Shown here: positions 1 through 64,000 of the stretch, in pieces
Layout of the letters: every line of letters begins with the position of its first letter
How positions within the stretch are numbered: the stretch's first letter is position 1
From: Peptococcaceae bacterium
GTDB taxonomy: Bacteria > Bacillota > Dehalobacteriia > UBA4068 > UBA4997
Assembly (NCBI GenBank): GCA_022797295.1
Contig: JAAWKH010000005.1
Location: 1-64,000, forward strand
Direction of reading: 5' to 3'
Length of the DNA stretch: 64,000 nt
Position numbers and translations under genes: made by a program
The notes under the pieces: generated by a model
What the model was told of the DNA's origin: nothing
The model's input: the letters and a program-made list of their open reading frames with translations, nothing else
Databases searched by the model: none

Positions 1-18
1 GTATACCATATGGTATAC
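1..18. promoter_or_regulatory. Perfect 18-bp palindrome, probable operator
   Basis: GTATACCATATGGTATAC is identical to its reverse complement. It sits about 20 bases downstream of the predicted start site of a strong minus-strand promoter that reads out of the window. A GTATAC core is typical of operators bound by GntR-family (FCD subgroup) regulators. The regulated gene lies outside the window, so the regulator is inference. Confidence 0.55.
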
Positions 19-44
19 TACGAGTTCAAAGGGCTTCCTGTAAT

Positions 45-73
45 AATATAACAGGTGCGGCGGAATTTGTCAA
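45..73 (-). promoter_or_regulatory. Sigma-A promoter reading leftwards out of the window
   Basis: On the minus strand, TTGACA (73-68) and TATATT (50-45) are separated by exactly 17 bases. Transcription would start near base 38 and run through the 1-18 palindrome into a gene beyond the left edge. Confidence 0.7.
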
Positions 74-164
74 GCCTTTTTTGCATTTTTTTGTGTTTTA
101 CTCTCAACAAACAAGGCCGCAACCTGCAATAACTAAATAACGCTTGAAATGTTTCATAATAAAA

Positions 165-1001
165 TCAGAGCTGACTATCGTCAATCTCATCTAAAATCCG
201 TAGTCGGTCGTCATAAACCGGAATACTAGCGCGGATTTTCGGCAAACAGGAGTAATCAAAATCCGCCAGCAAAATGCCCTGCTCCGTAGCCTCACGGCCA
301 CCGCAAATAAATTCACCCAACGGATTTAAGGCCATAGACCAGCCCGGATACTTGCCGCTGTGATCCTTGCCGGTTCGGTTGCAGGCCAACAAAAAAACCT
401 GATGGTCAATGGCCCGGGCCTGATTAAGCAACAACCAATGCTCAGCCCGAATTGTAGGCCATTGCGCCGGCACAATCAAGGTGTTGGCGCCACGCAAGGT
501 TAAATTTTGAATGGTGGCCGGAAAACGCAAATCATAGCAAATCGCCAAACCAAAAAGCCCCCAAGGTGTTTCCACCAAACCCCATTCGTCACCAGGCGCA
601 AAGTAGTCCGGCTCCTGCAAACCATTGGGGAATAAATGCAGCTTTCGATATTTGTAAATAATCTCGCCCTTATCGTCAATTACCAAAGCAGTATTGTAGA
701 AAGTATCGCCTCGCTTTTCCGCAATAGTACCGCCAAAAATATACATACCATATTCCTTGGCTTTACGCATCAGCAAACGAGCGCTGCTACCCTGGCGCAG
801 GTTTTGAGCCAGCTCTGGCAAATGCGTCAGGTCGTAGCCCATATTCCAAAGCTCAGGCAGCAAAACCAGCTGTGCGCCACAGGCCGCAGCCTCATCAAGC
901 AACGCCGCGGCGGTGTTTTCATTATGTTGCACCTCGCCCGGCCGAATATCAAATTGCAACAAAGCCGCCCGTAAAAGCTGTTTAGTTGTGTTTTCCGGCA
1001 T
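165..1001 (-). CDS. Carbon-nitrogen hydrolase (nitrilase superfamily, omega-amidase-like)
   Basis: This is a 278-residue single-domain amidase of the nitrilase superfamily. The catalytic triad is visible: Glu50 in LLPELW, Lys120 in YKYRKLHLF and Cys155 in GLAICYDLRFP. Members hydrolyse small amides, and the length and motif spacing fit the omega-amidase/YafV-type branch, which hydrolyses 2-oxoglutaramate or 2-oxosuccinamate; the substrate here is inference. There is no signal peptide, so it should be cytoplasmic. GGGAG lies about 9 bases before the ATG. It is the last gene of a leftward run and starts 20 bases after the HAD gene stops, so co-transcription is likely. Confidence 0.85.
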   Translation of the reverse strand: MPENTTKQLLRAALLQFDIRPGEVQHNENTAAALLDEAAACGAQLVLLPELWNMGYDLTHLPELAQNLRQGSSARLLMRKAKEYGMYIFGGTIAEKRGDTFYNTALVIDDKGEIIYKYRKLHLFPNGLQEPDYFAPGDEWGLVETPWGLFGLAICYDLRFPATIQNLTLRGANTLIVPAQWPTIRAEHWLLLNQARAIDHQVFLLACNRTGKDHSGKYPGWSMALNPLGEFICGGREATEQGILLADFDYSCLPKIRASIPVYDDRLRILDEIDDSQL

Positions 1002-1021
1002 TATTCATCACTCCCGTTTTC

Positions 1022-1723
1022 CTATTCAAGATTAGCAATTTGAAACAATGGCAGCAGTTCAACCAGTTTATGCACCACCGGCACCCGTTGTGTCAGTTCA
1101 ATATTTTCAAAATCCCAACCTTGGCAGACACGTACCAAAACAGCCGCCGCACCCACGGCCAAAGCCGGCGCAATCTCGCTTTTCAGGCTGTTGCCAATAA
1201 CCACGGTTTGACTAGGTGCAAAGGCATGTCTCTGCATAATATTTTTGTAAACTGCCGGTGTTTTTTTATCCACCACGATTATTTCCGCAAAATATTCATT
1301 CAAATTGTGCAGCTCAACCTTATATTTCTGTTCATCATAGCCGCCTTGCGTCAACAAAACCAGCTTGTGTCCAGCCTCCGCCAGCAAATCCAGCACCAGC
1401 CTAGCGCCATCCACCAGTGGATAATCAGCTTCCCGAAAGCTGTTGCCCAGCTCCTCAAAAGCAGCTAGCTGTTCCTCATCCAACGGCTGATAGCAACGCT
1501 CACAATAGAACTCATAGGTTTTGCGCATCGCCTGCGGAAAAGCCCACGGCACATAAGCGTCCGCCTGCTCAATAGCCTCTCGATCAAAAGCGTCTAAGGT
1601 ATAATAAACATTATCATCATCAAAACCCAACGCCGCCATTTGCTGCAAAAATTGCTCCGTCAGCTCAACAAAAACCTGATGCGTATAAATTAGAGTGTCA
1701 TCTAAATCAAAAATTAACAGCAT
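1022..1723 (-). CDS. HAD-family hydrolase
   Basis: A 233-residue haloacid-dehalogenase phosphatase. The N-terminus MLLIFDLDDTL carries motif I with nucleophile Asp6 and acid/base Asp8. Motif II is LLTQGG, and the C-terminal IGNSLKSEIAPA segment supplies the motif IV region. The frame is open further upstream, but ATG 1723 is chosen because AGGAGA lies about 6 bases before it and the family begins at this hydrophobic strand. Substrate is unknown; the architecture resembles FMN/phosphoglycolate-type phosphatases. It begins 11 bases after the upstream DnaI-like ATPase gene ends. Confidence 0.8.
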   Translation of the reverse strand: MLLIFDLDDTLIYTHQVFVELTEQFLQQMAALGFDDDNVYYTLDAFDREAIEQADAYVPWAFPQAMRKTYEFYCERCYQPLDEEQLAAFEELGNSFREADYPLVDGARLVLDLLAEAGHKLVLLTQGGYDEQKYKVELHNLNEYFAEIIVVDKKTPAVYKNIMQRHAFAPSQTVVIGNSLKSEIAPALAVGAAAVLVRVCQGWDFENIELTQRVPVVHKLVELLPLFQIANLE

Positions 1724-1733
1724 ACATATCTCC

Positions 1734-2543
1734 TCAGACTTTTTCCAGACCACGCAGACGCAAATCCCGGTCACAGGCTAGCAAACAGGGCTCGCACAGA
1801 CTAAGCAGGCGCGAAAGAGAGCGAGTTCCCAAAAGTCCTTGCAAATCGGCAAAGTTCAGATTGGTGGTAGCAATGGTTGTTAAACATTCATTCATCCGAT
1901 AATTCAAAATGGTAAACAGAACGCTACGCGTCCAATCAGAAAAATTATGGCTGCCCAAATCATCCAAAATCAGCACCGGCACCCTTTTTGCCTGCTCCTG
2001 CAAGCGGCGCACCTCATCCTCCTGACCGGAAAAAGCCCCGCGCAGCTCATCCAAAAAATCAGGCACCACCAAAAACAACACCTTCTGCCGTCGCCGCAGC
2101 AAATAATTAGCCGCTGCCGCCGCCAAATGCGTTTTACCGCTACCCACCTGGCCCAAAAGCAACAAACCGCGCGGAGCGCCGCCAGCCACCAGCTTTTCAC
2201 AACAGCTGAGCATTTTGGCACAAGCCTCCTTGGCCAGCTCATAATAGGTACGCCCTTTGCCGCCTGGAGCCTGCACATTACCTGGATAATTGGCCAGCTC
2301 AAACTGTTCAAACGTCATTTTCTGTAAAGCTGGCTGCAAACGAGCCGCCCGGCAGGCCTGCTGAAAATGCCGCTCCGCGTGACAGCGACAAAGCTGAGCC
2401 CGGCCGTCTGAACGCAAAATATAGCCGCTACCACCACAGATTGGGCATGCTGTCTCCTGCTGACGGCCTGCGGGCCGGCGATTAGGCCGCATACCAGCTG
2501 CTTCAATATCCGCCGTTTTGATTATTTCCGAAAACTCCTGCAT
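1734..2543 (-). CDS. DnaI/DnaC-like ATP-binding protein
   Basis: An AAA+ ATPase of about 269 residues related to the helicase loader DnaC/DnaI and to IstB. An N-terminal zinc-finger-like cluster (CPICGGSG, then CRCH) precedes the ATPase core, which has Walker A GQVGSGKTH and Walker B VLILDDLGS. DnaI-type proteins load the replicative helicase; the zinc motif and length fit that role better than an insertion-sequence IstB, and no transposase lies nearby. ATG 2543 is preferred over ATG 2561 because GGAG sits 4 bases before it. No primosome partner (dnaB or dnaD) is in the window. Confidence 0.75.
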   Translation of the reverse strand: MQEFSEIIKTADIEAAGMRPNRRPAGRQQETACPICGGSGYILRSDGRAQLCRCHAERHFQQACRAARLQPALQKMTFEQFELANYPGNVQAPGGKGRTYYELAKEACAKMLSCCEKLVAGGAPRGLLLLGQVGSGKTHLAAAAANYLLRRRQKVLFLVVPDFLDELRGAFSGQEDEVRRLQEQAKRVPVLILDDLGSHNFSDWTRSVLFTILNYRMNECLTTIATTNLNFADLQGLLGTRSLSRLLSLCEPCLLACDRDLRLRGLEKV

Positions 2544-2589
2544 CCAGCTCCACTCCCACATCCTGTTATTTTAGCCAACTTAAAGGCTT

Positions 2590-4008
2590 TTATTTATCCG
2601 CATTACTGTTGATATTATTAACGACATTTTCTTGCAACCACCCCGCAGCCTGCTTTAAAGCAGACTCCATTGCCGGCAAAGCCGGGCCGCCTGGCGTGCA
2701 ACGAGCCGCCACGCATTTATCAATAGCAATATAATCGTAAATATCCGCCTGAAACACCGCAGAAAACTGCTGAATTTCCGCCAGAGGCAAATCCTCCAAA
2801 CCAACGCCCTTGTCCTCAGCGTGCTTCACCAGCTGACCAATAATACTGTGCGCCTCCCGAAAAGGTACACCGCGCGCCGCCAAATAATCCGCCGCGTCGG
2901 TGGCGTTGATGAAACCGCCCTTGGCCCGCTCATGCATACGCTCCTGGTTAACACGCATAGTAGCCAGCATCGGAGCAAAAACCAGCAGCGATTTTTTAAC
3001 GGTATCTACTGTGTCAAAAAGGGCCTCTTTGTCCTCCTGCAAATCCTTGTTGTAGGCCAAAGGCAATCCTTTAAGCATCGTAAGCGCGCTCATCAAATGC
3101 CCAAACACACGACCGCTTTTGCCACGCACCAACTCTGCCACATCAGGGTTTTTCTTCTGTGGCATAATTGATGAACCAGTGCTATAACCATCATCCAACG
3201 TGATATAACCAAACTCATTAGAAGACCACAGCACAATCTCCTCAGAAAGCCGCGATAAATGCACCATAATCAAAGAAGCCGCACTGATAAACTCAACCAC
3301 AAAATCTCGATCGCTTACCGCGTCCAAAGTGTTGGCACAAATATCCGCAAATCCCAATTCAAACGCCACAAAATACCGGTCAATCGGAAAAGTCGTGCCG
3401 GCCAGCGCGCCGGCGCCCAGCGGCAGATAATCTGCCCGACGCGCACAATCAGTCAAGCGCTCAAAATCTCGACGAAACATCTGGAAATAAGCCAACAGAT
3501 GATGTCCCATTGTGATAGGCTGAGCCTTTTGCAAATGCGTGTAGCCAGCCATCACACTGGCCTTATGCTCTGCCGCCAAATCCAACAAGGTTTGCAACAG
3601 CTTGTACAGCAGCTCCTGCACCTCCGCCACTTGTTGTTTAAGATACAGGCGCATATCCAAAGCCACCTGGTCGTTGCGGCTGCGGGCCGTGTGTAGCTTT
3701 TTGCCAACCTCGCCCACGCGTTCGGTCAAAATCTTTTCAATATTCATATGAATATCTTCCGCACCAACTTCAAATTCCACCTGGCCAGCGTCAATATCAA
3801 TCCTAATTTGTTGCAAAGCAGCTACCAAGGTTTCAGCCTCCGCCTGGCTGATAATCCCCTGTTTGCCCAGCATTTTGGCATGAGCAATAGAACCGGCAAT
3901 ATCATGCTGATATAAAATCTGGTCAAAGCTGATTGAGGAATGAAAATCCTCCACCAGCTTGTCTGTGCTTTTGGCAAAACGTCCGCCCCACATTTTAGTT
4001 TCCGTCAA
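2590..4008 (-). CDS. argH: Argininosuccinate lyase
   Basis: This 472-residue enzyme is full length and splits argininosuccinate into arginine and fumarate, the last step of arginine synthesis. The fumarase/aspartase superfamily signature GSSIMPQKKNPD is present, as are the N-terminal MWGGRF motif and the HTARSRNDQ segment. The usual partner argG is not in the window, so argH is isolated from the rest of the pathway here. Its leader (4009-4179) contains a long inverted repeat that could matter for control. The DnaI-like gene follows about 45 bases downstream. Confidence 0.97.
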   Translation of the reverse strand: MTETKMWGGRFAKSTDKLVEDFHSSISFDQILYQHDIAGSIAHAKMLGKQGIISQAEAETLVAALQQIRIDIDAGQVEFEVGAEDIHMNIEKILTERVGEVGKKLHTARSRNDQVALDMRLYLKQQVAEVQELLYKLLQTLLDLAAEHKASVMAGYTHLQKAQPITMGHHLLAYFQMFRRDFERLTDCARRADYLPLGAGALAGTTFPIDRYFVAFELGFADICANTLDAVSDRDFVVEFISAASLIMVHLSRLSEEIVLWSSNEFGYITLDDGYSTGSSIMPQKKNPDVAELVRGKSGRVFGHLMSALTMLKGLPLAYNKDLQEDKEALFDTVDTVKKSLLVFAPMLATMRVNQERMHERAKGGFINATDAADYLAARGVPFREAHSIIGQLVKHAEDKGVGLEDLPLAEIQQFSAVFQADIYDYIAIDKCVAARCTPGGPALPAMESALKQAAGWLQENVVNNINSNADK

Positions 4009-4073
4009 TTTTCTGCACCTCTGTTTATTAAAATTTATTGCTTATTGTTAAAGCATTTAAGCTGTTGACAAAT

Positions 4074-4136
4074 AAAAAATCTGCCGTAACACTGCTCTTG
4101 CATTACGCAACCAAGCAATATTATAGCAGATTTTTT
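4074..4136. repeat. 11-bp perfect inverted repeat in the argH leader
   Basis: AAAAAATCTGC (4074-4084) and GCAGATTTTTT (4126-4136) are perfect inverted repeats 41 bases apart. The region between them contains a shorter inverted repeat, CGTAA/TTACG. Because both arms carry A/T tracts, it may be a terminator for the upstream membrane-protein gene or an attenuator of argH. A minus-strand TATAAT lies inside the loop at 4120-4125, with TAGGCA 17 bases upstream, so a start site inside the structure is possible. Confidence 0.4.
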
Positions 4137-4179
4137 GCCTCCTGCCTAGTGGTTGAAACAAATTTTCTTATGTTGTTGT

Positions 4180-4593
4180 TCAAGCCACTCCCAAAACTCC
4201 GCCCAGGCCACCAGCCATAAACAGCAACAAGCCTTTCACCAACAAACCTAAAATGGATATGCCGCCAGCCGTCAGCCCAACCACACTGCCCAGAAGCAGC
4301 AACCCCAAAAGCAGAGCAGCCAACAACAGTCCGTGCCAAAGGCCCCGTCGTCCTGCCCCTTTGGCTGCGGCAAAAGCCCCGGCAAACACCGCCACTCCAA
4401 GCACTGCCAGCTGTAACAAATGCGCCGTGCTGCCAGACAAAGAGGTGAAGCAATAAGCCGCCGCCAAAGCCAAACTGAAAAGCGCCACCAGAGAACAGCT
4501 AAGCAACAGCCCTCGCCCCAACTGGATTGGCGAAATACCATCGCCGCTGGACTCATCGACTGAACCGCCCATAATGGCAAAAATCTCTTTCAA
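4180..4593 (-). CDS. TIGR04086-type small membrane protein
   Basis: A very hydrophobic protein of about 137 residues with four predicted membrane segments rich in Leu, Ala and Gly. It resembles the TIGR04086 (YrzE-like) membrane proteins of spore-forming Firmicutes, whose function is unknown. The best start is TTG 4593, with AAAGGA 9 bases upstream; the frame opens three codons earlier at another TTG that is badly placed relative to this site. It lies between sigK and argH, all on the minus strand. Confidence 0.65.
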   Translation of the reverse strand: MKEIFAIMGGSVDESSGDGISPIQLGRGLLLSCSLVALFSLALAAAYCFTSLSGSTAHLLQLAVLGVAVFAGAFAAAKGAGRRGLWHGLLLAALLLGLLLLGSVVGLTAGGISILGLLVKGLLLFMAGGLGGVLGVA

Positions 4594-4667
4594 AGCCCTC
4601 AATCCTTTCTATGTAAATTTTCATCTAAAAACTTTTCCATAAATAAATCAAGCTGTTAGAATATATG

Positions 4668-5360
4668 CTATTCCTCAAATGATTTATGCAGCTTTTGTAG
4701 GGCTTTTTTTTCAATCCGGCTAACGTAGGAACGGCTAATACCCAGTTGTTTGGCAATTTCTCGTTGCGTGTGCTCCTCCGCCCCGCACAAACCGTAACGC
4801 TGGATAATTATATAACGCTCTTTAGGTGATAAGCCTTTCAAGGAAAGGTGCAACAACCGCTCATCATCCTTGCTTTCCACAGTGTCTAAAATCTCAGTGC
4901 CATCGCTGCCCAGCGTTTCCAACAGAGTAATTTGATTTCCCTCCTTGTCGGAGCCAATCGGGTCGTTTAGGGAAACCTCCGTTCGCCGGTTTTTGGAAGA
5001 CCGCAGATACATCAGCACTTCATTTTCAATGCAACGAGCGGCATAAGTGGTAAGCTTGATATTTTTAGCCAAATCAAATGTATTAATAGCCTTAATCAAG
5101 CCGATTGTGCCAATGGAAATCAAATCCTCCCGTTCCGGGCCGTGATTTTCAAACTTTTTCACAATGTGCGCCACCAAACGCAAATTATGTTCAATTAAAA
5201 TCAAGCGAGCGTTTTTATCACCATCCGCCCAGGCTTGTAAATATTTTTTTTCTTCCTCCGACGCCAACGGCTTGGGAAAAGCATTGCTGTTCAAATAGCC
5301 CAGCAAAAAGCCCATTCCCGGCACCAAAGAACCAAACAAGTAAATAAGCTCCCAAAACAT
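4668..5360 (-). CDS. sigK: RNA polymerase sporulation sigma factor SigK
   Basis: A 230-residue sigma-70 family factor for late mother-cell gene expression. The first 20 or so residues are hydrophobic (LIYLFGSLVPGMGFLLGYL), as expected of the pro-sequence removed by the SpoIVFB protease, whose gene is also in this window. Region 2 (DLISIGTIGLIKAINTFD) and the region 4 helix-turn-helix (TQREIAKQLGISRSYVSRIE) are intact. The gene is continuous, so no skin-type prophage interrupts it. GGAGG lies 9 bases before the ATG. Its presence is direct evidence that the organism belongs to an endospore-forming lineage. Confidence 0.93.
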   Translation of the reverse strand: MFWELIYLFGSLVPGMGFLLGYLNSNAFPKPLASEEEKKYLQAWADGDKNARLILIEHNLRLVAHIVKKFENHGPEREDLISIGTIGLIKAINTFDLAKNIKLTTYAARCIENEVLMYLRSSKNRRTEVSLNDPIGSDKEGNQITLLETLGSDGTEILDTVESKDDERLLHLSLKGLSPKERYIIIQRYGLCGAEEHTQREIAKQLGISRSYVSRIEKKALQKLHKSFEE

Positions 5361-5419
5361 TTCCTCAACCTCCGCCTAAAATCTTGCCTACTGCTCAATT
5401 CTATGCGAAATAGCCAAAA

Positions 5420-5453
5420 AAATGCCGATACCCAAAAACGAGTATCGGCATTT
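5420..5453 (-). terminator. Rho-independent terminator of the S41-blaI-blaR1 operon
   Basis: AAATGCCGATAC and GTATCGGCATTT form a perfect 12-bp stem with a 10-base loop. On the minus strand it is followed by a run of T (5414-5420). It lies just beyond the M23 remnant, and so ends transcription of the blaR1 operon before sigK. Confidence 0.85.
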
Positions 5454-5478
5454 AAGCATTTTTATTAACTTGCTAGTT

Positions 5479-5700
5479 TTATTCCAACACCACCAGAGGG
5501 TCAACAGCCTGGCCATCATACATCATTACAAAATGCAGATGACTGCCAGTGCTTTGGCCGGTGAAGCCAACATAACCAATAATCTGACCGGTCTCAACTG
5601 TATCGCCAGCTTTAACCGCCAGGCTGGACAAATGGGAATAACGAGTTTCCCAAAGACCTAAATTCGGATGCTGTAATATAATCTTGTTACCGATTACTGC
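5479..5700 (-). pseudogene. Remnant of an M23 (LytM) peptidase domain at the end of blaR1
   Basis: Reading minus from about 5700 to the TAA at 5479-5481 gives about 72 residues that look like the second half of an M23 metallopeptidase domain: GNKIILQHPN, TRYSHLSSLAVKAGDTV, TGQIIGYVGFTGQSTG, then GSHLHF and AVDPL. The HLH zinc/catalytic motif is present, but the first half, with the HxxxD zinc ligands, is missing. There is no start codon near its beginning and a TGA lies just upstream in frame. It overlaps the last codons of blaR1 in another frame. Fused M56-M23 proteins exist in Firmicutes, so this looks like the decayed tail of such a fusion. Confidence 0.75.
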
Positions 5701-7582
5701 TGCTCAAGCCGTCAATCAGCCAATTTCCGTCTTTTTGCTCCTCAACCTCCAACGTTATGGCCAGTTCACTGTAACCGCTTTGGCCGTTTGGCCGTATGAT
5801 TAAAGCGTGCAAATCCAGGCTGTTCGGCTCTACCGCCCGCTGCTCAGCATAAACAGCCACCACCTCGCCCAACATAGTATCAGCATACTGCCAGCCAACA
5901 TTTTCAATAGCCTCACCATAGCAAAAGGCTTGCATAGCCTGATAATCGCCTTGCTGCCAAGCCTGCAAAAACTGCGGCACCACGGCAAACCGCTCTGGCA
6001 GAGACAGAATAGTATTTATCGTTTTATTTTCGCTTGGCAAAGGCAGGCTGAGCAAGCGTAGAATTTCACCGCCGTTTGCATCATACTGCAAAATCATCAA
6101 CCCGTCCAGCAAACTGCCGCCCCCAGCCGCCGACATTTGCGCAATCTCCAACAGCACTTCCACCGGCACATAAATCACATCATTGCGCATTTGCGCGCCA
6201 ATCTGCGTATCCGTCAGGCTGAACTGTCGCTGATAAAAGCAATGCAGCACCTGGCCGCCGGCCGCGTCTGTCTGCCACTGGTAAAGCGTTAATTTAACCA
6301 AACCGTTTTCATATTGTAGGCTACTGTTGTCGTTCGGCTCAATCACCCGAAATTTTTCCAACGTTTCCCGCAGCGGCAAATATATCTGCCCGTTTTCAGC
6401 CACAAACGGCGCATTAGCCAGCTGCACCTTTTCTCCATTGCTGCTCACCACAACCACACTGGTCGCCGGGTTGACATTATTTTCCTCCGCCCGGATTTCT
6501 CTGGCGGCCCTAACGCTATAATATGAACCAAAAACCATTATCAACGCTGTCAATATAAACGCTAAAAACCGCACTCCATTGTTGCGATTGGCATTATGTT
6601 TACTAATCACTTCAAACCTCCTTTTAATTTCACTCTTCGCCGTATTTATGCCCGTATATAATTTGTTTTTAGCTGGCAAAGAAATGGAAAGGCTGGCAAC
6701 GCGCAAAATTGTCCGCATATAATTCTGCCTTTGGGCCTGACTCCAAAACCTGATAACTTTCAAATCGCAACATATTTCACATTCTTGTTCCAGCTGCCGC
6801 TCCAACAGATAAATCGCTGGATTAAACCAATGGCCTGATTTTACAAGCAGCATAGTCAATTTAATCCACAAATCCTTTTGCTCCAAATGATTCAGCTCAT
6901 GCTTTAGGATGTTATGCCAATCTTCGGCCGACAACTCAGCCGCTGGCAACAATATGCAAGGATTAAACAGACCAATCAGCATTGGAGCCACCGGCAAAGC
7001 ATCCGTTTTTTGCCGGCGCAGCTCCAGCCCCGGCGCGGCGCAGCACATTTTGTCAATGTCACTTTCCGGCAGTGGTATATCCTGCCAGGAAATAGCCTCG
7101 CTGGTTTGTTGCAGACTGATCGCAAAACGTCGATATTTATTTAAGCGGCTCAGCACCAGCAACAGGCTAATCAACAACCAGACCACAGCCAAATAAAATG
7201 TTAAATCACTGTGCAACACAACCGACAGAAAAGTTGGCTGTTCAGCATATGTCGGCTGCGCCAAAATCTCAGGCACAGTAACCGGCAACGCTTCCTCTTT
7301 TGAATAGTCTGGCTCCTGCACCATTGGCGCAGTGTGCTGGAAAGACAACGCACCCTCAACAGGCTCAGCGCTTGAATTACCACCCCAACCATACATCAGC
7401 AAGCACACAGGTGAGATAAACAGCAGCATCAGCAAGCTTGCCCAAATGTTATATTGCCATTCGTGCCCCAGCCAGCGGCTGGTTAAACGACGAACTATAA
7501 ATAACAACAAAATCAGCACTGTTGCTATCAGTGAAATAGCCACAGTATGTAAAAAAATGTGTAAAAAAATCTGCCTGAACAT
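5687..7582 (-). CDS. blaR1: BlaR1/MecR1-like M56 metallopeptidase sensor
   Basis: A 631-residue integral membrane sensor-protease. Several N-terminal membrane helices surround the M56 zinc site HELNH (228-232). A further helix near 345-365 leads to an extracellular part of about 265 residues. That part is not a penicillin-binding domain: it has a segment like copper-amine-oxidase N-terminal domains (LANAPFVAENGQIYLPLRE), followed by an unrecognised tail. In the family, signal binding outside activates the protease, which cleaves the BlaI repressor. It lies 11 bases after blaI. The signal is unknown; an M23 remnant overlaps its 3' end out of frame, suggesting it once ended in a peptidoglycan-hydrolase domain. 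Confidence 0.85.
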   Translation of the reverse strand: MFRQIFLHIFLHTVAISLIATVLILLLFIVRRLTSRWLGHEWQYNIWASLLMLLFISPVCLLMYGWGGNSSAEPVEGALSFQHTAPMVQEPDYSKEEALPVTVPEILAQPTYAEQPTFLSVVLHSDLTFYLAVVWLLISLLLVLSRLNKYRRFAISLQQTSEAISWQDIPLPESDIDKMCCAAPGLELRRQKTDALPVAPMLIGLFNPCILLPAAELSAEDWHNILKHELNHLEQKDLWIKLTMLLVKSGHWFNPAIYLLERQLEQECEICCDLKVIRFWSQAQRQNYMRTILRVASLSISLPAKNKLYTGINTAKSEIKRRFEVISKHNANRNNGVRFLAFILTALIMVFGSYYSVRAAREIRAEENNVNPATSVVVVSSNGEKVQLANAPFVAENGQIYLPLRETLEKFRVIEPNDNSSLQYENGLVKLTLYQWQTDAAGGQVLHCFYQRQFSLTDTQIGAQMRNDVIYVPVEVLLEIAQMSAAGGGSLLDGLMILQYDANGGEILRLLSLPLPSENKTINTILSLPERFAVVPQFLQAWQQGDYQAMQAFCYGEAIENVGWQYADTMLGEVVAVYAEQRAVEPNSLDLHALIIRPNGQSGYSELAITLEVEEQKDGNWLIDGLSSSNR

Positions 7583-7593
7583 AGCTTAACACC

Positions 7594-7977
7594 TCACAAC
7601 TTAAAAAGCTCCCTCAGTTCCGCAATATCCTGCTCAGACAGCTGGCGGCTGGCCACCAACGAAGCCGCCAAGCTGCCAACAGAGCCATGATACAACGTGT
7701 CCAGCAGCTCGTTGGCAGCGCTTTGGCGATAATCCTCCTCATCCAACAATGCCCGATAAAGATAACCATTACCGCTAGCAGCTTTTTGACGCTGCACCAC
7801 CCCTTTTTCCTCCAAACGAGTCAGCATAGTGGCTAAAGTGGTGCGCTGCCAGTGCTTATCCGCCAAGCTTTGATTAATCTGCTTGGCAGAAAGCCCCTCT
7901 GAAGCCGTGGCCTGCCCTTGCCACAGAACCTGCATAATCGCCAGTTCCGCTTTGGTTAAATTAATAGAATCTTTCAT
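7594..7977 (-). CDS. blaI: BlaI/MecI-family transcriptional repressor
   Basis: A 127-residue winged-helix repressor. The N-terminus (LTKAELAIMQVLW) and the recognition region (TTLATMLTRLEEKGVVQR) match the BlaI/MecI/CopY family, followed by a C-terminal dimerisation helix pair. It should bind TACA/TGTA palindromes, two of which lie over the promoter of the S41 gene upstream, so it probably represses the whole S41-blaI-blaR1 operon, including itself. Proteolysis by the adjacent BlaR1 would relieve repression. AGGAG precedes the ATG. It starts 26 bases after the S41 protease gene ends. Confidence 0.9.
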   Translation of the reverse strand: MKDSINLTKAELAIMQVLWQGQATASEGLSAKQINQSLADKHWQRTTLATMLTRLEEKGVVQRQKAASGNGYLYRALLDEEDYRQSAANELLDTLYHGSVGSLAASLVASRQLSEQDIAELRELFKL

Positions 7978-8003
7978 TGTAATTCTCCTGTTCAGTTTTC
8001 CTG

Positions 8004-9302
8004 CTAATAAACTTTGCTATTTTCTTCAATCAATGCCAAAACAGCCGCCAAAGCGTCATCCGCCACAATATCAGGCTCAGTTCCGGTTTCCATATTACAG
8101 CTGCCGTCGCTGTTTAAGCAATATTCAACGTCAAATTGCACAAGCAAGTGAGTATTAGGCAATTCAAAGAATATGCCGCCGCCGCTGTTGGAACCGCCTG
8201 TAGGCTGACCAACTAACGTTGCAAAACCGGTTTGCTTGCAAAAAACGGCAAATGATTCCGCTGAGGAATATACTTGTGGGCCAACCAAAAGCCAGATTTG
8301 GCCGTTAAAATGTTCAGAAGCAGTTTCCGGCTCAATTTGCACAAGTATTTCCCTGGCCAACGTTAAATCTGCCAAATCCTCCTGCTGGATATTAGGCATA
8401 TCTGCAAAGTTTTGCACCTCTTCGGCCGATAATGCCGAATCGGCATAATCTGAACCATAAAATTGGCGCGTTAAATCCGTATCACGCATTAATCTTAGCA
8501 AGCGACTTTGCAAGGAACTTGTAATATTAGGGCTAACAAATGCCTTTTCCCAATAAGTAGTGTTACCGCCGCCGTTTTCTCTAATATCAATAATCAAATT
8601 ATCACAATCAGCAGCGGTTTGCATAAAAGCCTGAATTTGCGGAATATCATCTGAAATAAAATTATCCGCAAAGGAATATACGCAAATATAAGCCGTTTTA
8701 GCATCAGGGCCCATTATTTGCATATCCAGATTCTTCGGCAGTTCGTCCGTAGTTTCCGTATCGGATTGATTATCAGTCAAACCGGCCTGCTCAAGCCAAA
8801 GCTCCATTAAATAATCATAATAATTATAAAACTCGGCAACCTCCGGCTGTTCAAGAACCGCCAACCACGGTTTAAGTTCCGGCATTTCTTCAGCATAAAG
8901 CTTATATAACGCCAAATCATCCCGATAAAAATCCGCATTAACAATGCTGACGTGACCAACCTCACCACAGGTTTCATAAAGACTACTTGCCACAATTTCT
9001 AAAAACTCCAACATTAGCAAATCGCCTGTTTGTTCTGAATTTTGCAGCTGCTCACGATATTTGGCAATTACCTCCTTATAATAATCTGAATTATCAGGCT
9101 GGCTACGTTCAAGTACACCCCAAAAGGGATAGCTTTCCTGCATATTTTGCCACATAACGTCATAATCAGCCAACAGCTCATCACGCGTAAGCTGCTGCGC
9201 AGCAAAAGTTTGCTTATCTTGATTTTCCTGTTGCTGACAAGCTGCTAAGATCAGCGAACAACAAACAATCAATAAAACATACAGCATTTTTTTGATTTTC
9301 AT
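8004..9302 (-). CDS. S41-family peptidase lipoprotein
   Basis: A 432-residue protein with a lipoprotein signal peptide (lipobox LAAC, Cys22), so it is anchored on the outer face of the membrane. The C-terminal half fits the S41 (tail-specific protease) fold: LIIDIRENGGGNTTYW, then the catalytic Ser in PQVYSSAESFA and the following GQPTGGSNSGG loop. No PDZ domain is obvious. It is the first gene of the operon with blaI and blaR1 and has both BlaI operators at its promoter, so it is the likely regulated effector. Its substrate is unknown. AGGAGG precedes the ATG. Confidence 0.8.
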   Translation of the reverse strand: MKIKKMLYVLLIVCCSLILAACQQQENQDKQTFAAQQLTRDELLADYDVMWQNMQESYPFWGVLERSQPDNSDYYKEVIAKYREQLQNSEQTGDLLMLEFLEIVASSLYETCGEVGHVSIVNADFYRDDLALYKLYAEEMPELKPWLAVLEQPEVAEFYNYYDYLMELWLEQAGLTDNQSDTETTDELPKNLDMQIMGPDAKTAYICVYSFADNFISDDIPQIQAFMQTAADCDNLIIDIRENGGGNTTYWEKAFVSPNITSSLQSRLLRLMRDTDLTRQFYGSDYADSALSAEEVQNFADMPNIQQEDLADLTLAREILVQIEPETASEHFNGQIWLLVGPQVYSSAESFAVFCKQTGFATLVGQPTGGSNSGGGIFFELPNTHLLVQFDVEYCLNSDGSCNMETGTEPDIVADDALAAVLALIEENSKVY

Positions 9303-9322
9303 GAAAATCCTCCTAACACTCT

Positions 9323-9359
9323 TCTACATCTATAGACAATTATATTCTACACTTGTAGA
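9323..9359. promoter_or_regulatory. Two BlaI-type operators
   Basis: TCTACATCTATAGA (9323-9336, one mismatch) and TCTACACTTGTAGA (9346-9359, perfect 6-bp arms) are TACA/TGTA dyads of the BlaI/MecI class. Their centres are 23 bp apart, about two helical turns. The second overlaps the -10 element and the other lies near the start site, a typical layout for repression. Confidence 0.82.
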
Positions 9360-9372
9360 CGATATTTGTCAA
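9344..9372 (-). promoter_or_regulatory. Promoter of the S41-blaI-blaR1 operon
   Basis: TTGACA (9372-9367) and TAGAAT (9349-9344) are spaced by 17 bases on the minus strand. The -10 element is embedded in the perfect BlaI dyad. Confidence 0.8.
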
Positions 9373-9439
9373 CCCTTTTTTCACAAAAAAACGCCGCTCC
9401 CTTAAAAAAGAGAACGACGTTTAATATTACAAAGCTGAT

Positions 9440-10213
9440 TTACTCGCCCTTAAAATTGGGCTGGCGTTTTTCCGCAAAGGCGGCCAGGCCCTCCTTGCAA
9501 TCCGCACTAACCACCAGCTTGCCCTGCACGGCAGCCTCAGCCTCCAGCAGCTCCGCCAGGGAGAGGTTGCCGGTTTCATTCAGCAGCTTTTTGCAGTTCT
9601 GCAAGGAAAGCGGCGCGCGCTGCGCCAGCTGCACGGCGTATTTTTCGGTGGCCGCGGCCAATTCCTCCGCCGGATAGATGGCATTAACAAAGCCCAGCTC
9701 CTTGCCCTCTTCCGCAGTGATAGGCAAAGCCTCAAACATAGCCTGTTTAGCCCGCCAGATGCCAATAGCGCGCGGCAGGAAGTAATGCCCGCCACAATCC
9801 GGCACCAAGCCAATATTGCTAAAGCTTTGGATAAACTTCACCCCAGCCGCTGCAAAAACCAAATCGCAAGCCAACGCCAAATTAAAACCGGCCCCAGCCG
9901 CCACGCCGTTTACCATTGCAATAACTGGCTTACGACAATTAAACAGAGCCTCGCTGGTTTTGCCGGCCGCCTGCACAAAGGCCACTGCATCCTCCTCCTG
10001 CTCCAACGCTTTCAAGGAAGCCAAATCACCACCGGCACAAAAAGCGCGGCCCTGGCCGGAAAATACAATCACCCGCACTTCAGGGTCAGCCTCCAACTGC
10101 GCCACAGCCTCCACAACGTCCGCTGCCAGCTCTGCCGTCAGGCTGTTCAGTGAATCCGGCCGGTTTAGATACAACCAGCCTACGCCTTGCCTTTTTTCCG
10201 TCAATACCAACAT
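9440..10213 (-). CDS. Enoyl-CoA hydratase/isomerase family protein (PaaG-like)
   Basis: A 257-residue crotonase-fold protein. The oxyanion-hole segment AFCAGGDL and the helix SNIGLVPDCGG are present. The usual hydratase Glu (in PEI) is replaced (SFSNIG), while Asp in LVPDCGG is kept, the pattern of PaaG-type isomerases rather than true hydratases. It probably shifts a double bond or isomerises an acyl-CoA; the substrate is unknown. No other beta-oxidation or phenylacetate genes are nearby, so context gives no pathway. It ends the leftward run that starts with purE, 24 bases after the deaminase fusion. Confidence 0.82.
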   Translation of the reverse strand: MLVLTEKRQGVGWLYLNRPDSLNSLTAELAADVVEAVAQLEADPEVRVIVFSGQGRAFCAGGDLASLKALEQEEDAVAFVQAAGKTSEALFNCRKPVIAMVNGVAAGAGFNLALACDLVFAAAGVKFIQSFSNIGLVPDCGGHYFLPRAIGIWRAKQAMFEALPITAEEGKELGFVNAIYPAEELAAATEKYAVQLAQRAPLSLQNCKKLLNETGNLSLAELLEAEAAVQGKLVVSADCKEGLAAFAEKRQPNFKGE

Positions 10214-10237
10214 GTTAAAACCCTCCCTTAAAATATA

Positions 10238-11029
10238 TTAATATAACTGGCCTGCCCGCTGCTGATAAACAGCAAAAACCTGCTGACAAGCCTCGCGGTC
10301 AAGCTCCAGCATTTCCAACGGCGCCGCACCGCGGCCAGCCAAAAAATCATAAATATATTCATCTCGGAAACCAATGGCCGCCGCATCCTCTCGAGTGCAA
10401 CCATATACAACCCGGCTTATATTGGCCCAAATAATCGCCGCTAAACACATCGGACAAGGCTCGCAGGAGGTGTAAAGCGTACATCCCTGCAAATCATGAC
10501 TGCCAATTTTAGCGCAAGCTGCCCGAATGGCCATAATTTCCGCGTGGGCGGTTGGGTCATGACCAATCAGCACCTGATTGTGCGCCTCTGCCAAAATCTG
10601 GCCGTCAGCGTCAACCACCACTGCGCCAAAGGGGCCGCCCTCGCCAGCAGCACTGCCCTGCGCCGCTTCTTGCCGGGCCAAAGCCAGCATTTCTTTATCC
10701 CAAGCCAAGGCCTCTGCTTTTGCCACCATTATATGCACCCTTTCCTTTTCCTCCGCCCACAAGCGCGGGCAAGCCTCCGTCAAAGTCAACCGTCCTTTGG
10801 CCAGGCGCAACTTTTTGGCTGGCGGCAACTGTTTAACCAAAACTTCGGCCCGTCGGGCCAATCGGGCGTTAGGCAACTCTGCCGCCCACAGCAAACGCAC
10901 CGGCCGCCGTTGCTTAGTATATTTAGCGCCTTGCCCGGCGTTATGCTGAGCCACTCGGCGACGTAAATCCAATGTAAACCCGGTATACATTGTATTATCC
11001 CGGCATTTCAAAATATAAACAAACGCCAT
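10238..11029 (-). CDS. GIY-YIG nuclease (UPF0213) fused to a guanine/cytidine-type deaminase
   Basis: One 263-residue frame holds two domains. Residues 1-80 are a UPF0213-type GIY-YIG domain (FVYILKCRDNTMYTGFT, RRVAQHN, GAKYTK). Residues 101-263 are a zinc-dependent nucleobase deaminase with HAEI as ligand and catalytic Glu and CEPCPMC as the other ligands, most like guanine deaminase. The two are normally separate proteins. An internal ATG at 10729 (residue 101) is preceded by GGAAAGGG, so the deaminase may also be made alone. It follows purD directly, which fits a purine-salvage role for the deaminase domain. The function of the nuclease half is unknown. Confidence 0.8.
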   Translation of the reverse strand: MAFVYILKCRDNTMYTGFTLDLRRRVAQHNAGQGAKYTKQRRPVRLLWAAELPNARLARRAEVLVKQLPPAKKLRLAKGRLTLTEACPRLWAEEKERVHIMVAKAEALAWDKEMLALARQEAAQGSAAGEGGPFGAVVVDADGQILAEAHNQVLIGHDPTAHAEIMAIRAACAKIGSHDLQGCTLYTSCEPCPMCLAAIIWANISRVVYGCTREDAAAIGFRDEYIYDFLAGRGAAPLEMLELDREACQQVFAVYQQRAGQLY

Positions 11030-11040
11030 TTTTTCAACAG

Positions 11041-12324
11041 CTACTTTTGAGCAATTCTTTTCAATGCTTTAGCGCCAATATCCCGCCGACAGAAACAATC
11101 CGGCCAGCTAATCAAATCAACCGCAATATAAGCTTTATCAATAGCCTGTTGAATTGTCGGCGCACAGGCCGTCACACCCAGCACACGGCCGCCGTCAGTC
11201 ATCACCTGCTGACCCACAAATTTGGTTCCGGCATGAAAAACCACCGTATCCGCCTGCTCGGCGGCCGGCTCCAGGCCAGTGATTGGCAACCCTTTAGCAT
11301 AAGAACCAGGATAGCCGCCGCTAGCCATCACCACACAAACAGCAGCTTCATCGGCCCATTCCAGAGCGCACTCCTGCAAGCGTTCATCAACCACCGCCAG
11401 CATAATCTCCACCAAATCAGATTTTAAACGCATCAAAACCGCCTGCGTTTCAGGGTCGCCAAAACGTGCATTAAACTCCAGCACTTTAACTCCCTGCGAA
11501 GTCAACATCAAGCCAGCATAAAGCACTCCTTTATAGATGCGGCCCTCCTTACGCATACCATCCACAGCCGGCTGCAAAACCTGGTGTAAAACTTGCTCAG
11601 CCAGCTCAGACGTGTAAATCGGAGCAGGAGAATAAGCCCCCATACCACCAGTGTTCGGGCCTTGGTCATCATCAAAAACCCGTTTGTGATCCTGGGCTGA
11701 AACCATTGGTAGCACTGTTTGGCCATCACTGAAAGCCAGCACGCTGACTTCCTCACCCTCCAAATATTCTTCAATAACCACTCTGGCGCCAGCCTCGCCA
11801 AAAGCATTGCCGGAAAGCATTGCCTCCACAGCTTCCACAGCTTCGGCCTGCGTCATCGCCACCACCACGCCTTTGCCGGCCGCCAAACCATCGGCTTTAA
11901 CCACAATCGGCGCCGGGTGCTCCGCCAGATAAGCCAACGCTGCTTCCTTATCCTCAAAAGCCGCATATTTAGCTGTAGGAATACCATATTTTTCCATAAT
12001 TTCCTTGGCCAGAGCCTTGCTGCCCTCCAGCATTGCCGCCTTTTGGCTGGGGCCAAAGATTTTCAAACCAGCCGCCGTAAACTTATCCACAATGCCTGCC
12101 GCCAGAGGAGCCTCCGGGCCGACTACCGTTAGCCCAATATCTTCCGCTTGTGCAAATTCCAGCAACATATCCACCGCGTCCGCCGGTATATTTACACATT
12201 CTGCCAGCTCAGCAATGCCGGCGTTGCCAGGCGCACAGTAAATATGTTCTGCCAAATGGCTTTGCGCAAGCTTCCAAACAATGGCGTGCTCACGGCCGCC
12301 GCCACCAACAACCAAAATTTTCAT
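11041..12324 (-). CDS. purD: Phosphoribosylamine--glycine ligase
   Basis: This 427-residue ATP-grasp enzyme makes GAR from phosphoribosylamine, glycine and ATP, the second step of purine synthesis. The N-terminal GGGGREHAIVWKL, the PIVVKADGLAAGKGV ATP-grasp motif and the FNARFGDPETQ motif are all present. It is the last recognisable purine gene of the operon and follows purH by about 56 bases. Confidence 0.97.
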   Translation of the reverse strand: MKILVVGGGGREHAIVWKLAQSHLAEHIYCAPGNAGIAELAECVNIPADAVDMLLEFAQAEDIGLTVVGPEAPLAAGIVDKFTAAGLKIFGPSQKAAMLEGSKALAKEIMEKYGIPTAKYAAFEDKEAALAYLAEHPAPIVVKADGLAAGKGVVVAMTQAEAVEAVEAMLSGNAFGEAGARVVIEEYLEGEEVSVLAFSDGQTVLPMVSAQDHKRVFDDDQGPNTGGMGAYSPAPIYTSELAEQVLHQVLQPAVDGMRKEGRIYKGVLYAGLMLTSQGVKVLEFNARFGDPETQAVLMRLKSDLVEIMLAVVDERLQECALEWADEAAVCVVMASGGYPGSYAKGLPITGLEPAAEQADTVVFHAGTKFVGQQVMTDGGRVLGVTACAPTIQQAIDKAYIAVDLISWPDCFCRRDIGAKALKRIAQK

Positions 12325-12380
12325 AATATATTATCTCCTTAATAAAAGCAATTAAGAAATGAAGCTATTAATAATTTAGT

Positions 12381-13919
12381 TTAATAATGGAAATGACGTA
12401 CTCCAGTAAACACCATAGCAATGTTGGCCTCATTAGCAGCCGAAATAGAAATAGCGTCATAAATGGAACCGCCTGGCTGGACAATAGCCGTTATACCGTG
12501 TTTAGCGCAAGCATCCACCGTATCCCGGAAAGTAAAGAAAGCGTCTGAAGCCATAACCGCGCCAAAACTGCGATGCTGAGCGGAATTAAAGGCCATATCC
12601 ACCGAGCTAATACGGCTCATCTGGCCGGCGCCCACGCCAATCACCTGATAATCCTTGGCCAAAACTACCGCGTTTGATTTCACATGTTTGGCAACCGTCA
12701 TTGCAAACTGCATTTGAGCAATTTCCTCAGGGGTCGGTTCCCGATGGGTCATCACTCGCATAAACTCATTCTTAATCGGAGCCGTATCCATTTCCTGCAA
12801 CAACAGGCCGCCTTTAATTGGATAAAAAGCTATACCTGAATTGTAAGTGTCCAATCCAGCCACCGTCAATAAACGCAGCTTAGGCTTTTCCGCCAAAATA
12901 GCCAGAGCCTCCTCAGAAAACGACGGCGCAATGATTGCCTCCAAAAAAACCTTGTTCATTTCCAGGGCACAGGTCACGTCAACCTCCCTATTTACGGCCA
13001 CAATGCCGCCGTAGGAAGCCAGAGTGTCGCCCTCATAGGCTTTCAACCAAGCTTCACGAATATCCGCGCCCAAACCTACACCGCAAGGGTTAGTGTGCTT
13101 GATAATGGTAGCGGCTGGCTCGGCAAATTCCCGCACCACCTCCATTGCCGCATCCAAATCCAAAGTGTTGTTATAGGAAAGCTGCAAACCGGTTAGCTGC
13201 ACCGCCTGACCAACACCTTGTTCATCATCGCCAAAGCGGCTGTAAAGAGCAGCCCGCTGCTGAGCATTTTCGCCATAACGCAATTCCTGCCGTTTTTCAG
13301 CCAGCAACAGAAAATTATCTGGAAAGTCTTCTTTAATCCCAGTCTGTTTTTGCAGATATGTGGTAATAAATGTATCATATTCAGCGGTATGCCGAAAAGC
13401 CTCCGCCGAAAGCTGCAAACGATACGCCTCATCCACCGCGCCATCCTGCAATCGTTGCAGCACCTCTTGATATTTGCCAGGGTTAGTAACCACAGTTACA
13501 TATTGATAATTTTTGGCAGCCGCCCGAATCATTGAAGGGCCGCCAATATCAATATTTTCAATAGCCTCGGCCAGCTCAACACCTGGCTTGCTGATGGTTT
13601 GGCGGAATGGATAAAGGTTTACAACCACCAAATCAATCGGTGTAATGTTATGCTCCTCCAACTGCGCCAAGTGCTCTGGTGTGCGCATTGCCAAAATGCC
13701 GCCGTGAATACGCGGATTTAGCGTTTTTACCCGGCCGTCCAAAATTTCCGGAAAACCGGTTACTTCACTAACATAGGTTACTGGGATTCCCGCCTCTTTA
13801 ATCGTTTGATAGGTACCGCCGGTAGAGACCAGCTCAAAATCCATTTTTACCAGCTCTTTGGCAAATTCTAAAATCCCGGTTTTATCTGAAACACTAATAA
13901 TAGCCCTTCTGGAAGCCAT
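12381..13919 (-). CDS. purH: Bifunctional AICAR transformylase/IMP cyclohydrolase
   Basis: A 512-residue bifunctional enzyme for the last two steps to IMP. The N-terminal MGS-like cyclohydrolase domain (SVSDKTGILEFAKEL, STGGTYQTI) covers about residues 1-190; the AICAR formyltransferase domain follows, with KHTNPCG and the C-terminal DAFFTFRDTVD and QPGGSIYD. Length is normal. It is preceded by purN with 35 bases between them. Confidence 0.97.
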   Translation of the reverse strand: MASRRAIISVSDKTGILEFAKELVKMDFELVSTGGTYQTIKEAGIPVTYVSEVTGFPEILDGRVKTLNPRIHGGILAMRTPEHLAQLEEHNITPIDLVVVNLYPFRQTISKPGVELAEAIENIDIGGPSMIRAAAKNYQYVTVVTNPGKYQEVLQRLQDGAVDEAYRLQLSAEAFRHTAEYDTFITTYLQKQTGIKEDFPDNFLLLAEKRQELRYGENAQQRAALYSRFGDDEQGVGQAVQLTGLQLSYNNTLDLDAAMEVVREFAEPAATIIKHTNPCGVGLGADIREAWLKAYEGDTLASYGGIVAVNREVDVTCALEMNKVFLEAIIAPSFSEEALAILAEKPKLRLLTVAGLDTYNSGIAFYPIKGGLLLQEMDTAPIKNEFMRVMTHREPTPEEIAQMQFAMTVAKHVKSNAVVLAKDYQVIGVGAGQMSRISSVDMAFNSAQHRSFGAVMASDAFFTFRDTVDACAKHGITAIVQPGGSIYDAISISAANEANIAMVFTGVRHFHY

Positions 13920-13954
13920 AAAATTACCCCTCCTGCATTTTCAATTTAGATTTC

Positions 13955-14566
13955 TTATTCAGCTATACGCACCCGACGTCCCTCAATATGCAGCTTGCCC
14001 TCTGCCAAAAGACGCAAAGCCAGCGGATAAATGATATGCTCCTGCTCTAAAATGCGGGCAGCCAAACTGTCGGCGTCATCATCCTCTAAAACCGGCACCG
14101 GCGCTTGCAAAATAATCGGACCGCTATCCATACCCTCATCCACAAAATGCACCGTGCAACCTGCCACCTTAACGCCATATTCAAAAGCCTGACGCTGTCC
14201 GTGCAAGCCAGGAAAGCTAGGCAGCAATGCCGGATGAATATTTAACACCCGATGCGGAAAAGCCTGCAAAAACACCGGCGTAACCAAACGCATATAACCA
14301 GCCAAAGCCACAGCCTCAGCGCCACTGGCCTTGAGCAAACGCACCAGCTCAGCATCATAATCCTCGCGTGAAGCAAAATCCGCCGGCAGCAAAACCTTGG
14401 TCGGCACACCGGCCGCCTTAGCCCGCTGCAAAGCATAGGCCTGCGGTTTATCGCTCAAAACCAGAGCCAGTTCTACCGGCAAAAATCCAGATTTGATTTC
14501 GTCAATTATCGCTTGCAGATTGGAGCCACTGCCAGAGGCTAGCACAGCAATCTTCAATCTTTCCAC
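13955..14566 (-). CDS. purN: Phosphoribosylglycinamide formyltransferase
   Basis: A 203-residue folate-dependent GAR transformylase. The [14 protein letters not shown] start, the [15 protein letters not shown] motif with the catalytic His, and [15 protein letters not shown] are present. Its start overlaps the purM stop by 13 bases, indicating translational coupling. Confidence 0.96.
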
Positions 14567-15609
14567 GGCTGAACCTCCTTGTCCGTATATTGAATGACCA
14601 CACCGGCTTCATTATCACTGCGTTTGGTCATTTGACCAATCACAACCGCATCAGAACAGCAAGCCTGCACCTTATCAACATCCTCCGGCGCTACAATAAC
14701 CACATACCCAATGCCCATATTAAACACTCGGTGCATCTCCATATACTCAACACCGCCCAAACGCTGAATTAAGCCAAAAATGGCCGGCGCCTGCCAGGCA
14801 GTAGCGTCAATATGAGCGCAAAGCTCTTTAGAATAAACCCGCGGCAAATTTTCCAGCAGACCGCCGCCGGTGATGTGGCACATACCTTTAACCTCCACCT
14901 TTTCCAGCAAAGGCAAAATATCCTTAACATAAATACGCGTTGGAGTCAGCATAGCCTCGCCCACCGTCTGGCCTAACTCCTCCACGTAAGAATTCACATT
15001 CAGGCTTCCATCCAGCAGCACCCGACGAGCCAAGGAGAAACCGTTACTGTGCAAACCGGTGCTGGGCAGGCCCAGCAGAACGTCGCCAGCGGCCACTTTG
15101 TCGCCTGTCAAAACCTTGCTTTTATCAGCCACGCCAACGGCAAAACCGGCAATATCATATTCATCATCTGGATAGAAACCTGGCATTTCGGCAGTTTCAC
15201 CACCAATCAATGCGCAACCAGCCTGCTTGCAGCCCTCAGCCACGCCCTTAACAATCTCAGCCACTTGTTCCGGCACCAATTTGCCCAGGGCAATATAATC
15301 CAGGAAAAACAGCGGCTCCGCACCTTGGGCCAAAATATCGTTAACGCACATCGCCACAGCGTCAATGCCAACAGTGTCGTGCTTATCTAGCAGCTGAGCC
15401 ACCCGCAGCTTGGTGCCCACGCCATCAGTTCCTGAAAGCAACACCGGCTGACGGTATTTTTGCACATTCAGCTCAAAAAGACCGGCAAAACTGCCCAAAT
15501 CCGTCAAAACCTCCGGCCGATAAGTACTCTGCACAAAACCTTTCATCTTTTCCACAGCCAGATTGCCAGCATCAATATCCACGCCGGCGTCTTTATAAGA
15601 AATTGCCAT
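14554..15609 (-). CDS. purM: Phosphoribosylformylglycinamidine cyclo-ligase
   Basis: A 351-residue AIR synthetase, full length. It converts FGAM to AIR using ATP. The segments [34 protein letters not shown] and [12 protein letters not shown] are diagnostic. It lies between purF and purN in the purine operon. purL, purQ and purS, which make its substrate, are not in this window. Confidence 0.97.
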
Positions 15610-15630
15610 TGCAAAACCGCCTCCTGTCTT

Positions 15631-17091
15631 TTATTCTGAAATACTAAAGTTATATTTTTCCTGATCCTTATATTGTTGCTTAGGCACCGGCACCGGATAC
15701 TTACCGCTGAAACAGCCCTCGCAATATTTCAGACCACATTCTTCAATCAATTTAGGAAAATGCTCCGCTTTAAGATAGCCCAAGCTGTCCACCCCAATTT
15801 GCTCAGCCAGCTTGTCCAACGGCACCTTGTTGGCAATCAAATTTTCGGGACGATCCACATCTGTACCAAAATAGCAAGGATATTTAAACGGCGGGGCAGC
15901 AATGCGCAAATGTACTTCCTTAGCGCCGGCAGCCCGCAGGATTTCCACAATTCGCTTGCTGGTAGTGCCGCGCACAATGGAATCATCTAGCATAACCACC
16001 CTTTTGCCGCTGACGGTTTCCCGCAGTGCATTCAGCTTGATTTTTACTGAATTTTCCCGCTGGCTTTGGGTGGGCTGAATAAAGGTACGCGCAATATAAC
16101 GGTTCTTAATAAAACCAACACCATAAGGAATGCCAGATTCCTGCGCGTAACCCAAAGCAGCGTCCACACCGCTATCCGGCACGCCGATTACTACATCAGC
16201 CTCCACCGGATAATCCTGCGCCAACAGGCGCCCAGCCCGCAAGCGAGATTTATGCACGCTCACACCTTCAATAGTCGAATCCGGCCGGGCAAAATAACAA
16301 TACTCAAAAATACAAATGCCACCCTCTGTTTTTCCACAATGTGTGGTAATACTATGCGGGCCTTTTTTATCGATAACCACAATCTCGCCAGGTTTAATAT
16401 CACGTACAAAATCCGCCCCAATACATTCCAAGGCGCAGGATTCTGAAGCCACCAACCAAGCGTCGCCCATACGGCCCAGACAAAGCGGCCGAAAACCATA
16501 AGGATCCCGCACGGCCAGCATTTTATCATCACAGCTTAAAACCAGCGAGTAGGCTCCCTTCAAATGGAACATAGCAATCTCCACAGCAGCCTCCAGGGTT
16601 TCTGTTTGCAACCACTGCTCAATAATCACTGAGCTTATTACTTCAGTGTCTGTGGTTGTCTGAAAAGTAATGCCCTTATGCTCCAAATTGGATTTTAATT
16701 CAGCAGTATTAATCAAATTGCCGTTATGCGCCAGCACCATCAAACCCTTAAAATGACGAGAAAGCAGCGGCTGAGCGTTAAAGCGATAAGGATGACCGGT
16801 GGTGGAATAACGTGTATGACCAATAGCAATCTGACCGCTGCCCAAACCATCCAAATGCTCCCTGGTAAAAACATCAGGCACCAGGCCTAAATCCTTGTGT
16901 AGCGACACCGCCCCATTATTGTTGACGGCAATACCACAGCTTTCCTGACCACGATGTTGTAAGGCATAAAGCGCCATATAAGTTTTTTGCACCACATTGG
17001 TTTTGTTGGTGGCGTCGTAAATACCAAAAACGCCACATTCCTCGTGCAGCTTTTCCCAAGGGGTTTCCCGCTGCCATTGCTCCTTTTGCAT
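15631..17091 (-). CDS. purF: Amidophosphoribosyltransferase
   Basis: The committing enzyme of purine synthesis, about 486 residues. The class II glutamine-amidotransferase Cys lies in EECGVFGIYD, about 18 residues in, implying a short pro-peptide that is removed, as in the Bacillus subtilis enzyme. The PRPP loop VVMLDDSIVRGTTS is intact, and the C-terminal cysteines (CYFGTDVD, CEGCFSG) suit a [4Fe-4S] cluster. ATG 17091 is preferred to ATG 17106 because GAGG lies a normal distance ahead of it. Confidence 0.96.
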   Translation of the reverse strand: MQKEQWQRETPWEKLHEECGVFGIYDATNKTNVVQKTYMALYALQHRGQESCGIAVNNNGAVSLHKDLGLVPDVFTREHLDGLGSGQIAIGHTRYSTTGHPYRFNAQPLLSRHFKGLMVLAHNGNLINTAELKSNLEHKGITFQTTTDTEVISSVIIEQWLQTETLEAAVEIAMFHLKGAYSLVLSCDDKMLAVRDPYGFRPLCLGRMGDAWLVASESCALECIGADFVRDIKPGEIVVIDKKGPHSITTHCGKTEGGICIFEYCYFARPDSTIEGVSVHKSRLRAGRLLAQDYPVEADVVIGVPDSGVDAALGYAQESGIPYGVGFIKNRYIARTFIQPTQSQRENSVKIKLNALRETVSGKRVVMLDDSIVRGTTSKRIVEILRAAGAKEVHLRIAAPPFKYPCYFGTDVDRPENLIANKVPLDKLAEQIGVDSLGYLKAEHFPKLIEECGLKYCEGCFSGKYPVPVPKQQYKDQEKYNFSISE

Positions 17092-17155
17092 TTTATCGTA
17101 CCTCATTTCCCCAATTAACCTGGCCTTGCGGCCTTAATCCCAATAATATATAAAC

Positions 17156-18454
17156 CTAAAAAATACCAGCTCGTTTATAAATATAATCAAAATGCTTCAA
17201 ATAATATTCATAGTCAAACAAGGAATCCAGCTCCTCAATCGAGATGAAGCTCATAACCTCCTCGTCCTGCAACAGATAGTAAGCAAAATCCATATGCTCC
17301 TGCGCAGCGGCAATAGCATTGCGCTGCACCATTTCATATGCCTGCACACGCGGAACCCCATGTTCCTGCAATGCCATCAGCACCCGTTGCGAGAAGATAA
17401 GCCCTTTGGTCATATCCAAATTATGTTCCATTTGCTCATGATTAATGCTTATTCCTTGCAAAGTATCCAACATCATTTGCAGCATATAATCCGCTAACAA
17501 ACAGCTATCAGCAATGATTATCCGCTCAGCAGAAGCATGGGTGTAATCCCGCTCATCCCAAAGCGGCACATCTTCCAGAGCAGCCATCGCATTACCGCGC
17601 AAAATCCGAGCCAAGCCGCTGATTCGCTCCGCCTTAACCGGATTAATTTTGTGCGGCATAGCAAAAGAACCGACCATACCGTGTTCAAAAGGCTCGGCCA
17701 GCTCGGCAATTTCAGTACGCTCCAACGTGCGTATTTCAATCGCAAATTTATCCAATGTGGAACCCAAAAGCGCCAACATCAACAATAACTCTGCGTGTCG
17801 ATCTCGTTGCAAAATTTGCGTGGCAGAAACCGCCTGCCGCAAATCCAAACGCCGGCAAACGTGTTCTTCAACAAAAGGGTCAATATGCGCATAAGAACCC
17901 ACCGCACCGGAAATTTTGCCCACCGCCACATTGCTGCGGGCCTGGTGCAGACGTGCCAAGGTGCGGTCAATCTCGCCAGTCCAAACCACCATCTTCAAAC
18001 CAAAGGACATTGGCTCAGCGTGTTCGCCATGGGTTCGCCCCACCATCAACGTGTATTTATGGGTTTTAGACAATTCAGCCAACACATCTCGCAGCTGATA
18101 AAGCTTGCCGATAATCAAATCAACCGCTTGGCGCATTTGTACAGCCATAGAAGTATCTACCAAATCAGAGGCAGTTATGCCCCAATGTAACTTTTTGGCA
18201 TTTTCTTCACCAATACGCTCTGATACAGCAGCAAAAAAGGCCGCCACATCGTGCCGCGTGACTTCTTCAATCTCCCGAATCCGCTGCAAATCAAAACCAG
18301 CCTTGGCCACAATATCATCGTAAACTTCCTGCTCCAACTTGCCCATATCCCTCATTGCTTCACAGACAAAAAGCTCAACCTGTAACATTTGCTGAAAGCG
18401 GTTTTCGTCAGACCAAATCTTTTCCATTTCAGGCAGTCTAAAACGAGCAATCAC
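17156..18454 (-). CDS. purB: Adenylosuccinate lyase
   Basis: A 432-residue member of the fumarase/aspartase superfamily that acts twice in purine synthesis, on SAICAR and on adenylosuccinate. The signature loop GSFAMPHKINPVKAE, the TRHDVAAF motif and the GRTHGEHAEP motif are present. It lies between purE and purF. Confidence 0.96.
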   Translation of the reverse strand: MIARFRLPEMEKIWSDENRFQQMLQVELFVCEAMRDMGKLEQEVYDDIVAKAGFDLQRIREIEEVTRHDVAAFFAAVSERIGEENAKKLHWGITASDLVDTSMAVQMRQAVDLIIGKLYQLRDVLAELSKTHKYTLMVGRTHGEHAEPMSFGLKMVVWTGEIDRTLARLHQARSNVAVGKISGAVGSYAHIDPFVEEHVCRRLDLRQAVSATQILQRDRHAELLLMLALLGSTLDKFAIEIRTLERTEIAELAEPFEHGMVGSFAMPHKINPVKAERISGLARILRGNAMAALEDVPLWDERDYTHASAERIIIADSCLLADYMLQMMLDTLQGISINHEQMEHNLDMTKGLIFSQRVLMALQEHGVPRVQAYEMVQRNAIAAAQEHMDFAYYLLQDEEVMSFISIEELDSLFDYEYYLKHFDYIYKRAGIF

Positions 18455-18485
18455 GGCTTTTTCACCTCATCCCCAAGCTATCAGC

Positions 18486-19001
18486 TTATTTTTGGGCCAG
18501 ATACCCAGCCACTCCAAGCTGCTGCAATTTAGCATCCTTGGCCAAAACACCATCGCGCAAACTTGTCTTAAAGGCAAGCAATCGCCCTGCCAAATCACTG
18601 TCAGCCAATGCCAACATCTGAGCCGCCAATATACCGGCATTACGAGCGCCATCTATTGCCACTGTGGCCACTGGTATGCCCGCCGGCATTTGCACCGAGG
18701 CCAGCAAGGCGTCAAAACCGGACAGTGCACCAGACTTAATCGGCACAGCGATTACCGGCAGGATAGTTTCAGCCGCAATTACCCCAGCTAAATGAGCGGC
18801 CCCACCAGCCCCGGCAATAATCACGCCAAAGCCAGCCTCGGCCGCACCGGCAGCCAGTTCAGCTGTGCGCTGCGGTGTGCGGTGGGCAGAACTCACATGC
18901 ACTTCATAAGGCAGCTGCAACTCATCCAACACCTGGCAGGCATTCTGCATAGTTGCCAAATCAGAGTCACTGCCCATAATAATCATAACTTTTTTCATCA
19001 A
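18486..19001 (-). CDS. purE: N5-carboxyaminoimidazole ribonucleotide mutase
   Basis: A 171-residue class I PurE with the GSDSDLATM, SAHRTP and AGAGGAAHLAG motifs. It is the first gene of the purine run. purK is not seen, so N5-CAIR must come from elsewhere. AGGGG lies about 8 bases before the ATG. The 90 bases upstream hold no recognisable purine riboswitch. An extended -10-like TGGTATAAA (19054-19046) is the only promoter candidate and has no good -35. Confidence 0.95.
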   Translation of the reverse strand: MMKKVMIIMGSDSDLATMQNACQVLDELQLPYEVHVSSAHRTPQRTAELAAGAAEAGFGVIIAGAGGAAHLAGVIAAETILPVIAVPIKSGALSGFDALLASVQMPAGIPVATVAIDGARNAGILAAQMLALADSDLAGRLLAFKTSLRDGVLAKDAKLQQLGVAGYLAQK

Positions 19002-19090
19002 TCAAACGCCCCTAATTCCCTACAATTTTTTAATTATCTACTAAATTTATACCAAAATTAACGGTCATTTAATATCTTACCAATCAAACA

Positions 19091-20584
19091 TCATATTTTT
19101 AGCAAATCGCAGACCACTTGCGGCATCTCCACCGCCTCGGCAACCTGTTTATGCAGCACCGGACGCTGTTCCAAATCACGCAAAGCTTGATGTATTGGCT
19201 GGCCAATGGTTTCCGAAAGCCGGCGCAGAATTTCTGCCTCAGTTTCCTCAGCCGCCACTGGTTCACCCAAAGCAGCCAGCACAGCCCGGCCAAACTTGAA
19301 AGGACTGGCTGTGGAAGCCACCACCACCGGCCTTTTATCACCGCTTTGTGCCAGATAATCCTCGTAAACCGCCACAGCTACCGCCGTATGCGGATCCAAC
19401 GCATAAGCCTGTTCATTGAAATACTTTTTAATAGTAGCCGCCACTCTATCTTCAGTGGCATAGCCGCCGCTCATCAAAGTTTGCCATTTAGCAAAAGCCT
19501 CAGCATCAGCCTTAAAACAGCCTTTTTCCGCCAAATCAGCATAAGCCGCCCGCACTTTTTCCACATCGCCGCCGGTCATCGCGTAGTAAAAACGCTCAAA
19601 GTTACTGCTAACCAAAATATCCATACTAGGGCTAGTGGTTTTAACGAAATCACGCTGCCGGTCATAAACACCAGTGGCCAGCACATCGGCCAACACCTTG
19701 TTGCTGTTGCTGGCGCAAATCAGCCGTCCAACCGGCAGACCCATCTCCTTGGCATAGTAAGCAGCCAAAATGTTACCAAAGTTGCCAGTAGGCACCACCA
19801 CATTAAAGCTTTCGCCTGGTTGCAAACTGCCCTGGCGCAGCAGCTCAGCATAACTCCAGAAATAATAAACAATCTGCGGGCACAAACGGCCCCAGTTGAT
19901 TGAATTGGCCGAGGAAAACTCCTTGTTGGCCGCAGCCATCCGCCGCTGCATTTCCTCATCCGCAAAAATCTGTTTAACACCGCTTTGACAATTATCAAAG
20001 TTACCCTTAATCGCCACCACGTGCGTATTCTCGCCATCTGTAGTTGCCATTTGCAAATATTGCGCCTGGCTAACGCCACCGTGCGGATAAAAACAGATAA
20101 CCTGAATATCCGGCACATTCTTAAAGCCCTCCAGCGCCGCCTTACCCGTATCGCCAGAGGTGGCCACCAGCACGTCAATCTCCCGGCTATCACCTTGCAA
20201 ACGCACCGCCTCGGTTAAAAGCCGCGGCAAAATTTGCAGCGCCATATCCTTAAATGCCGCCGTAGGCCCCTGCCAAAGCTCCAAAATATGCAGACCATCA
20301 GCCAATTTCACCAGCGGGGCAATTTCCGGTTTGGCAAAATTGCGGCCGTAGGAAGCCGCCACAATCTCCTGCAAACGCTCCGGCTGATAATCTGTTAAAA
20401 ACAAACCTAAAATTTTAGTTGCCAATGTTTGATAGCTCATTGCCTGCAACTCCTGCCAGCTATATTCAAAAGCCGGCAGCGCCTCTGGCACAAACAAACC
20501 GCCGTCCGCCGCCAATCCTTGTCGAATAGCCGCAGCTGCATTTTGACCGCCGGCCTCGCCGCCGCGCGTACTGATATATTGCAT
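19091..20584 (-). CDS. thrC: Threonine synthase (probable independent translation)
   Basis: A threonine synthase of 497 residues, converting phosphohomoserine to threonine with PLP. The PLP lysine is in GPTAAFKDMALQ; ATSGDTGKAALEG and VPTGNFGNILAAYYAK are the phosphate-loop motifs. ATG 20584 has GAGGTG 6 bases upstream and matches the normal start of the family, so this gene probably has its own initiation even though the trmB frame runs into it. No other threonine-pathway genes are in the window. Confidence 0.88.
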   Translation of the reverse strand: MQYISTRGGEAGGQNAAAAIRQGLAADGGLFVPEALPAFEYSWQELQAMSYQTLATKILGLFLTDYQPERLQEIVAASYGRNFAKPEIAPLVKLADGLHILELWQGPTAAFKDMALQILPRLLTEAVRLQGDSREIDVLVATSGDTGKAALEGFKNVPDIQVICFYPHGGVSQAQYLQMATTDGENTHVVAIKGNFDNCQSGVKQIFADEEMQRRMAAANKEFSSANSINWGRLCPQIVYYFWSYAELLRQGSLQPGESFNVVVPTGNFGNILAAYYAKEMGLPVGRLICASNSNKVLADVLATGVYDRQRDFVKTTSPSMDILVSSNFERFYYAMTGGDVEKVRAAYADLAEKGCFKADAEAFAKWQTLMSGGYATEDRVAATIKKYFNEQAYALDPHTAVAVAVYEDYLAQSGDKRPVVVASTASPFKFGRAVLAALGEPVAAEETEAEILRRLSETIGQPIHQALRDLEQRPVLHKQVAEAVEMPQVVCDLLKI

Positions 20585-21286
20585 AGGTTTCACCTCAAAA
20601 TTTTTCTGGTTCAATGTATTTTCTTCTATATTATTAAACGCCTGGCGAGCGCAAAGCCGAAAAATCGGCTGCCCCAAACGCCGAAAGCGCATCTCATATT
20701 CCGTTGGCCGGTCCTGCGGCGCGCTTTGCAAGGCGTAATCCCAATCCAACTCCGTAATCCGCCAGCCTGCCGCCAACAGGCTGTCCGCTGAAAAAGCAAA
20801 CAAATTGCAATTATCCGTTTTCAACCAAAGCTCACCGTCAGGAGCTAGTAGCTCCTTATACAGCAATAAAAAACTGCTATGCGTCAACCGGCGTTTAGCG
20901 TGCTTGGCTTTTGGCCAAGGGTCGGAAAAATTTAAGTAAATTCGGTTCAACTCGCCAGGAGCAAAGCAAGCTCCTAACAAGTGAGCGTCCAACCACAAAA
21001 AAGCCAAATTAGCTGGGGCTGTTGCCGAAGCATCTCCCACGGCTTTCGCCAAAACAGAATCATATTTTTCCAAACCGATAATATTCAGCTCCGGAAAATC
21101 CTGCGCCATAGTATTAGCAAAACGGCCACGACCGCAACCAATTTCCAAACACAGTTTTTCCGCTCTGCTGCCCTGAGCCCAAAAATGCTGCCGCCAACAA
21201 CCGCGCGGAGCAGTTTCTGCCCGCAGCACCAGCTGCGGCTCCGCCAAAAGTAGCTCCTTGCTACCAGGTATATTTCGCAAACGCAT
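19091..21286 (-). CDS. trmB-thrC: Fused reading frame: TrmB tRNA (m7G46) methyltransferase + threonine synthase
   Basis: A single open frame of 731 codons encodes two unrelated complete enzymes. Residues 1-215 are TrmB: SAM-binding CLEIGCGRGRFAN, the FSDPWPKAKHAKRR motif and the closing TEYEMRF. After a linker of about 20 residues, ThrC starts at residue 235 with MQYISTRGG. No stop codon separates them. The TrmB part has its normal C-terminus, so the fusion looks like loss of the trmB stop. A good ribosome binding site before the thrC ATG suggests threonine synthase is also made separately. No function links the two enzymes. Confidence 0.85.
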   Translation of the reverse strand: MRLRNIPGSKELLLAEPQLVLRAETAPRGCWRQHFWAQGSRAEKLCLEIGCGRGRFANTMAQDFPELNIIGLEKYDSVLAKAVGDASATAPANLAFLWLDAHLLGACFAPGELNRIYLNFSDPWPKAKHAKRRLTHSSFLLLYKELLAPDGELWLKTDNCNLFAFSADSLLAAGWRITELDWDYALQSAPQDRPTEYEMRFRRLGQPIFRLCARQAFNNIEENTLNQKNFEVKPMQYISTRGGEAGGQNAAAAIRQGLAADGGLFVPEALPAFEYSWQELQAMSYQTLATKILGLFLTDYQPERLQEIVAASYGRNFAKPEIAPLVKLADGLHILELWQGPTAAFKDMALQILPRLLTEAVRLQGDSREIDVLVATSGDTGKAALEGFKNVPDIQVICFYPHGGVSQAQYLQMATTDGENTHVVAIKGNFDNCQSGVKQIFADEEMQRRMAAANKEFSSANSINWGRLCPQIVYYFWSYAELLRQGSLQPGESFNVVVPTGNFGNILAAYYAKEMGLPVGRLICASNSNKVLADVLATGVYDRQRDFVKTTSPSMDILVSSNFERFYYAMTGGDVEKVRAAYADLAEKGCFKADAEAFAKWQTLMSGGYATEDRVAATIKKYFNEQAYALDPHTAVAVAVYEDYLAQSGDKRPVVVASTASPFKFGRAVLAALGEPVAAEETEAEILRRLSETIGQPIHQALRDLEQRPVLHKQVAEAVEMPQVVCDLLKI

Positions 21287-21319
21287 ATAACTGTTCCTTA
21301 ATATATCTTAACTTTCAGC

Positions 21320-21664
21320 CTAAACATCAGCCAACAAAGCGTCAATCTCTTTGTCAACCTGGTCTTTAGTCATCCCGTGTTCTTTCTCTAAACGCAGCTC
21401 TATAGCCTGAGCCCAAAACGACATTTTCTCAGCCATTTTCTTAAACTTCTTACTATTAGCGTCCTTGCTGCCGCCCCGGTCAATAGCATTAGCAGCCACC
21501 ACCGTGGCAATAGACTGGCATTTAATCAAGGTTTCTTTATCATATTGCTGATAATTAACCTGCCATTCAGCCATAACATCTTTAAAATATGCGGCAAATT
21601 CCGCAAAAGGAATATCCTCTTCCATCTGCAAATATTCACGTAGCTTGGCAAACAAAGCCTCCAT
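21320..21664 (-). CDS. Uncharacterised 114-residue protein
   Basis: I do not recognise this family. The protein is soluble and mostly helical, with acidic ends and a basic middle (GGSKDANSKKFKKMAEKM). The frame is open 87 bases further upstream, but that would enter the RNase P RNA; ATG 21664 has AAGGAGA about 8 bases ahead and is the sensible start. It lies between rnpB and trmB-thrC and may be co-transcribed with them. Confidence 0.6.
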   Translation of the reverse strand: MEALFAKLREYLQMEEDIPFAEFAAYFKDVMAEWQVNYQQYDKETLIKCQSIATVVAANAIDRGGSKDANSKKFKKMAEKMSFWAQAIELRLEKEHGMTKDQVDKEIDALLADV

Positions 21665-21710
21665 TAATATTCTCCTTTTCAAAGCAAATTCAGTTGTGCC
21701 AAATTGCAAA

Positions 21711-22072
21711 CCAAGCAAGCCTGTAAGCCGGGTTCTGTCGTGAATGAACATCTATCTTGTGCGGCTGTTGCCAGCCGCCTCCTGCGGCCTTTCCCAGAAA
21801 ACAAGACGGGCCGCCTTGTGCGTTTTCTTTTGGCCTTGCTTCAGGTGGGGTTTACCTAGCCGGTTGGTCACCCAACCGCTGGTGCGCTCTTACCGCACCG
21901 TTCCATCCTTGCCGGTTTGGCGCGTCGGCCAAACTTAGGCGGTTTGTTTCTGTGGCACTTGCCTTGAGATCACTCTCACCGGCCGTTAGCCGGCACCCTG
22001 CCCTATGAAGCCCGGACTTTCCTCAGAGAGAGCCTTTTGGGATTTCCCTCCGCGTTCATCCAGCTTACTTGG
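21711..22072 (-). ncRNA. rnpB: RNase P RNA, bacterial type A
   Basis: The catalytic RNA of RNase P, which trims tRNA 5' ends. On the minus strand the 5' part carries the hallmark GAGGAAAGTCCGGGCT and the 3' part carries ACAGAACCCGGCTTA, the conserved core pieces. The outermost bases CCAAGTAAGC (22072-22063) and GCTTGCTTGG (21720-21711) pair as a 10-bp P1 helix with one G-U, which fixes the ends. The length, about 362 bases, and the peripheral stems suit type A, notable because many low-GC Firmicutes have type B. Confidence 0.95.
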
Positions 22073-22124
22073 TTTATGTTTTGGCAAAAATCAACAAAAA
22101 TATATTTATTTTTATTGACTTCTC

Positions 22125-22153
22125 ATTATAGCATTTTTTTTTGTCTTATGCAA
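22125..22153 (-). promoter_or_regulatory. Promoter of rnpB
   Basis: TTGCAT (22153-22148), 17 bases, then TATAAT (22130-22125) on the minus strand. The start would be about 45 bases before the P1 helix, implying a short A/T-rich 5' leader that is processed off. Confidence 0.75.
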
Positions 22154-22182
22154 TCGCTTTTTTAGAAAATTTTCTGATTGGT

Positions 22183-22788
22183 TTAAAAACCAAGTTCTTC
22201 ATCAATCAAAACAATCTCCACCTCGGCCCGCTTTAGACAATGTAAATGAATCACCAGCGCATTACAAATACGGTCTGGGCTTTGGCAATCATAGCATTTA
22301 TCACCCTTAACCGCACAAGGAGTACGATAGCCCTTGCGCGCCGTGTTTTGCGGTGCGGCCACATTACGAGCCCGCCAAACGGCCTGCTCCAAATCCTCGC
22401 ACAGCTTGTTGGTGCTAAAGACAAAGTAAACCTTACCGTGACCGTAAAGCGTGCCGGCTACCCGATTGCCAATAGCGTCAATATTCACCAACTCGCCGTT
22501 CACTGTGGCCGCATTGACGGAGGTTAAAAAAACTTCCCCCTCTGTAGTCAGCGGCAAGACCTCAAAAAAATCCTGCCCCGGCTGCGGGTGCATTGGATCA
22601 ACCACTTGATTATGGCTGGCTAACAAATCATAAACTCCCATATTATACAAGGTGCGCGAATCCCCAAAAGCCACCGTGCGGCCGTCAATCTGCTCATTCA
22701 GATAAGCCGCCGCGACTGCGCCGTCGGCAAAATGCGCTGTCTTATAACCTTTTTTAGCAAAAGCAGCCAAAACCTGTTCCACATCCAT
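22183..22788 (-). CDS. LUD-domain protein (LutC/YkgG, DUF162 family)
   Basis: A 201-residue protein of the LUD (lactate utilisation) superfamily, with FGDSRTLYNMG, SVNAATVNGELVNIDAIGNRVAG and a C-terminal cysteine cluster CAVKGDKCYDCQSPDRIC that could bind an iron-sulfur cluster or zinc. LUD proteins with this tail are common as single genes in anaerobes, and their role is unproven. No lutA or lutB is adjacent, so a lactate role is not supported by context. GGAGG precedes the ATG. Confidence 0.82.
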   Translation of the reverse strand: MDVEQVLAAFAKKGYKTAHFADGAVAAAYLNEQIDGRTVAFGDSRTLYNMGVYDLLASHNQVVDPMHPQPGQDFFEVLPLTTEGEVFLTSVNAATVNGELVNIDAIGNRVAGTLYGHGKVYFVFSTNKLCEDLEQAVWRARNVAAPQNTARKGYRTPCAVKGDKCYDCQSPDRICNALVIHLHCLKRAEVEIVLIDEELGF

Positions 22789-22812
22789 TTTTTTTCGCCT
22801 CCCTATTACATT

Positions 22813-23619
22813 TTACATTTTCTGGCCAGCCTGGCCATAAAAAGCCCAGGGGTCTTGCTCCTCAATGTTCAAAACATGCAATTCAGGCAAAACCTCTGTC
22901 AGCCTAACTGCCAGCCACCGAATACCGATAACTTCCGTGGCAAAATGAGTGCCGTCAATCACCGCAAAGCCGCTGTGCGCAGCCTGCAAGCCGATGTGAT
23001 GCTTGCCGTCGGCAGAAAGCAGAGCATCGCAGCCGGCAGCCTGTGCCTGCGGCCACAAATCCATTCCTGCGCCGCCCACCACGGCCAGCCGTTGATACAT
23101 TTTGTCCGGCTTTAAGCCGGCCGCCCGCAGCGCCGGCAAATACAAACAGCTGCGCAAGTGCTCCAGCAGCTCCGCCGCTGCAAGCGGCTTAGGCAAATCA
23201 CCGGCCAGCAGCAAAATTTCCGAAGCTGTGTAATTGGGGTCTAAAATCGGCGCAACATTTTGCAACTCCAACGTTTTCGCCAACGTCCAGTTAATGCCGT
23301 CCTCGGCGTTATCCCAGTTGGTATGGGCGGCCATAACGGCTATTTTGCGCTGCGCCAAAGCCATTATCATATCACCCTCATAGCTGCCAGCCAAAACCTG
23401 CTTCTGGCCGGTAAAAATGAAAGGATGATGGGTTAAAATCAGCTGGCAGTCGATGTCTGCCGCCGTCTCCAACACCGGCCAGGTTAAATCCAACGCCATC
23501 ATAACCCGAACGCATTCCGCCTCCGGGTCGCCCAGCAGCAGGCCGGGGTTATCCCACGGTGCAGCCAGACTCGGCGGCGCCAAACGCTCCACCGCCTGCA
23601 CAATATCTTTAATTTTCAT
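22813..23619 (-). CDS. Nif3-like dinuclear metal-centre protein (YqfO family)
   Basis: A protein of about 268 residues of the Nif3/YqfO family, annotated as GTP cyclohydrolase 1 type 2. Metal-binding motifs are visible: ILTHHPFIF, AHTNWDNA near the middle, and the C-terminal VIDGTHFATE. It follows trmK by about 30 bases, the usual trmK-nif3 pairing of Firmicutes. ATG 23619 is chosen because GAGGTGG lies 5 bases before it. The cellular role is not established. Confidence 0.88.
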   Translation of the reverse strand: MKIKDIVQAVERLAPPSLAAPWDNPGLLLGDPEAECVRVMMALDLTWPVLETAADIDCQLILTHHPFIFTGQKQVLAGSYEGDMIMALAQRKIAVMAAHTNWDNAEDGINWTLAKTLELQNVAPILDPNYTASEILLLAGDLPKPLAAAELLEHLRSCLYLPALRAAGLKPDKMYQRLAVVGGAGMDLWPQAQAAGCDALLSADGKHHIGLQAAHSGFAVIDGTHFATEVIGIRWLAVRLTEVLPELHVLNIEEQDPWAFYGQAGQKM

Positions 23620-23649
23620 TATTTCCACCTCATCAATTTGCCCAGCAGT

Positions 23650-24342
23650 TCACAGGCTGCCAATCAGCTTGCCAATGCGGGAGATTTCCTCCTCCAGCTG
23701 TTTTTTGCGTTGCAAAGAATCCTTACTGTTGTTGTCCGCCATTGCCGCCAACAGCTGAGTTAAATCTGTTTCCTTTAAAATCAAAAAGTCCTTAAACAGA
23801 GGATGGCCATCCCGCAACAGCAACGGGCCAAAATCCGCCTCCTGTTCCGTCAGCTCCATCAACCCTGGCTCAACAGCAATTATCTCATAGTAAAAGCCGT
23901 CGTCCTCGGCTAAATCCTCTGCCACAATCTTAAAGCCATTTGCCACCAAAAAGCGGCGCACGGCCGGCACATTGCGTTGCGGCTGCAACACCAGTCTTTT
24001 GGCCACCTGAGCCAGCGGCAAACCGGCAGAAATTATCTCCTTAATAGCCACCCCACCCATACCGGCCAGGCAGATTACCTCCGCTTCATCCGGCTGCAAC
24101 ACGGAAAGCCCATCGCCCAAACGCACATCAATTTGATTTTCCAGCGAAAGCAGGCTGATTAGCTGACGTGCGGAATCCAGCGGCCGCTTACCACGGTCGC
24201 TAGCAATAACCTTAGGGGCTATATCATTAACCACCAGATAAACCGGCAGATAACCGTGGTCGGTTCCAACGTCTGCCACTCTAAGCCCCGCAGGAATTTG
24301 CCTGGCCACTGCTTGCAGGCGGTTTGAAAGCTTAATTCTCAT
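23650..24342 (-). CDS. trmK: tRNA (adenine22-N1)-methyltransferase
   Basis: A SAM-dependent methyltransferase of about 230 residues (TrmK/YqfN) that modifies A22 in tRNA. N-terminal LRVADVGTDHGYLP is the SAM motif and AEVICLAGMGG the catalytic-side motif. A C-terminal coiled coil (NNSKDSLQRKKQLEEEI) is typical of the family. ATG 24342 matches the family start; earlier GTG/ATG codons add only five residues. It forms the classic pair with the Nif3 gene downstream. Confidence 0.9.
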   Translation of the reverse strand: MRIKLSNRLQAVARQIPAGLRVADVGTDHGYLPVYLVVNDIAPKVIASDRGKRPLDSARQLISLLSLENQIDVRLGDGLSVLQPDEAEVICLAGMGGVAIKEIISAGLPLAQVAKRLVLQPQRNVPAVRRFLVANGFKIVAEDLAEDDGFYYEIIAVEPGLMELTEQEADFGPLLLRDGHPLFKDFLILKETDLTQLLAAMADNNSKDSLQRKKQLEEEISRIGKLIGSL

Positions 24343-24408
24343 GCATTTCACCATCACTTCAATTTATTTAACTGGTCACTTTAATATATTTTACCAGCAC
24401 AGGCGTTT

Positions 24409-25866
24409 TTAATCCCCCAACTCCTGCAAAGCCAACTCAATACGAGCCAAGCTCTCCTGCTTGCCAAACACTTCCATCAGCTCAGTGGCGCCGCCGGGCG
24501 TAACCATCTTACGAGCCACAGCAATGCGCACCGCCCACATCACCGCCCCGGCTTTAATGCCGCTGGCCTCTGCATATGCTTTTAACAACGCAAACAAAGC
24601 GTCGTTTTGCCAATCCTGACAGGCATCCAGCTGCGGCTGCACCTCCAGCAAAATCTGCCGGCAAAGCTCTGGCGTGGTTTTGTTCTTTTTATTAGTATAA
24701 GCAGACAAATCAAGCGGCAAACGCTCCGCCACAAAATCCACCATATCCGCCGCCTCATTAAAGGTGCAAACCCTGGTGTGCAGCAAAGCGGCCAGCTTGT
24801 CCAGGCGCAGGCCCGGGGCCGGGCATTTTTGGCGCAACAGCGGAATAACCCGCTCCGCGCAGGTTTCCTCCGGCATTTGCTTAATATATTCCGAATTAAA
24901 CCAGTTCAGCTTGCCATAATCAAACACCGAGGGAGATTTGCTGATACCATCAATGGAAAAGATTTTGCACAACTCCTCCAGCGTAAAAATTTCCTGATTG
25001 CAATCCTTGGGGCACCAGCCCAAAAGTGCAATATAATTGACAATAGCCTGCGGCAGATAACCGGCCTGGAGCAAATCCTGAAAACTAACCGCACCATGAC
25101 GTTTGGAGAGTTTGGAAATTTTGCCATCCTCATTTTGGCCCATTAGCAACGGCAGGTGTACATAATGCGGCCGCGGCCAGCCAAAAGCATCGTAAAGCAG
25201 CACGTATTTAGGCGTGGAGGTCAGATATTCACTGCCACGCACCACATGCGTTACCCCCATCAAATAATCATCCACCACATGCGCAAAGTTATAGGTGGGA
25301 TAACCGTCTGCCTTTAGCAGGATTTGGTCCTGCATTTCTTTGTTCTCCATGCTAATTTCGCCAAAAACCTCGTCAGTATAGCTGGTAACGCCATCCAGCG
25401 GAATTTTCTGCCTAATCACATAAGGCTCGCCATTTGCCAAATGAGCGGCTACCTCATCCGCCGAAAGATTGCGGCAATGCCGGTCGTAACCGCCAACGCC
25501 GTCGCTTTCATCATGCAGCTGCTGCAAACGCTCCGCCGTGCAAAAGCAATAATAAGCATGACCTTTAGCCACCAATTCCTCCGCATATTTGCGGTAAATC
25601 TCCTTGCGCTCGCTTTGCACATATGGGCCATTAGGGCCGCCAACGCCCGGCCCCTCATCATAATTTAGGCCGGTTTGGCTCAATGTTTGCAAAATCACCT
25701 CCACAGCGCCCTCCACCAGGCGCACTTGGTCGGTGTCCTCAATTCGCACAATGAATTTGCCATTGCCGGCCCTGGCCAACAGCCAGGCGTAAAGCGCCGT
25801 CCGCAGGTTGCCGATGTGCATAAAACCTGTCGGCGATGGAGCAAATCTGGTTACTATCTCTGTCAT
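24409..25866 (-). CDS. gltX: Glutamyl-tRNA synthetase
   Basis: A 485-residue class I synthetase charging tRNA-Glu. The HIGH-type motif is HIGNLRTALYAW near residue 17 and the KMSKS-type motif is KLSKRHG. The C-terminal anticodon-binding domain is present and the length is normal. Whether it also mischarges tRNA-Gln cannot be judged here. A tRNA-Glu gene occurs later in the window. Confidence 0.97.
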   Translation of the reverse strand: MTEIVTRFAPSPTGFMHIGNLRTALYAWLLARAGNGKFIVRIEDTDQVRLVEGAVEVILQTLSQTGLNYDEGPGVGGPNGPYVQSERKEIYRKYAEELVAKGHAYYCFCTAERLQQLHDESDGVGGYDRHCRNLSADEVAAHLANGEPYVIRQKIPLDGVTSYTDEVFGEISMENKEMQDQILLKADGYPTYNFAHVVDDYLMGVTHVVRGSEYLTSTPKYVLLYDAFGWPRPHYVHLPLLMGQNEDGKISKLSKRHGAVSFQDLLQAGYLPQAIVNYIALLGWCPKDCNQEIFTLEELCKIFSIDGISKSPSVFDYGKLNWFNSEYIKQMPEETCAERVIPLLRQKCPAPGLRLDKLAALLHTRVCTFNEAADMVDFVAERLPLDLSAYTNKKNKTTPELCRQILLEVQPQLDACQDWQNDALFALLKAYAEASGIKAGAVMWAVRIAVARKMVTPGGATELMEVFGKQESLARIELALQELGD

Positions 25867-25924
25867 TTTTATCTAATATCCTTTCCAGAATTTTTTATAT
25901 TTTAAGTTAGTATTTATTTAAGCT

Positions 25925-26920
25925 TTATAAGCAGGGTTTACGTCTTGTCACAGCCTCGGCGACTGCCTCAGCCAAAGGCAACATAAACTCTTCGTCAGTA
26001 TCCGGGTTCCAGTAAACTAAAATCACCTGATAATCTAAAGAGAAGAGCACCGCCTGCAACATTGCAACGCTGCCATCAGCCGCAGTTTGCGAGAGCAAAT
26101 TGCTGTTGTCCAACAGCTCCTTTTGCTGCTTCAACCAGTCCAAACGGATTTTGGAAAGCCCGGCCTCGTTCATATAAAACAGCAGCTTTATATTGTGCCG
26201 CTGAATTGGATAATGAAAACTACAATAAGGGCTGTTGGTTTCCAGCTCCTTTAGTTTAAACAGCATCCTAAAGCCCCTCAGCCCAGCCTCATTCACATTG
26301 ATGCAGGAAATTGTCTGCAATTTTTTGTCCGCATTAATGTCCAGACCATCCTGAAGCCGCTGGTCATCACCAGGCTTAATGCAATGATATTCCATCTGCT
26401 CCAGTGTGGCTTCATCCTCAATTTCCTGCCGCAGAACAGTAAATTCATAATCGCCAGGCACCAGCTCCAGGCCACGCTCCGCCGCCGCCAAAGCTCCGGC
26501 TTTATCACCAAAATGGCTACGCAGCTTGGCCACCTGCAACCAAACCCAAGGATAATCAGGTTCTGTTTTGGCGCCCTCCTCCGCATAACGCTGGGCATCC
26601 TCCAACCTGCCGCAGTACATCAAAGCCACTGAATAGCGATAATACCAAGTGGCGCAGCCTTGCGCGTTCACCTCAGAATCCGGCATCCACTGCGTTGTTA
26701 GATAATATAAATCATAGTCGTTAGCATTATTGTTGGCATAAGCATACCATAGAGCAATCTGCAAATCGGCTTTGGCCTCCGCCTCTGTAAAGCGGCCAGC
26801 CGCAATGCCCTCCTGCACAAAGTTGTCCAGCCAGGCCGCCATCTTGTAAAAATAGCCGCCGTCTTCATCTTCAAACGCTTCCAGCTCGGCAATATCAGCT
26901 GGACTTAATAATGATGTCAT
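25925..26920 (-). CDS. TPR-repeat protein of unknown function
   Basis: A 331-residue, strongly acidic soluble protein. Residues 90-165 form helical pairs with TPR-like spacing (YYRYSVALMYCGRLEDAQRY, then VWLQVAKLRSHFGDKAGALA), which suggests protein-protein binding. The N-terminal 90 residues and C-terminal 150 residues are not recognised. There is no signal peptide. It lies between gltX and the oxoacid oxidoreductase operon without tight coupling to either. Confidence 0.6.
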   Translation of the reverse strand: MTSLLSPADIAELEAFEDEDGGYFYKMAAWLDNFVQEGIAAGRFTEAEAKADLQIALWYAYANNNANDYDLYYLTTQWMPDSEVNAQGCATWYYRYSVALMYCGRLEDAQRYAEEGAKTEPDYPWVWLQVAKLRSHFGDKAGALAAAERGLELVPGDYEFTVLRQEIEDEATLEQMEYHCIKPGDDQRLQDGLDINADKKLQTISCINVNEAGLRGFRMLFKLKELETNSPYCSFHYPIQRHNIKLLFYMNEAGLSKIRLDWLKQQKELLDNSNLLSQTAADGSVAMLQAVLFSLDYQVILVYWNPDTDEEFMLPLAEAVAEAVTRRKPCL

Positions 26921-26951
26921 TTATTTACCTCATTTTCCTGTTTTATTAGAT

Positions 26952-26983
26952 AACCTCTCCAATCCGGTCAGGCTGGAGAGGTT
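26952..26983. terminator. Hairpin after the oxoacid oxidoreductase operon
   Basis: AACCTCTCC (26952-26960) pairs with GGAGAGGTT (26975-26983). It lies a few bases beyond the stop of the gamma-subunit gene, where a terminator is expected. The T-tract is on the plus-strand side, and the minus-strand side continues only as an A/T-rich stretch, so its strength for minus transcription is uncertain. Confidence 0.5.
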
Positions 26984-26988
26984 TTTTA

Positions 26989-27540
26989 TTATTTATTCGC
27001 CTGGCTCCGCGCCATCTGGAAACCCTCCTGATAGGCCTGCAAATTAAGCGGCAACAGCTTGGCCTTAAAATTGTTAGCCAGCGCCTTATGCACTGCCGCC
27101 TCTGAAACAATATCCGTCAGGCCCACCAACACACCCAAGGCCAACACATTAGCCGAAAGCTCATTGTGCAGCTTATCCCTGGCCACTTCCAGCATCGGCA
27201 GGCTGCATACCTTAACGGAATCCCCCTCCAAACCGGTGGGGCTGACAAAATCGCTGTCAATAATCAAAAGGCCGCCAGCGGCAATATCCCCAGCATATTT
27301 GTTATAGGCTTCCTGCGAAAGGCAAAGCAACACATCCGGCACCTTAACCTTGGGATAATGAATCGGCGTGTCCTTGATAACAACCTCGCCCTGGCTACTA
27401 CCGCCGCGAGATTCCGGCCCATAAACCTGACTTTGCGCCGCATAATAGCCCTGATAAAGCGCTGCTTCTGCCAGCAACACTGCGCAACGAATAATCCCCT
27501 GGCCGCCAGTGCCGGAAAATCTAACCTCAAATTTCATCAT
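26989..27540 (-). CDS. korC: 2-oxoacid:ferredoxin oxidoreductase, gamma subunit
   Basis: A 183-residue gamma subunit. The N-terminal RFSGTGGQGI motif and ESRGGSSQGEV are characteristic. The complex decarboxylates a 2-oxoacid to its acyl-CoA and reduces ferredoxin. The gene overlaps the end of the beta-subunit gene by 4 bases. The four-gene order (ferredoxin, alpha, beta, gamma) matches KorDABC (2-oxoglutarate) more than pyruvate enzymes, but the substrate is inference. Confidence 0.9.
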   Translation of the reverse strand: MMKFEVRFSGTGGQGIIRCAVLLAEAALYQGYYAAQSQVYGPESRGGSSQGEVVIKDTPIHYPKVKVPDVLLCLSQEAYNKYAGDIAAGGLLIIDSDFVSPTGLEGDSVKVCSLPMLEVARDKLHNELSANVLALGVLVGLTDIVSEAAVHKALANNFKAKLLPLNLQAYQEGFQMARSQANK

Positions 27541-28367
27541 TCTTCACCAGCCTTTTCCGCAACCCCATTTTCAGCCAAAAGCCGGGCCATTTGCTCGCCA
27601 TATTCCACAGCCTCAGTTTCAAAATGCTTGCCGATAATAATTTTATCCTGCAATTCTTCTTCTGACATTTTGGCTGCCTGCTGCACAGTAACTGTGTTAT
27701 CACGCAACCAGAGCAGCATTTCAGCAGGCTCTGGTATATTATTGTAACGGCCATAAGAAATTGGACAAGTGGCCACAGCCTCCACCACTGCAAAGCCCTT
27801 GTGTCGGCTGGCCTCCACCAACAGATTGGTCAGCTGCGCCGCGTGGAAAACATCACCGCGAGCCACATAAGTTGCCCCAGCGCCACGAGCCAGCTCCACC
27901 AGATTAAAAGCGCGGTCAATACTGCCATAAGGCGCTGTGGTGGCGTGTTTGCCAGTGGGCGTCAGCGGTGAAAACTGGCCGCCCGTCATACCATAAATGC
28001 TATTGTTAATGATAATTGCCGTCATATCAATGTTGCGGCGGCAGGCATGAATAAAATGGTTGCCGCCAATGGCCGCCGCATCACCATCGCCCATCACCAC
28101 AAAGGTTTTCAGGCGCGGTTCGCAAACCTTAGCGCCGGTGGCAAAGGCCAAAGCTCGGCCATGCGCCGTGTGGATAGTGTTCAAATCCATATATCCGCTC
28201 ATTCTGGACGAACAGCCAATGCCAGAAACCAGCAACACATCATCCTGAGGATAACCCAGCTTGTCCAAAGCCCTAGCCAAAGCAGACATCACAATGCCAT
28301 TGCCGCAGCCGGGACACCAGATGTGCGGCAAATTATCCCGAAAGTATTTCTCATATACAGCTTCCAT
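27537..28367 (-). CDS. korB: 2-oxoacid:ferredoxin oxidoreductase, beta subunit
   Basis: A 276-residue TPP-binding subunit. The CPGCGNG motif near the start (an iron-sulfur/TPP-side cysteine pair), GDGDAAAIGGNHFIHACRRN (Mg-TPP motif) and NNSIYGMTGGQFSP are all visible. It begins on the base where the alpha-subunit gene ends. Length fits KorB. Confidence 0.92.
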   Translation of the reverse strand: MEAVYEKYFRDNLPHIWCPGCGNGIVMSALARALDKLGYPQDDVLLVSGIGCSSRMSGYMDLNTIHTAHGRALAFATGAKVCEPRLKTFVVMGDGDAAAIGGNHFIHACRRNIDMTAIIINNSIYGMTGGQFSPLTPTGKHATTAPYGSIDRAFNLVELARGAGATYVARGDVFHAAQLTNLLVEASRHKGFAVVEAVATCPISYGRYNNIPEPAEMLLWLRDNTVTVQQAAKMSEEELQDKIIIGKHFETEAVEYGEQMARLLAENGVAEKAGEE

Positions 28368-29551
28368 CAGCAGGCACCTCCCATCACTTCAGCCAGTTTG
28401 GATTCCACAGCCTGCTTAATGGTGGCTGGGGTTATCAGGCGGCCGTTCACCTGATTTACGGAAAGGAACGGAATGCCGCGCAGGGCCGCTTTAGCCTCAA
28501 CTGCCAGCTGACCCATATTCATTTCCGGCATCACCACCAGCTTTTTGTTTCCGCAAATTTCCCGAATTTGCGCCGCCGGGAACGGCCAGATGGTTTTCAA
28601 ACGCAACAAGCCAACTTTTAAGCCCTGCTGCCGCAGCTCTTCCAACGCCTCTTGAGCGGAGCGAGCCACCGCGCCATAAGCAATGATTACACAATCCGCA
28701 TCGGCGCATTCCAGCTGTTCAATTTCTGCAATTTCGTCAACATGATCCTCAATTTTGTGACACAGACGATTAATAAAGGTTTCTACCTGCGTCGCATCTG
28801 AGGTGTAAAAACCAGCCTCATTGTGCGTTAAACCAGTAAAATGATAGCGTTCTCCCTGTCCCAAAGGCACAAACGGCGGCACGCCGCTTGCTGTGTTGGC
28901 AAAAGGCAGATACTTTTCACCTTGTTCTGTATTTTTACCGGCCCGGTCAATAATTTCCGGCTCCGGATCCTGAGAAATGTCAAACCCCTCCCGCAGATGA
29001 CCAATTTTTTCATCCAACAGCACAATCACCGGCGTGCGATACTTTTCCGCCAGATTGAAAGCCCGAATGGTGGTATAATAAGCTTCCTGCACTGAGGATG
29101 GAGATAGCGCAATAATCGAATGGTCGCCGTGCGTACCCCAACGCGCCTGCATAATATCGCCTGATTGAGGCATAGTGGGCAGGCCGGTGCTTGGCCCAAA
29201 GCGCATTACATTGATAATCACCAACGGCACCTCAGCCACAGCGGCATAGCCAACCAATTCCTGCATAAGCGAAAAGCCTGGGCCGGAAGTGGCCGTGAAA
29301 GCCTTGTGCCCCACCATAGAAGCGCCAATCATCGCGCCGATGGAAGCAATCTCATCCTCCATTTGCATAAAATAACGCCCCAGCTTGGGAAACTCCCTGG
29401 CTATGTACTCGGCAATTTCTGTACTGGGCGTAATAGGATAACCGCCAAAAAAGGAAGCCCCAGCCTTGATGGCGCCCAAAGCGCAGGCCTCGTTGCCCTG
29501 CATCAGCACCACGTTTTCCCGCAGGGCGGTTTGGTTTTTAAGCTCAGTCAT
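28367..29551 (-). CDS. korA: 2-oxoacid:ferredoxin oxidoreductase, alpha subunit
   Basis: A 394-residue alpha subunit. N-terminal GNEACALGAIKAGASFFGGY and PITPSTEIAEY are the substrate/TPP domain motifs, and EDEIASIGAMIGASM and TATSGPGFSLM follow. Unlike one-chain pyruvate:ferredoxin oxidoreductases, the ferredoxin and gamma domains are separate genes. It overlaps the ferredoxin gene by 8 bases. Confidence 0.93.
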   Translation of the reverse strand: MTELKNQTALRENVVLMQGNEACALGAIKAGASFFGGYPITPSTEIAEYIAREFPKLGRYFMQMEDEIASIGAMIGASMVGHKAFTATSGPGFSLMQELVGYAAVAEVPLVIINVMRFGPSTGLPTMPQSGDIMQARWGTHGDHSIIALSPSSVQEAYYTTIRAFNLAEKYRTPVIVLLDEKIGHLREGFDISQDPEPEIIDRAGKNTEQGEKYLPFANTASGVPPFVPLGQGERYHFTGLTHNEAGFYTSDATQVETFINRLCHKIEDHVDEIAEIEQLECADADCVIIAYGAVARSAQEALEELRQQGLKVGLLRLKTIWPFPAAQIREICGNKKLVVMPEMNMGQLAVEAKAALRGIPFLSVNQVNGRLITPATIKQAVESKLAEVMGGAC

Positions 29552-29753
29552 CAGCCGGCACCTCCTTTATCTCAAAACAAAAATCCGGGCAGTGCAAGGA
29601 ACAGCTTTGGCAACCAATGCAAGCCTCCACATTTGCCACCTCAGCCTTGCCGTCCGGCCGGATTTTCAAAACATCCTTGGGGCACAGTGCGGCACAAATG
29701 CCGCAGGCCTTACAGGTTTTGGCATTAAGAACAACTTGAAATTTTTTCCCCAA
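29544..29753 (-). CDS. korD: 4Fe-4S ferredoxin subunit of the oxoacid oxidoreductase
   Basis: A 69-residue polyferredoxin with two clusters: CKACGICAALCPKD and CIGCQSCSLHCPD. As first gene of the operon it is the delta subunit passing electrons from the TPP site to free ferredoxin. A promoter lies about 90 bases upstream, with a directly repeated 18-20-base leader element between them. Confidence 0.92.
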   Translation of the reverse strand: MGKKFQVVLNAKTCKACGICAALCPKDVLKIRPDGKAEVANVEACIGCQSCSLHCPDFCFEIKEVPADD

Positions 29754-29761
29754 AACTCCTC

Positions 29762-29802
29762 AACCCCTTTTCTGATAATATGAACCCCTTTTTTATGATA
29801 AT
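29762..29802 (-). repeat. Two direct repeats in the korDABC leader
   Basis: On the minus strand ATTATCATAAAAAAGGGGTT (29802-29783) and ATTATCAGAAAAGGGGTT (29779-29762) are near-identical and separated by 3 bases. They lie between the promoter and the ferredoxin gene. They could be a regulator-binding pair or an RNA element; no known motif is recognised. Confidence 0.5.
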
Positions 29803-29844
29803 TTCCAAACGATGTATTTTACACCTGATTTTATCATGTTTAAT

Positions 29845-29873
29845 ATTATAGCACAAATACTATATCAATGCAA
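29845..29873 (-). promoter_or_regulatory. Promoter of the korDABC operon
   Basis: TTGCAT (29873-29868), 17-base spacer, TATAAT (29850-29845) on the minus strand. The -35 ends 3 bases from the stop of the YdeI gene upstream. Confidence 0.75.
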
Positions 29874-29876
29874 CAA

Positions 29877-30437
29877 TTACATTGGTTTCAAGTTTTGATT
29901 AAGCCTGTCCACCATCCAGGCCATTCGTTTTTCCCGCCCGGCATCGGTTTTGGCAGCAAAATAGGCTTTGGTGTAAGTCTTTTTTACCGACAGCGGCATT
30001 GCCTGAAAATTCGTAAAAGCTGGCTCATATGTCTCCAGCAGTTTGGCAACGCAAGCAATTTGTTCATCGCTAATTGGCGCGGCTTTAGGCGCGTCCCATT
30101 GACCGTTTTGTTTGGCCTCTTCAATTTTCTTCCTGCCAAAATCGGTCATCAGCCCTCTTTCCTCCAGGCTTTTAACCAACGCCTTGTTCTTTTCCGACCA
30201 CTTGCTTTTTTCCCTACGCCTGGCAAAATATTTCCTGTAAGTTTTATCGTCAATGCTTTGCATTTGACCGTCAATCCAACCAAAGCAAAGCGCTTCCTCA
30301 AGAGCTTCGGCGGCTTTAATCGTTTGGGGCCCGCCGGCCTTGCCAAACAGCAGCCAAACGCCGTCGCTGGCCAAACAATGCTCCGCCAGCCATTTTCTAA
30401 ATTCTTCTCTGTTGGCAAATTCCATTACGTCACTCAT
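29877..30437 (-). CDS. YdeI/OmpD-associated family protein
   Basis: A 186-residue cytoplasmic protein of the YdeI/OmdA family. The motif EALEEALCFGWIDGQMQSID followed by YFARRREKSKWSEKNK is characteristic, and the C-terminal LPLSVKK-type segment is also present. Members are linked to bacteriocin or peptide resistance in a few species, but their activity is unknown. ATG 30437 is a better start than the GTG at 30446. It closely follows ligA. Confidence 0.8.
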   Translation of the reverse strand: MSDVMEFANREEFRKWLAEHCLASDGVWLLFGKAGGPQTIKAAEALEEALCFGWIDGQMQSIDDKTYRKYFARRREKSKWSEKNKALVKSLEERGLMTDFGRKKIEEAKQNGQWDAPKAAPISDEQIACVAKLLETYEPAFTNFQAMPLSVKKTYTKAYFAAKTDAGREKRMAWMVDRLNQNLKPM

Positions 30438-30454
30438 TACACCCACCGCCTTTG

Positions 30455-32554
<2,100 letters not shown>

Positions 32555-32905
32555 TTATTTGAGCCTTTCCGCCCATTGCTCCGGCTTAAAACCCACCAAA
32601 ACAACGTCGTCCAGCACCAGCAAGGGTCTCTTCACCAGCATACCATCACTAGCCAAAAGCTCCAGTTGCTCCTGCTCGCTCAACTGCGGCAGCTTATCCT
32701 TGAGCTGCATTTGTTTGTAAAGCACGCCGCTGGTGTTGAAAAACTTTTTCAGTGGCAAACCGCTCAACTGATACAAATCCTTCAACTCGGCCAGCGTTGG
32801 GTTAGCTTCCTTAATATGGCGGTCAGTATATTCCAAACCGTGCTCATCTAACCAAGTTTTAGCTCTTTTACAGGTTGTGCACTTAGGATATTCAATAAAA
32901 AGCAT
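32555..32905 (-). CDS. Arsenate reductase/Spx-family protein
   Basis: A 116-residue thioredoxin-fold protein of the ArsC/Spx/MgsR family. The CTTC motif in EYPKCTTCKRAKTWL and the C-terminal RPLLVLDDVVLVGF segment fit. Members with CxxC act as redox-sensitive RNA polymerase-binding regulators or as thiol reductases; this one cannot be placed further. ATG 32905 has GGTAGGA 6 bases upstream; the earlier ATG 32923 lacks a site. Confidence 0.8.
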   Translation of the reverse strand: MLFIEYPKCTTCKRAKTWLDEHGLEYTDRHIKEANPTLAELKDLYQLSGLPLKKFFNTSGVLYKQMQLKDKLPQLSEQEQLELLASDGMLVKRPLLVLDDVVLVGFKPEQWAERLK

Positions 32906-32954
32906 TTTAATCCTACCTTTCATATTTAATTTTTTAACACATATATATTATAAG

Positions 32955-33650
32955 TTATTTTTCAGCCGCCGCAAATTTAGCCTTGAGCATATTAACCAAG
33001 CTTTGTTTAGTGTTTTCGATATGATGAGCGGCAGCGTCAGCAGCAGCGTCGCTATCTCGGCGTTTCAGAGCTTCAATTAAAGTCTGATGTTCATTTAGAG
33101 AATTTTGACGCACCTCCACATTGGCCAACGAGATAATTCGATAGCGGGAAAGCTGCTCCATAATATTGCTCATCATTGAAATTAAACGTTCATTACGGCT
33201 AAATGTGTAAAGCAGCTCATGAAAGCGAGCGTCCAAATTAACCCAGTTATCCACATCGCCCTCCTGCCAAGTTTGCTGCATTTTGCCAGCCAGCTCATCC
33301 AGCTGTTCGTAATCTGCCGCCTCCATACGCTGAGCCGCCAACCTCACCGCCAGAGTTTCCAGTGCGGTGCGTATTTCATAAACAGATTCCACATCATCAA
33401 TGGAAAGCCCAGCCACATATGCCCCCTTGCGCGGCACCATCACCACGAAGCCCTCCAACTCCAGCCGACGGATGGCCTCCCGCACCGGCGTGCGGCTAAC
33501 CCCCATTTCGTCAGCCAGCTGCACCTCCAACAAACGCTCGCCCGGCGAAAGTTGCCCCTGCATAATCGCGTTCATCAAAACATCAAAAACCATATCGCGC
33601 AAAGGCTGATAGCCCTCCAAACGTATTGGTGATAATTTTTCTCTGGACAT
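32955..33650 (-). CDS. GntR-family transcriptional regulator, FCD subgroup
   Basis: A 231-residue regulator. The N-terminal winged helix (LLEVQLADEMGVSRTPVREA) is followed by an all-helical FCD domain, with Asp/His residues for metal or ligand binding (VYEIRTALE, ARFHELLYTFSRN, HIENTKQSLV). FCD regulators usually sense organic acids. It sits 42 bases after ispE, an arrangement seen in Clostridia, but no target operon is obvious. The GTATAC palindrome at the left edge of the window is of the class such proteins bind. Confidence 0.88.
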   Translation of the reverse strand: MSREKLSPIRLEGYQPLRDMVFDVLMNAIMQGQLSPGERLLEVQLADEMGVSRTPVREAIRRLELEGFVVMVPRKGAYVAGLSIDDVESVYEIRTALETLAVRLAAQRMEAADYEQLDELAGKMQQTWQEGDVDNWVNLDARFHELLYTFSRNERLISMMSNIMEQLSRYRIISLANVEVRQNSLNEHQTLIEALKRRDSDAAADAAAHHIENTKQSLVNMLKAKFAAAEK

Positions 33651-33692
33651 AATCGTCCCTCCCTTAAAGCTTCAAAATCTAAACGGGATTCT

Positions 33693-34553
33693 TTAATTTT
33701 GCGCAGACGGATTACGTGTGGTTACAGCCTGCACAAAAGGATACTTACCATACAAAGCCTCAGCGGCAATAGCCGCCCTTTTTTTATCCGCCGCAATACC
33801 AAGCACAGTGGCGCCGCTGCCGCACAGCAAAGCCGCCAAACCCAACGCCTGTAATTCTGCTTTAATAGCCGCCAACTGCGGAAACAACTGAAAGGCCGGC
33901 GCTTCCAATGCGTTATAAAGGCTGGCCCTAATCGCCGCAGGGCTGCCCTGCTGCAAGGCCTGAAGCATAGCCTCTGCGGCACCAGCCTCAACATTGACTG
34001 ATTGCCTGTCATATTGCTGATACACAGCCGCCGTATCCACTGCAAAGCCAGGATTTACCAACACCAGGCGCAGCTCTGGGCAAGGCGGCAACTGGCGCAA
34101 CTGCTCGCCAATGCCGGAAGCCAAAGCCGTACCGCCAGCCAAACAAAACGGCACATCCGCCCCCAAGCGCACAGCCAACGCCAACAACTGTTCGGCTGAA
34201 AGTTTAAGCTCAAACAGCTCATTGACAGCCAACAGAACTTGAGCCGCATTGCTGGAACCGCCAGCCAAACCGCCCCCCAAAGGAATTTGCTTGCGCAGGT
34301 TAATTTTCAGCCCGGCATCCAGCGCAAACTCCTGCTGCATCAAAGCCCAAGCCCGCCAGGCCAAATTATCCTCCGCACAGGATAGACCTGGCAAATCGCA
34401 GCTGAGGGAGGTTTGAGCCGCCAGCTCAACCTCAACAACATCGCAAAGTGAAAGCGTTTGCATCACACTTTCCAGCAGATGATAGCCATCCGGCCGCCGG
34501 CCCAGCACCGCCAAAGTTAGATTAATTTTTGCTGCCGCAATTCCCTGATACAT
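33693..34553 (-). CDS. ispE: 4-(cytidine 5'-diphospho)-2-C-methyl-D-erythritol kinase
   Basis: A GHMP kinase of about 286 residues in the non-mevalonate isoprenoid pathway. AAAKINLTLAVLGRRPDGYH is the family N-terminus, and the ATP loop is PLGGGLAGGSSNAAQVL. The frame is open upstream, but ATG 34553 has AAGGGGGAG 7 bases ahead and gives the standard N-terminus. The promoter is at 34610-34638. Confidence 0.95.
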   Translation of the reverse strand: MYQGIAAAKINLTLAVLGRRPDGYHLLESVMQTLSLCDVVEVELAAQTSLSCDLPGLSCAEDNLAWRAWALMQQEFALDAGLKINLRKQIPLGGGLAGGSSNAAQVLLAVNELFELKLSAEQLLALAVRLGADVPFCLAGGTALASGIGEQLRQLPPCPELRLVLVNPGFAVDTAAVYQQYDRQSVNVEAGAAEAMLQALQQGSPAAIRASLYNALEAPAFQLFPQLAAIKAELQALGLAALLCGSGATVLGIAADKKRAAIAAEALYGKYPFVQAVTTRNPSAQN

Positions 34554-34609
34554 TGCCCATCTCCCCCTTACTACCCAAATTGCCAAGTACACAAAACGCT
34601 TCTTTGCAT

Positions 34610-34638
34610 ATTGTATAACAAAAAATGCGGTTTGACAA
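34610..34638 (-). promoter_or_regulatory. Promoter of ispE
   Basis: TTGTCA (34638-34633), 17 bases, TACAAT (34615-34610) on the minus strand, divergent from the fapA promoter. Confidence 0.65.
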
Positions 34639-34737
34639 GACGTATTCCGCTTTTTTACTGAAAAAAATGAAAAAAATACAAAACTTCCCTAACCTATCCA
34701 TTTCAACCGAAAAAAAATTAAAAAAGCAACTTATCTC

Positions 34738-34766
34738 TTGTCAAATTTACAGTGAACGTGTATAAT
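34738..34766 (+). promoter_or_regulatory. Promoter of the FapA-CheY pair
   Basis: TTGTCA (34738-34743), 17 bases, TATAAT (34761-34766), about 60 bases before the fapA start. The ATG at 34827 has GGAGGTG 9 bases upstream. The stretch between the divergent promoters holds no gene. Confidence 0.75.
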
Positions 34767-34826
34767 ATTATTTAGATGAGAAAAGTTAGAGGAGATGAAC
34801 CATACAAAACTTGGAGGTGTTGAATT

Positions 34827-36629
34827 ATGACGAAAAAAGATTCGTTTATAACTCGCCTGGGAACAACATTAAAAAACACTTCCCTAAAGCTGTTTAAAAA
34901 CACTAGCTCCAACCCAGCTCAACCGGAAGCTTCCACAGAAGAGCAAGGCACATCAACGCCTGTTTTTGGCCAAATGCCTGACGAGCTAACCGCCGAATCA
35001 GACAAGCAGGAAGAAAACCAACCCTCTCTGATGCAGCCTGAAATTTATCCGGACGAGCTACAGCTGCCGGATGATAACAGCCTAACCCAGTTGTGGACTT
35101 TATGGGTTGAACAAACCGGCCGGCATATCCAACCGTTTTTACGGATGATGAATCATCCAGATAAGCCAGAAGCTTTGACTGAAGACCAAATTCAAAAGGA
35201 GCTTAATCGCTTAAAAGTAACGGTTACTTCCACTGCCAACAAACGCTTGAAAAGCGCTTTGCCCAAAAATGAAGAGGAAGAACTCCCAGATTTGGACGCC
35301 CAAATTGTTACTTTTCTAACCGGTGGCCAAATGTCTGCCTGGCTATTGATTTATCCACCAGTTGGCCAAGGCAAGGAAGTTGACGAGGAAATGCTGAAGC
35401 AAGCCTTAAAGGAAAAAGGAATCTGCTATGGCCTAGATGAAGAGCTGCTGGCGGCTATACCCAAAGAAGAAGGGCGTTACTTCCATTTATACCTTATAGC
35501 TCAAGGCGTGCCTCCGGTGCGTGGTCAGGACGGCTACGTGGTGGATTTGTTTCCGCGCACTATCACCCACGAATTTACGGTAGATGAATTTGACCGCGTG
35601 GATTATATGTCGCTAAACTTCATCCGCAATGTGAGCAAGGGAGAACCAATTTGCCGTATTTTTGCTCCCACAGACGGAGTACCCGGCCGCACCGTACTGG
35701 ATCGCGAACTAACCGCAGTGGACGGTAAAAAAGCCTCTGCACCTGTTGGCCGCAACACGGAACTTTCCGAGGATGGCAGCGAGCTTTTGGCTTCTATGAC
35801 CGGGCACGTTGAGTTCAGTGGCCGTAGTTTTCAAGTTAAACCAGTGCTGGAAATTGCCGGCAATGTTGATTACTCCACCGGCAACATCAACTTTTTAGGA
35901 GATGTACATATCCACGGCGACGTTTGCAACGGCTTCACTGTTCGCGCCGTGGGCAGTATCACTGTGGACGGTGTGGTAGAATCCTGCACGATTGAAGCTG
36001 GCGGCGACTTGATTATGGTAAAAGGCGCTTTGGGCAACAATCAGGCTGTCATTCGCTCGCACCGCGGTATTTACACCAAATACCTGGAAAATGCTAGCGT
36101 TTGCGCTCATGAAAATTTGCAAGCTGATTGTATTATGAACTGCGACGTTTACAGCGACGCCACAGTTCAGGTACGCACCGGCCAAGGAATTATTATTGGC
36201 GGCAACATACATGCAGCTAAGGAAGTAAACGCCACAACAGTTGGTGCAAAATCTGAAATTCCCACCAATATTATTTTGGGCGGCCTGCCCTGTGATAATT
36301 TTGAAAAGGAAATGCTGGAACATGAGCTTGCCAAGCTACAAGCTGATTATGATAAATATGAAAAACAGCCAAACAGCCCAACTAAGCTCAGTATGATGTC
36401 TAAATTGCGAATGAAAATCGCAGTAAACAAAAGCAAGCTGACGCAAATTAATGAAAATTGGGAAAAATTTCAGGCCGAAAACGCCCAAGAACAAGACAAA
36501 CGGCGGCTTATATGCAGCGTTGCCCATCCAGGCACACAGGTTACCATTGGCGGCGTTACTAAAAAGCTAACAAATGAAACCCATATGTGCCATGCTCGTT
36601 TAATTGGCAACGAAATCTGTCTTATGTAA
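34827..36629 (+). CDS. fapA: FapA/DUF342 family polymer-forming protein
   Basis: A 600-residue protein. The first 90 residues are low-complexity and polar. The FapA N-terminal domain follows (residues 150-300), then a right-handed beta-helix built of short repeats rich in Gly, Val and Ile (about 310-480), and a C-terminal coiled coil (EKEMLEHELAKLQADYDKYE) with a terminal beta domain. In Vibrio, FapA is linked to flagellar placement, and in Firmicutes DUF342 proteins are widespread with unknown function. No flagellar genes are nearby. It is followed on the same strand by a receiver-domain protein. Confidence 0.87.
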   Translation: MTKKDSFITRLGTTLKNTSLKLFKNTSSNPAQPEASTEEQGTSTPVFGQMPDELTAESDKQEENQPSLMQPEIYPDELQLPDDNSLTQLWTLWVEQTGRHIQPFLRMMNHPDKPEALTEDQIQKELNRLKVTVTSTANKRLKSALPKNEEEELPDLDAQIVTFLTGGQMSAWLLIYPPVGQGKEVDEEMLKQALKEKGICYGLDEELLAAIPKEEGRYFHLYLIAQGVPPVRGQDGYVVDLFPRTITHEFTVDEFDRVDYMSLNFIRNVSKGEPICRIFAPTDGVPGRTVLDRELTAVDGKKASAPVGRNTELSEDGSELLASMTGHVEFSGRSFQVKPVLEIAGNVDYSTGNINFLGDVHIHGDVCNGFTVRAVGSITVDGVVESCTIEAGGDLIMVKGALGNNQAVIRSHRGIYTKYLENASVCAHENLQADCIMNCDVYSDATVQVRTGQGIIIGGNIHAAKEVNATTVGAKSEIPTNIILGGLPCDNFEKEMLEHELAKLQADYDKYEKQPNSPTKLSMMSKLRMKIAVNKSKLTQINENWEKFQAENAQEQDKRRLICSVAHPGTQVTIGGVTKKLTNETHMCHARLIGNEICLM

Positions 36630-36688
36630 AAATTAACTTTGGCAGCGTAAAGCTGCAAATATTTCAACAAAAAGAAGTGAATGTAAAA

Positions 36689-37054
36689 ATGGGAAAAAAA
36701 ATTATGCTTGTAGACGACTCCAAATTGGTGTGTATGCAAATAAAGCAAATTTTGTCTAAAACGGAATACGAAGTAGTTGCATGTTGCACATCTGGAGAGG
36801 ATGCTTTGAACACATATCCTCAGGCCCTGCCCGATTTAATAACAATGGATATTATTATGCCTGGAATGGACGGTTTGGAAACTGCTAGCATTCTAAAGGC
36901 CGAACATCCAGAGGTTAAAATCATTATGCTTTCCTCCTTGGCTTATAACGATACTTTCAAAGAAGCAGAACGTATCGGCGCCGAGGCCTTTGTGCCAAAA
37001 CCACTGGACCCCAACGAGCTGCTGGCGGCTATTGAAACTGCCCTTGCCAATTAA
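36689..37054 (+). CDS. CheY-like single-domain response regulator
   Basis: A 121-residue stand-alone receiver domain. The acidic pair is in MLVDDSK, the phosphorylation site is the Asp of MDIIMPGMDG, the switch Ser/Thr is in IIMLSSLA, and the conserved Lys is in VPKPLDP. There is no output domain, so it must act by protein contact. It starts about 60 bases after fapA, so the two are probably one transcript. The upstream-open frame overlaps fapA; ATG 36689 gives the canonical N-terminus, though its ribosome site is weak (GAAGTGA). Confidence 0.88.
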   Translation: MGKKIMLVDDSKLVCMQIKQILSKTEYEVVACCTSGEDALNTYPQALPDLITMDIIMPGMDGLETASILKAEHPEVKIIMLSSLAYNDTFKEAERIGAEAFVPKPLDPNELLAAIETALAN

Positions 37055-37137
37055 AACCGCCATTTTACGTTTCCCGTAAATGCACAATTAAAGCGGCGTT
37101 TTCCAAATGGAACGTCGCTTTAATATTTCTTTCAGTC

Positions 37138-37173
37138 AAAAATATCCCCCGGCTTAGCCTGGGGATATTTTTT
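37138..37173. terminator. Bidirectional terminator between cheY-like gene and adhE
   Basis: AAAAATATCCCC (37138-37149) pairs perfectly with GGGGATATTTTT (37161-37172) around an 11-base loop, with T-tracts on both strands. It separates the convergent plus-strand pair and adhE. A second hairpin just upstream, AAAGCGGCGTT/AACGTCGCTTT (37090-37121), may assist. Confidence 0.85.
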
Positions 37174-37218
37174 AGAAAAATTTAAGGCGGCGTTATATTA
37201 AAAAATATTATTTAAATA

Positions 37219-39813
37219 CTATGCCTTATAATCTGAACCATAGTAAGCCTTTAGATACATCTCCTTAATCTCGCTCAGCAACGGATAGCGCGGATTAGCT
37301 CCAGTGCATTGGTCGTCAAAGGCTTGCTCCACCATTTCATCCAAGGTTTCCAGGAAATATTTTTCATCCACATCATATTCCCGAATGCTGGCCTTAACCC
37401 CCACAGCTCGCTTCAAATCCTCAATTTTAGCAATCAACAAACGCACTGCCTCAAAATCACTGGCCGCATTGATACCACAAAAGCGAGCACATTCCGCATA
37501 GCGAGCCAGCGTGTGCGGATATTTATATTGCGGAAAAGTGCCCATTTTGGGCGGACATTCCTCGCTGTTATATTCCACCACCAAGGAAATCAATAGCGCG
37601 TTAGCCAAACCGTGCGGCAGATGATGAAATGCACCCAACTTGTGCGCCATCGAATGACAAACACCTAAAAAAGCATTGGCAAAAGCCATGCCAGCCATGC
37701 AGGAGGCGTCGGCCATCTTTTGGCGCGCTTCCATATTATCCCCATCCGCATAAGCCGCTGGCAGATACTCAAAGATGTTGCGCATTGCCCGCAAGGCCAA
37801 ACCGTCCGTGTAATCGGTGGCCATCATCGAGGCATAAGCCTCCAAGGCGTGAGTCAAAGCGTCCAAACCGCCGGCGCTGGTTAAGCTTGGCGTTTGGGTC
37901 ATCATATTGTCCACATCCACGATTGCCATATTCGGCAACAGCTCATAATCCGCCAGCGGATACTTCACACCGCTGTTCTGGTCTGTAATAACTGCAAAAG
38001 GCGTGACCTCGCTGCCGGTGCCGGATGTTGTGGGAATAGCAATGAAATAGGCTTTTTCACCCATCTTAGGGAATGTGTAAACCCGCTTGCGAATATCCAT
38101 AAAACGCATTGCCAAATCCTGAAAATCCACCTCAGGATGCTCATAAAGCACCCACATAATCTTCGCGGCATCCATAGCGGAGCCGCCGCCCAAGGCAATC
38201 ACCACATCCGGCTGAAAATCGTTCATCACCTTGGCCCCCTCCTCGGCATTAGCCAAAGTTGGGTCCGGCTGCACATTGGCAAAAACAGTGTTGATAATGC
38301 CCAGTTGGTCAAGCTTTTCTGTAACAGGCCTGGTGTAGCCATTATGATAAAGATAGGTGTCCGTTACCACAAAAGCCCGTTTTTTATTTAGCACGGTGCG
38401 CAGCTCATCCAAAGCAACCGGCATACAGCCACGCTTAAAGTAAACCTTTTGCGGTGCGCGGAACCAAAGCATATTCTCTCTCCTTTCAGCCACCGATTTA
38501 ATATTCAGCAAGTGCACCGGGCTAACGTTTTCACTAACAGCATTGTTGCCCCAAGTGCCGCAGCCTAAAGTGAGCGAGGGGCGCAGGCGGAAGTTATACA
38601 AATCCCCAATGCCGCCGTGGCTGGAGGGAGTGTTTACCAACACGCGGCCGGTTTGCATAACCGCTGTAAAACGGGCCACCTTCTCCCGCTGGCTGGTGTC
38701 AATATAAAGAGAAGCTGTGTGCCCAAGACCGCCGCCCTCCACCAAACGCTCCGCCTTACAAATGGCCTCGGAAAAATCCTTAGCGTGATACATCGCCAGA
38801 ACCGGCGAGAGCTTCTCCCTCGCAAAAGGCTCGCTCATCTCCACACTTTCAACCTCGCCAATCAAAATTTTAGTGGCAGGATCAACCTCCACACCGGCCA
38901 TCGCTGCAATTTTAGCCGCGCTTTGCCCAGCAATGGCCGGATTAACCTCGTCATCCACCACAATAACCTGACGCAGTTTAGCTATTTCCGCCGGCTGCAA
39001 AAAATAACAACCACGAGCAACAAACTCCTGCCGCACCTCATCGTAAATGGAATCTAGTACGGTAACAGATTGCTCGCTAGCGCAAATTACGCCATTATCA
39101 AAGGTTTTGGAATGAATAATGGAACTGACGGCCATTTTAAGATCCGCGGTTTCATCAATTACTGCCGGCACGTTACCCGGCCCCACGCCAACCGCCGGCT
39201 TACCGGAAGAATAAGCCGCGCGCACCATGCCTGGGCCGCCAGTAGCCAAAATCAAATCCGCTTCCCGCATCACCTGATTGGTCAGCTCCAAATTAGGCTC
39301 GTCAATCCAGCCGATAATCCCTTGCGGCGCACCGGCCGCCATCGCCGCCTCCAGCAGCAGCCGGGCAGCCGCAATGGTGCATTCCTTGGCCCGCGGATGT
39401 GGGGAAAAGATAATCGCGTTGCGAGTTTTCAGCGCCAACAACGCCTTAAAAATGGCTGTTGAGGTGGGGTTGGTGGTTGGTATCACGGCAGCCACCAGAC
39501 CAACCGGCTCCGCAATCTTCTTAAAACCATAGGCCGGATCTTCCTCAATTACCCCGCAGGTTTTCATATCCTTATAAGCATTGTAAACATATTCAGCAGC
39601 AAAATGGTTTTTCAGAATTTTATCCTCAACAACCCCCATACCAGTTTCCGCCACCGCCATTTTAGCCAGCGGAATTCGCTGCCGATTGGCTGCTTTGGCG
39701 GCTGCAAAAAATATTTCATCCACCTGCTCCTGTGTGTAGGCAGCAAAAGCACGCTGCGCTTTGCGCATTGACTCAATTTTGGCGGTAAGAGCCGCCTGGC
39801 TGTCAACCTGCAT
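37219..39813 (-). CDS. adhE: Bifunctional acetaldehyde/alcohol dehydrogenase
   Basis: A fused enzyme of about 864 residues reducing acetyl-CoA to ethanol. The N-terminal half is a CoA-acylating aldehyde dehydrogenase with the catalytic Cys in [12 protein letters not shown]. The C-terminal half is an iron-dependent alcohol dehydrogenase with [10 protein letters not shown], and metal-binding His residues in [12 protein letters not shown] and [19 protein letters not shown] 39813 is preceded by GGGGG at 8 bases and preferred over an upstream TTG. It points to mixed-acid or ethanol fermentation. No Rex-type operator was seen in the short leader. Confidence 0.96.
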
Positions 39814-39880
39814 ATCCAAAACCCCCTGCAAGATATTTAATTCTCTATTATCGAAACTCTTTTTTTAGCACGTTTTCGGG

Positions 39881-41575
39881 TTAATCTTTAGCAGAGCAAA
39901 ACTCGGCGCAAGCAAACGTCTGGTGAACCTCCGTAATCCGCAGTAGACGTTTTTGCCCCACAAAAGCCGCACCATCTTGCACCAGCACCACGTAACCATT
40001 CACCCGACAAATAGCGTCGTTTTTGTTGGCGTTATGCTTTTCACACAAAAAACAGTCAATAACCTCGCCCACCGTAAACGGCGCTTCGTCCAACATACTG
40101 GTCAAATCCTCGGTCAGCGGCCGCACCACATAATCAGTCATTTTAAGCTCAGGATTGCCCTTAACGCAAAGCTTTTTACCAAACCGCTTTTCCAGCGCGG
40201 CCTTAGTTTCACCTGCCGGGCCAATTATGTAAGAGGAAACAATCGGATTAGTTTCAATATAAACGGCCCGCTCCTGCGTTTGCTCCATCAAGCTATTTAA
40301 ATCAGCCAGAATATCCACAAAAACGCTGTCCTCAGAGGCCACGCTGCCCTTACCGCCGCAGAACGGACAGGAACGTTCAAAAAGTTCCTGCAAACTGTGG
40401 CCGTTCTTTTTGCGGGTCATCTCCAACAAGCCAAGCTGAGTAAAGCCCAAAACGTTAGTTTTCACCCGGTGTTTTTGCAACTCTTCATTTAGGGCTGCCA
40501 TAACCCGGCCGCGGTCCTCGTCCTCTTTCATATCAATAAAATCAACAATAATTATACCGCCCAAATTGCGTAGCTGCATTTGCCGGGCTACTTCTCTGGC
40601 CGCCTCCATATTGGTACGCAACACCACGTCGGCAAAGCTTTGGCTGGAACTGCCCACATATTTACCAGTGTTGACGTCAATAATAGTGAACGCCTCCATA
40701 TGCTGAATAACCAGATAGCCGCCGCATTTCAACCAAACTTTATCCGCCAAGGCCTGGCGCAGCTGAGCAGACATATTATAAACAGCCATCACATCAAAAC
40801 GCGGCTGTTCAATTTTTTCCAGACAGGCCGGAGCAATATAACTGACAATTTCCGCCAATCGAGTGGCGGTTTGAGAATTGTTCACGTAAATATGGCCAAT
40901 ATCATTGTAAAACAAATCGCGCACCACCCGCTCCAACAAACCAGCGTCCTGATAAAGCGGCGTCACAGCTGAAGCGGCTGCATTTTTACCCAACAACCAT
41001 TTCCAAAGCTTCAACAGAGAGCGCACATCTTGAGCTAGCTCCTCTGCTGTAGCCGCCGTGGCCGCCGTGCGGATAATCGCCCCCATACCAGTTGGCAGCA
41101 ACGATTTCACTTGTTCCAACAAGCGTTGACGCTCCGCCTCATCTTCAATCCGCCGGCTGATTGTTACAGTGCTGTTGGTTGGCAACATCACCAAAAAACG
41201 CCCCGGAAAGCTTGGGTTCATTGTTAGCCTGGCCCCTTTATTACCAGTTGGCTCTTTCAGAACCTGCACCATAATTTCCTGGCCGGGGCGCAGCACTTTA
41301 TCAATGGTTAAATCAGGCTCCAGCAAACGCCCCTCCGCATCCAAACGCGGCGCCATAGTATCCCGCAGGTGCAAAAAACCGTTGCGTTCCTCGCCAAAAT
41401 CCACAAACGCCGCCTGCATTCCCGGCAGAACGTTACCAACCCGCGCCTTATAAACATTGCCCACCACGCTATGGCTATGCTCGCGTTCAAAAAAAACCTC
41501 CGTCAGAACGTCGTCCTCCAGCAGGGCCACCATCGTTTCAAATTCATCCTGCTTTACAATAATATTTTTTTCCAT
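39881..41575 (-). CDS. rng: Ribonuclease E/G family protein
   Basis: A 564-residue single-strand endoribonuclease. The N-terminal S1 domain (VGNVYKARVGNVLPGMQAAF, then VDFGEERNGFLHL), the DNase-I-like catalytic part (IIIVDFIDMKEDEDR), and the CPFCGGKG zinc-link motif are in order. The protein lacks the long RNase E tail. It follows the radical-SAM pair as in many Clostridia, but the usual rplU-rpmA downstream is replaced by adhE. Confidence 0.93.
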   Translation of the reverse strand: MEKNIIVKQDEFETMVALLEDDVLTEVFFEREHSHSVVGNVYKARVGNVLPGMQAAFVDFGEERNGFLHLRDTMAPRLDAEGRLLEPDLTIDKVLRPGQEIMVQVLKEPTGNKGARLTMNPSFPGRFLVMLPTNSTVTISRRIEDEAERQRLLEQVKSLLPTGMGAIIRTAATAATAEELAQDVRSLLKLWKWLLGKNAAASAVTPLYQDAGLLERVVRDLFYNDIGHIYVNNSQTATRLAEIVSYIAPACLEKIEQPRFDVMAVYNMSAQLRQALADKVWLKCGGYLVIQHMEAFTIIDVNTGKYVGSSSQSFADVVLRTNMEAAREVARQMQLRNLGGIIIVDFIDMKEDEDRGRVMAALNEELQKHRVKTNVLGFTQLGLLEMTRKKNGHSLQELFERSCPFCGGKGSVASEDSVFVDILADLNSLMEQTQERAVYIETNPIVSSYIIGPAGETKAALEKRFGKKLCVKGNPELKMTDYVVRPLTEDLTSMLDEAPFTVGEVIDCFLCEKHNANKNDAICRVNGYVVLVQDGAAFVGQKRLLRITEVHQTFACAEFCSAKD

Positions 41576-41630
41576 TACAACCTCATCAATTCAACGCCAT
41601 TTTTTCAGTAATATTTATTGACCAACGCTT

Positions 41631-42320
41631 TTAAGGCAGCCAGCGTTCCCCAGCGGCATTTTGCACAAACAAGCCCGCCCTGGCCAGGCGGCAATCTAAC
41701 CCTGGTGGTAACAGCTGCTGCAAAACCTCGCTGGCTTTCACACTACCACCCTCTGCAAAAGGAATTTCCAAATGCAGCCGATTTTCTAGCAAACTAATCT
41801 GTTGCACACCAGCCCGCAAATCAATAGTTTTGGGCCGTTTTTTAGGATGATAACGTACAATTTCCACCTTATCCGCCGCCAAAAAGGCCTGCACATTGTC
41901 AGACAGCTTAGACAGCAAAGGATCATCAACCGGAAATTCCGCCTCATAAACCGCCAGATTAATAACCGCCATCAAAGCCGGGCCAGTTTCAGTCAGCAGC
42001 CGAGCCTGCAAAACCCGCACGGCCGTCGGCAAAGCCTGATTTAATCGCTGGCAAACCTCCTCCGGCGGAACCGCCTCGCGCAGCTGCAAATCGCCCATTT
42101 CCTGCAATCCCTCCTGCCCCACGCCGCGCGGCGGGCCAAAACTAATTTTGGGATGCGGATTAAAGCCCTCTGAATATGCCACCGGCAAATTGGCCCGCAG
42201 CAAAGCCCGATTAAACAGCTTGAGCAAATCCAGATGAGAAAGAAATTTAAGCACACCTGTCACCTGATAAACAAAACGCACCGTCACCGGCTGCACTATT
42301 GGCATTTTTTCACTCATCAT
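41631..42320 (-). CDS. TIGR03936 family (DUF2344) radical-SAM-linked protein
   Basis: A 229-residue protein of the TIGR03936 family, always encoded next to, or fused with, the TIGR03960 radical-SAM enzyme. The segments VRFVYQVTGVLKFLSHLDLL and AYSEGFNPHPKISFGPP are diagnostic. Function is unknown, though the N-terminus resembles an RNA-related domain. It overlaps the end of the radical-SAM gene by 4 bases, so the two are translationally coupled. Confidence 0.9.
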   Translation of the reverse strand: MMSEKMPIVQPVTVRFVYQVTGVLKFLSHLDLLKLFNRALLRANLPVAYSEGFNPHPKISFGPPRGVGQEGLQEMGDLQLREAVPPEEVCQRLNQALPTAVRVLQARLLTETGPALMAVINLAVYEAEFPVDDPLLSKLSDNVQAFLAADKVEIVRYHPKKRPKTIDLRAGVQQISLLENRLHLEIPFAEGGSVKASEVLQQLLPPGLDCRLARAGLFVQNAAGERWLP

Positions 42321-44173
42321 TCCGCCTCCTTTGCCGCCGCAGGCTCAATATAATGGTTATCACAGCTTAGGCTTTGGCAAACGCCACAGCCGTTGCAAGG
42401 GCCTTTACGGCAATCCGTTGTTTTTTCCGCCACCGCCGCCTTTTGCCATTCTCGCCACAACCATTTTTTGCTGACGCCGCAGTCAATATGCTCCCAAGGC
42501 AACAACTCATCCTCCGCAAAGCAGCGTTCCGCATAACTTGCTGGATCAATACCAGCCTGAGCAAAAGCCTGCAACCATTTATCATAGGCAAAATGCTCGT
42601 GCCAGCTGTCAAATTTGCAGCCCAGCTGATGGGCAGCTAGCAGCACCTGGCCCAAGCGGCGATCACCTCGACTGAAAACGCCCTCCAAAAAACTCAGTTC
42701 AATATCATGGCAATTTAACCGCGCACCACGAATTTGCTTAAACTCCGTATATAGAAGCTCTCGTTTGCGAGCCAGTTCCTCTCGACTGTTTTGCCCAAAC
42801 CACTGAAAAGGCGTGTGGCTTTTTGGCACAAAGAATGCCACGCTTACCGTAATGCTCAAAGGACGCTTGCGCTGCTGCTGGCGGGCTAAGGCTAAAATCT
42901 GCCTGGCCAACTGAGCAATCCCCCGCAAATCATCATCCGTTTCATAAGGCAGACCAGCCATAAAGTAAAGCTTAAAGGAATTCCAACCGGCCGCCAAAGC
43001 CGCCTCTGCAGCCGCAAAAATATCAGCCTCTGCAACGCCCTTATTGATAATATCCCGCAGGCGTTGCGTGCCTGCCTCCGGCGCCAAAGTTAAGCCGCCT
43101 TTTCGCACAGTTTGCAGTTTTTCCGCCAGGCCAACGGAAACCGCATCAACCCGCAAACTAGGCAGCGACACACTAACCCCGTCAGCGCTATGCTCAGCCA
43201 ACAACTGCTCAATCAGCGAACCAACGCAGGAATAATCCGCTGTGGAAAGGCTAATCATACCCAATTCGTCATAGCCAGTGGCCGCCAAAGCTGCGGCCGC
43301 CTGCTTGCGCAAAACCTCCGGCGATTTTTCCCGCACCGGCCGGTAAATGATACCAGCCTGGCAAAAACGGCAACCTCGATTGCAGCCGCGCATCACCTCA
43401 ATCACAGCGCGGTCATGCACAATTTGGGCAAACGGCACAATTTGCTGCTCAGGAAAAGGCGCAGCGTCAATCTCTCTCACAATCCGCTTACGCACCCTAG
43501 CCGGCGCACCCTCCAACAGCTGAATTTCCTGCAAACGCCCAGCCTCGTCCCAAACCGGTTGATAAAACTGCGGCACGTAAATGCCCTCAATTTGGCAAGC
43601 ACGGCGCAAAAAATCCTGCCTACTCAGGCCCTCCGCCCGGCAGGCGGTGTAAAGATCCAGCAGCTCCGGCTCGACATCCTCGCCCTCGCCGATGATAAAC
43701 AAATCAAAAAAATCCGCCAATGGCTCCGGGTTGTAAGCGCACGGGCCGCCGGCCACCACCAAAGGCCAACGCCAATCACCCTCCGCCCGCTCTGCCGTGA
43801 GCAAAGGCAAACCGGCTAGTTCCAACATTTCCAAAATATTGGTAAAACTCATTTCATATTGCAAGGTTACGCCCACAATATCAAAATCTCGTACAGCGTG
43901 GTAATTCTCCCAACTAAAAAGCGGAATATTATGCTTTCGCATTAATTCCTCCATATCCGCAGCCGGCGCAAAGGCCCTCTCCAGTAGATATTCCGGCCGT
44001 CGGTTCACCACCTCGTATAAAATGCGCATCCCTAAATGGGACATCCCAATCTCATACAAATCAGGAAAAAGCAACACCATAGTAGCAGCTGCCTGCTGCC
44101 AATCCTTTTCCCAACTGTTATATTCACCGCCCAAATACTGAGCAGGCTTGTCCACATAAGGCAAAAGGTGCAT
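42317..44173 (-). CDS. TIGR03960 family B12-binding radical SAM protein
   Basis: An enzyme of about 618 residues. An N-terminal B12-binding-type domain (PDLYEIGMSHLGMRILYEV) is followed by the radical-SAM core with CNRGCRFCQAG, and a C-terminal part rich in cysteines (CRKGPCNGCGVCQSLSC). The substrate is unknown, and linkage to RNase G suggests RNA modification. ATG 44173 is preferred over an upstream TTG, with AGAGGTGG just ahead. It forms a stop-start overlap with the TIGR03936 gene. Confidence 0.92.
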   Translation of the reverse strand: MHLLPYVDKPAQYLGGEYNSWEKDWQQAAATMVLLFPDLYEIGMSHLGMRILYEVVNRRPEYLLERAFAPAADMEELMRKHNIPLFSWENYHAVRDFDIVGVTLQYEMSFTNILEMLELAGLPLLTAERAEGDWRWPLVVAGGPCAYNPEPLADFFDLFIIGEGEDVEPELLDLYTACRAEGLSRQDFLRRACQIEGIYVPQFYQPVWDEAGRLQEIQLLEGAPARVRKRIVREIDAAPFPEQQIVPFAQIVHDRAVIEVMRGCNRGCRFCQAGIIYRPVREKSPEVLRKQAAAALAATGYDELGMISLSTADYSCVGSLIEQLLAEHSADGVSVSLPSLRVDAVSVGLAEKLQTVRKGGLTLAPEAGTQRLRDIINKGVAEADIFAAAEAALAAGWNSFKLYFMAGLPYETDDDLRGIAQLARQILALARQQQRKRPLSITVSVAFFVPKSHTPFQWFGQNSREELARKRELLYTEFKQIRGARLNCHDIELSFLEGVFSRGDRRLGQVLLAAHQLGCKFDSWHEHFAYDKWLQAFAQAGIDPASYAERCFAEDELLPWEHIDCGVSKKWLWREWQKAAVAEKTTDCRKGPCNGCGVCQSLSCDNHYIEPAAAKEAE

Positions 44174-44332
44174 TTCCACCTCTGCCGCCCAGCTTTTTGC
44201 CAGTTTAACCAATCAAATCGACTCCTTCAAGCAAAGGTGAGTATTTTCAGACCCGTTACTTTGCTAATAACTTAACTTTAATTAGTTCGGCAAACTTAGG
44301 CTATATCCTTTTTGATACTACATTTTTTCTGG

Positions 44333-45052
44333 TTATTTTGCACAAGTATCACTAAGCATCTGCGCACCAGAGCCGGCTAACCATTTTTCAACCAGCCTAT
44401 CACCATCCAAACGTTGGCCACGCCAAATCACCATATTATGCCAACCAGGCGAAAATCTCTCCACCAACTGATATAGAGGCAAATCACGGCGAACTCTGAG
44501 CCAACGGCACGGCCGCCCAGCCTGTCCATTGCCAGCAGCCAAACGAACCCCCAACAGATAGGGCAAGCTTTGCTCCTCCCGCCAGGCCACCAAATAAAGC
44601 CACAAACCCAAAAGCAACAGCCAACGCTGCAAGCCAAAATAATAAACCGCCCCAGCAAAAGCCAAAGCCGCCGCCTTGCCCCACAATAGCATAAAACGAG
44701 AAAACCGCAGCCAACCAAACAATCCACTCAGCAAACCGCGCAGGGCTTTGCCACCATCCAAAGGCAGCAAAGGCAGCAAATTAAACCCAGCCAGCACAAA
44801 ATTAGCTGCAAAAAACTCCTGCCAACCCAAATGCTGCGCCAAAGGCAAGGCCAGCAAATTAGCGCCAGGCCCAGCCAACGCCACCAAGCTTTCGCGCCAA
44901 CCTTGGCAGGCTGGCGGCACCTCCATTGATAGACCTAACAGCCAACGGTTATGCAGCCGACCGCCCAACCCCAAGCTATGCAAAGCCAACCAATGCCCCA
45001 GCTCATGCAGCAACCAAGCGGCCAACATAACCGCCAAAAGTTGGCCGCTCAT
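44333..45052 (-). CDS. spoIVFB: SpoIVFB-type M50 site-2 protease
   Basis: A 239-residue polytopic membrane metalloprotease. HELGHWLALH is the zinc site and NLLPLLPLDGGKAL supplies the third ligand, as in S2P proteases. In sporulation SpoIVFB cleaves pro-SigK; the pro-SigK gene is in this same window. A C-terminal cytoplasmic region follows the membrane part. Its ATG overlaps the SpoIVFA stop (ATGA). About 160 bases without a gene follow before the radical-SAM gene. Confidence 0.9.
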   Translation of the reverse strand: MSGQLLAVMLAAWLLHELGHWLALHSLGLGGRLHNRWLLGLSMEVPPACQGWRESLVALAGPGANLLALPLAQHLGWQEFFAANFVLAGFNLLPLLPLDGGKALRGLLSGLFGWLRFSRFMLLWGKAAALAFAGAVYYFGLQRWLLLLGLWLYLVAWREEQSLPYLLGVRLAAGNGQAGRPCRWLRVRRDLPLYQLVERFSPGWHNMVIWRGQRLDGDRLVEKWLAGSGAQMLSDTCAK

Positions 45053-45834
45053 TCCGGCCCCTTAACGAACAAAAAGGGATCCAGCGGCGTTTCCTCGCGC
45101 ACCACTTGAAAGAACAAGGTGCTTTCTGTTATATGTCCCAAAAGCTGGCCCTGCCGCAGAGTTTCACCCACCTGTACCACAGGCTCAATCACCCCCTGAT
45201 AGCAGCTTTCCACTCCATCTCGATGCTGTAAAACAATCTTTTCCCCTGCCACCACCTCAACAACCTCGCCAATGGCGGCCGCCTTAACTTCCTGCTGATT
45301 TTGGCAGAATATTTTCAGACCAGAAACCGTCAAGCCTTGTTCATCAATATCACCAAAAGCGCTTTGCATTAAACCGCTTGCCGGCAAAATCATCACCAAA
45401 TTGCCGCTTTCGTCCAGCTGCGCCGCCGCCAGATATTCTTCGCCTGGCTGATAATTTGTTGGATCCTCGTCCAACGTTGATAAGGTTGGCAACACCATAT
45501 CATCCGGCTCGTCTTTTTTATCAGTATCAGACGAAACATCAGCTTGCAACTGCTCAGCTCGGCCTCGCAAATCCTGCCACAAATCGGCAAAACTGCCCAC
45601 CGCCATAACCTCCTGCTCATCGGCTGAAGCCAAAGCAACAATATAACGCACTCCCTCGCCGATAGCGCTTTCCTGCTCATACAAATAAACTATACCGCAA
45701 AACAACAACAACGCCGCAGCCGCCTGCACCATCAAGCGCCGTCCCAACACCTGCAAAGGTGATTTGCTTAACGGCTCGCGCCGCCGCTGGCTGTCATATG
45801 CGTCAATTCCTCTGAATAAATCCCGGTTTGCCAT
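45049..45834 (-). CDS. spoIVFA: SpoIVFA-like M23-fold regulator of SpoIVFB
   Basis: A protein of about 261 residues. A short basic cytoplasmic N-terminus, one membrane segment near residues 30-50 (AAAALLLFCGIVYLYE), a spacer, and an M23-like beta domain (ATIGEV-type hairpins, VQVGETLRQGQLLGHI) follow. The zinc ligands of active M23 enzymes are missing, as in SpoIVFA, which inhibits and anchors SpoIVFB. Translational coupling to spoIVFB supports the call. ATG 45834 is taken as the start; a TTG two codons upstream is an alternative. Confidence 0.87.
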   Translation of the reverse strand: MANRDLFRGIDAYDSQRRREPLSKSPLQVLGRRLMVQAAAALLLFCGIVYLYEQESAIGEGVRYIVALASADEQEVMAVGSFADLWQDLRGRAEQLQADVSSDTDKKDEPDDMVLPTLSTLDEDPTNYQPGEEYLAAAQLDESGNLVMILPASGLMQSAFGDIDEQGLTVSGLKIFCQNQQEVKAAAIGEVVEVVAGEKIVLQHRDGVESCYQGVIEPVVQVGETLRQGQLLGHITESTLFFQVVREETPLDPFLFVKGPE

Positions 45835-45916
45835 AGCCAAAGCCGCCTCCTTGTTTTGCTAATAGATATGCAGCAGCTTGGCAAAGTATACTAGCCCTTA
45901 GCAGATTAATTTTCAG

Positions 45917-45949
45917 CAAAAGGAAGCCGCCCGGCAACAGCCAGACGGC
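45917..45949 (-). terminator. Terminator after the YqeG gene
   Basis: On the minus strand GCCGTCTGG pairs with CCGGGCGGC (two G-U pairs) around a 6-base loop, followed by TTCCTTTT. It ends the complex I/YqeG transcription unit before the sporulation genes. Confidence 0.75.
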
Positions 45950-45955
45950 GCTTTC

Positions 45956-46480
45956 TTACAAATTAAAATGGTTGTGCGGGGTAATAGCCAGCACCTTTTT
46001 AATAAACAGCTTTTCAATACGCCGGTTTACATATGTCCAGCGAAATTCCTGCGCCAGAGAAATTGGCCGCAGCAAAACCGAATCCAAACCAGCCAAACTG
46101 GCCCCTAAAATGTCCGTCAGCAACTGATCCCCTAACATTAAGGTGCGAGCCGGCTGCCCGCCCATTTGCTGGATAGCGCGTCGATAACCAGCCGGCAAAG
46201 GCTTGCGCGCTTTGGCATAAAAAGCAACCCCCAAATGGTTTGCCAAGCCCTGCAAACGCTCCGCCGAGTTATTGGAAAGCAAGCAGGCCTGCAAATCATA
46301 TCGCGACAGCTGAGTAAACCATTGTTCCACCTCCGGCGCAAGCTGTTGATTGTTCCAAGTTGTGATGGTGTTATCCACATCCAACAGCAACAGTCGATAG
46401 CCAAGGGCCTGCAAATCAGCAGGCTTAATCAGGGCCAACGCCTCAAAATAAGCTATTGGCCGAAACAATTTAAGCATCAA
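45956..46480 (-). CDS. YqeG-family HAD phosphatase
   Basis: A 174-residue HAD IIIA phosphatase. Motif I is LLLDVDNTITTW, motif II has SNNSAERL, and motif IV has MLGDQLLTDILGA. YqeG proteins are conserved in Firmicutes, and the physiological substrate in this lineage is unknown. Start is either TTG 46480 or ATG 46477. It lies 28 bases beyond the last nuo gene and may be co-transcribed with complex I. Confidence 0.88.
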   Translation of the reverse strand: MMLKLFRPIAYFEALALIKPADLQALGYRLLLLDVDNTITTWNNQQLAPEVEQWFTQLSRYDLQACLLSNNSAERLQGLANHLGVAFYAKARKPLPAGYRRAIQQMGGQPARTLMLGDQLLTDILGASLAGLDSVLLRPISLAQEFRWTYVNRRIEKLFIKKVLAITPHNHFNL

Positions 46481-46508
46481 AAATCATTAAGCCTTTCCTT
46501 AACAAAAT

Positions 46509-47981
46509 TTACATTATTGTGCTCACCAAGCTAACCAGCTTATAAACAGAATCAGACATATAAGCCAGCAGCATATTTGGCTGCAAACCAAAATAAATTG
46601 TCAAAATCAGCAGAACCAGCATTGGCGCCAGCTCATACCAATAAATATCCTTGCAATCCGTCAGGCCAGTCGGCAAAGAGCCAAAGGCCACCCGCTGAAA
46701 GGCCCAGAGATAATAACCCACGGCCAGCACCGCGCCCAAAGCCACCAGCAACACCAACCAACCAAAAGCATGATAAACACCAAGCATAACGGAAAATTCC
46801 GCCAAAAAACCCATAAAACCGGGAATACCCATTGAAGCGAAAAAGGCCAAAACCAGCATTGTCATAGCCGCTGGCATTTTGCCATACAGCCCGCCCAAAC
46901 GGCTAATTAAACGAGTTCCAGCATGGTGTTGGATAACGCCACAGCCCATAAACAGCATAGCAGAAATTAAACCGTGCGCCACCATCTGGAAAACTGCGCC
47001 CATCACGGCATGTTCCTCAAAGCTGGCAATGCCAATCAGCACAAAACCCATATGACTGATTGAGGAATAGGCAATCAGTTTTTTCAAATCATCCTGTGTA
47101 AAGGCGGCAAAGGAACCATAAACAATGCTGAGCAGAGCCAGCACCACCACCAGCCAGGTATATTGCTGAGCAGCCTGTGGATTAATCAGATAAGCCACTC
47201 TAATCAGGCCATAACCGCCCATTTTTAACAGCACGCCGGCCAGCAACACCGAAGCCGCCGTTGGCGCTTCCACGTGCGCGTCTGGCAGCCAGGTATGCAC
47301 CGGCACCACCGGCAGCTTAACGCAAAAGGCAAACAACAAAGCCGGGAATACCAACAGCTGAAAACTCAAATCAAAGCCAACTGAAGTGATTTCTGGAATT
47401 GAAAATGTGTAATATCCCAGAACATCAGCCGCCTTAAAGTACATCGCACCAATAGCCAGCAGCATAATCAGCGAGGCAACGTGCGTGTAAATCAAAAACT
47501 TCATAGAGGCATAGCTGCGACGCTCACCGCCCCAAATGCCAATCAGGAAGAACATTGGAATTAAAACAATTTCCCAGAATATATAAAACAGGAAGAAATC
47601 CAACGCCGAAAAAACACCCAACACACCGGTTTCCAGCAGCAATAGCAGGCCGTAATAAAACGGCGCGCGTTCTGTTACATCCCAAGAATAAAGTACCACC
47701 AAAAAACATAGCAAAGTGGTTAGCATAAACAAAGGTAAGGAAAGGCTGTCCAAGCCCACCGTGAACGACACGCCAAAAGCTGGGAACCATTCGGTATCCT
47801 GCCAAAATTGATAATCGGTCGTGGATAGATCATAACCAGCCAACATCACCAAGCTGCCCAACAACACCGCGCCGCTGCACAACAAGGCAACATATTTAGC
47901 AAGCTGCGGCTGCTTTGCCAAAAACAACATTAGCAACGCGCCAAGCAAAGGTAAAACAAGCAAAATCGTGATAATACTCAA
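46509..47981 (-). CDS. nuoM: Complex I subunit NuoM (second copy, operon end)
   Basis: A 490-residue antiporter-like proton channel of complex I with about 14 membrane helices. The key residues are present: Glu in FWEIVLIPMF, Lys in CVKLPVVPVHTWLPDAHVEA, and the DDLKKLIAYSSISHMGF segment. It is a paralogue of the nuoM at 49458-50963, and nuoN lies between them. Start is TTG with AGAGGTG 8 bases ahead. Because both copies keep the ion-path residues, both are probably structural pump subunits rather than a decayed duplicate. Confidence 0.93.
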   Translation of the reverse strand: MSIITILLVLPLLGALLMLFLAKQPQLAKYVALLCSGAVLLGSLVMLAGYDLSTTDYQFWQDTEWFPAFGVSFTVGLDSLSLPLFMLTTLLCFLVVLYSWDVTERAPFYYGLLLLLETGVLGVFSALDFFLFYIFWEIVLIPMFFLIGIWGGERRSYASMKFLIYTHVASLIMLLAIGAMYFKAADVLGYYTFSIPEITSVGFDLSFQLLVFPALLFAFCVKLPVVPVHTWLPDAHVEAPTAASVLLAGVLLKMGGYGLIRVAYLINPQAAQQYTWLVVVLALLSIVYGSFAAFTQDDLKKLIAYSSISHMGFVLIGIASFEEHAVMGAVFQMVAHGLISAMLFMGCGVIQHHAGTRLISRLGGLYGKMPAAMTMLVLAFFASMGIPGFMGFLAEFSVMLGVYHAFGWLVLLVALGAVLAVGYYLWAFQRVAFGSLPTGLTDCKDIYWYELAPMLVLLILTIYFGLQPNMLLAYMSDSVYKLVSLVSTIM

Positions 47982-48008
47982 TTAAAATACACCTCTCTTT
48001 CGCCCGAT

Positions 48009-49457
48009 TTACCAAGGCATCCAAGGCGACACAAAACTGGCCGCACCTGTGCAAATTTCCGTCAGCAAGTTAGGCAACAAGCCCAGCCCCAGCAACAACG
48101 CTACCGCCAACCAAACGGCCAGTAAATAAGACTTACCACTGCCGGTTGCAGGCAAAAGTTCCTGCTCTGCCGGGCGCATATACATCTCCCTGATTACCGC
48201 TGCATAGTACACCAACGAGAGCGCGCTGTTCAGCACCAAAATCAACGCCAGCACTGTATACCAACCGCCCAGGCCCACAGCGGAAACCACCATTAGCATT
48301 TTGCCCCAAAAGCCCAGCAGAGGCGGAACACCGCCAAAGGAAAGCAACAACAGCATCATAGCTGCGGCCAAAGCTGGCATTTGCTTGCCCAACCCACGAA
48401 AATGCCGCAAGCTGGTGCCGCCCTTGCGCTCCAGAACCAGCTGCAAAACAAAGAAACAGGCAATCGCCATCAAAGCGTGCGCCAAGATGTGCACAAAGGA
48501 ACCAACCACACCTGAACCGCCAACCACAAAACCAACGCCAATGTTGCCGGCGTGCGCCACACTGGAATAAGCAATCATTCGTTTAACATCCTGCTGTTTC
48601 AAAGCCAGCACGTTGCCAACAGTCATCGTAACAACACAAAGTAGGCCTAAAAGCAAGCTGGCTAAAGGTGAAAGCACCGCGGCGTAAACAACAATGATTT
48701 TCAGAGCCACCACAAAAGCGCCTTTTTGCGTCACACCGGATAAAAAGCCGGTGGTTGGCGAGGATGAACCGGTGTAAGTATCCGCAGCCCACCAATGGAA
48801 AGGCACCAGTGCCATTTTGTAACCAAAACCAGCCAAAAGCAGCACCAAAGCTAGCACCAAAACCGGATGGACGCCCAGCATAAACATAACCTCGCTGCAA
48901 GCCACCAAATTAAGGGTGCCGGTAAAACCATATAATAAGGATAGACCATACAAAATCAGAGCTGAGGCAAACGCACCGCTCAGGAAATATTTCAGAGCAG
49001 CCTCCCCACCGTGCGGATTATCAAGCTCCGCCATTGGCAACACGTAAGTGGCAATGCTCACCAACTCAAATGCCACCAGCATCGTGATAAAATCAGTGGC
49101 GCTGGGAATTATCAACAAACCCAACATTGCGGTAAGCAGCAAGGCGTAATATTCCTTGGCGCGATACACCTTATCCGTAAAATCGTGCGAGCCGATTACA
49201 TTCAGCAAGGCCAGGCCCAGCAACAACACCTTGATAAATACTGCAAAATTATCAATCGAATATGCGCCGTCCATTATCACCACATTGGTATTCCACAAGG
49301 ACAAACACATAGCCAAATCCACAGCTAAACCACCGGACGCCAACAACCAAGCCATTTTATGCGCCCGGCGCGGCAGCAGCATAACAAAAATCGCCATAAG
49401 CAGCAGCAACAGCTCCGGCAGCAATAAAATCAACTGTTCGAGAGTCAGTGAATTCAT
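48009..49457 (-). CDS. nuoN: Complex I subunit NuoN
   Basis: A 482-residue antiporter-like subunit, the one nearest the peripheral arm. The conserved Lys lies in GYKMALVPFHWWAADTYTG and the KQQDVKRMIAYSSVAHAGN segment is present. It starts directly after the stop of the upstream nuoM and precedes the second nuoM by 27 bases. Length matches the family. Confidence 0.93.
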   Translation of the reverse strand: MNSLTLEQLILLLPELLLLLMAIFVMLLPRRAHKMAWLLASGGLAVDLAMCLSLWNTNVVIMDGAYSIDNFAVFIKVLLLGLALLNVIGSHDFTDKVYRAKEYYALLLTAMLGLLIIPSATDFITMLVAFELVSIATYVLPMAELDNPHGGEAALKYFLSGAFASALILYGLSLLYGFTGTLNLVACSEVMFMLGVHPVLVLALVLLLAGFGYKMALVPFHWWAADTYTGSSSPTTGFLSGVTQKGAFVVALKIIVVYAAVLSPLASLLLGLLCVVTMTVGNVLALKQQDVKRMIAYSSVAHAGNIGVGFVVGGSGVVGSFVHILAHALMAIACFFVLQLVLERKGGTSLRHFRGLGKQMPALAAAMMLLLLSFGGVPPLLGFWGKMLMVVSAVGLGGWYTVLALILVLNSALSLVYYAAVIREMYMRPAEQELLPATGSGKSYLLAVWLAVALLLGLGLLPNLLTEICTGAASFVSPWMPW

Positions 49458-50963
49458 TTAGCTCACACCTCCCAACAAGTCGATAATATATCCGGTGCTT
49501 TGAGCAATCATATCCGTAACCGGAGCCGGATAAACACCAAGCAGCAACACCAACAAGCCCAACACCAGCAGGGGCAATGTTTGAAACCATTGCAAATCGT
49601 GCGGCTTTTTCTCAATCAAATCCGTTGAGGGCTGGCCAAAATAAGCTCGCTCCAATGCCCAAAGATAATAAGCAGCCGTCACAATCATCGAAAGCATTGC
49701 AATCACCGTCAGCAGCTTGTTAGCGCTGAACGCACCCAGGAAAACCTGAAGCTCCGGGATAAAGCCCAATAGGCCTGGCAAGCCCACAGAGGCAAAGAAA
49801 GCAAAAACTGTTAAAGCGGAAAGCCTTGGCAAAACCGAGGCCACACCACCCAAATCGCCAATCCGCCGCGTGCCAACACTGTGCTGCAAAATACCGCAGA
49901 CCATAAAGAGCATAGCAGAAATTAGCCCATGCGCAAACATCTGCAACACTGCGCCGTTAAACGCCCTTTCCTGCAACATCGCCAAACCAAACAACAACAG
50001 ACCCATATGGCTGACAGAAGAATAAGCAATCATCTTCTTCAAATCATCCTGAGCCAAGGCCAGCAACGCCCCATAAAGCATGCTGATAATGCCCAAAATA
50101 GCCATCGGCAAAGCATAATGCACCGCCGCCTCTGGCAGTAACGCAAAAGCAATGCGCACCAAGCCATAGCCACCCATTTTCAACATAACAGCCGCCAGGA
50201 AGACAGAACCGCCGGTGGGCGCCTCCACGTGAGCATCTGGCAACCAGGTATGAAATGGTACTGTAGGAATTTTGACGGCAAAACCAAAGAACAAAGCCGG
50301 GAAAATCAAATACTGCAAATTCAAAGGCAGTTTTACATACTCGCTAATAGTCAAAATATTAAAGCTCATTTGCCCTAGTTCACCAGCCGCGCTAAACACA
50401 ATAGCGAAAATGCCAACCAGCATTATCAACGAAGCCACGTGAGTGTAAACGAAGAATTTAATGGCCGCATAACGCCGGCGCGGGCCGCCCCACCCTAAAA
50501 TCAGGAAATACATTGGTATCAAAACCAATTCCCAGAACAAATAGAACAGGAAGAAATCCAGCGCCGCAAAAACACCAAAAAGGCCACATTCCAAAAGCAG
50601 CAGCAGTGTGAAATACGTGCGCAAATCTTTGTGTTCATCAAAGGAGAGCAACACCACCAAAGGCGTGAGCAAGCTGGTAAGGAAAATCAACGGCATACTC
50701 AGTCCGTCCAAACCAACTGTGTAAGTTATACCTAGCGAGGTAATCCAATCTTGCAAGGTTAAAAATTGAAACTCGCCAGCTGGTAACAAATAGTCATATC
50801 GAACCAGCATTAATAGATTTACCAGCAGTGGCAACAGAGAAACCACCAGGGCTAAGCATTTCACAAAAGCTGGCTTTTTGTTCAGTGTGCCGCCAACAAA
50901 AACCACCGCAGCTCCTAGCAGAGGTAAAAACAGCAGAACGTTAAGCAAGTTTAATTCGTTCAT
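49458..50963 (-). CDS. nuoM: Complex I subunit NuoM (first copy)
   Basis: A 501-residue antiporter-like subunit. Glu in FWELVLIPMYF, Lys in AVKIPTVPFHTWLPDAHVEA and the DDLKKMIAYSSVSHMG segment mark an active proton path. Its ATG at 50963 overlaps the nuoL stop (ATGA), and the upstream-open frame inside nuoL is not used. With nuoL, nuoN and the other nuoM it gives the operon four pump subunits rather than three. Confidence 0.94.
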   Translation of the reverse strand: MNELNLLNVLLFLPLLGAAVVFVGGTLNKKPAFVKCLALVVSLLPLLVNLLMLVRYDYLLPAGEFQFLTLQDWITSLGITYTVGLDGLSMPLIFLTSLLTPLVVLLSFDEHKDLRTYFTLLLLLECGLFGVFAALDFFLFYLFWELVLIPMYFLILGWGGPRRRYAAIKFFVYTHVASLIMLVGIFAIVFSAAGELGQMSFNILTISEYVKLPLNLQYLIFPALFFGFAVKIPTVPFHTWLPDAHVEAPTGGSVFLAAVMLKMGGYGLVRIAFALLPEAAVHYALPMAILGIISMLYGALLALAQDDLKKMIAYSSVSHMGLLLFGLAMLQERAFNGAVLQMFAHGLISAMLFMVCGILQHSVGTRRIGDLGGVASVLPRLSALTVFAFFASVGLPGLLGFIPELQVFLGAFSANKLLTVIAMLSMIVTAAYYLWALERAYFGQPSTDLIEKKPHDLQWFQTLPLLVLGLLVLLLGVYPAPVTDMIAQSTGYIIDLLGGVS

Positions 50964-52852
50964 AAGCAGCTCACCCCTCCAATCGCCACCAATAACAGTA
51001 CAAACACCCCAGCCAGAACCAAGGCCAGATAACCCTGCGAGCCACCGGAGGCATAACGCCGCATATAACCGCCAAATCCGCCAACCACAAAGCAAAAACC
51101 GCGAACCAGACCGTCAACTACATTATAATCAAACCAACGGCAGAAATCAGCCAACCAAATATTCAGCTTTGCCAGCAAATTTACCAGTCCGTCAATCACA
51201 TATTTATCTATTACATCCGCTAACTCCGCAAAGCGAACCGCAAACCAGTAAGAGATTTTTTCATACAAGCGGTCAATATAGTAGCGATTCAACAACAGCT
51301 TGTGAAGCGGCCCGCAGGTTTGGGCCACCTTTTCCGCCGAAAAAATATTGAAGAAATAAACCGCCGCCGAAAGGCCAATGCCCAGCACCACCGCCACAAT
51401 GGAAATAATCATTGGAAAATGCGTGGAAGCTTCATGTGCATGACCTGTAAGCAATACTGTCACCGGCTTAGTCAACGCGCCACTGCCCAAGGCAAAGAAG
51501 GCCAACACAACCAACGGCGCAATCATCGGCAGGCTACTTTCGTGCCCATGGTAATCGCCGCGCTTCGGCCCGCAGAAAACCACAAAGAACAAACGGAACA
51601 TATAAAAAGCCGTCAAAAAACTGGTTAAAGCCAGCAGCCAGAACACCGGCGGCGCCGCCTCATAGGCAGCCAGCAAAATTTCATCCTTACTCCAAAAACC
51701 GGCAAACGGCGGCAGGCCGGCAATGGAAACCGTGGCACAAAGGATAGTTAAACCCGTCACCTTTTGGTATTTCAACAAACCGCCCATTTCATAAATATCA
51801 TTAGTGCCAGTGCCATGAATGGCCGAACCAGCTCCCATAAACAACAAGGCCTTGAAAAAAGCGTGATTAATCAAATGCAAAACTGCCGCCACATAATTCA
51901 GCGAGCCCAAGGCCACCACCATAAAACCCAGCTGGCTAAGCGTGGAAAAAGCCAAAATCCGCTTAAAATCACGATTGACCACCGCCATTAAAGCGGTACC
52001 CAAAGCGGTGACAGTACCAATCACCAGCATAAAATCTGTTGTCTTGGGCGTTAATAAGAACAGCGGGAATAAACGCGCGCAAAGATAAATGCCAGCCTTA
52101 ACCATCGTGGCTGCGTGAATCAATGCGGAAACCGGCGTGGGGCCCTCCATCGCGTCTGGCAGCCAAACATGCAATGGGAATTGAGCAGATTTACCAATAA
52201 CACCGCCAAAGATGCACAAGGTAGCAATCGTCAACCAGAAAGGATCATAGCTTCCGGCTGCGGCCTGGCTCAACATCACGCTATATTCCACACTGCCAAA
52301 CATATCAAACAGCAAAATAATGCCAACCAACATCACCACATCGCCGACGCGCGTCACCAAAAAAGCTTTTTTAGCCGCGGCCGCCGCGCTGGGTTTAAAG
52401 AACCAAAAGCCAATCAACAAATATGAGCACAAGCCCATAATCTCCCAAAAGATGAAAGCCTGCAACAGATTGTTGGCCAAAACCACTGACAGCATGGAAA
52501 AGACGAACAGCTGCACCTCAGCAAAAAAGCGCAACAAACCGCTTTCGTGCTCCATATAACCGTAGGCATAAAGCAAAATTAAAGTTGCCAAAAACGATAC
52601 CAGCAGCAGCAACAGCAACGATAGCTTATCCAGCAAAAAGCCAAATTGCAAATCACCAAACCAAGTGAACGACAGGCTGGCAACCTCGCCGCCAAACACT
52701 GCCGGCGCACAGGCCACTGCCAGAACAAACGAAGCAACCGTGCCGCATATGCCCAGCCAGGCCGATTTCAAACCTAGCTGTTTGCCAAAGGCCAGCGTCA
52801 GCAACAGTGTCGCCAAAACCGGTAATGGTATTAACCAAAAATAAACCAGCAT
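50960..52852 (-). CDS. nuoL: Complex I subunit NuoL with lengthened lateral helix
   Basis: A 630-residue distal antiporter-like subunit. The core shows EIMGLCSYLLIGFWF, GKSAQFPLHVWLPDAMEGPTPVSALIHAATMV and FKRILAFSTLSQLGFM. The C-terminal part carries the lateral helix that runs along the membrane arm. There, residues 542-567 and 568-593 are a tandem duplication: VIDKYVIDGLV aligns with FDYNVVDGLV at an offset of 26. Counting from the YYID motif to the C-terminus, it is about 30 residues longer than Escherichia coli NuoL from memory. GGGAG precedes the ATG. Confidence 0.94.
   Translation of the reverse strand: MLVYFWLIPLPVLATLLLTLAFGKQLGLKSAWLGICGTVASFVLAVACAPAVFGGEVASLSFTWFGDLQFGFLLDKLSLLLLLLVSFLATLILLYAYGYMEHESGLLRFFAEVQLFVFSMLSVVLANNLLQAFIFWEIMGLCSYLLIGFWFFKPSAAAAAKKAFLVTRVGDVVMLVGIILLFDMFGSVEYSVMLSQAAAGSYDPFWLTIATLCIFGGVIGKSAQFPLHVWLPDAMEGPTPVSALIHAATMVKAGIYLCARLFPLFLLTPKTTDFMLVIGTVTALGTALMAVVNRDFKRILAFSTLSQLGFMVVALGSLNYVAAVLHLINHAFFKALLFMGAGSAIHGTGTNDIYEMGGLLKYQKVTGLTILCATVSIAGLPPFAGFWSKDEILLAAYEAAPPVFWLLALTSFLTAFYMFRLFFVVFCGPKRGDYHGHESSLPMIAPLVVLAFFALGSGALTKPVTVLLTGHAHEASTHFPMIISIVAVVLGIGLSAAVYFFNIFSAEKVAQTCGPLHKLLLNRYYIDRLYEKISYWFAVRFAELADVIDKYVIDGLVNLLAKLNIWLADFCRWFDYNVVDGLVRGFCFVVGGFGGYMRRYASGGSQGYLALVLAGVFVLLLVAIGGVSCL
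51074..51229 (-). repeat. 26-codon tandem duplication in nuoL (lateral helix)
   Basis: Within the NuoL C-terminus two 26-residue units follow each other: the first begins AELADVIDKYVIDGLVN and the second ADFCRWFDYNVVDGLVR. At an offset of 26 the pairs A/A, E/D, L/F, A/C, D/D, V/V, I/V, D/D, G/G, L/L and V/V align. The duplication is visible in protein; the DNA copies have diverged. Confidence 0.75.
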
Positions 52853-52906
52853 CTTTTTTCTCCCAATTTCTTTTTCAAATATTCCAAGTTGTTCTATATA
52901 CTAAAT

Positions 52907-53359
52907 TCAGGAATTATTCGCGGTGGCTTCAGGCTCCACCTCACCGGAAAGCTCCTCCACCACTTGCCAATCGTCATCATTTTGCATTGTTTCTAACATT
53001 TGAGCATAGGTCTTACCCTCCCAAGGCTCAATGTTTACGTTATAGCTGAGCACAGTGTCTTCCAAGCTGAGCTGTCCAAAATCCCCCAGTTCCTTTTCCC
53101 GAATCAAATAAGCCGTGGCTGCGTGATCCTGCGTATCAAAGGTTTGAGAAAAACGCATGGAAACCAACTTGCCCTGTTCCCATGTCATCGTGCTGGTAAC
53201 ATAGGTCATCCCATTTTCCAGATTCACATATTGCTCCACCACCAGCACGGCGTCCTTGCCTGGCTCAGGCTCAGTACAAGCCGTAAGCAAACCTAAAAGC
53301 AGGGTTAACAGCAACAAGGCTTTAACAAATTTCTTCATATTATAATAATACAATTTCAT
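52907..53359 (-). CDS. Small lipoprotein encoded inside the nuo operon
   Basis: A protein of about 150 residues with a lipoprotein signal (LLLTLLLGLLTAC) and an outer-surface domain of about 120 residues that I do not recognise. It contains ENGMTYVTSTMTWEQGKLVS and an acidic C-terminus. It resembles small Firmicute lipoproteins of the YehR/DUF1307 kind only in size and style. ATG 53359 (MKLYYYN) has GGTAG upstream; ATG 53338 gives a tidier signal peptide but has no ribosome site. It lies between nuoK and nuoL, an unusual place. Confidence 0.65.
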   Translation of the reverse strand: MKLYYYNMKKFVKALLLLTLLLGLLTACTEPEPGKDAVLVVEQYVNLENGMTYVTSTMTWEQGKLVSMRFSQTFDTQDHAATAYLIREKELGDFGQLSLEDTVLSYNVNIEPWEGKTYAQMLETMQNDDDWQVVEELSGEVEPEATANNS

Positions 53360-53384
53360 AAGCCATCTACCCCAACAAATCCAA

Positions 53385-53810
53385 TCAACCGCGCAGGAAG
53401 TGGAACTGTTCCACATCAATAGTGCCATTGCGGCGATACAAATACAAACCAATCGCCAAGCCCACAGCCGCCTCAGCCGCGGCCAGAGCCAACACGAATA
53501 TAGCCATCACACTACCAGAAGCCTGACCCAAATATTGACCAAAAGCCAAAAAGTTGATATTAGCCGCATTCAACATCAATTCTATAGAAATGATTAAAGC
53601 AATTAAATTGCGCCGCGTCATCACACCCAGCAAACCAATCGTAAACAATGCTGCGGCCAGCAACAAATAATGCGTCAGGCTAAGATGAAAAACGAAGTAA
53701 ACTCCCTCGCTCAACATAGCGCCAAAATCCAGGCTACCCAGCCAATTACCAACCGCCGCCAAAAATGGCAGCAACAGATTGTTGATAATTCTTTCAATCG
53801 TATCCAGCAT
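53385..53810 (-). CDS. nuoK: Complex I subunit NuoK with N-terminal extension
   Basis: A 141-residue small membrane subunit. The core has LFTIGLLGVMTRRNLIALIISIE and ELMLNAANINF with the two conserved membrane Glu residues, and AAAEAAVGLAIGL. The usual length is about 100 residues; here about 40 extra residues (LDTIERIINNLLLPFLAAVG onward) precede the core. The ATG overlaps the nuoJ stop (TGATG), so coupling supports the long form, although Met32 could be an internal start. Confidence 0.92.
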   Translation of the reverse strand: MLDTIERIINNLLLPFLAAVGNWLGSLDFGAMLSEGVYFVFHLSLTHYLLLAAALFTIGLLGVMTRRNLIALIISIELMLNAANINFLAFGQYLGQASGSVMAIFVLALAAAEAAVGLAIGLYLYRRNGTIDVEQFHFLRG

Positions 53811-54361
53811 CAGGCAACCCTCCCCTGCTCGCTATTTTCAGCTTTTTCCGGCTCAGTGGCTGTCATAATCGCCGCCACCAAAGCAGCCAACAGCAACATT
53901 GCCATCGCCTCAAAGGCTATCACATATTGATTGAGCAGTCCATCGGTCAGCTCCGTATAGGGCAAAGGCGAATTTTCCGCCGTTTCACCCATCAACGGCC
54001 AGCCAGTAAAATGAGTATAAAGGATAGTGCCCACCAAACAACCACCCACTAAAACTGCTGCAAAAGTGCTGCCCAACCATTTATGCCGCCACTTATTAGT
54101 GTGCGCCATATCGCCGGAACGACGATTGATTAAAAACAAAGCCAGCACAATCAAAATAGCCACCGAACCTGCGTAAACAATCACCTGAACGCCGCCTAGA
54201 TAATCCGCCTGCAAGCTGAAATAAACCCCAGCCACGCAGAGCAACGCCGCAATAAATGATAAAAAAGCGTGAATCATATTCCGAAAAACCAAAGTCCCCA
54301 GGGCAAACAACAGCAACAAACCGCCCAAAGCCCAAAAGGTTAAGGTTTGTAAAATCTGCAT
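53810..54361 (-). CDS. nuoJ: Complex I subunit NuoJ
   Basis: A 183-residue membrane subunit with five helices. The conserved segment DYLGGVQVIVYAGSVAILIV contains the pi-bulge helix of NuoJ that couples quinone chemistry to pumping. It overlaps nuoI (ATGA) upstream and nuoK downstream. Confidence 0.92.
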   Translation of the reverse strand: MQILQTLTFWALGGLLLLFALGTLVFRNMIHAFLSFIAALLCVAGVYFSLQADYLGGVQVIVYAGSVAILIVLALFLINRRSGDMAHTNKWRHKWLGSTFAAVLVGGCLVGTILYTHFTGWPLMGETAENSPLPYTELTDGLLNQYVIAFEAMAMLLLAALVAAIMTATEPEKAENSEQGRVA

Positions 54362-54849
54362 CAGGCATCTCCTCCTTTGGCCGAACTTTCAGCTGATACG
54401 ACCGGCTTTGGAGCCGGCTTCGGCAACGGCGGCTTAGCGCCATATTTGGAAAGTGACTGCTCCATATTGCTCTGGGCCAACAAATCCTGTGGCACATCAG
54501 CCGCAGCATAAACTGCCGTTTCAAATTCCTGCGTTAAGTGCAAGCAGCTTTTTGGACAAGCCTCCACACACAACCCACAAAACAGGCAATATTGCCTCTC
54601 CATCACAAATTCCGTGCAGAATTTTTTATTGTTCTCATCCTTATCAAACTTCTGCCGTATAACCTTGTTCGGGCAGGCCATTGCACAAAGGCCACAGCTA
54701 ATACAAGCCTCCTTGTCTAGCGCAAACGTGCCACCCCGCCAACGCGCAGGCAGCTGAGGCTTTTCCTCTGGGTACTTTTCCGTTAGACGCGGACTCACAG
54801 CCTCCTTGGCCGTAACCCCCAAGCCTTTAAGAATACCCTTTCCAAACAT
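54361..54849 (-). CDS. nuoI: Complex I subunit NuoI (2[4Fe-4S])
   Basis: A 162-residue iron-sulfur subunit of the connecting part. Two cluster motifs are seen: CISCGLCAMACPNKV and CLFCGLCVEACPKSC. A Pro/Lys/Ala-rich C-terminal tail of about 30 residues is an addition to the usual core. With NuoEFG missing, this is one of the entry-side iron-sulfur proteins and a candidate contact for ferredoxin. Confidence 0.93.
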   Translation of the reverse strand: MFGKGILKGLGVTAKEAVSPRLTEKYPEEKPQLPARWRGGTFALDKEACISCGLCAMACPNKVIRQKFDKDENNKKFCTEFVMERQYCLFCGLCVEACPKSCLHLTQEFETAVYAAADVPQDLLAQSNMEQSLSKYGAKPPLPKPAPKPVVSAESSAKGGDA

Positions 54850-54908
54850 ATCGCCACTTCCTTTTATATATAAACACCTAATAATGAAAATTCAATTAAA
54901 TTTAGACT

Positions 54909-55958
54909 TTATGCTAAAATATACAAAACCACGCCAGTCACCAGCATATTAAGCAATGTCAGCGGTACCAGCAGTTTCCAGCAAAAACGCAACACATAGT
55001 CAGCCCGAACACGCGGCAAAGTCCAGCGCACCCAGATAAAAATTGACATAATCACAAACGTTTTTAGAATAAACCAAAGCCAGCCCGGCAAAAATGGCCC
55101 GCTAAAACCACCCAAAAACAGAGTTGTTGCCAAACCTGCCGCCACAAACATATTACAATATTCGGCCAAATAAAACAGAGCATAACGCATACCGGAATAT
55201 TCGGTGAAAACGCCTGCCGTCAGCTCGCTTTCACCCTCCGGCAAGTCAAACGGGGCGCGATTACATTCCGCTACAGCCGAAATTATATAGATAACAAAAG
55301 CCAGCGGCTGCACACAAACCAGCCACAAATGCTGCTGTTGAAAATGCACAATCTCCGTCAAATTAAAGGTTCCGGCCACCATAATCACGCTTAAAATGGC
55401 AAAAGCCTGCGGCACCTCATAACTAATGGCCTGGTTGACCACACGCATGCCGCCCACCAAAGAATATTTGTTGTTTGAGGCATAACCAGCCAACAACACC
55501 GGCAAGGAAGCCAACGTGGTGACAGCAATTACATAAACCACACCCAGCTGCAAATCCAACGCCGCCATCCCCTCGCCAAAGGGAATTGCCGCCAAAGCCA
55601 ACATTGGCGGTACAAAAGCCAACAAAGCAGCCAGCAAATGCACCGGCTTATCCGCCTTATCCGGCACAATGTCCTCTTTCATCACCAGCTTGATGGCGTC
55701 GCCAATGGTTTGTAGCCAGCCGTTTGGTCCCAAACGGTTTGGCCCGGGCCGCCGCTGTATGTAGCCGGCCAGCTTGCGCTCCCAAATTACGTAAAAAAGG
55801 GCGCACAGCACACAGACAATCACAATGGCCACCCAGTACACAGCCACCATCAAAACATCCGTCAAACCAAGCGGCAAGCCTAAAAGCCCCAGTAGCCAAT
55901 CAAAGACCCAACGGATTAAACCAGCAATATTAACAAAAATATTGTTAATAAATTCCAT
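54909..55958 (-). CDS. nuoH: Complex I subunit NuoH
   Basis: A 349-residue membrane subunit that forms the quinone chamber with NuoB and NuoD. IQRRPGPNRLGPNGWLQTIG and the acidic loop AECNRAPFDLPEGESELTAG are the family signatures. Their presence supports a quinone acceptor rather than a hydrogenase function. Length is normal. Confidence 0.95.
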   Translation of the reverse strand: MEFINNIFVNIAGLIRWVFDWLLGLLGLPLGLTDVLMVAVYWVAIVIVCVLCALFYVIWERKLAGYIQRRPGPNRLGPNGWLQTIGDAIKLVMKEDIVPDKADKPVHLLAALLAFVPPMLALAAIPFGEGMAALDLQLGVVYVIAVTTLASLPVLLAGYASNNKYSLVGGMRVVNQAISYEVPQAFAILSVIMVAGTFNLTEIVHFQQQHLWLVCVQPLAFVIYIISAVAECNRAPFDLPEGESELTAGVFTEYSGMRYALFYLAEYCNMFVAAGLATTLFLGGFSGPFLPGWLWFILKTFVIMSIFIWVRWTLPRVRADYVLRFCWKLLVPLTLLNMLVTGVVLYILA

Positions 55959-55988
55959 ATTGTTTTCCTCTATTTATATATATATTTT

Positions 55989-57110
55989 TTAACCGTCAAT
56001 CTCACCCAAAACTATATCAAAGCTGGCAATGATGGAAACCAAATCCGCCACCTTGTGCCCTGGCATAATCTTTTCAAATATCGCAATGTTATCAAAAGAA
56101 GGACGGCGAAAATGCACTCGCAGCGGGTTCAGTTTGCCCTCCGAGGCCACCAGACAGCCCATAATCCCCTTGGGATTTTCTGTCTGCGCGTAAGCCTCGC
56201 CAGCTGCCGGCTTCAGCACCTTAGGAATTTTCGCCATAATCTCACCAGCCGGTTCAGCCTGCAAAGCTGCGTAAATTTCCTTAATCAGCTGCAAAATCTC
56301 CTCGCACTCCAACATTCGTTGCATATAACGCGCGTGACAATCGCCAGCCGTCAGCACCGGCACCTTAATATTAAAGCGGTCATATAAGCAATAAGGCGCG
56401 TCGCGCCGCAAATCATAATCCACGCCGGAAGCCCGCAAATTAGGACCGGTCAGCGCGTAATCCATTGCATCCTCCGCACTGATTACACCAATGCCTTTGG
56501 TACGCGTCAGGAAAATCTCATTTTCATCAATCAGCTTGTGATACATCTCAATGAAACGCGGCACTTCATCAAACAGCTTTTGCATTGTTGCGTCAAATTC
56601 TTCATTAATATCAGCTTGCACCCCGCCATAGCGAATATAGCTTTGGGTCATCCGCGCGCCACACAGCGCAGACATACAATCCAACGCATATTCACGCTGC
56701 TGAAACGGATAAAACACGCCAGAAACCGCGCCAAGATCCATAATATAAATGCCAATGCCTACCATATAAGAGGCCAGGCGCATAATCTCGCAGGTCAACA
56801 TCCGCAGCAGGTTGGCCCTGGCCGGCACCTCCACCCCAAGCAGCTTCTCCACCGCCAGTACATAAGGCAGATTGTTGTTAACCCCAGCCAAATAATCTAA
56901 ACGATCAGTGTATGGCAAACCTTGCAAATAAGTACGACTTTCCAGCAGCTTTTCCATACCCCGGTGCAGATAGCCAATTTTGGTATCTACACCCACGCAG
57001 GTTTCACCGTCCATCTCCACCAGCATATGCAAAACGCCGTGCGTGCTGGGGTGCTGCGGGCCAAAGTTCAGCTGATAAACCTCGCTGTAATGACCGTTTT
57101 CATTTGTCAT
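55989..57110 (-). CDS. nuoD: Complex I subunit NuoD
   Basis: A 49-kDa-type subunit of about 373 residues. FGPQHPSTHGVLHMLVEMDGE carries the quinone-site histidine loop. The [NiFe]-hydrogenase nickel cysteines are absent, which separates it from group 4 hydrogenase large subunits. ATG 57110 is used; a TTG three codons upstream overlaps the nuoC stop. It is a separate gene, not fused to nuoC. Confidence 0.94.
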   Translation of the reverse strand: MTNENGHYSEVYQLNFGPQHPSTHGVLHMLVEMDGETCVGVDTKIGYLHRGMEKLLESRTYLQGLPYTDRLDYLAGVNNNLPYVLAVEKLLGVEVPARANLLRMLTCEIMRLASYMVGIGIYIMDLGAVSGVFYPFQQREYALDCMSALCGARMTQSYIRYGGVQADINEEFDATMQKLFDEVPRFIEMYHKLIDENEIFLTRTKGIGVISAEDAMDYALTGPNLRASGVDYDLRRDAPYCLYDRFNIKVPVLTAGDCHARYMQRMLECEEILQLIKEIYAALQAEPAGEIMAKIPKVLKPAAGEAYAQTENPKGIMGCLVASEGKLNPLRVHFRRPSFDNIAIFEKIMPGHKVADLVSIIASFDIVLGEIDG

Positions 57111-57115
57111 ATTAA

Positions 57116-57589
57116 TCAATCCAGCCGCCTCCTGCCCTGATATTTGGTGGGCTGATGCACAAAATCCTTGCGTAGCGGCCAGCCCTCAAAGCCCTCCCAC
57201 ATCAAAATACGCTCCAATCTGGGATGATTTTTAAACACAATACCAAACATATCGTAAACCTCGCGCTCCAGCCAGTTGGCCGCCGCCCAAACCGGACAAA
57301 CACTTTCCACCAACGGCTCGTCGCGAGAAACATCAACTTTCAATACAATAATATCACCGTTTTGGTAGTTGCAAACCTGATACAGCAGACGAAAATAACC
57401 TTCATTTAAATAATCAACCGCTGTAATATCCGCCAAAAAAGCATAACCGGCGGCTTTCAGTTCCTGGCAAATCGGTAACAAGGCTTGTAACGACATCACC
57501 CTATATTCACAGTCCGTATCCGGCAACAGCTCCACCATCTGTGAAAATTTTTGCTGCACCATTGCGGCAACTTCCTGTTTACTTAACAT
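57116..57589 (-). CDS. nuoC: Complex I subunit NuoC
   Basis: A 30-kDa-type subunit of 157 residues. The signature [20 protein letters not shown] is followed by [16 protein letters not shown]. The frame is open far into nuoB, but ATG 57589, with AAGGTGG nearby, gives the family N-terminus and overlaps the nuoB stop. Confidence 0.93.
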
Positions 57590-58151
57590 CTCGCACCACC
57601 TTTTGCCTTTCAGGATACCGCAGCTTGGCTTTAAGCTGCAACATACCGTCGATGATCGCCTCCGGCCGCGGTGGGCAGCCTGGAATATAAACGTCCACCG
57701 GCACCACCTTATCAGCTCCGGCCACCACGGAATAGGAATCCACAAAGGGGCCGCCACTGATGGCGCAACTGCCAATGGCAATCACCCATTTAGGCTCCGG
57801 CATTTGATGATATAAAAGCTCTACAGAGGGGCGCATTTTTTCGGTTATCGTACCCGCCACCAGCATCACATCCGCCTGCCGGGGCGAGTTGCGGAAAACC
57901 TCAAAGCCAAAGCGCGACATATCAAAACGGCTTTGCGTGGTGCAAATCATTTCAATGGCGCAGCAAGCCAGACCAAACTGCAATGGCCAAAGCGACCATC
58001 CTGTGCCCCAACGAAACAATTTATCCAAGCTGGTGAACAAAATGCCCCGGCTTTCCAATTCCTCCGGCGTTAGCAAATCATGAATTTGGCTGGGGTCACC
58101 GTCCGGCATACCAACCTTGCGCGGAAACAGAATATTCGTTTTCAGTGCCAC
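57579..58151 (-). CDS. nuoB: Complex I subunit NuoB
   Basis: A 190-residue subunit holding cluster N2, which passes electrons to quinone. The ligand cysteines are in [20 protein letters not shown] and PGCPPRPE. It overlaps nuoA by 10 bases and nuoC by 11. Slightly longer than the family average at the N-terminus. Confidence 0.95.
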
Positions 58152-58498
58152 TGCAACGCACCCTCCTTCCAGGCATAGACCAAGCCAGCTGATAAAATGC
58201 CGATAAACACAAACATTTCCAAAAGGGCTGCCAATCCCATTTTAGTGAAACACAGCGCCCAAGGCAACAGAAACATTGTTTCAACATCAAATAAAAGAAA
58301 AATCAAACCAGTCACAAAATAAGACGGTTTGAAGCGCACCCAAGCATCACCCAGTGGCAGCATACCGCACTCATAGGTGATATTTTTTTGTTTGTAAGGA
58401 TTGTGCGGCTGCAACAAGCGGGAAACTATCAGCGCCGCGCAAGCAAAAAACACTGCGCCGATAAACAGCAAGCCTACAGCTGCGTATTGAACCAACAT
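58142..58498 (-). CDS. nuoA: Complex I subunit NuoA
   Basis: A 118-residue membrane subunit with three helices. [20 protein letters not shown] is the conserved loop with the key Cys, and [12 protein letters not shown] the acidic helix. It is the first gene of the complex I operon, with AAGGAGAAAAGG before the ATG and a promoter about 60 bases upstream. Confidence 0.94.
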
Positions 58499-58552
58499 AC
58501 CTTTTCTCCTTTTTTGGCCAATTAAAAAAACTTAAAGCCACCTTTTGTATTT

Positions 58553-58581
58553 ATTATAGTACATTTTGCAGCAATAGTAAA
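58553..58581 (-). promoter_or_regulatory. Promoter of the nuo operon
   Basis: TTTACT (58581-58576), 17 bases, TATAAT (58558-58553) on the minus strand. The rest of this A/T-rich divergent region to 58657 shows no clear plus-strand promoter. The amidase gene has AAGGAAAGGTG before its ATG. Confidence 0.6.
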
Positions 58582-58657
58582 TAGCAAATTGCAAATTATC
58601 GCATAAAATAAATTAAATCTTGCAAAAAAAATAGCAATTAAGGAAAGGTGACAATTT

Positions 58658-59224
58658 ATGGCAATAAAAATTTTCATTGATCAGGGACACAATCCGCAAA
58701 ATCCCAACGCCGGCGCAGAGGCTTTTGGCCTGCGCGAACAAGACATCAATTACGAGGTTGGCATTCTGCTGGCCGATATGCTGAACGCCAACCCCAATTT
58801 TGAGGCCCGCACCTCCCGCACTTACCCTGAAGAGCAGTTGGGCACCAGCACCACCACCAGCTTGCAAACCAGAGTGACAATGGCCAATTCCTGGGGCGCT
58901 GACTACTTTATCAGTATTCACTGCAACGCCAGCACCATCATCACGGCCAGCGGCAGCGAAGCCTATGTTTATCGATTAGGCTCGGAAGCCAGCGTTTTTG
59001 CGGAATATATGCTGGTGGGGCTACACAATGCCACCGGGCTGGAAAATCGCGGCGTGCAACAAAACTCCGGCTTGTTTGTGCTACGCCACACATATATGCC
59101 AGCCGTGCTAATGGAAATCGGCTATATCACTAACCTGGACGACGCCTTTTTAATGCGCACCGACCCACAGGCATTTGCTCGCGGCCTTTACAACGGTATT
59201 ATTGCCTATTTTGGCGTAAATTAA
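58658..59224 (+). CDS. N-acetylmuramoyl-L-alanine amidase (Amidase_3), no signal peptide
   Basis: A 188-residue zinc amidase that cuts the lactyl-amide bond of peptidoglycan. Zinc ligands His11 (DQGHN), Glu27 and His88 (SIHCNAS) and catalytic Glu153 (LMEIGYITN) are all present. There is no signal peptide, membrane segment or wall-binding repeat. Stand-alone amidases like this act in mother-cell lysis at the end of sporulation (CwlC type) or come from prophages; no phage genes are nearby, so the sporulation role is the better guess. Confidence 0.87.
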   Translation: MAIKIFIDQGHNPQNPNAGAEAFGLREQDINYEVGILLADMLNANPNFEARTSRTYPEEQLGTSTTTSLQTRVTMANSWGADYFISIHCNASTIITASGSEAYVYRLGSEASVFAEYMLVGLHNATGLENRGVQQNSGLFVLRHTYMPAVLMEIGYITNLDDAFLMRTDPQAFARGLYNGIIAYFGVN

Positions 59225-59230
59225 ACCAAC

Positions 59231-60259
59231 TCACCCCACCGGCTGCACCAAAACTGACTTTCGTTCAGTCAAATCAACCAGCGCCTGGGAAAATTCCGGC
59301 AGACAAACCACCCGCGTGTAATTAACAAACAAAACCTCATCAACTGCGTTTTCCTTAATTATATCCAAAGCATTAAAACTGCTGTGGCGTGGGTCAATCA
59401 CATATATTTCGTCATAATGCGCAGTTAAAAATGGTATAATGGTATTTGCATAGGAATCCTTGATAACAGCCAAACGGCGGCCGGTCTGAGCCTGAGTTTG
59501 CAGCTTGATATAAGGTAAATCACCGCCCATAAAAAAGGCATATTTGTTAGGCTGCTTCAGCCACCACTCCTTGTAAAGCCCCTGCGAAGTGCTGGGCTGG
59601 CCGTTGTTGTTCCAATATGTGTAGGTTATGCTGTCCGGCAGCTGGTAATAAAAAATACGATCCGGTTGAGCCATTAAGCCGGAGCTGGCCGTGGCGCTGT
59701 AAATGGAACCCAAATAATCAACGCCGCTGTCCTGCAATGGATAGTCCTGCAAATCCACCGGCTCCAATTCCATAACCGCCGCCGCCTGCAAATAGGCCAA
59801 ATAACCGGCGCGAGCCGTCCAATGATGATCCGTGCGAAAATATAAGTATTCGTCAGCGTGTTCAGCCAGCGTATCATAAATGCTAATATGTTCAAAACGC
59901 TCGTCAAGCTGAGCCTGCACTCTGGCAATCAGCTTTGATTGATTGGGAAAATAGCAGGCGTAATCATCAGGCAAGCCAAAGGCTGAAGAGGTTGGAGCCA
60001 ACAGAGAATACAGCTGCACCTCCTCCGGCAACAGCTCGGCAAAATTGTTCAGGGCTGCTGCATAAGCAGCCTCCCGTTTGTCACTAAAAGCCAAAAAATG
60101 CGCATAACCCTGCCCGCCGATTACATAATAATCCGTGTAAATTTCCATCGGCGGGTTTGGTTCTGCGGCAGTCGCCTGGCCGGGACAAGCCAGCAACAAA
60201 CAAAACAATATAAACAACCCGATATTTTTCCAATTTAGAATTTTGTTTGCAAACAACAT
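59231..60259 (-). CDS. DHHW-family exported protein
   Basis: A 342-residue protein with an N-terminal signal or anchor (LFILFCLLLACPGQATA). The TDHHWTARAGYLAY motif is the DHHW signature, and VIKDSYANTIIPFL is the second conserved segment, both found in AlgJ/SGNH-like acyltransferase relatives. These proteins are thought to help O-acetylate cell-surface polymers. No MBOAT partner gene is in the window. Convergent with the amidase gene, with only 6 bases between their ends. Confidence 0.8.
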   Translation of the reverse strand: MLFANKILNWKNIGLFILFCLLLACPGQATAAEPNPPMEIYTDYYVIGGQGYAHFLAFSDKREAAYAAALNNFAELLPEEVQLYSLLAPTSSAFGLPDDYACYFPNQSKLIARVQAQLDERFEHISIYDTLAEHADEYLYFRTDHHWTARAGYLAYLQAAAVMELEPVDLQDYPLQDSGVDYLGSIYSATASSGLMAQPDRIFYYQLPDSITYTYWNNNGQPSTSQGLYKEWWLKQPNKYAFFMGGDLPYIKLQTQAQTGRRLAVIKDSYANTIIPFLTAHYDEIYVIDPRHSSFNALDIIKENAVDEVLFVNYTRVVCLPEFSQALVDLTERKSVLVQPVG

Positions 60260-60373
60260 CTTTTCAAAACTCCTCTTTTTTTATCTTTAATATAATTATA
60301 ACGCATTGAAAGGCGCTGAACAATGCTAAAATAAAATTTTTTCAATTTTTTTTCTAAATTTTTCAAAAACCCC

Positions 60374-60402
60374 TTGACAAATTACATTTTTTTTTGTATT
60401 AT
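60374..60402 (+). promoter_or_regulatory. Promoter of the tRNA pair
   Basis: TTGACA (60374-60379), 17 bases, TATTAT (60397-60402), just upstream of tRNA-Met. An overlapping TATAAT at 60400-60405 would give a 20-base spacer and is less likely. The stretch 60260-60373 is A/T-rich and holds no gene. Confidence 0.7.
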
Positions 60403-60418
60403 AATACAGCACGGCAAC

Positions 60419-60495
60419 GGCGGTGTAGCTCAGTTGGTCAGAGCACACGGTTCATACCCGTGGTGTCACTGGTTCAAATCCAGTCACCGCTACCA
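60419..60495 (+). tRNA. tRNA-Met (anticodon CAT, elongator type)
   Basis: A 77-base tRNA with a full cloverleaf: acceptor GGCGGTG/CACCGCT with a G-U first pair, CAT in the anticodon loop (GGTTCATACCC), GGTTCAAATCC T-arm, and encoded CCA. The paired first base and arm sequences fit elongator tRNA-Met rather than initiator. A lysidine-modified Ile tRNA also has CAT but differs in the body. Confidence 0.93.
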
Positions 60496-60498
60496 TTT

Positions 60499-60575
60499 GG
60501 CACGTTGGAGAAGCGGCTTAACTCACCAGCCTCTCACGCTGGCATTCATGGGTTCGAATCCCATACGTGTCACCA
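60499..60575 (+). tRNA. tRNA-Glu (anticodon CTC)
   Basis: A 77-base tRNA: acceptor GGCACGT/ACGTGTC, anticodon stem CCAGC/GCTGG around the loop CTCTCAC giving anticodon CTC, T-arm GGGTTCGAATCCC, encoded CCA. It reads GAG and lies 3 bases after tRNA-Met. Confidence 0.93.
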
Positions 60576-60580
60576 GCCTG

Positions 60581-60616
60581 AAACCCCTCTGTTAGAAATA
60601 ACAGAGGGGTTTTTAT
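60581..60616 (+). terminator. Terminator of the tRNA operon
   Basis: AAACCCCTCTGTT (60581-60593) pairs perfectly with AACAGAGGGGTTT (60600-60612), 6-base loop, followed by a T-rich tract. Confidence 0.92.
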
Positions 60617-60630
60617 TTTGCAAAAACCTA

Positions 60631-60661
60631 TTGACTCTACCCTTAGGGTATGACTTATAAT
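60631..60661 (+). promoter_or_regulatory. MerR-type promoter with 19-base spacer and operator dyad
   Basis: TTGACT (60631-60636) and TATAAT (60656-60661) are 19 bases apart, the over-long spacing typical of MerR-regulated promoters. Inside the spacer is the dyad TACCCT-T-AGGGTA (60638-60650). It precedes a merR-family gene, so autoregulation by DNA untwisting is strongly suggested. Confidence 0.88.
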
Positions 60662-60706
60662 GTTCTTAGTTCCGGAACAAAGCATTACATTCATGGAGGC
60701 GAAACG

Positions 60707-61510
60707 ATGTTTACCGTGGGAGAATTTTCCAAAATATGTCAGGTTACGATTAAAACACTGCATTATTATGACCGCATTGGCCTGTTGCAGCCAAGCAAGG
60801 TGGACAAATTCACCGGCTACCGCTATTATAACCAAACACAGCTGGACAAAATGCTGCTTATTCAAAGGCTCAAACGTTATGGCTTCTCCCTGGTGGAAAT
60901 CGCCCAGCTGATGGAGTGTACCGAAGCGGAGCTGCTTTTGGCCAAGCTGCGCCGCCAACAACACAAATTACAACAGCAAATGCAAAGTACCCAGCTGATA
61001 ATCAATGAGCTTGACGCGCATTTGCAAAGCATTGAAAGGACTGGAAATATTATGGAATATCAAAAGAATTATGAAATTAAATTACTGGAAACGCCCAACA
61101 GAGCCGTGCTGACCTGCCGCCAGAATATGGGCGTGGGTGAATTTGGCCAGTATTACAGCAGCATTTTTGAACGCATTGCTAAAAAAAAGCTGACCCCAAA
61201 CAACATTTGCGGCGCAATTTACAATGACCGAGAATTTGACCCTGACCATTCGGATATTGAACTATTTGTGGGTGTTGAGGAAGAAAAACAAGCCGACAAG
61301 CTACTGCCAGGCTCTTTATGCGCGATGACAATTCACAAAGGCGCTTACTCCTCCCTGCACGACGCTTATGGCGCTTTAATGAACTGGATAGCTGAAAGCG
61401 ACTACGAATGCTGCGGCGCGCCTTTCGATATTTACACCAAAGGCAGCTTTCAAATGCTACCGCCCGAGCAATGGGAAACTGAGGTTTACTTCCCCGTTAA
61501 AAAGAAATAA
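60707..61510 (+). CDS. MerR-family regulator with GyrI-like effector domain
   Basis: A protein of about 267 residues. The N-terminal winged helix (FTVGEFSKICQVTIKTLHYYDRIGLLQPSK) is followed by a long coiled-coil dimer helix and, from about residue 105, a GyrI-like ligand domain (YEIKLLETPNRAVLT to the terminal WETEVYFPV). BmrR-like regulators of this form sense hydrophobic drugs. ATG 60707 has GGAGG 7 bases ahead. No efflux pump lies next to it, so its target besides itself is unknown. Confidence 0.9.
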   Translation: MFTVGEFSKICQVTIKTLHYYDRIGLLQPSKVDKFTGYRYYNQTQLDKMLLIQRLKRYGFSLVEIAQLMECTEAELLLAKLRRQQHKLQQQMQSTQLIINELDAHLQSIERTGNIMEYQKNYEIKLLETPNRAVLTCRQNMGVGEFGQYYSSIFERIAKKKLTPNNICGAIYNDREFDPDHSDIELFVGVEEEKQADKLLPGSLCAMTIHKGAYSSLHDAYGALMNWIAESDYECCGAPFDIYTKGSFQMLPPEQWETEVYFPVKKK

Positions 61511-61520
61511 GCAATCAACC

Positions 61521-61552
61521 AAGCCAACGTTTGCATAAGTAAACGTTGGCTT
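61521..61552. terminator. Terminator between merR and the reductase gene
   Basis: AAGCCAACGTTT and AAACGTTGGCTT form a perfect 12-bp stem with an 8-base loop, followed on the plus strand by TATATTATTTT. It ends the MerR transcript. Confidence 0.85.
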
Positions 61553-61594
61553 ATATTATTTTGTGAAGCTAAACAAAATAGGGCAATTACTGCA

Positions 61595-62131
61595 CTACTC
61601 TTTTTTTCGATAAACCAACTCAACAACCTCGCCAATATTTTTGCAGCTTTCTAATTTAAGATTAGTTTTGGGAAAACCAGCCGGAAAAAGTGGTATTCCG
61701 TTGCCAAGAACGGTCGGCATCACATAAATATAATATTCATCAATTAAATTCTCACGCATAAAGCAACGAATTATCTCTCCGCCGCCCATCAACCAAACAT
61801 TTCCCTTGTGCTCCTGAGAAATTAAATCTAGCACCTGTTGCCCCGGCGGCAAAGATGTGAATTGAACATTCGGGTCAGATTGATTTTGCTGGTGGGTGCA
61901 TACATAGCACGGCATTTCCTCATAGGGCCATTTATCAGGCGAAAGTTCGTTTTTTATCTGACGATAAGTTTTTCCGCCAATTATAATCGCCTTTATAGAA
62001 TTGTAAAATTTTTCATAACCAAGGTCGGGCGTTGGGCTTGGCGTGTCATATAAAAAACTGATATTGCCATCTTTTTCAGCAATATATCCATCTAAGGAAG
62101 TTGCAATATATAAAATCAGCTTATTTTTCAC
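61595..62131 (-). CDS. Dihydrofolate reductase/RibD C-terminal family protein
   Basis: A protein of about 178 residues of the RibD C-terminal/DHFR-like fold. LILYIATSLDGYIAEKDG, AIIIGGKTYRQI and WLMGGGEIIRCFM are the family marks. These stand-alone proteins (YyaP/YwjB type) have unknown substrates. The start is probably GTG 62131 with GGGAG 8 bases upstream. Confidence 0.85.
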   Translation of the reverse strand: MKNKLILYIATSLDGYIAEKDGNISFLYDTPSPTPDLGYEKFYNSIKAIIIGGKTYRQIKNELSPDKWPYEEMPCYVCTHQQNQSDPNVQFTSLPPGQQVLDLISQEHKGNVWLMGGGEIIRCFMRENLIDEYYIYVMPTVLGNGIPLFPAGFPKTNLKLESCKNIGEVVELVYRKKE

Positions 62132-62152
62132 AATCAATACTCCCTTATTATG

Positions 62153-62605
62153 TTATATCTCCTTTTGCAGATAAATCATATCTCGCAGCTGCTTTCCTGC
62201 TTCATATATTGGATGATCATAGTTTTCCAGAAAAAAATCCTTAACAATGTGCGATTGCCAAAAACCACAGCCTAAGTAAAAAGGCAGGGTCAGCGGACTA
62301 TCCCCCGTCCCCACCTGCATTATCTGGTATCTCCCGTGGTAAAAATCAGCCAACCAAGCCAGCATTTGCCGGCCCCAGCCCTGGCCCTGAAACTGCGGCA
62401 CAGTGGCCAGGTTTTTAACCTCCAAAACACCGCCGCCCTCGTCCGTCACCACGCAAACGGTTCGCAGACCATCGTCAAACAAAGCGAACATTGTGCCGCG
62501 CTCCAGATAACGATCAATCATACTTTCCTGTTCGTCAGCCAGCAGCAGCAAATCAAGATATTGCTTTTTGTTTTCCTTAACAGTTTTAACCTGCATTAAT
62601 CCCAT
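62153..62605 (-). CDS. GNAT-family N-acetyltransferase
   Basis: A 150-residue acetyltransferase. The acetyl-CoA loop is LATVPQFQGQGWGRQML (Q-x-x-G-x-G/A type), and PFYLGCGFWQSH is the C-terminal motif. Substrate unknown. Start is ATG 62605 or ATG 62596, the latter overlapping the stop of the Imm51-like gene, so the two are translationally linked. Confidence 0.83.
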   Translation of the reverse strand: MGLMQVKTVKENKKQYLDLLLLADEQESMIDRYLERGTMFALFDDGLRTVCVVTDEGGGVLEVKNLATVPQFQGQGWGRQMLAWLADFYHGRYQIMQVGTGDSPLTLPFYLGCGFWQSHIVKDFFLENYDHPIYEAGKQLRDMIYLQKEI

Positions 62606-62955
62606 TCAACGTCCCAGGCGTGTTCCCGCATAAAATCATAGAGCAATTCCGGCTCCTCCACCAGCTTGTGAATAAGCTCGTTAAACTTGTCCGCTTTGGC
62701 CTCATTTTCCGGCGTTAAATCATAATAAGCCACATACATACCGGCCTCCGGGTCGGTGTGCATATCCTCCAGCAGTTCCGGCGCATTTTGAGCTAAATAA
62801 CAGTTGAAAAAGGCCTCCCAGTTGTAGCCGTTCATATAGGCATCCTGGCATAGCTCCTCCATTTTTTCGGCAACAGCCATAACCTTAGGGTTTTCAATGT
62901 AAAAACATACTTCAGTATATTTTTCAAGGTTCATTTTTACAGCATAATCAGACAT
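62596..62955 (-). CDS. Imm51-like immunity-family protein
   Basis: A 119-residue acidic protein whose middle, MNGYNWEAFFNCYLAQNAPE, and HTDPEAGMYVAYYD match my memory of the Imm51 family of polymorphic-toxin immunity proteins. No toxin gene is adjacent, so it is an orphan, or a housekeeping relative. ATG 62955 has GGAGG 8 bases ahead. It lies between two GNAT-domain genes. Confidence 0.55.
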   Translation of the reverse strand: MSDYAVKMNLEKYTEVCFYIENPKVMAVAEKMEELCQDAYMNGYNWEAFFNCYLAQNAPELLEDMHTDPEAGMYVAYYDLTPENEAKADKFNELIHKLVEEPELLYDFMREHAWDVEWD

Positions 62956-62967
62956 AATCAAGCCCTC

Positions 62968-63957
62968 CTATAATGTATGATAATATGGACAAATATCTTC
63001 AAAATGGCCGTCTTTCATCCGAAAACCAGCCGGAATAGTGCCCAACTGCACAAAACCCAACCGTTCATAAAGATGCCGGGCGTGCAGGTTGGTGGCCACT
63101 ACGGCGTTAAACTGCAAAACACCAAAGCCCAGCAGCCGCGCCTGTTCCAGGCAATCCAGCACCAGCTTTTCGCCAATATGCAGGCCGCGGCTGGCCGCGC
63201 TCACCGCATAGCTGGCGTTGCAAATATGGCCGCAGCGGCCCTCGTTATTGGGGTGCAGAATATAAAGGCCCAAAAGCTGGCCGCTTTCCTGTTCCTCCGC
63301 CACCGCACTATGGCTTTGAGCCGCAAAAAACTGCGCACCTCTCTGCTCGTCAAGAGGCTGCTCCTGCGGGAAAGCAATGCCTTCCTCCACCACCTCGTTC
63401 CAAATCTCCAGCATCGCCAGTAAATCCTGAACGGCGTATTCTCTTACCAGAATATTCAAGTTAAAATCCTCCCAATTTTTTATCAAAAAAATTAAAAACA
63501 AATGCATTGGATAATACGCATAAAAAAACCATTTGGAAATATGCAAGTTAGTTTTGGTATGTAAATAAATGAACGGCAGAGCCAGCAACGCGAATATCTC
63601 AAAGCCGATTGCCTGCTCGCCCAGTTTTAGAGCCAGCGGGTCGTCCATATTCCCATTAAGCGCCGGCAAATAATAAAGCGTGTACAGAACCGCTCCTAAC
63701 CATGGCTTGTTGCGACACAAATAAAAAATCAGCATCAGCACCAAACCGGTAACGGCATAATCAAAATTAACAAAACTTAACAACAAAAAGCAGAGAACAA
63801 ACAACCACCATTGCCTCTCCTTAAAGCTCCAAGCACCAAAAAGGCTCACCAACAGCGTGAAAAAGATATTTAAATTAAATATATTGCCAACAAAATCATC
63901 AGCATTAAAGGCCAAAATCCAAAAATGAATTTTCAATACACACAAGCCATCAATCAT
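62968..63957 (-). CDS. TraX-like membrane fragment fused in frame to a GNAT domain
   Basis: One frame of 329 codons with two parts. Residues 1-165 hold several membrane helices like the middle and end of TraX-family acyltransferases (NIFFTLLVSLFGAW, ISKWFFYAYYPMHLFLIFLI), but the N-terminal third of TraX is missing and a TAG lies just upstream in frame. Residues 167-329 are a GNAT acetyltransferase (SRGLHIGEKLVLD, ARHLYERLGFVQLG). A TTG at 63459 with GGGAGGA 7 bases upstream would start the GNAT alone. The TraX part is probably broken or continues in another frame beyond the window. Confidence 0.65.
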   Translation of the reverse strand: MIDGLCVLKIHFWILAFNADDFVGNIFNLNIFFTLLVSLFGAWSFKERQWWLFVLCFLLLSFVNFDYAVTGLVLMLIFYLCRNKPWLGAVLYTLYYLPALNGNMDDPLALKLGEQAIGFEIFALLALPFIYLHTKTNLHISKWFFYAYYPMHLFLIFLIKNWEDFNLNILVREYAVQDLLAMLEIWNEVVEEGIAFPQEQPLDEQRGAQFFAAQSHSAVAEEQESGQLLGLYILHPNNEGRCGHICNASYAVSAASRGLHIGEKLVLDCLEQARLLGFGVLQFNAVVATNLHARHLYERLGFVQLGTIPAGFRMKDGHFEDICPYYHTL

Positions 63958-64000
63958 TTCCTATTTTTTATGCCCAAATTTAAGGCAGCAACTTCAGTAC

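Follow-up and report, generated by a model that had tools for sequence, protein, structure and literature searches.

Insertions in the lateral helix (HL) of the antiporter-like subunit NuoL have so far been used as a structural argument for a fourth pump in complex I that has a second NuoM (2M complex I). The locus described here raises the question of whether the length of HL testifies to the number of pumps, and of how the added length arose. It lies in a stretch of 64,000 nucleotides from a Peptococcaceae bacterium, referred to below as the window. A sequence-only reading of this DNA had proposed that the added length comes from an internal tandem duplication, and that a fourth pump requires an insertion of this size.

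The complex I cluster of the window

The cluster is encoded on the reverse strand in the order A-B-C-D-H-I-J-K-L-M-N-M. The genes nuoA, B, C, D, H, I, J, and K (53385..58498, with nuoA at 58142-58498 and nuoK at 53385-53810) were assigned by reading of the open reading frames, and recovered nuo clusters elsewhere when used as queries. They are followed by nuoL (50960..52852), which encodes an antiporter-like protein of 630 amino acids with a C-terminal HL and TM16, recognized from its reading frame and its PDB matches, the best of which are NdhF/NuoL/ND5. The ATG of nuoM1 (49458..50963, 501 amino acids) overlaps the stop codon of nuoL. The antiporter-like nuoN (48009..49457) lies between nuoM1 and nuoM2, the latter being 3' of nuoN (46509..47981, 490 amino acids). 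Both nuoM genes score above the cut-off of TIGR01972 (NDH_I_M), and two such genes are likewise found in six tested members of the genus and in another genome of the same order (G013). By reading of the open reading frames, the cluster contains no nuoE, nuoF, or nuoG. The genome has a single NuoF-type (PF01512) gene, located on a different contig in a frame of 602 residues (G000:C34:41540-42055, L235). A small lipoprotein-like open reading frame with an LLTAC motif (52907-53452) is located between nuoK and nuoL. The genome also has a further pair of antiporter-type genes, in frames of 821 and 506 residues (G000:C22:14095-18379; L004 and L006), which is probably Mrp-like.

L, M1, N, and M2 make up a set of four antiporter-like subunits in which all checked pump residues are intact. 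NuoL keeps the residues corresponding to E144, D178, K229, H254, H338, K342, and K399 of the E. coli protein, and M1 and M2 both keep the proton-channel residues E144, K234, K265, H322, H348, and E407. The cluster is that of a 2M complex I, and its gene content suggests that four pumps would be assembled in it. The L-M-N-M order, with nuoM2 after nuoN, is confined to the window genus and G013 among the 2M clusters found; all others have the L-M-M-N order of the known 2M complexes.

A 26-residue repeat in HL

In the AlphaFold model of the window NuoL, HL is a single unbroken helix of 78 residues (residues 523-600; 51053..51286, reverse strand), predicted at modest confidence (pLDDT mostly 68-82 over the block and 53 over the last ten residues) in a monomer model. 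HL is also 78 residues long (538-615) in a monomer model of a two-unit NuoL from a cluster with a single nuoM (L067). The check proposed with the sequence-only reading, that the repeat be helix rather than loop, thus came out in favor of helix, and the continuous helices of the two models speak against a loop. A helix of 26 residues has a calculated length of ~39 Å, roughly that of one antiporter subunit.

The two matching units noticed earlier are present at an exact spacing. Within residues 542-593 (51074-51229), the motifs IDKYVIDGLVN (548-558) and FDYNVVDGLVR (574-584) are separated by exactly 26 residues. An offset-26 self-match and the family profile delimit unit 1 as residues 544-569 (51146..51223, reverse strand; LADVIDKYVIDGLVNLLAKLNIWLAD) and unit 2 as residues 570-595 (51068..51145, reverse strand; FCRWFDYNVVDGLVRGFCFVVGGFGG). 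In the motif of unit 2, R takes the place of N in the window genus and in G013. The best self-offset of the window HL is 26, with 7 of 26 residues identical and a BLOSUM score of 22. Taken by itself this signal is weak, since 65 of 2000 shuffles score as high (p ~0.03), as might be expected of chance similarity inside an amphipathic helix. Against chance, when 35 two-unit HLs are combined in a gapless profile, the best-segment score is 50.0 at offset 26 and at most 8.3 at all other offsets (15-39), and the D, D, and V of the motif are invariant in both units of the single-nuoM set. The offset scan rules out a chance repeat, an explanation to which we give almost no weight. Because offset 26 dominates the profile, the repeat is a genuine feature of the family.

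HL lengths fall into two classes

The survey of HL length took in 153 distinct NuoLs, some from the phylum of the window and others from named genomes across many phyla. Length was measured between a YYID anchor and a QTGxxQxY anchor; ~38 rows in which the regular expressions for the anchors failed or misfired were classed by eye. The lengths are quantized at 51-53 or 77-80 residues, with nothing convincing between, the outliers being due to mis-set anchors. The survey comprises 99 one-unit and 54 two-unit NuoLs. The QTGxxQxY motif, which anchors TM16, looks alike in both classes. The window HL measures 77 residues from anchor to anchor and that of E. coli 48 (counted from the sequence), a difference of 29 that agrees with the ~30 residues estimated from the sequence alone. 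Three relatives from the same class with a single nuoM (G035, G037, and G039) have an HL of 51 residues with one motif, so that the window HL is longer by exactly 26, and cyanobacterial NdhF has exactly 26 residues fewer at the site of the repeat. The structures from E. coli (3RKO), T. thermophilus (4HE8), and cyanobacteria (NdhF1, 6HUM) share the fold, pump residues, HL, and TM16 with the window NuoL, but have one docking unit and 48-53 residues between the anchors, as against two units and 77 residues.

All ten 2M clusters in the survey are two-unit. So is the Nitrospira 2M NuoL (L236), in which a second, degenerate unit at +26 was read by eye, likening it to the window protein. Chadwick et al., writing in the ISME J in 2018 (doi 10.1038/s41396-018-0210-1; cited in PMC9040806), are said to have described 2M complex I with a second NuoM and ~26 added residues in HL. 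2M complexes with HL insertions of ~26 residues are already known, and the window resembles them both in the second NuoM of its cluster and in the extra length of its HL. The view that the insertion is what a fourth pump needs stands in so far as the window cluster has four antiporter genes and 26 residues more than its single-nuoM class relatives; it does not stand as to specificity, the length being not specific to the number of pumps.

Two-unit helices in clusters with a single nuoM

A two-unit helix of 77 residues also occurs in 35 L-M-N clusters that are fully visible and contain a single nuoM, found in Omnitrophota, Zixibacteria, KSB1, Ignavibacteria, Planctomycetota, Armatimonadota, Symbiobacterium, and other Bacillota. 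Single-nuoM relatives with the same repeat had been named beforehand as the observation that would speak against the fourth-pump claim; these 35 clusters lie outside the close kin, and in the order to which the window belongs every relative with a window-type NuoL is 2M. Exactly one gene above the NDH_I_M cut-off is present in eleven Bacillota genomes, three of which are single contigs (G340, G225, and G400). Three nearly complete genomes of Bacillota (G078, G408, and G296), the only ones covered by completeness figures (96-99%), combine a two-unit NuoL with only three PF00361 (Proton_antipo_M) genes, for L, M, and N. The same holds genome-wide for three metagenome-assembled genomes from other sources (G429, G439, and G432, with NuoLs L067, L077, and L070). 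Since these six genomes have no antiporter-type genes besides L, M, and N, no unlinked fourth antiporter can be invoked for them, within the limits of draft genomes that apply to all these counts. FCB-type genomes do have a second NuoM, which in the loci read is mostly part of a second complex I whose NuoL has one unit. These second complexes and the three-antiporter genomes counter the idea of an unlinked second nuoM in single-nuoM genomes with two-unit helices. One Ignavibacteriae genome (G453) has, besides a two-unit L-M-N cluster, a lone nuoM with no nuo genes nearby (L238, 4349-5896), which is a candidate unlinked second M. Because the two-unit helix occurs with one nuoM and only three antiporter genes, a fourth pump cannot be diagnosed from the HL insertion.

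Both motifs are equally conserved in the two-unit NuoLs of single-nuoM clusters, with both Asp and the Val at 100% and Asn at 95-99% in each unit. The V-N pair is kept in both units in 35 of 39 such NuoLs vs. 1 of 12 from 2M clusters, a comparison in which the 2M rows represent ~4 fast-evolving lineages, are not independent, and include an archaeal NuoL that keeps both pairs (L064). The difference is suggestive only of a situation in which both sites hold the same NuoM in single-nuoM complexes, and in which each has adapted to its own paralogue in 2M complexes.

A separate observation, made on the NuoMs of L189, L190, L080, L126, and others, concerns the TM7 lysine of NuoM (E. coli K234). Leu takes its place in 52 of the 95 NuoMs whose clusters have a one-unit NuoL (GFGxLxxxxPFHxWSPD) and also in M2 of Chloroflexi 2M clusters, but the residue is Lys in 41 of 41 NuoMs of single-nuoM two-unit clusters.

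Origin of the units and of the second NuoM

A duplication that could be read directly in the window NuoL had been claimed. The two units are identical at 7 of 26 positions, and a unit resembles its partner in the same protein no more than it resembles units of other proteins (similarity 32.4 vs. 34.0), which does not bear out that claim and speaks against a recent, lineage-specific tandem duplication. Like-positioned units are more alike (42.6 for unit 1 with unit 1, and 39.0 for unit 2 with unit 2), and the window pair is among the least alike (score 8, rank 38 of 41). In one-unit NuoLs the unit aligns with unit 1 and unit 2 to the same degree, and the best site for a 26-residue gap is a broad plateau, as would be expected for a tandem copy. 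Any duplication is old, occurs in other lineages too, and can be made out only in the profile of the family.

A tree of the NuoL core, from which HL was excluded, does not unite the two-unit NuoLs in one clade. It requires 6-9 changes of state, and an AU test rejects a single clade (p = 2.7e-5), ruling out a single vertical origin of all two-unit helices; transfer, gain, and loss are inseparable. The HL module is old, and several gains, losses, or transfers are needed for its present spread. The window NuoL and both NuoMs (46509-52852) group with archaeal homologues (Methanomassiliicoccales, Thermoplasmata) and not with the class relatives, with a support of 100 for NuoM and weak support for NuoL. 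This grouping of NuoL and NuoMs from gut Bacillota suggests transfer between domains.

M1 and M2 of the window are 49% identical, and those of its lineage group together in an archaeal-like clade (FastTree 95; SH-aLRT 85), the support for their sister grouping being moderate in the better tree. The second nuoM of this lineage thus appears to be a duplicate of the nuoM that the lineage already had. For M2 of Chloroflexi and Nitrospira the trees point to a distant clade of NuoM, so the 2M state would have been reached in the window lineage by a different route.

These results bear on the proposal that an internal duplication in the window lineage lengthened HL as a fourth pump joined, so that the length testifies to the fourth pump. 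The step from one unit in the single-nuoM class relatives to two in the window and the two units of all 2M clusters are in its favor. The 35 L-M-N clusters with two-unit helices, the three-antiporter genomes, the lack of any excess similarity within proteins, and the placement of the window NuoL with archaeal NuoLs (with weak support) rather than with its class relatives make it improbable.

HL units as putative docking sites for NuoM

HL of E. coli has a kink after P564, and of all HL residues, L565 and N566 have been reported to lie nearest to NuoM (PMC3274701). The kink residues align with V-V-D of the motif, with L565-N566 opposite V-D. Since a unit aligns with this contact, it is probably a docking site for NuoM. 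We propose that HL of a 2M NuoL would consist of two docking units of 26 residues, each ending in a kink at which the motif F/I-D-x-x-V/I-V/I-D-G-x-V-N is located. One unit would correspond, by the alignment, to the place where the E. coli helix contacts NuoM, and each M would be clamped by its own unit. The two-unit helix, with its additional 26 residues or ~39 Å, would then span L-M-M-N rather than L-M-N; it is an old module common to many lineages with one nuoM gene. Taken together, a 2M NuoL with two docking units, an old shared module, and a second nuoM derived by duplication within the lineage constitute the reading that we favor, with a probability of about 0.68. For two-unit complexes, neither a solved structure nor a stoichiometry was found, and the closest solved NuoLs checked are all one-unit.

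Two-unit helices with one nuoM stand against this proposal, since a rule of one unit per M gene fails unless NuoM is used twice. Single-nuoM complexes with two-unit helices may indeed incorporate the product of one nuoM twice (L-M-M-N), with 2M complexes as later two-gene versions. The six genomes with a two-unit NuoL and three PF00361 genes are consistent with this, as are the equal conservation of the two units, the retention of V-N in both as if the same surface were faced, and the similar TM16 anchors of the two classes. The V-N comparison weighs less for its few, fast-evolving 2M lineages and the L064 exception, and NuoM would need one face that accepts either L or M and another that accepts either M or N; we regard double use of NuoM as possible, though we would not wager on it. 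More generally, HL might be a modular ruler with one 26-residue unit per NuoM, single-nuoM two-unit complexes holding NuoM twice, a generalization that we consider doubtful. Alternatively, the longer helix of single-nuoM complexes could extend past NuoN towards NuoK/J/A/H, in which case its length would not be tied to the number of pumps. The genomes with a two-unit NuoL and L, M, and N alone would fit this geometry, as would Ca. Manganitrophaceae, in which Complex_I_1, Complex_I_2, and Complex_I_3 all have a 26-residue HL insertion and the first two have canonical gene content (PMC9040806). The authors left the meaning of the insertion in these two complexes open; Complex_I_3 has five pumps and carries the insertion on MrpD2, a feature of that complex, the insertion itself being common to this group and the window (PMC9040806). 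Against an extension past NuoN, the motif aligned with the contact to NuoM is present in both units, the step in length is fixed, and the TM16 anchor looks unchanged, and we consider such an extension unlikely.

Implications

What the present analysis adds to earlier knowledge of 2M complexes is the fixed step of 26 residues and its breadth among single-nuoM clusters, genomes in which a two-unit helix goes with just three antiporter genes, and the contrast between single-nuoM and 2M NuoLs in how well the motifs are conserved. The same insertion, in exact steps of 26 residues, is found in numerous complexes from genomes that lack a gene for a fourth antiporter. If these complexes use NuoM twice, the proton stoichiometry assumed for large bacterial groups would need revision; if they do not, HL length is uncoupled from the number of pumps. 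If HL did measure out one unit per NuoM, counting 2M genes would greatly underestimate how common four-pump complex I is, and the use of two separate nuoM genes, as in the 2M complex of the window, would be a later development.
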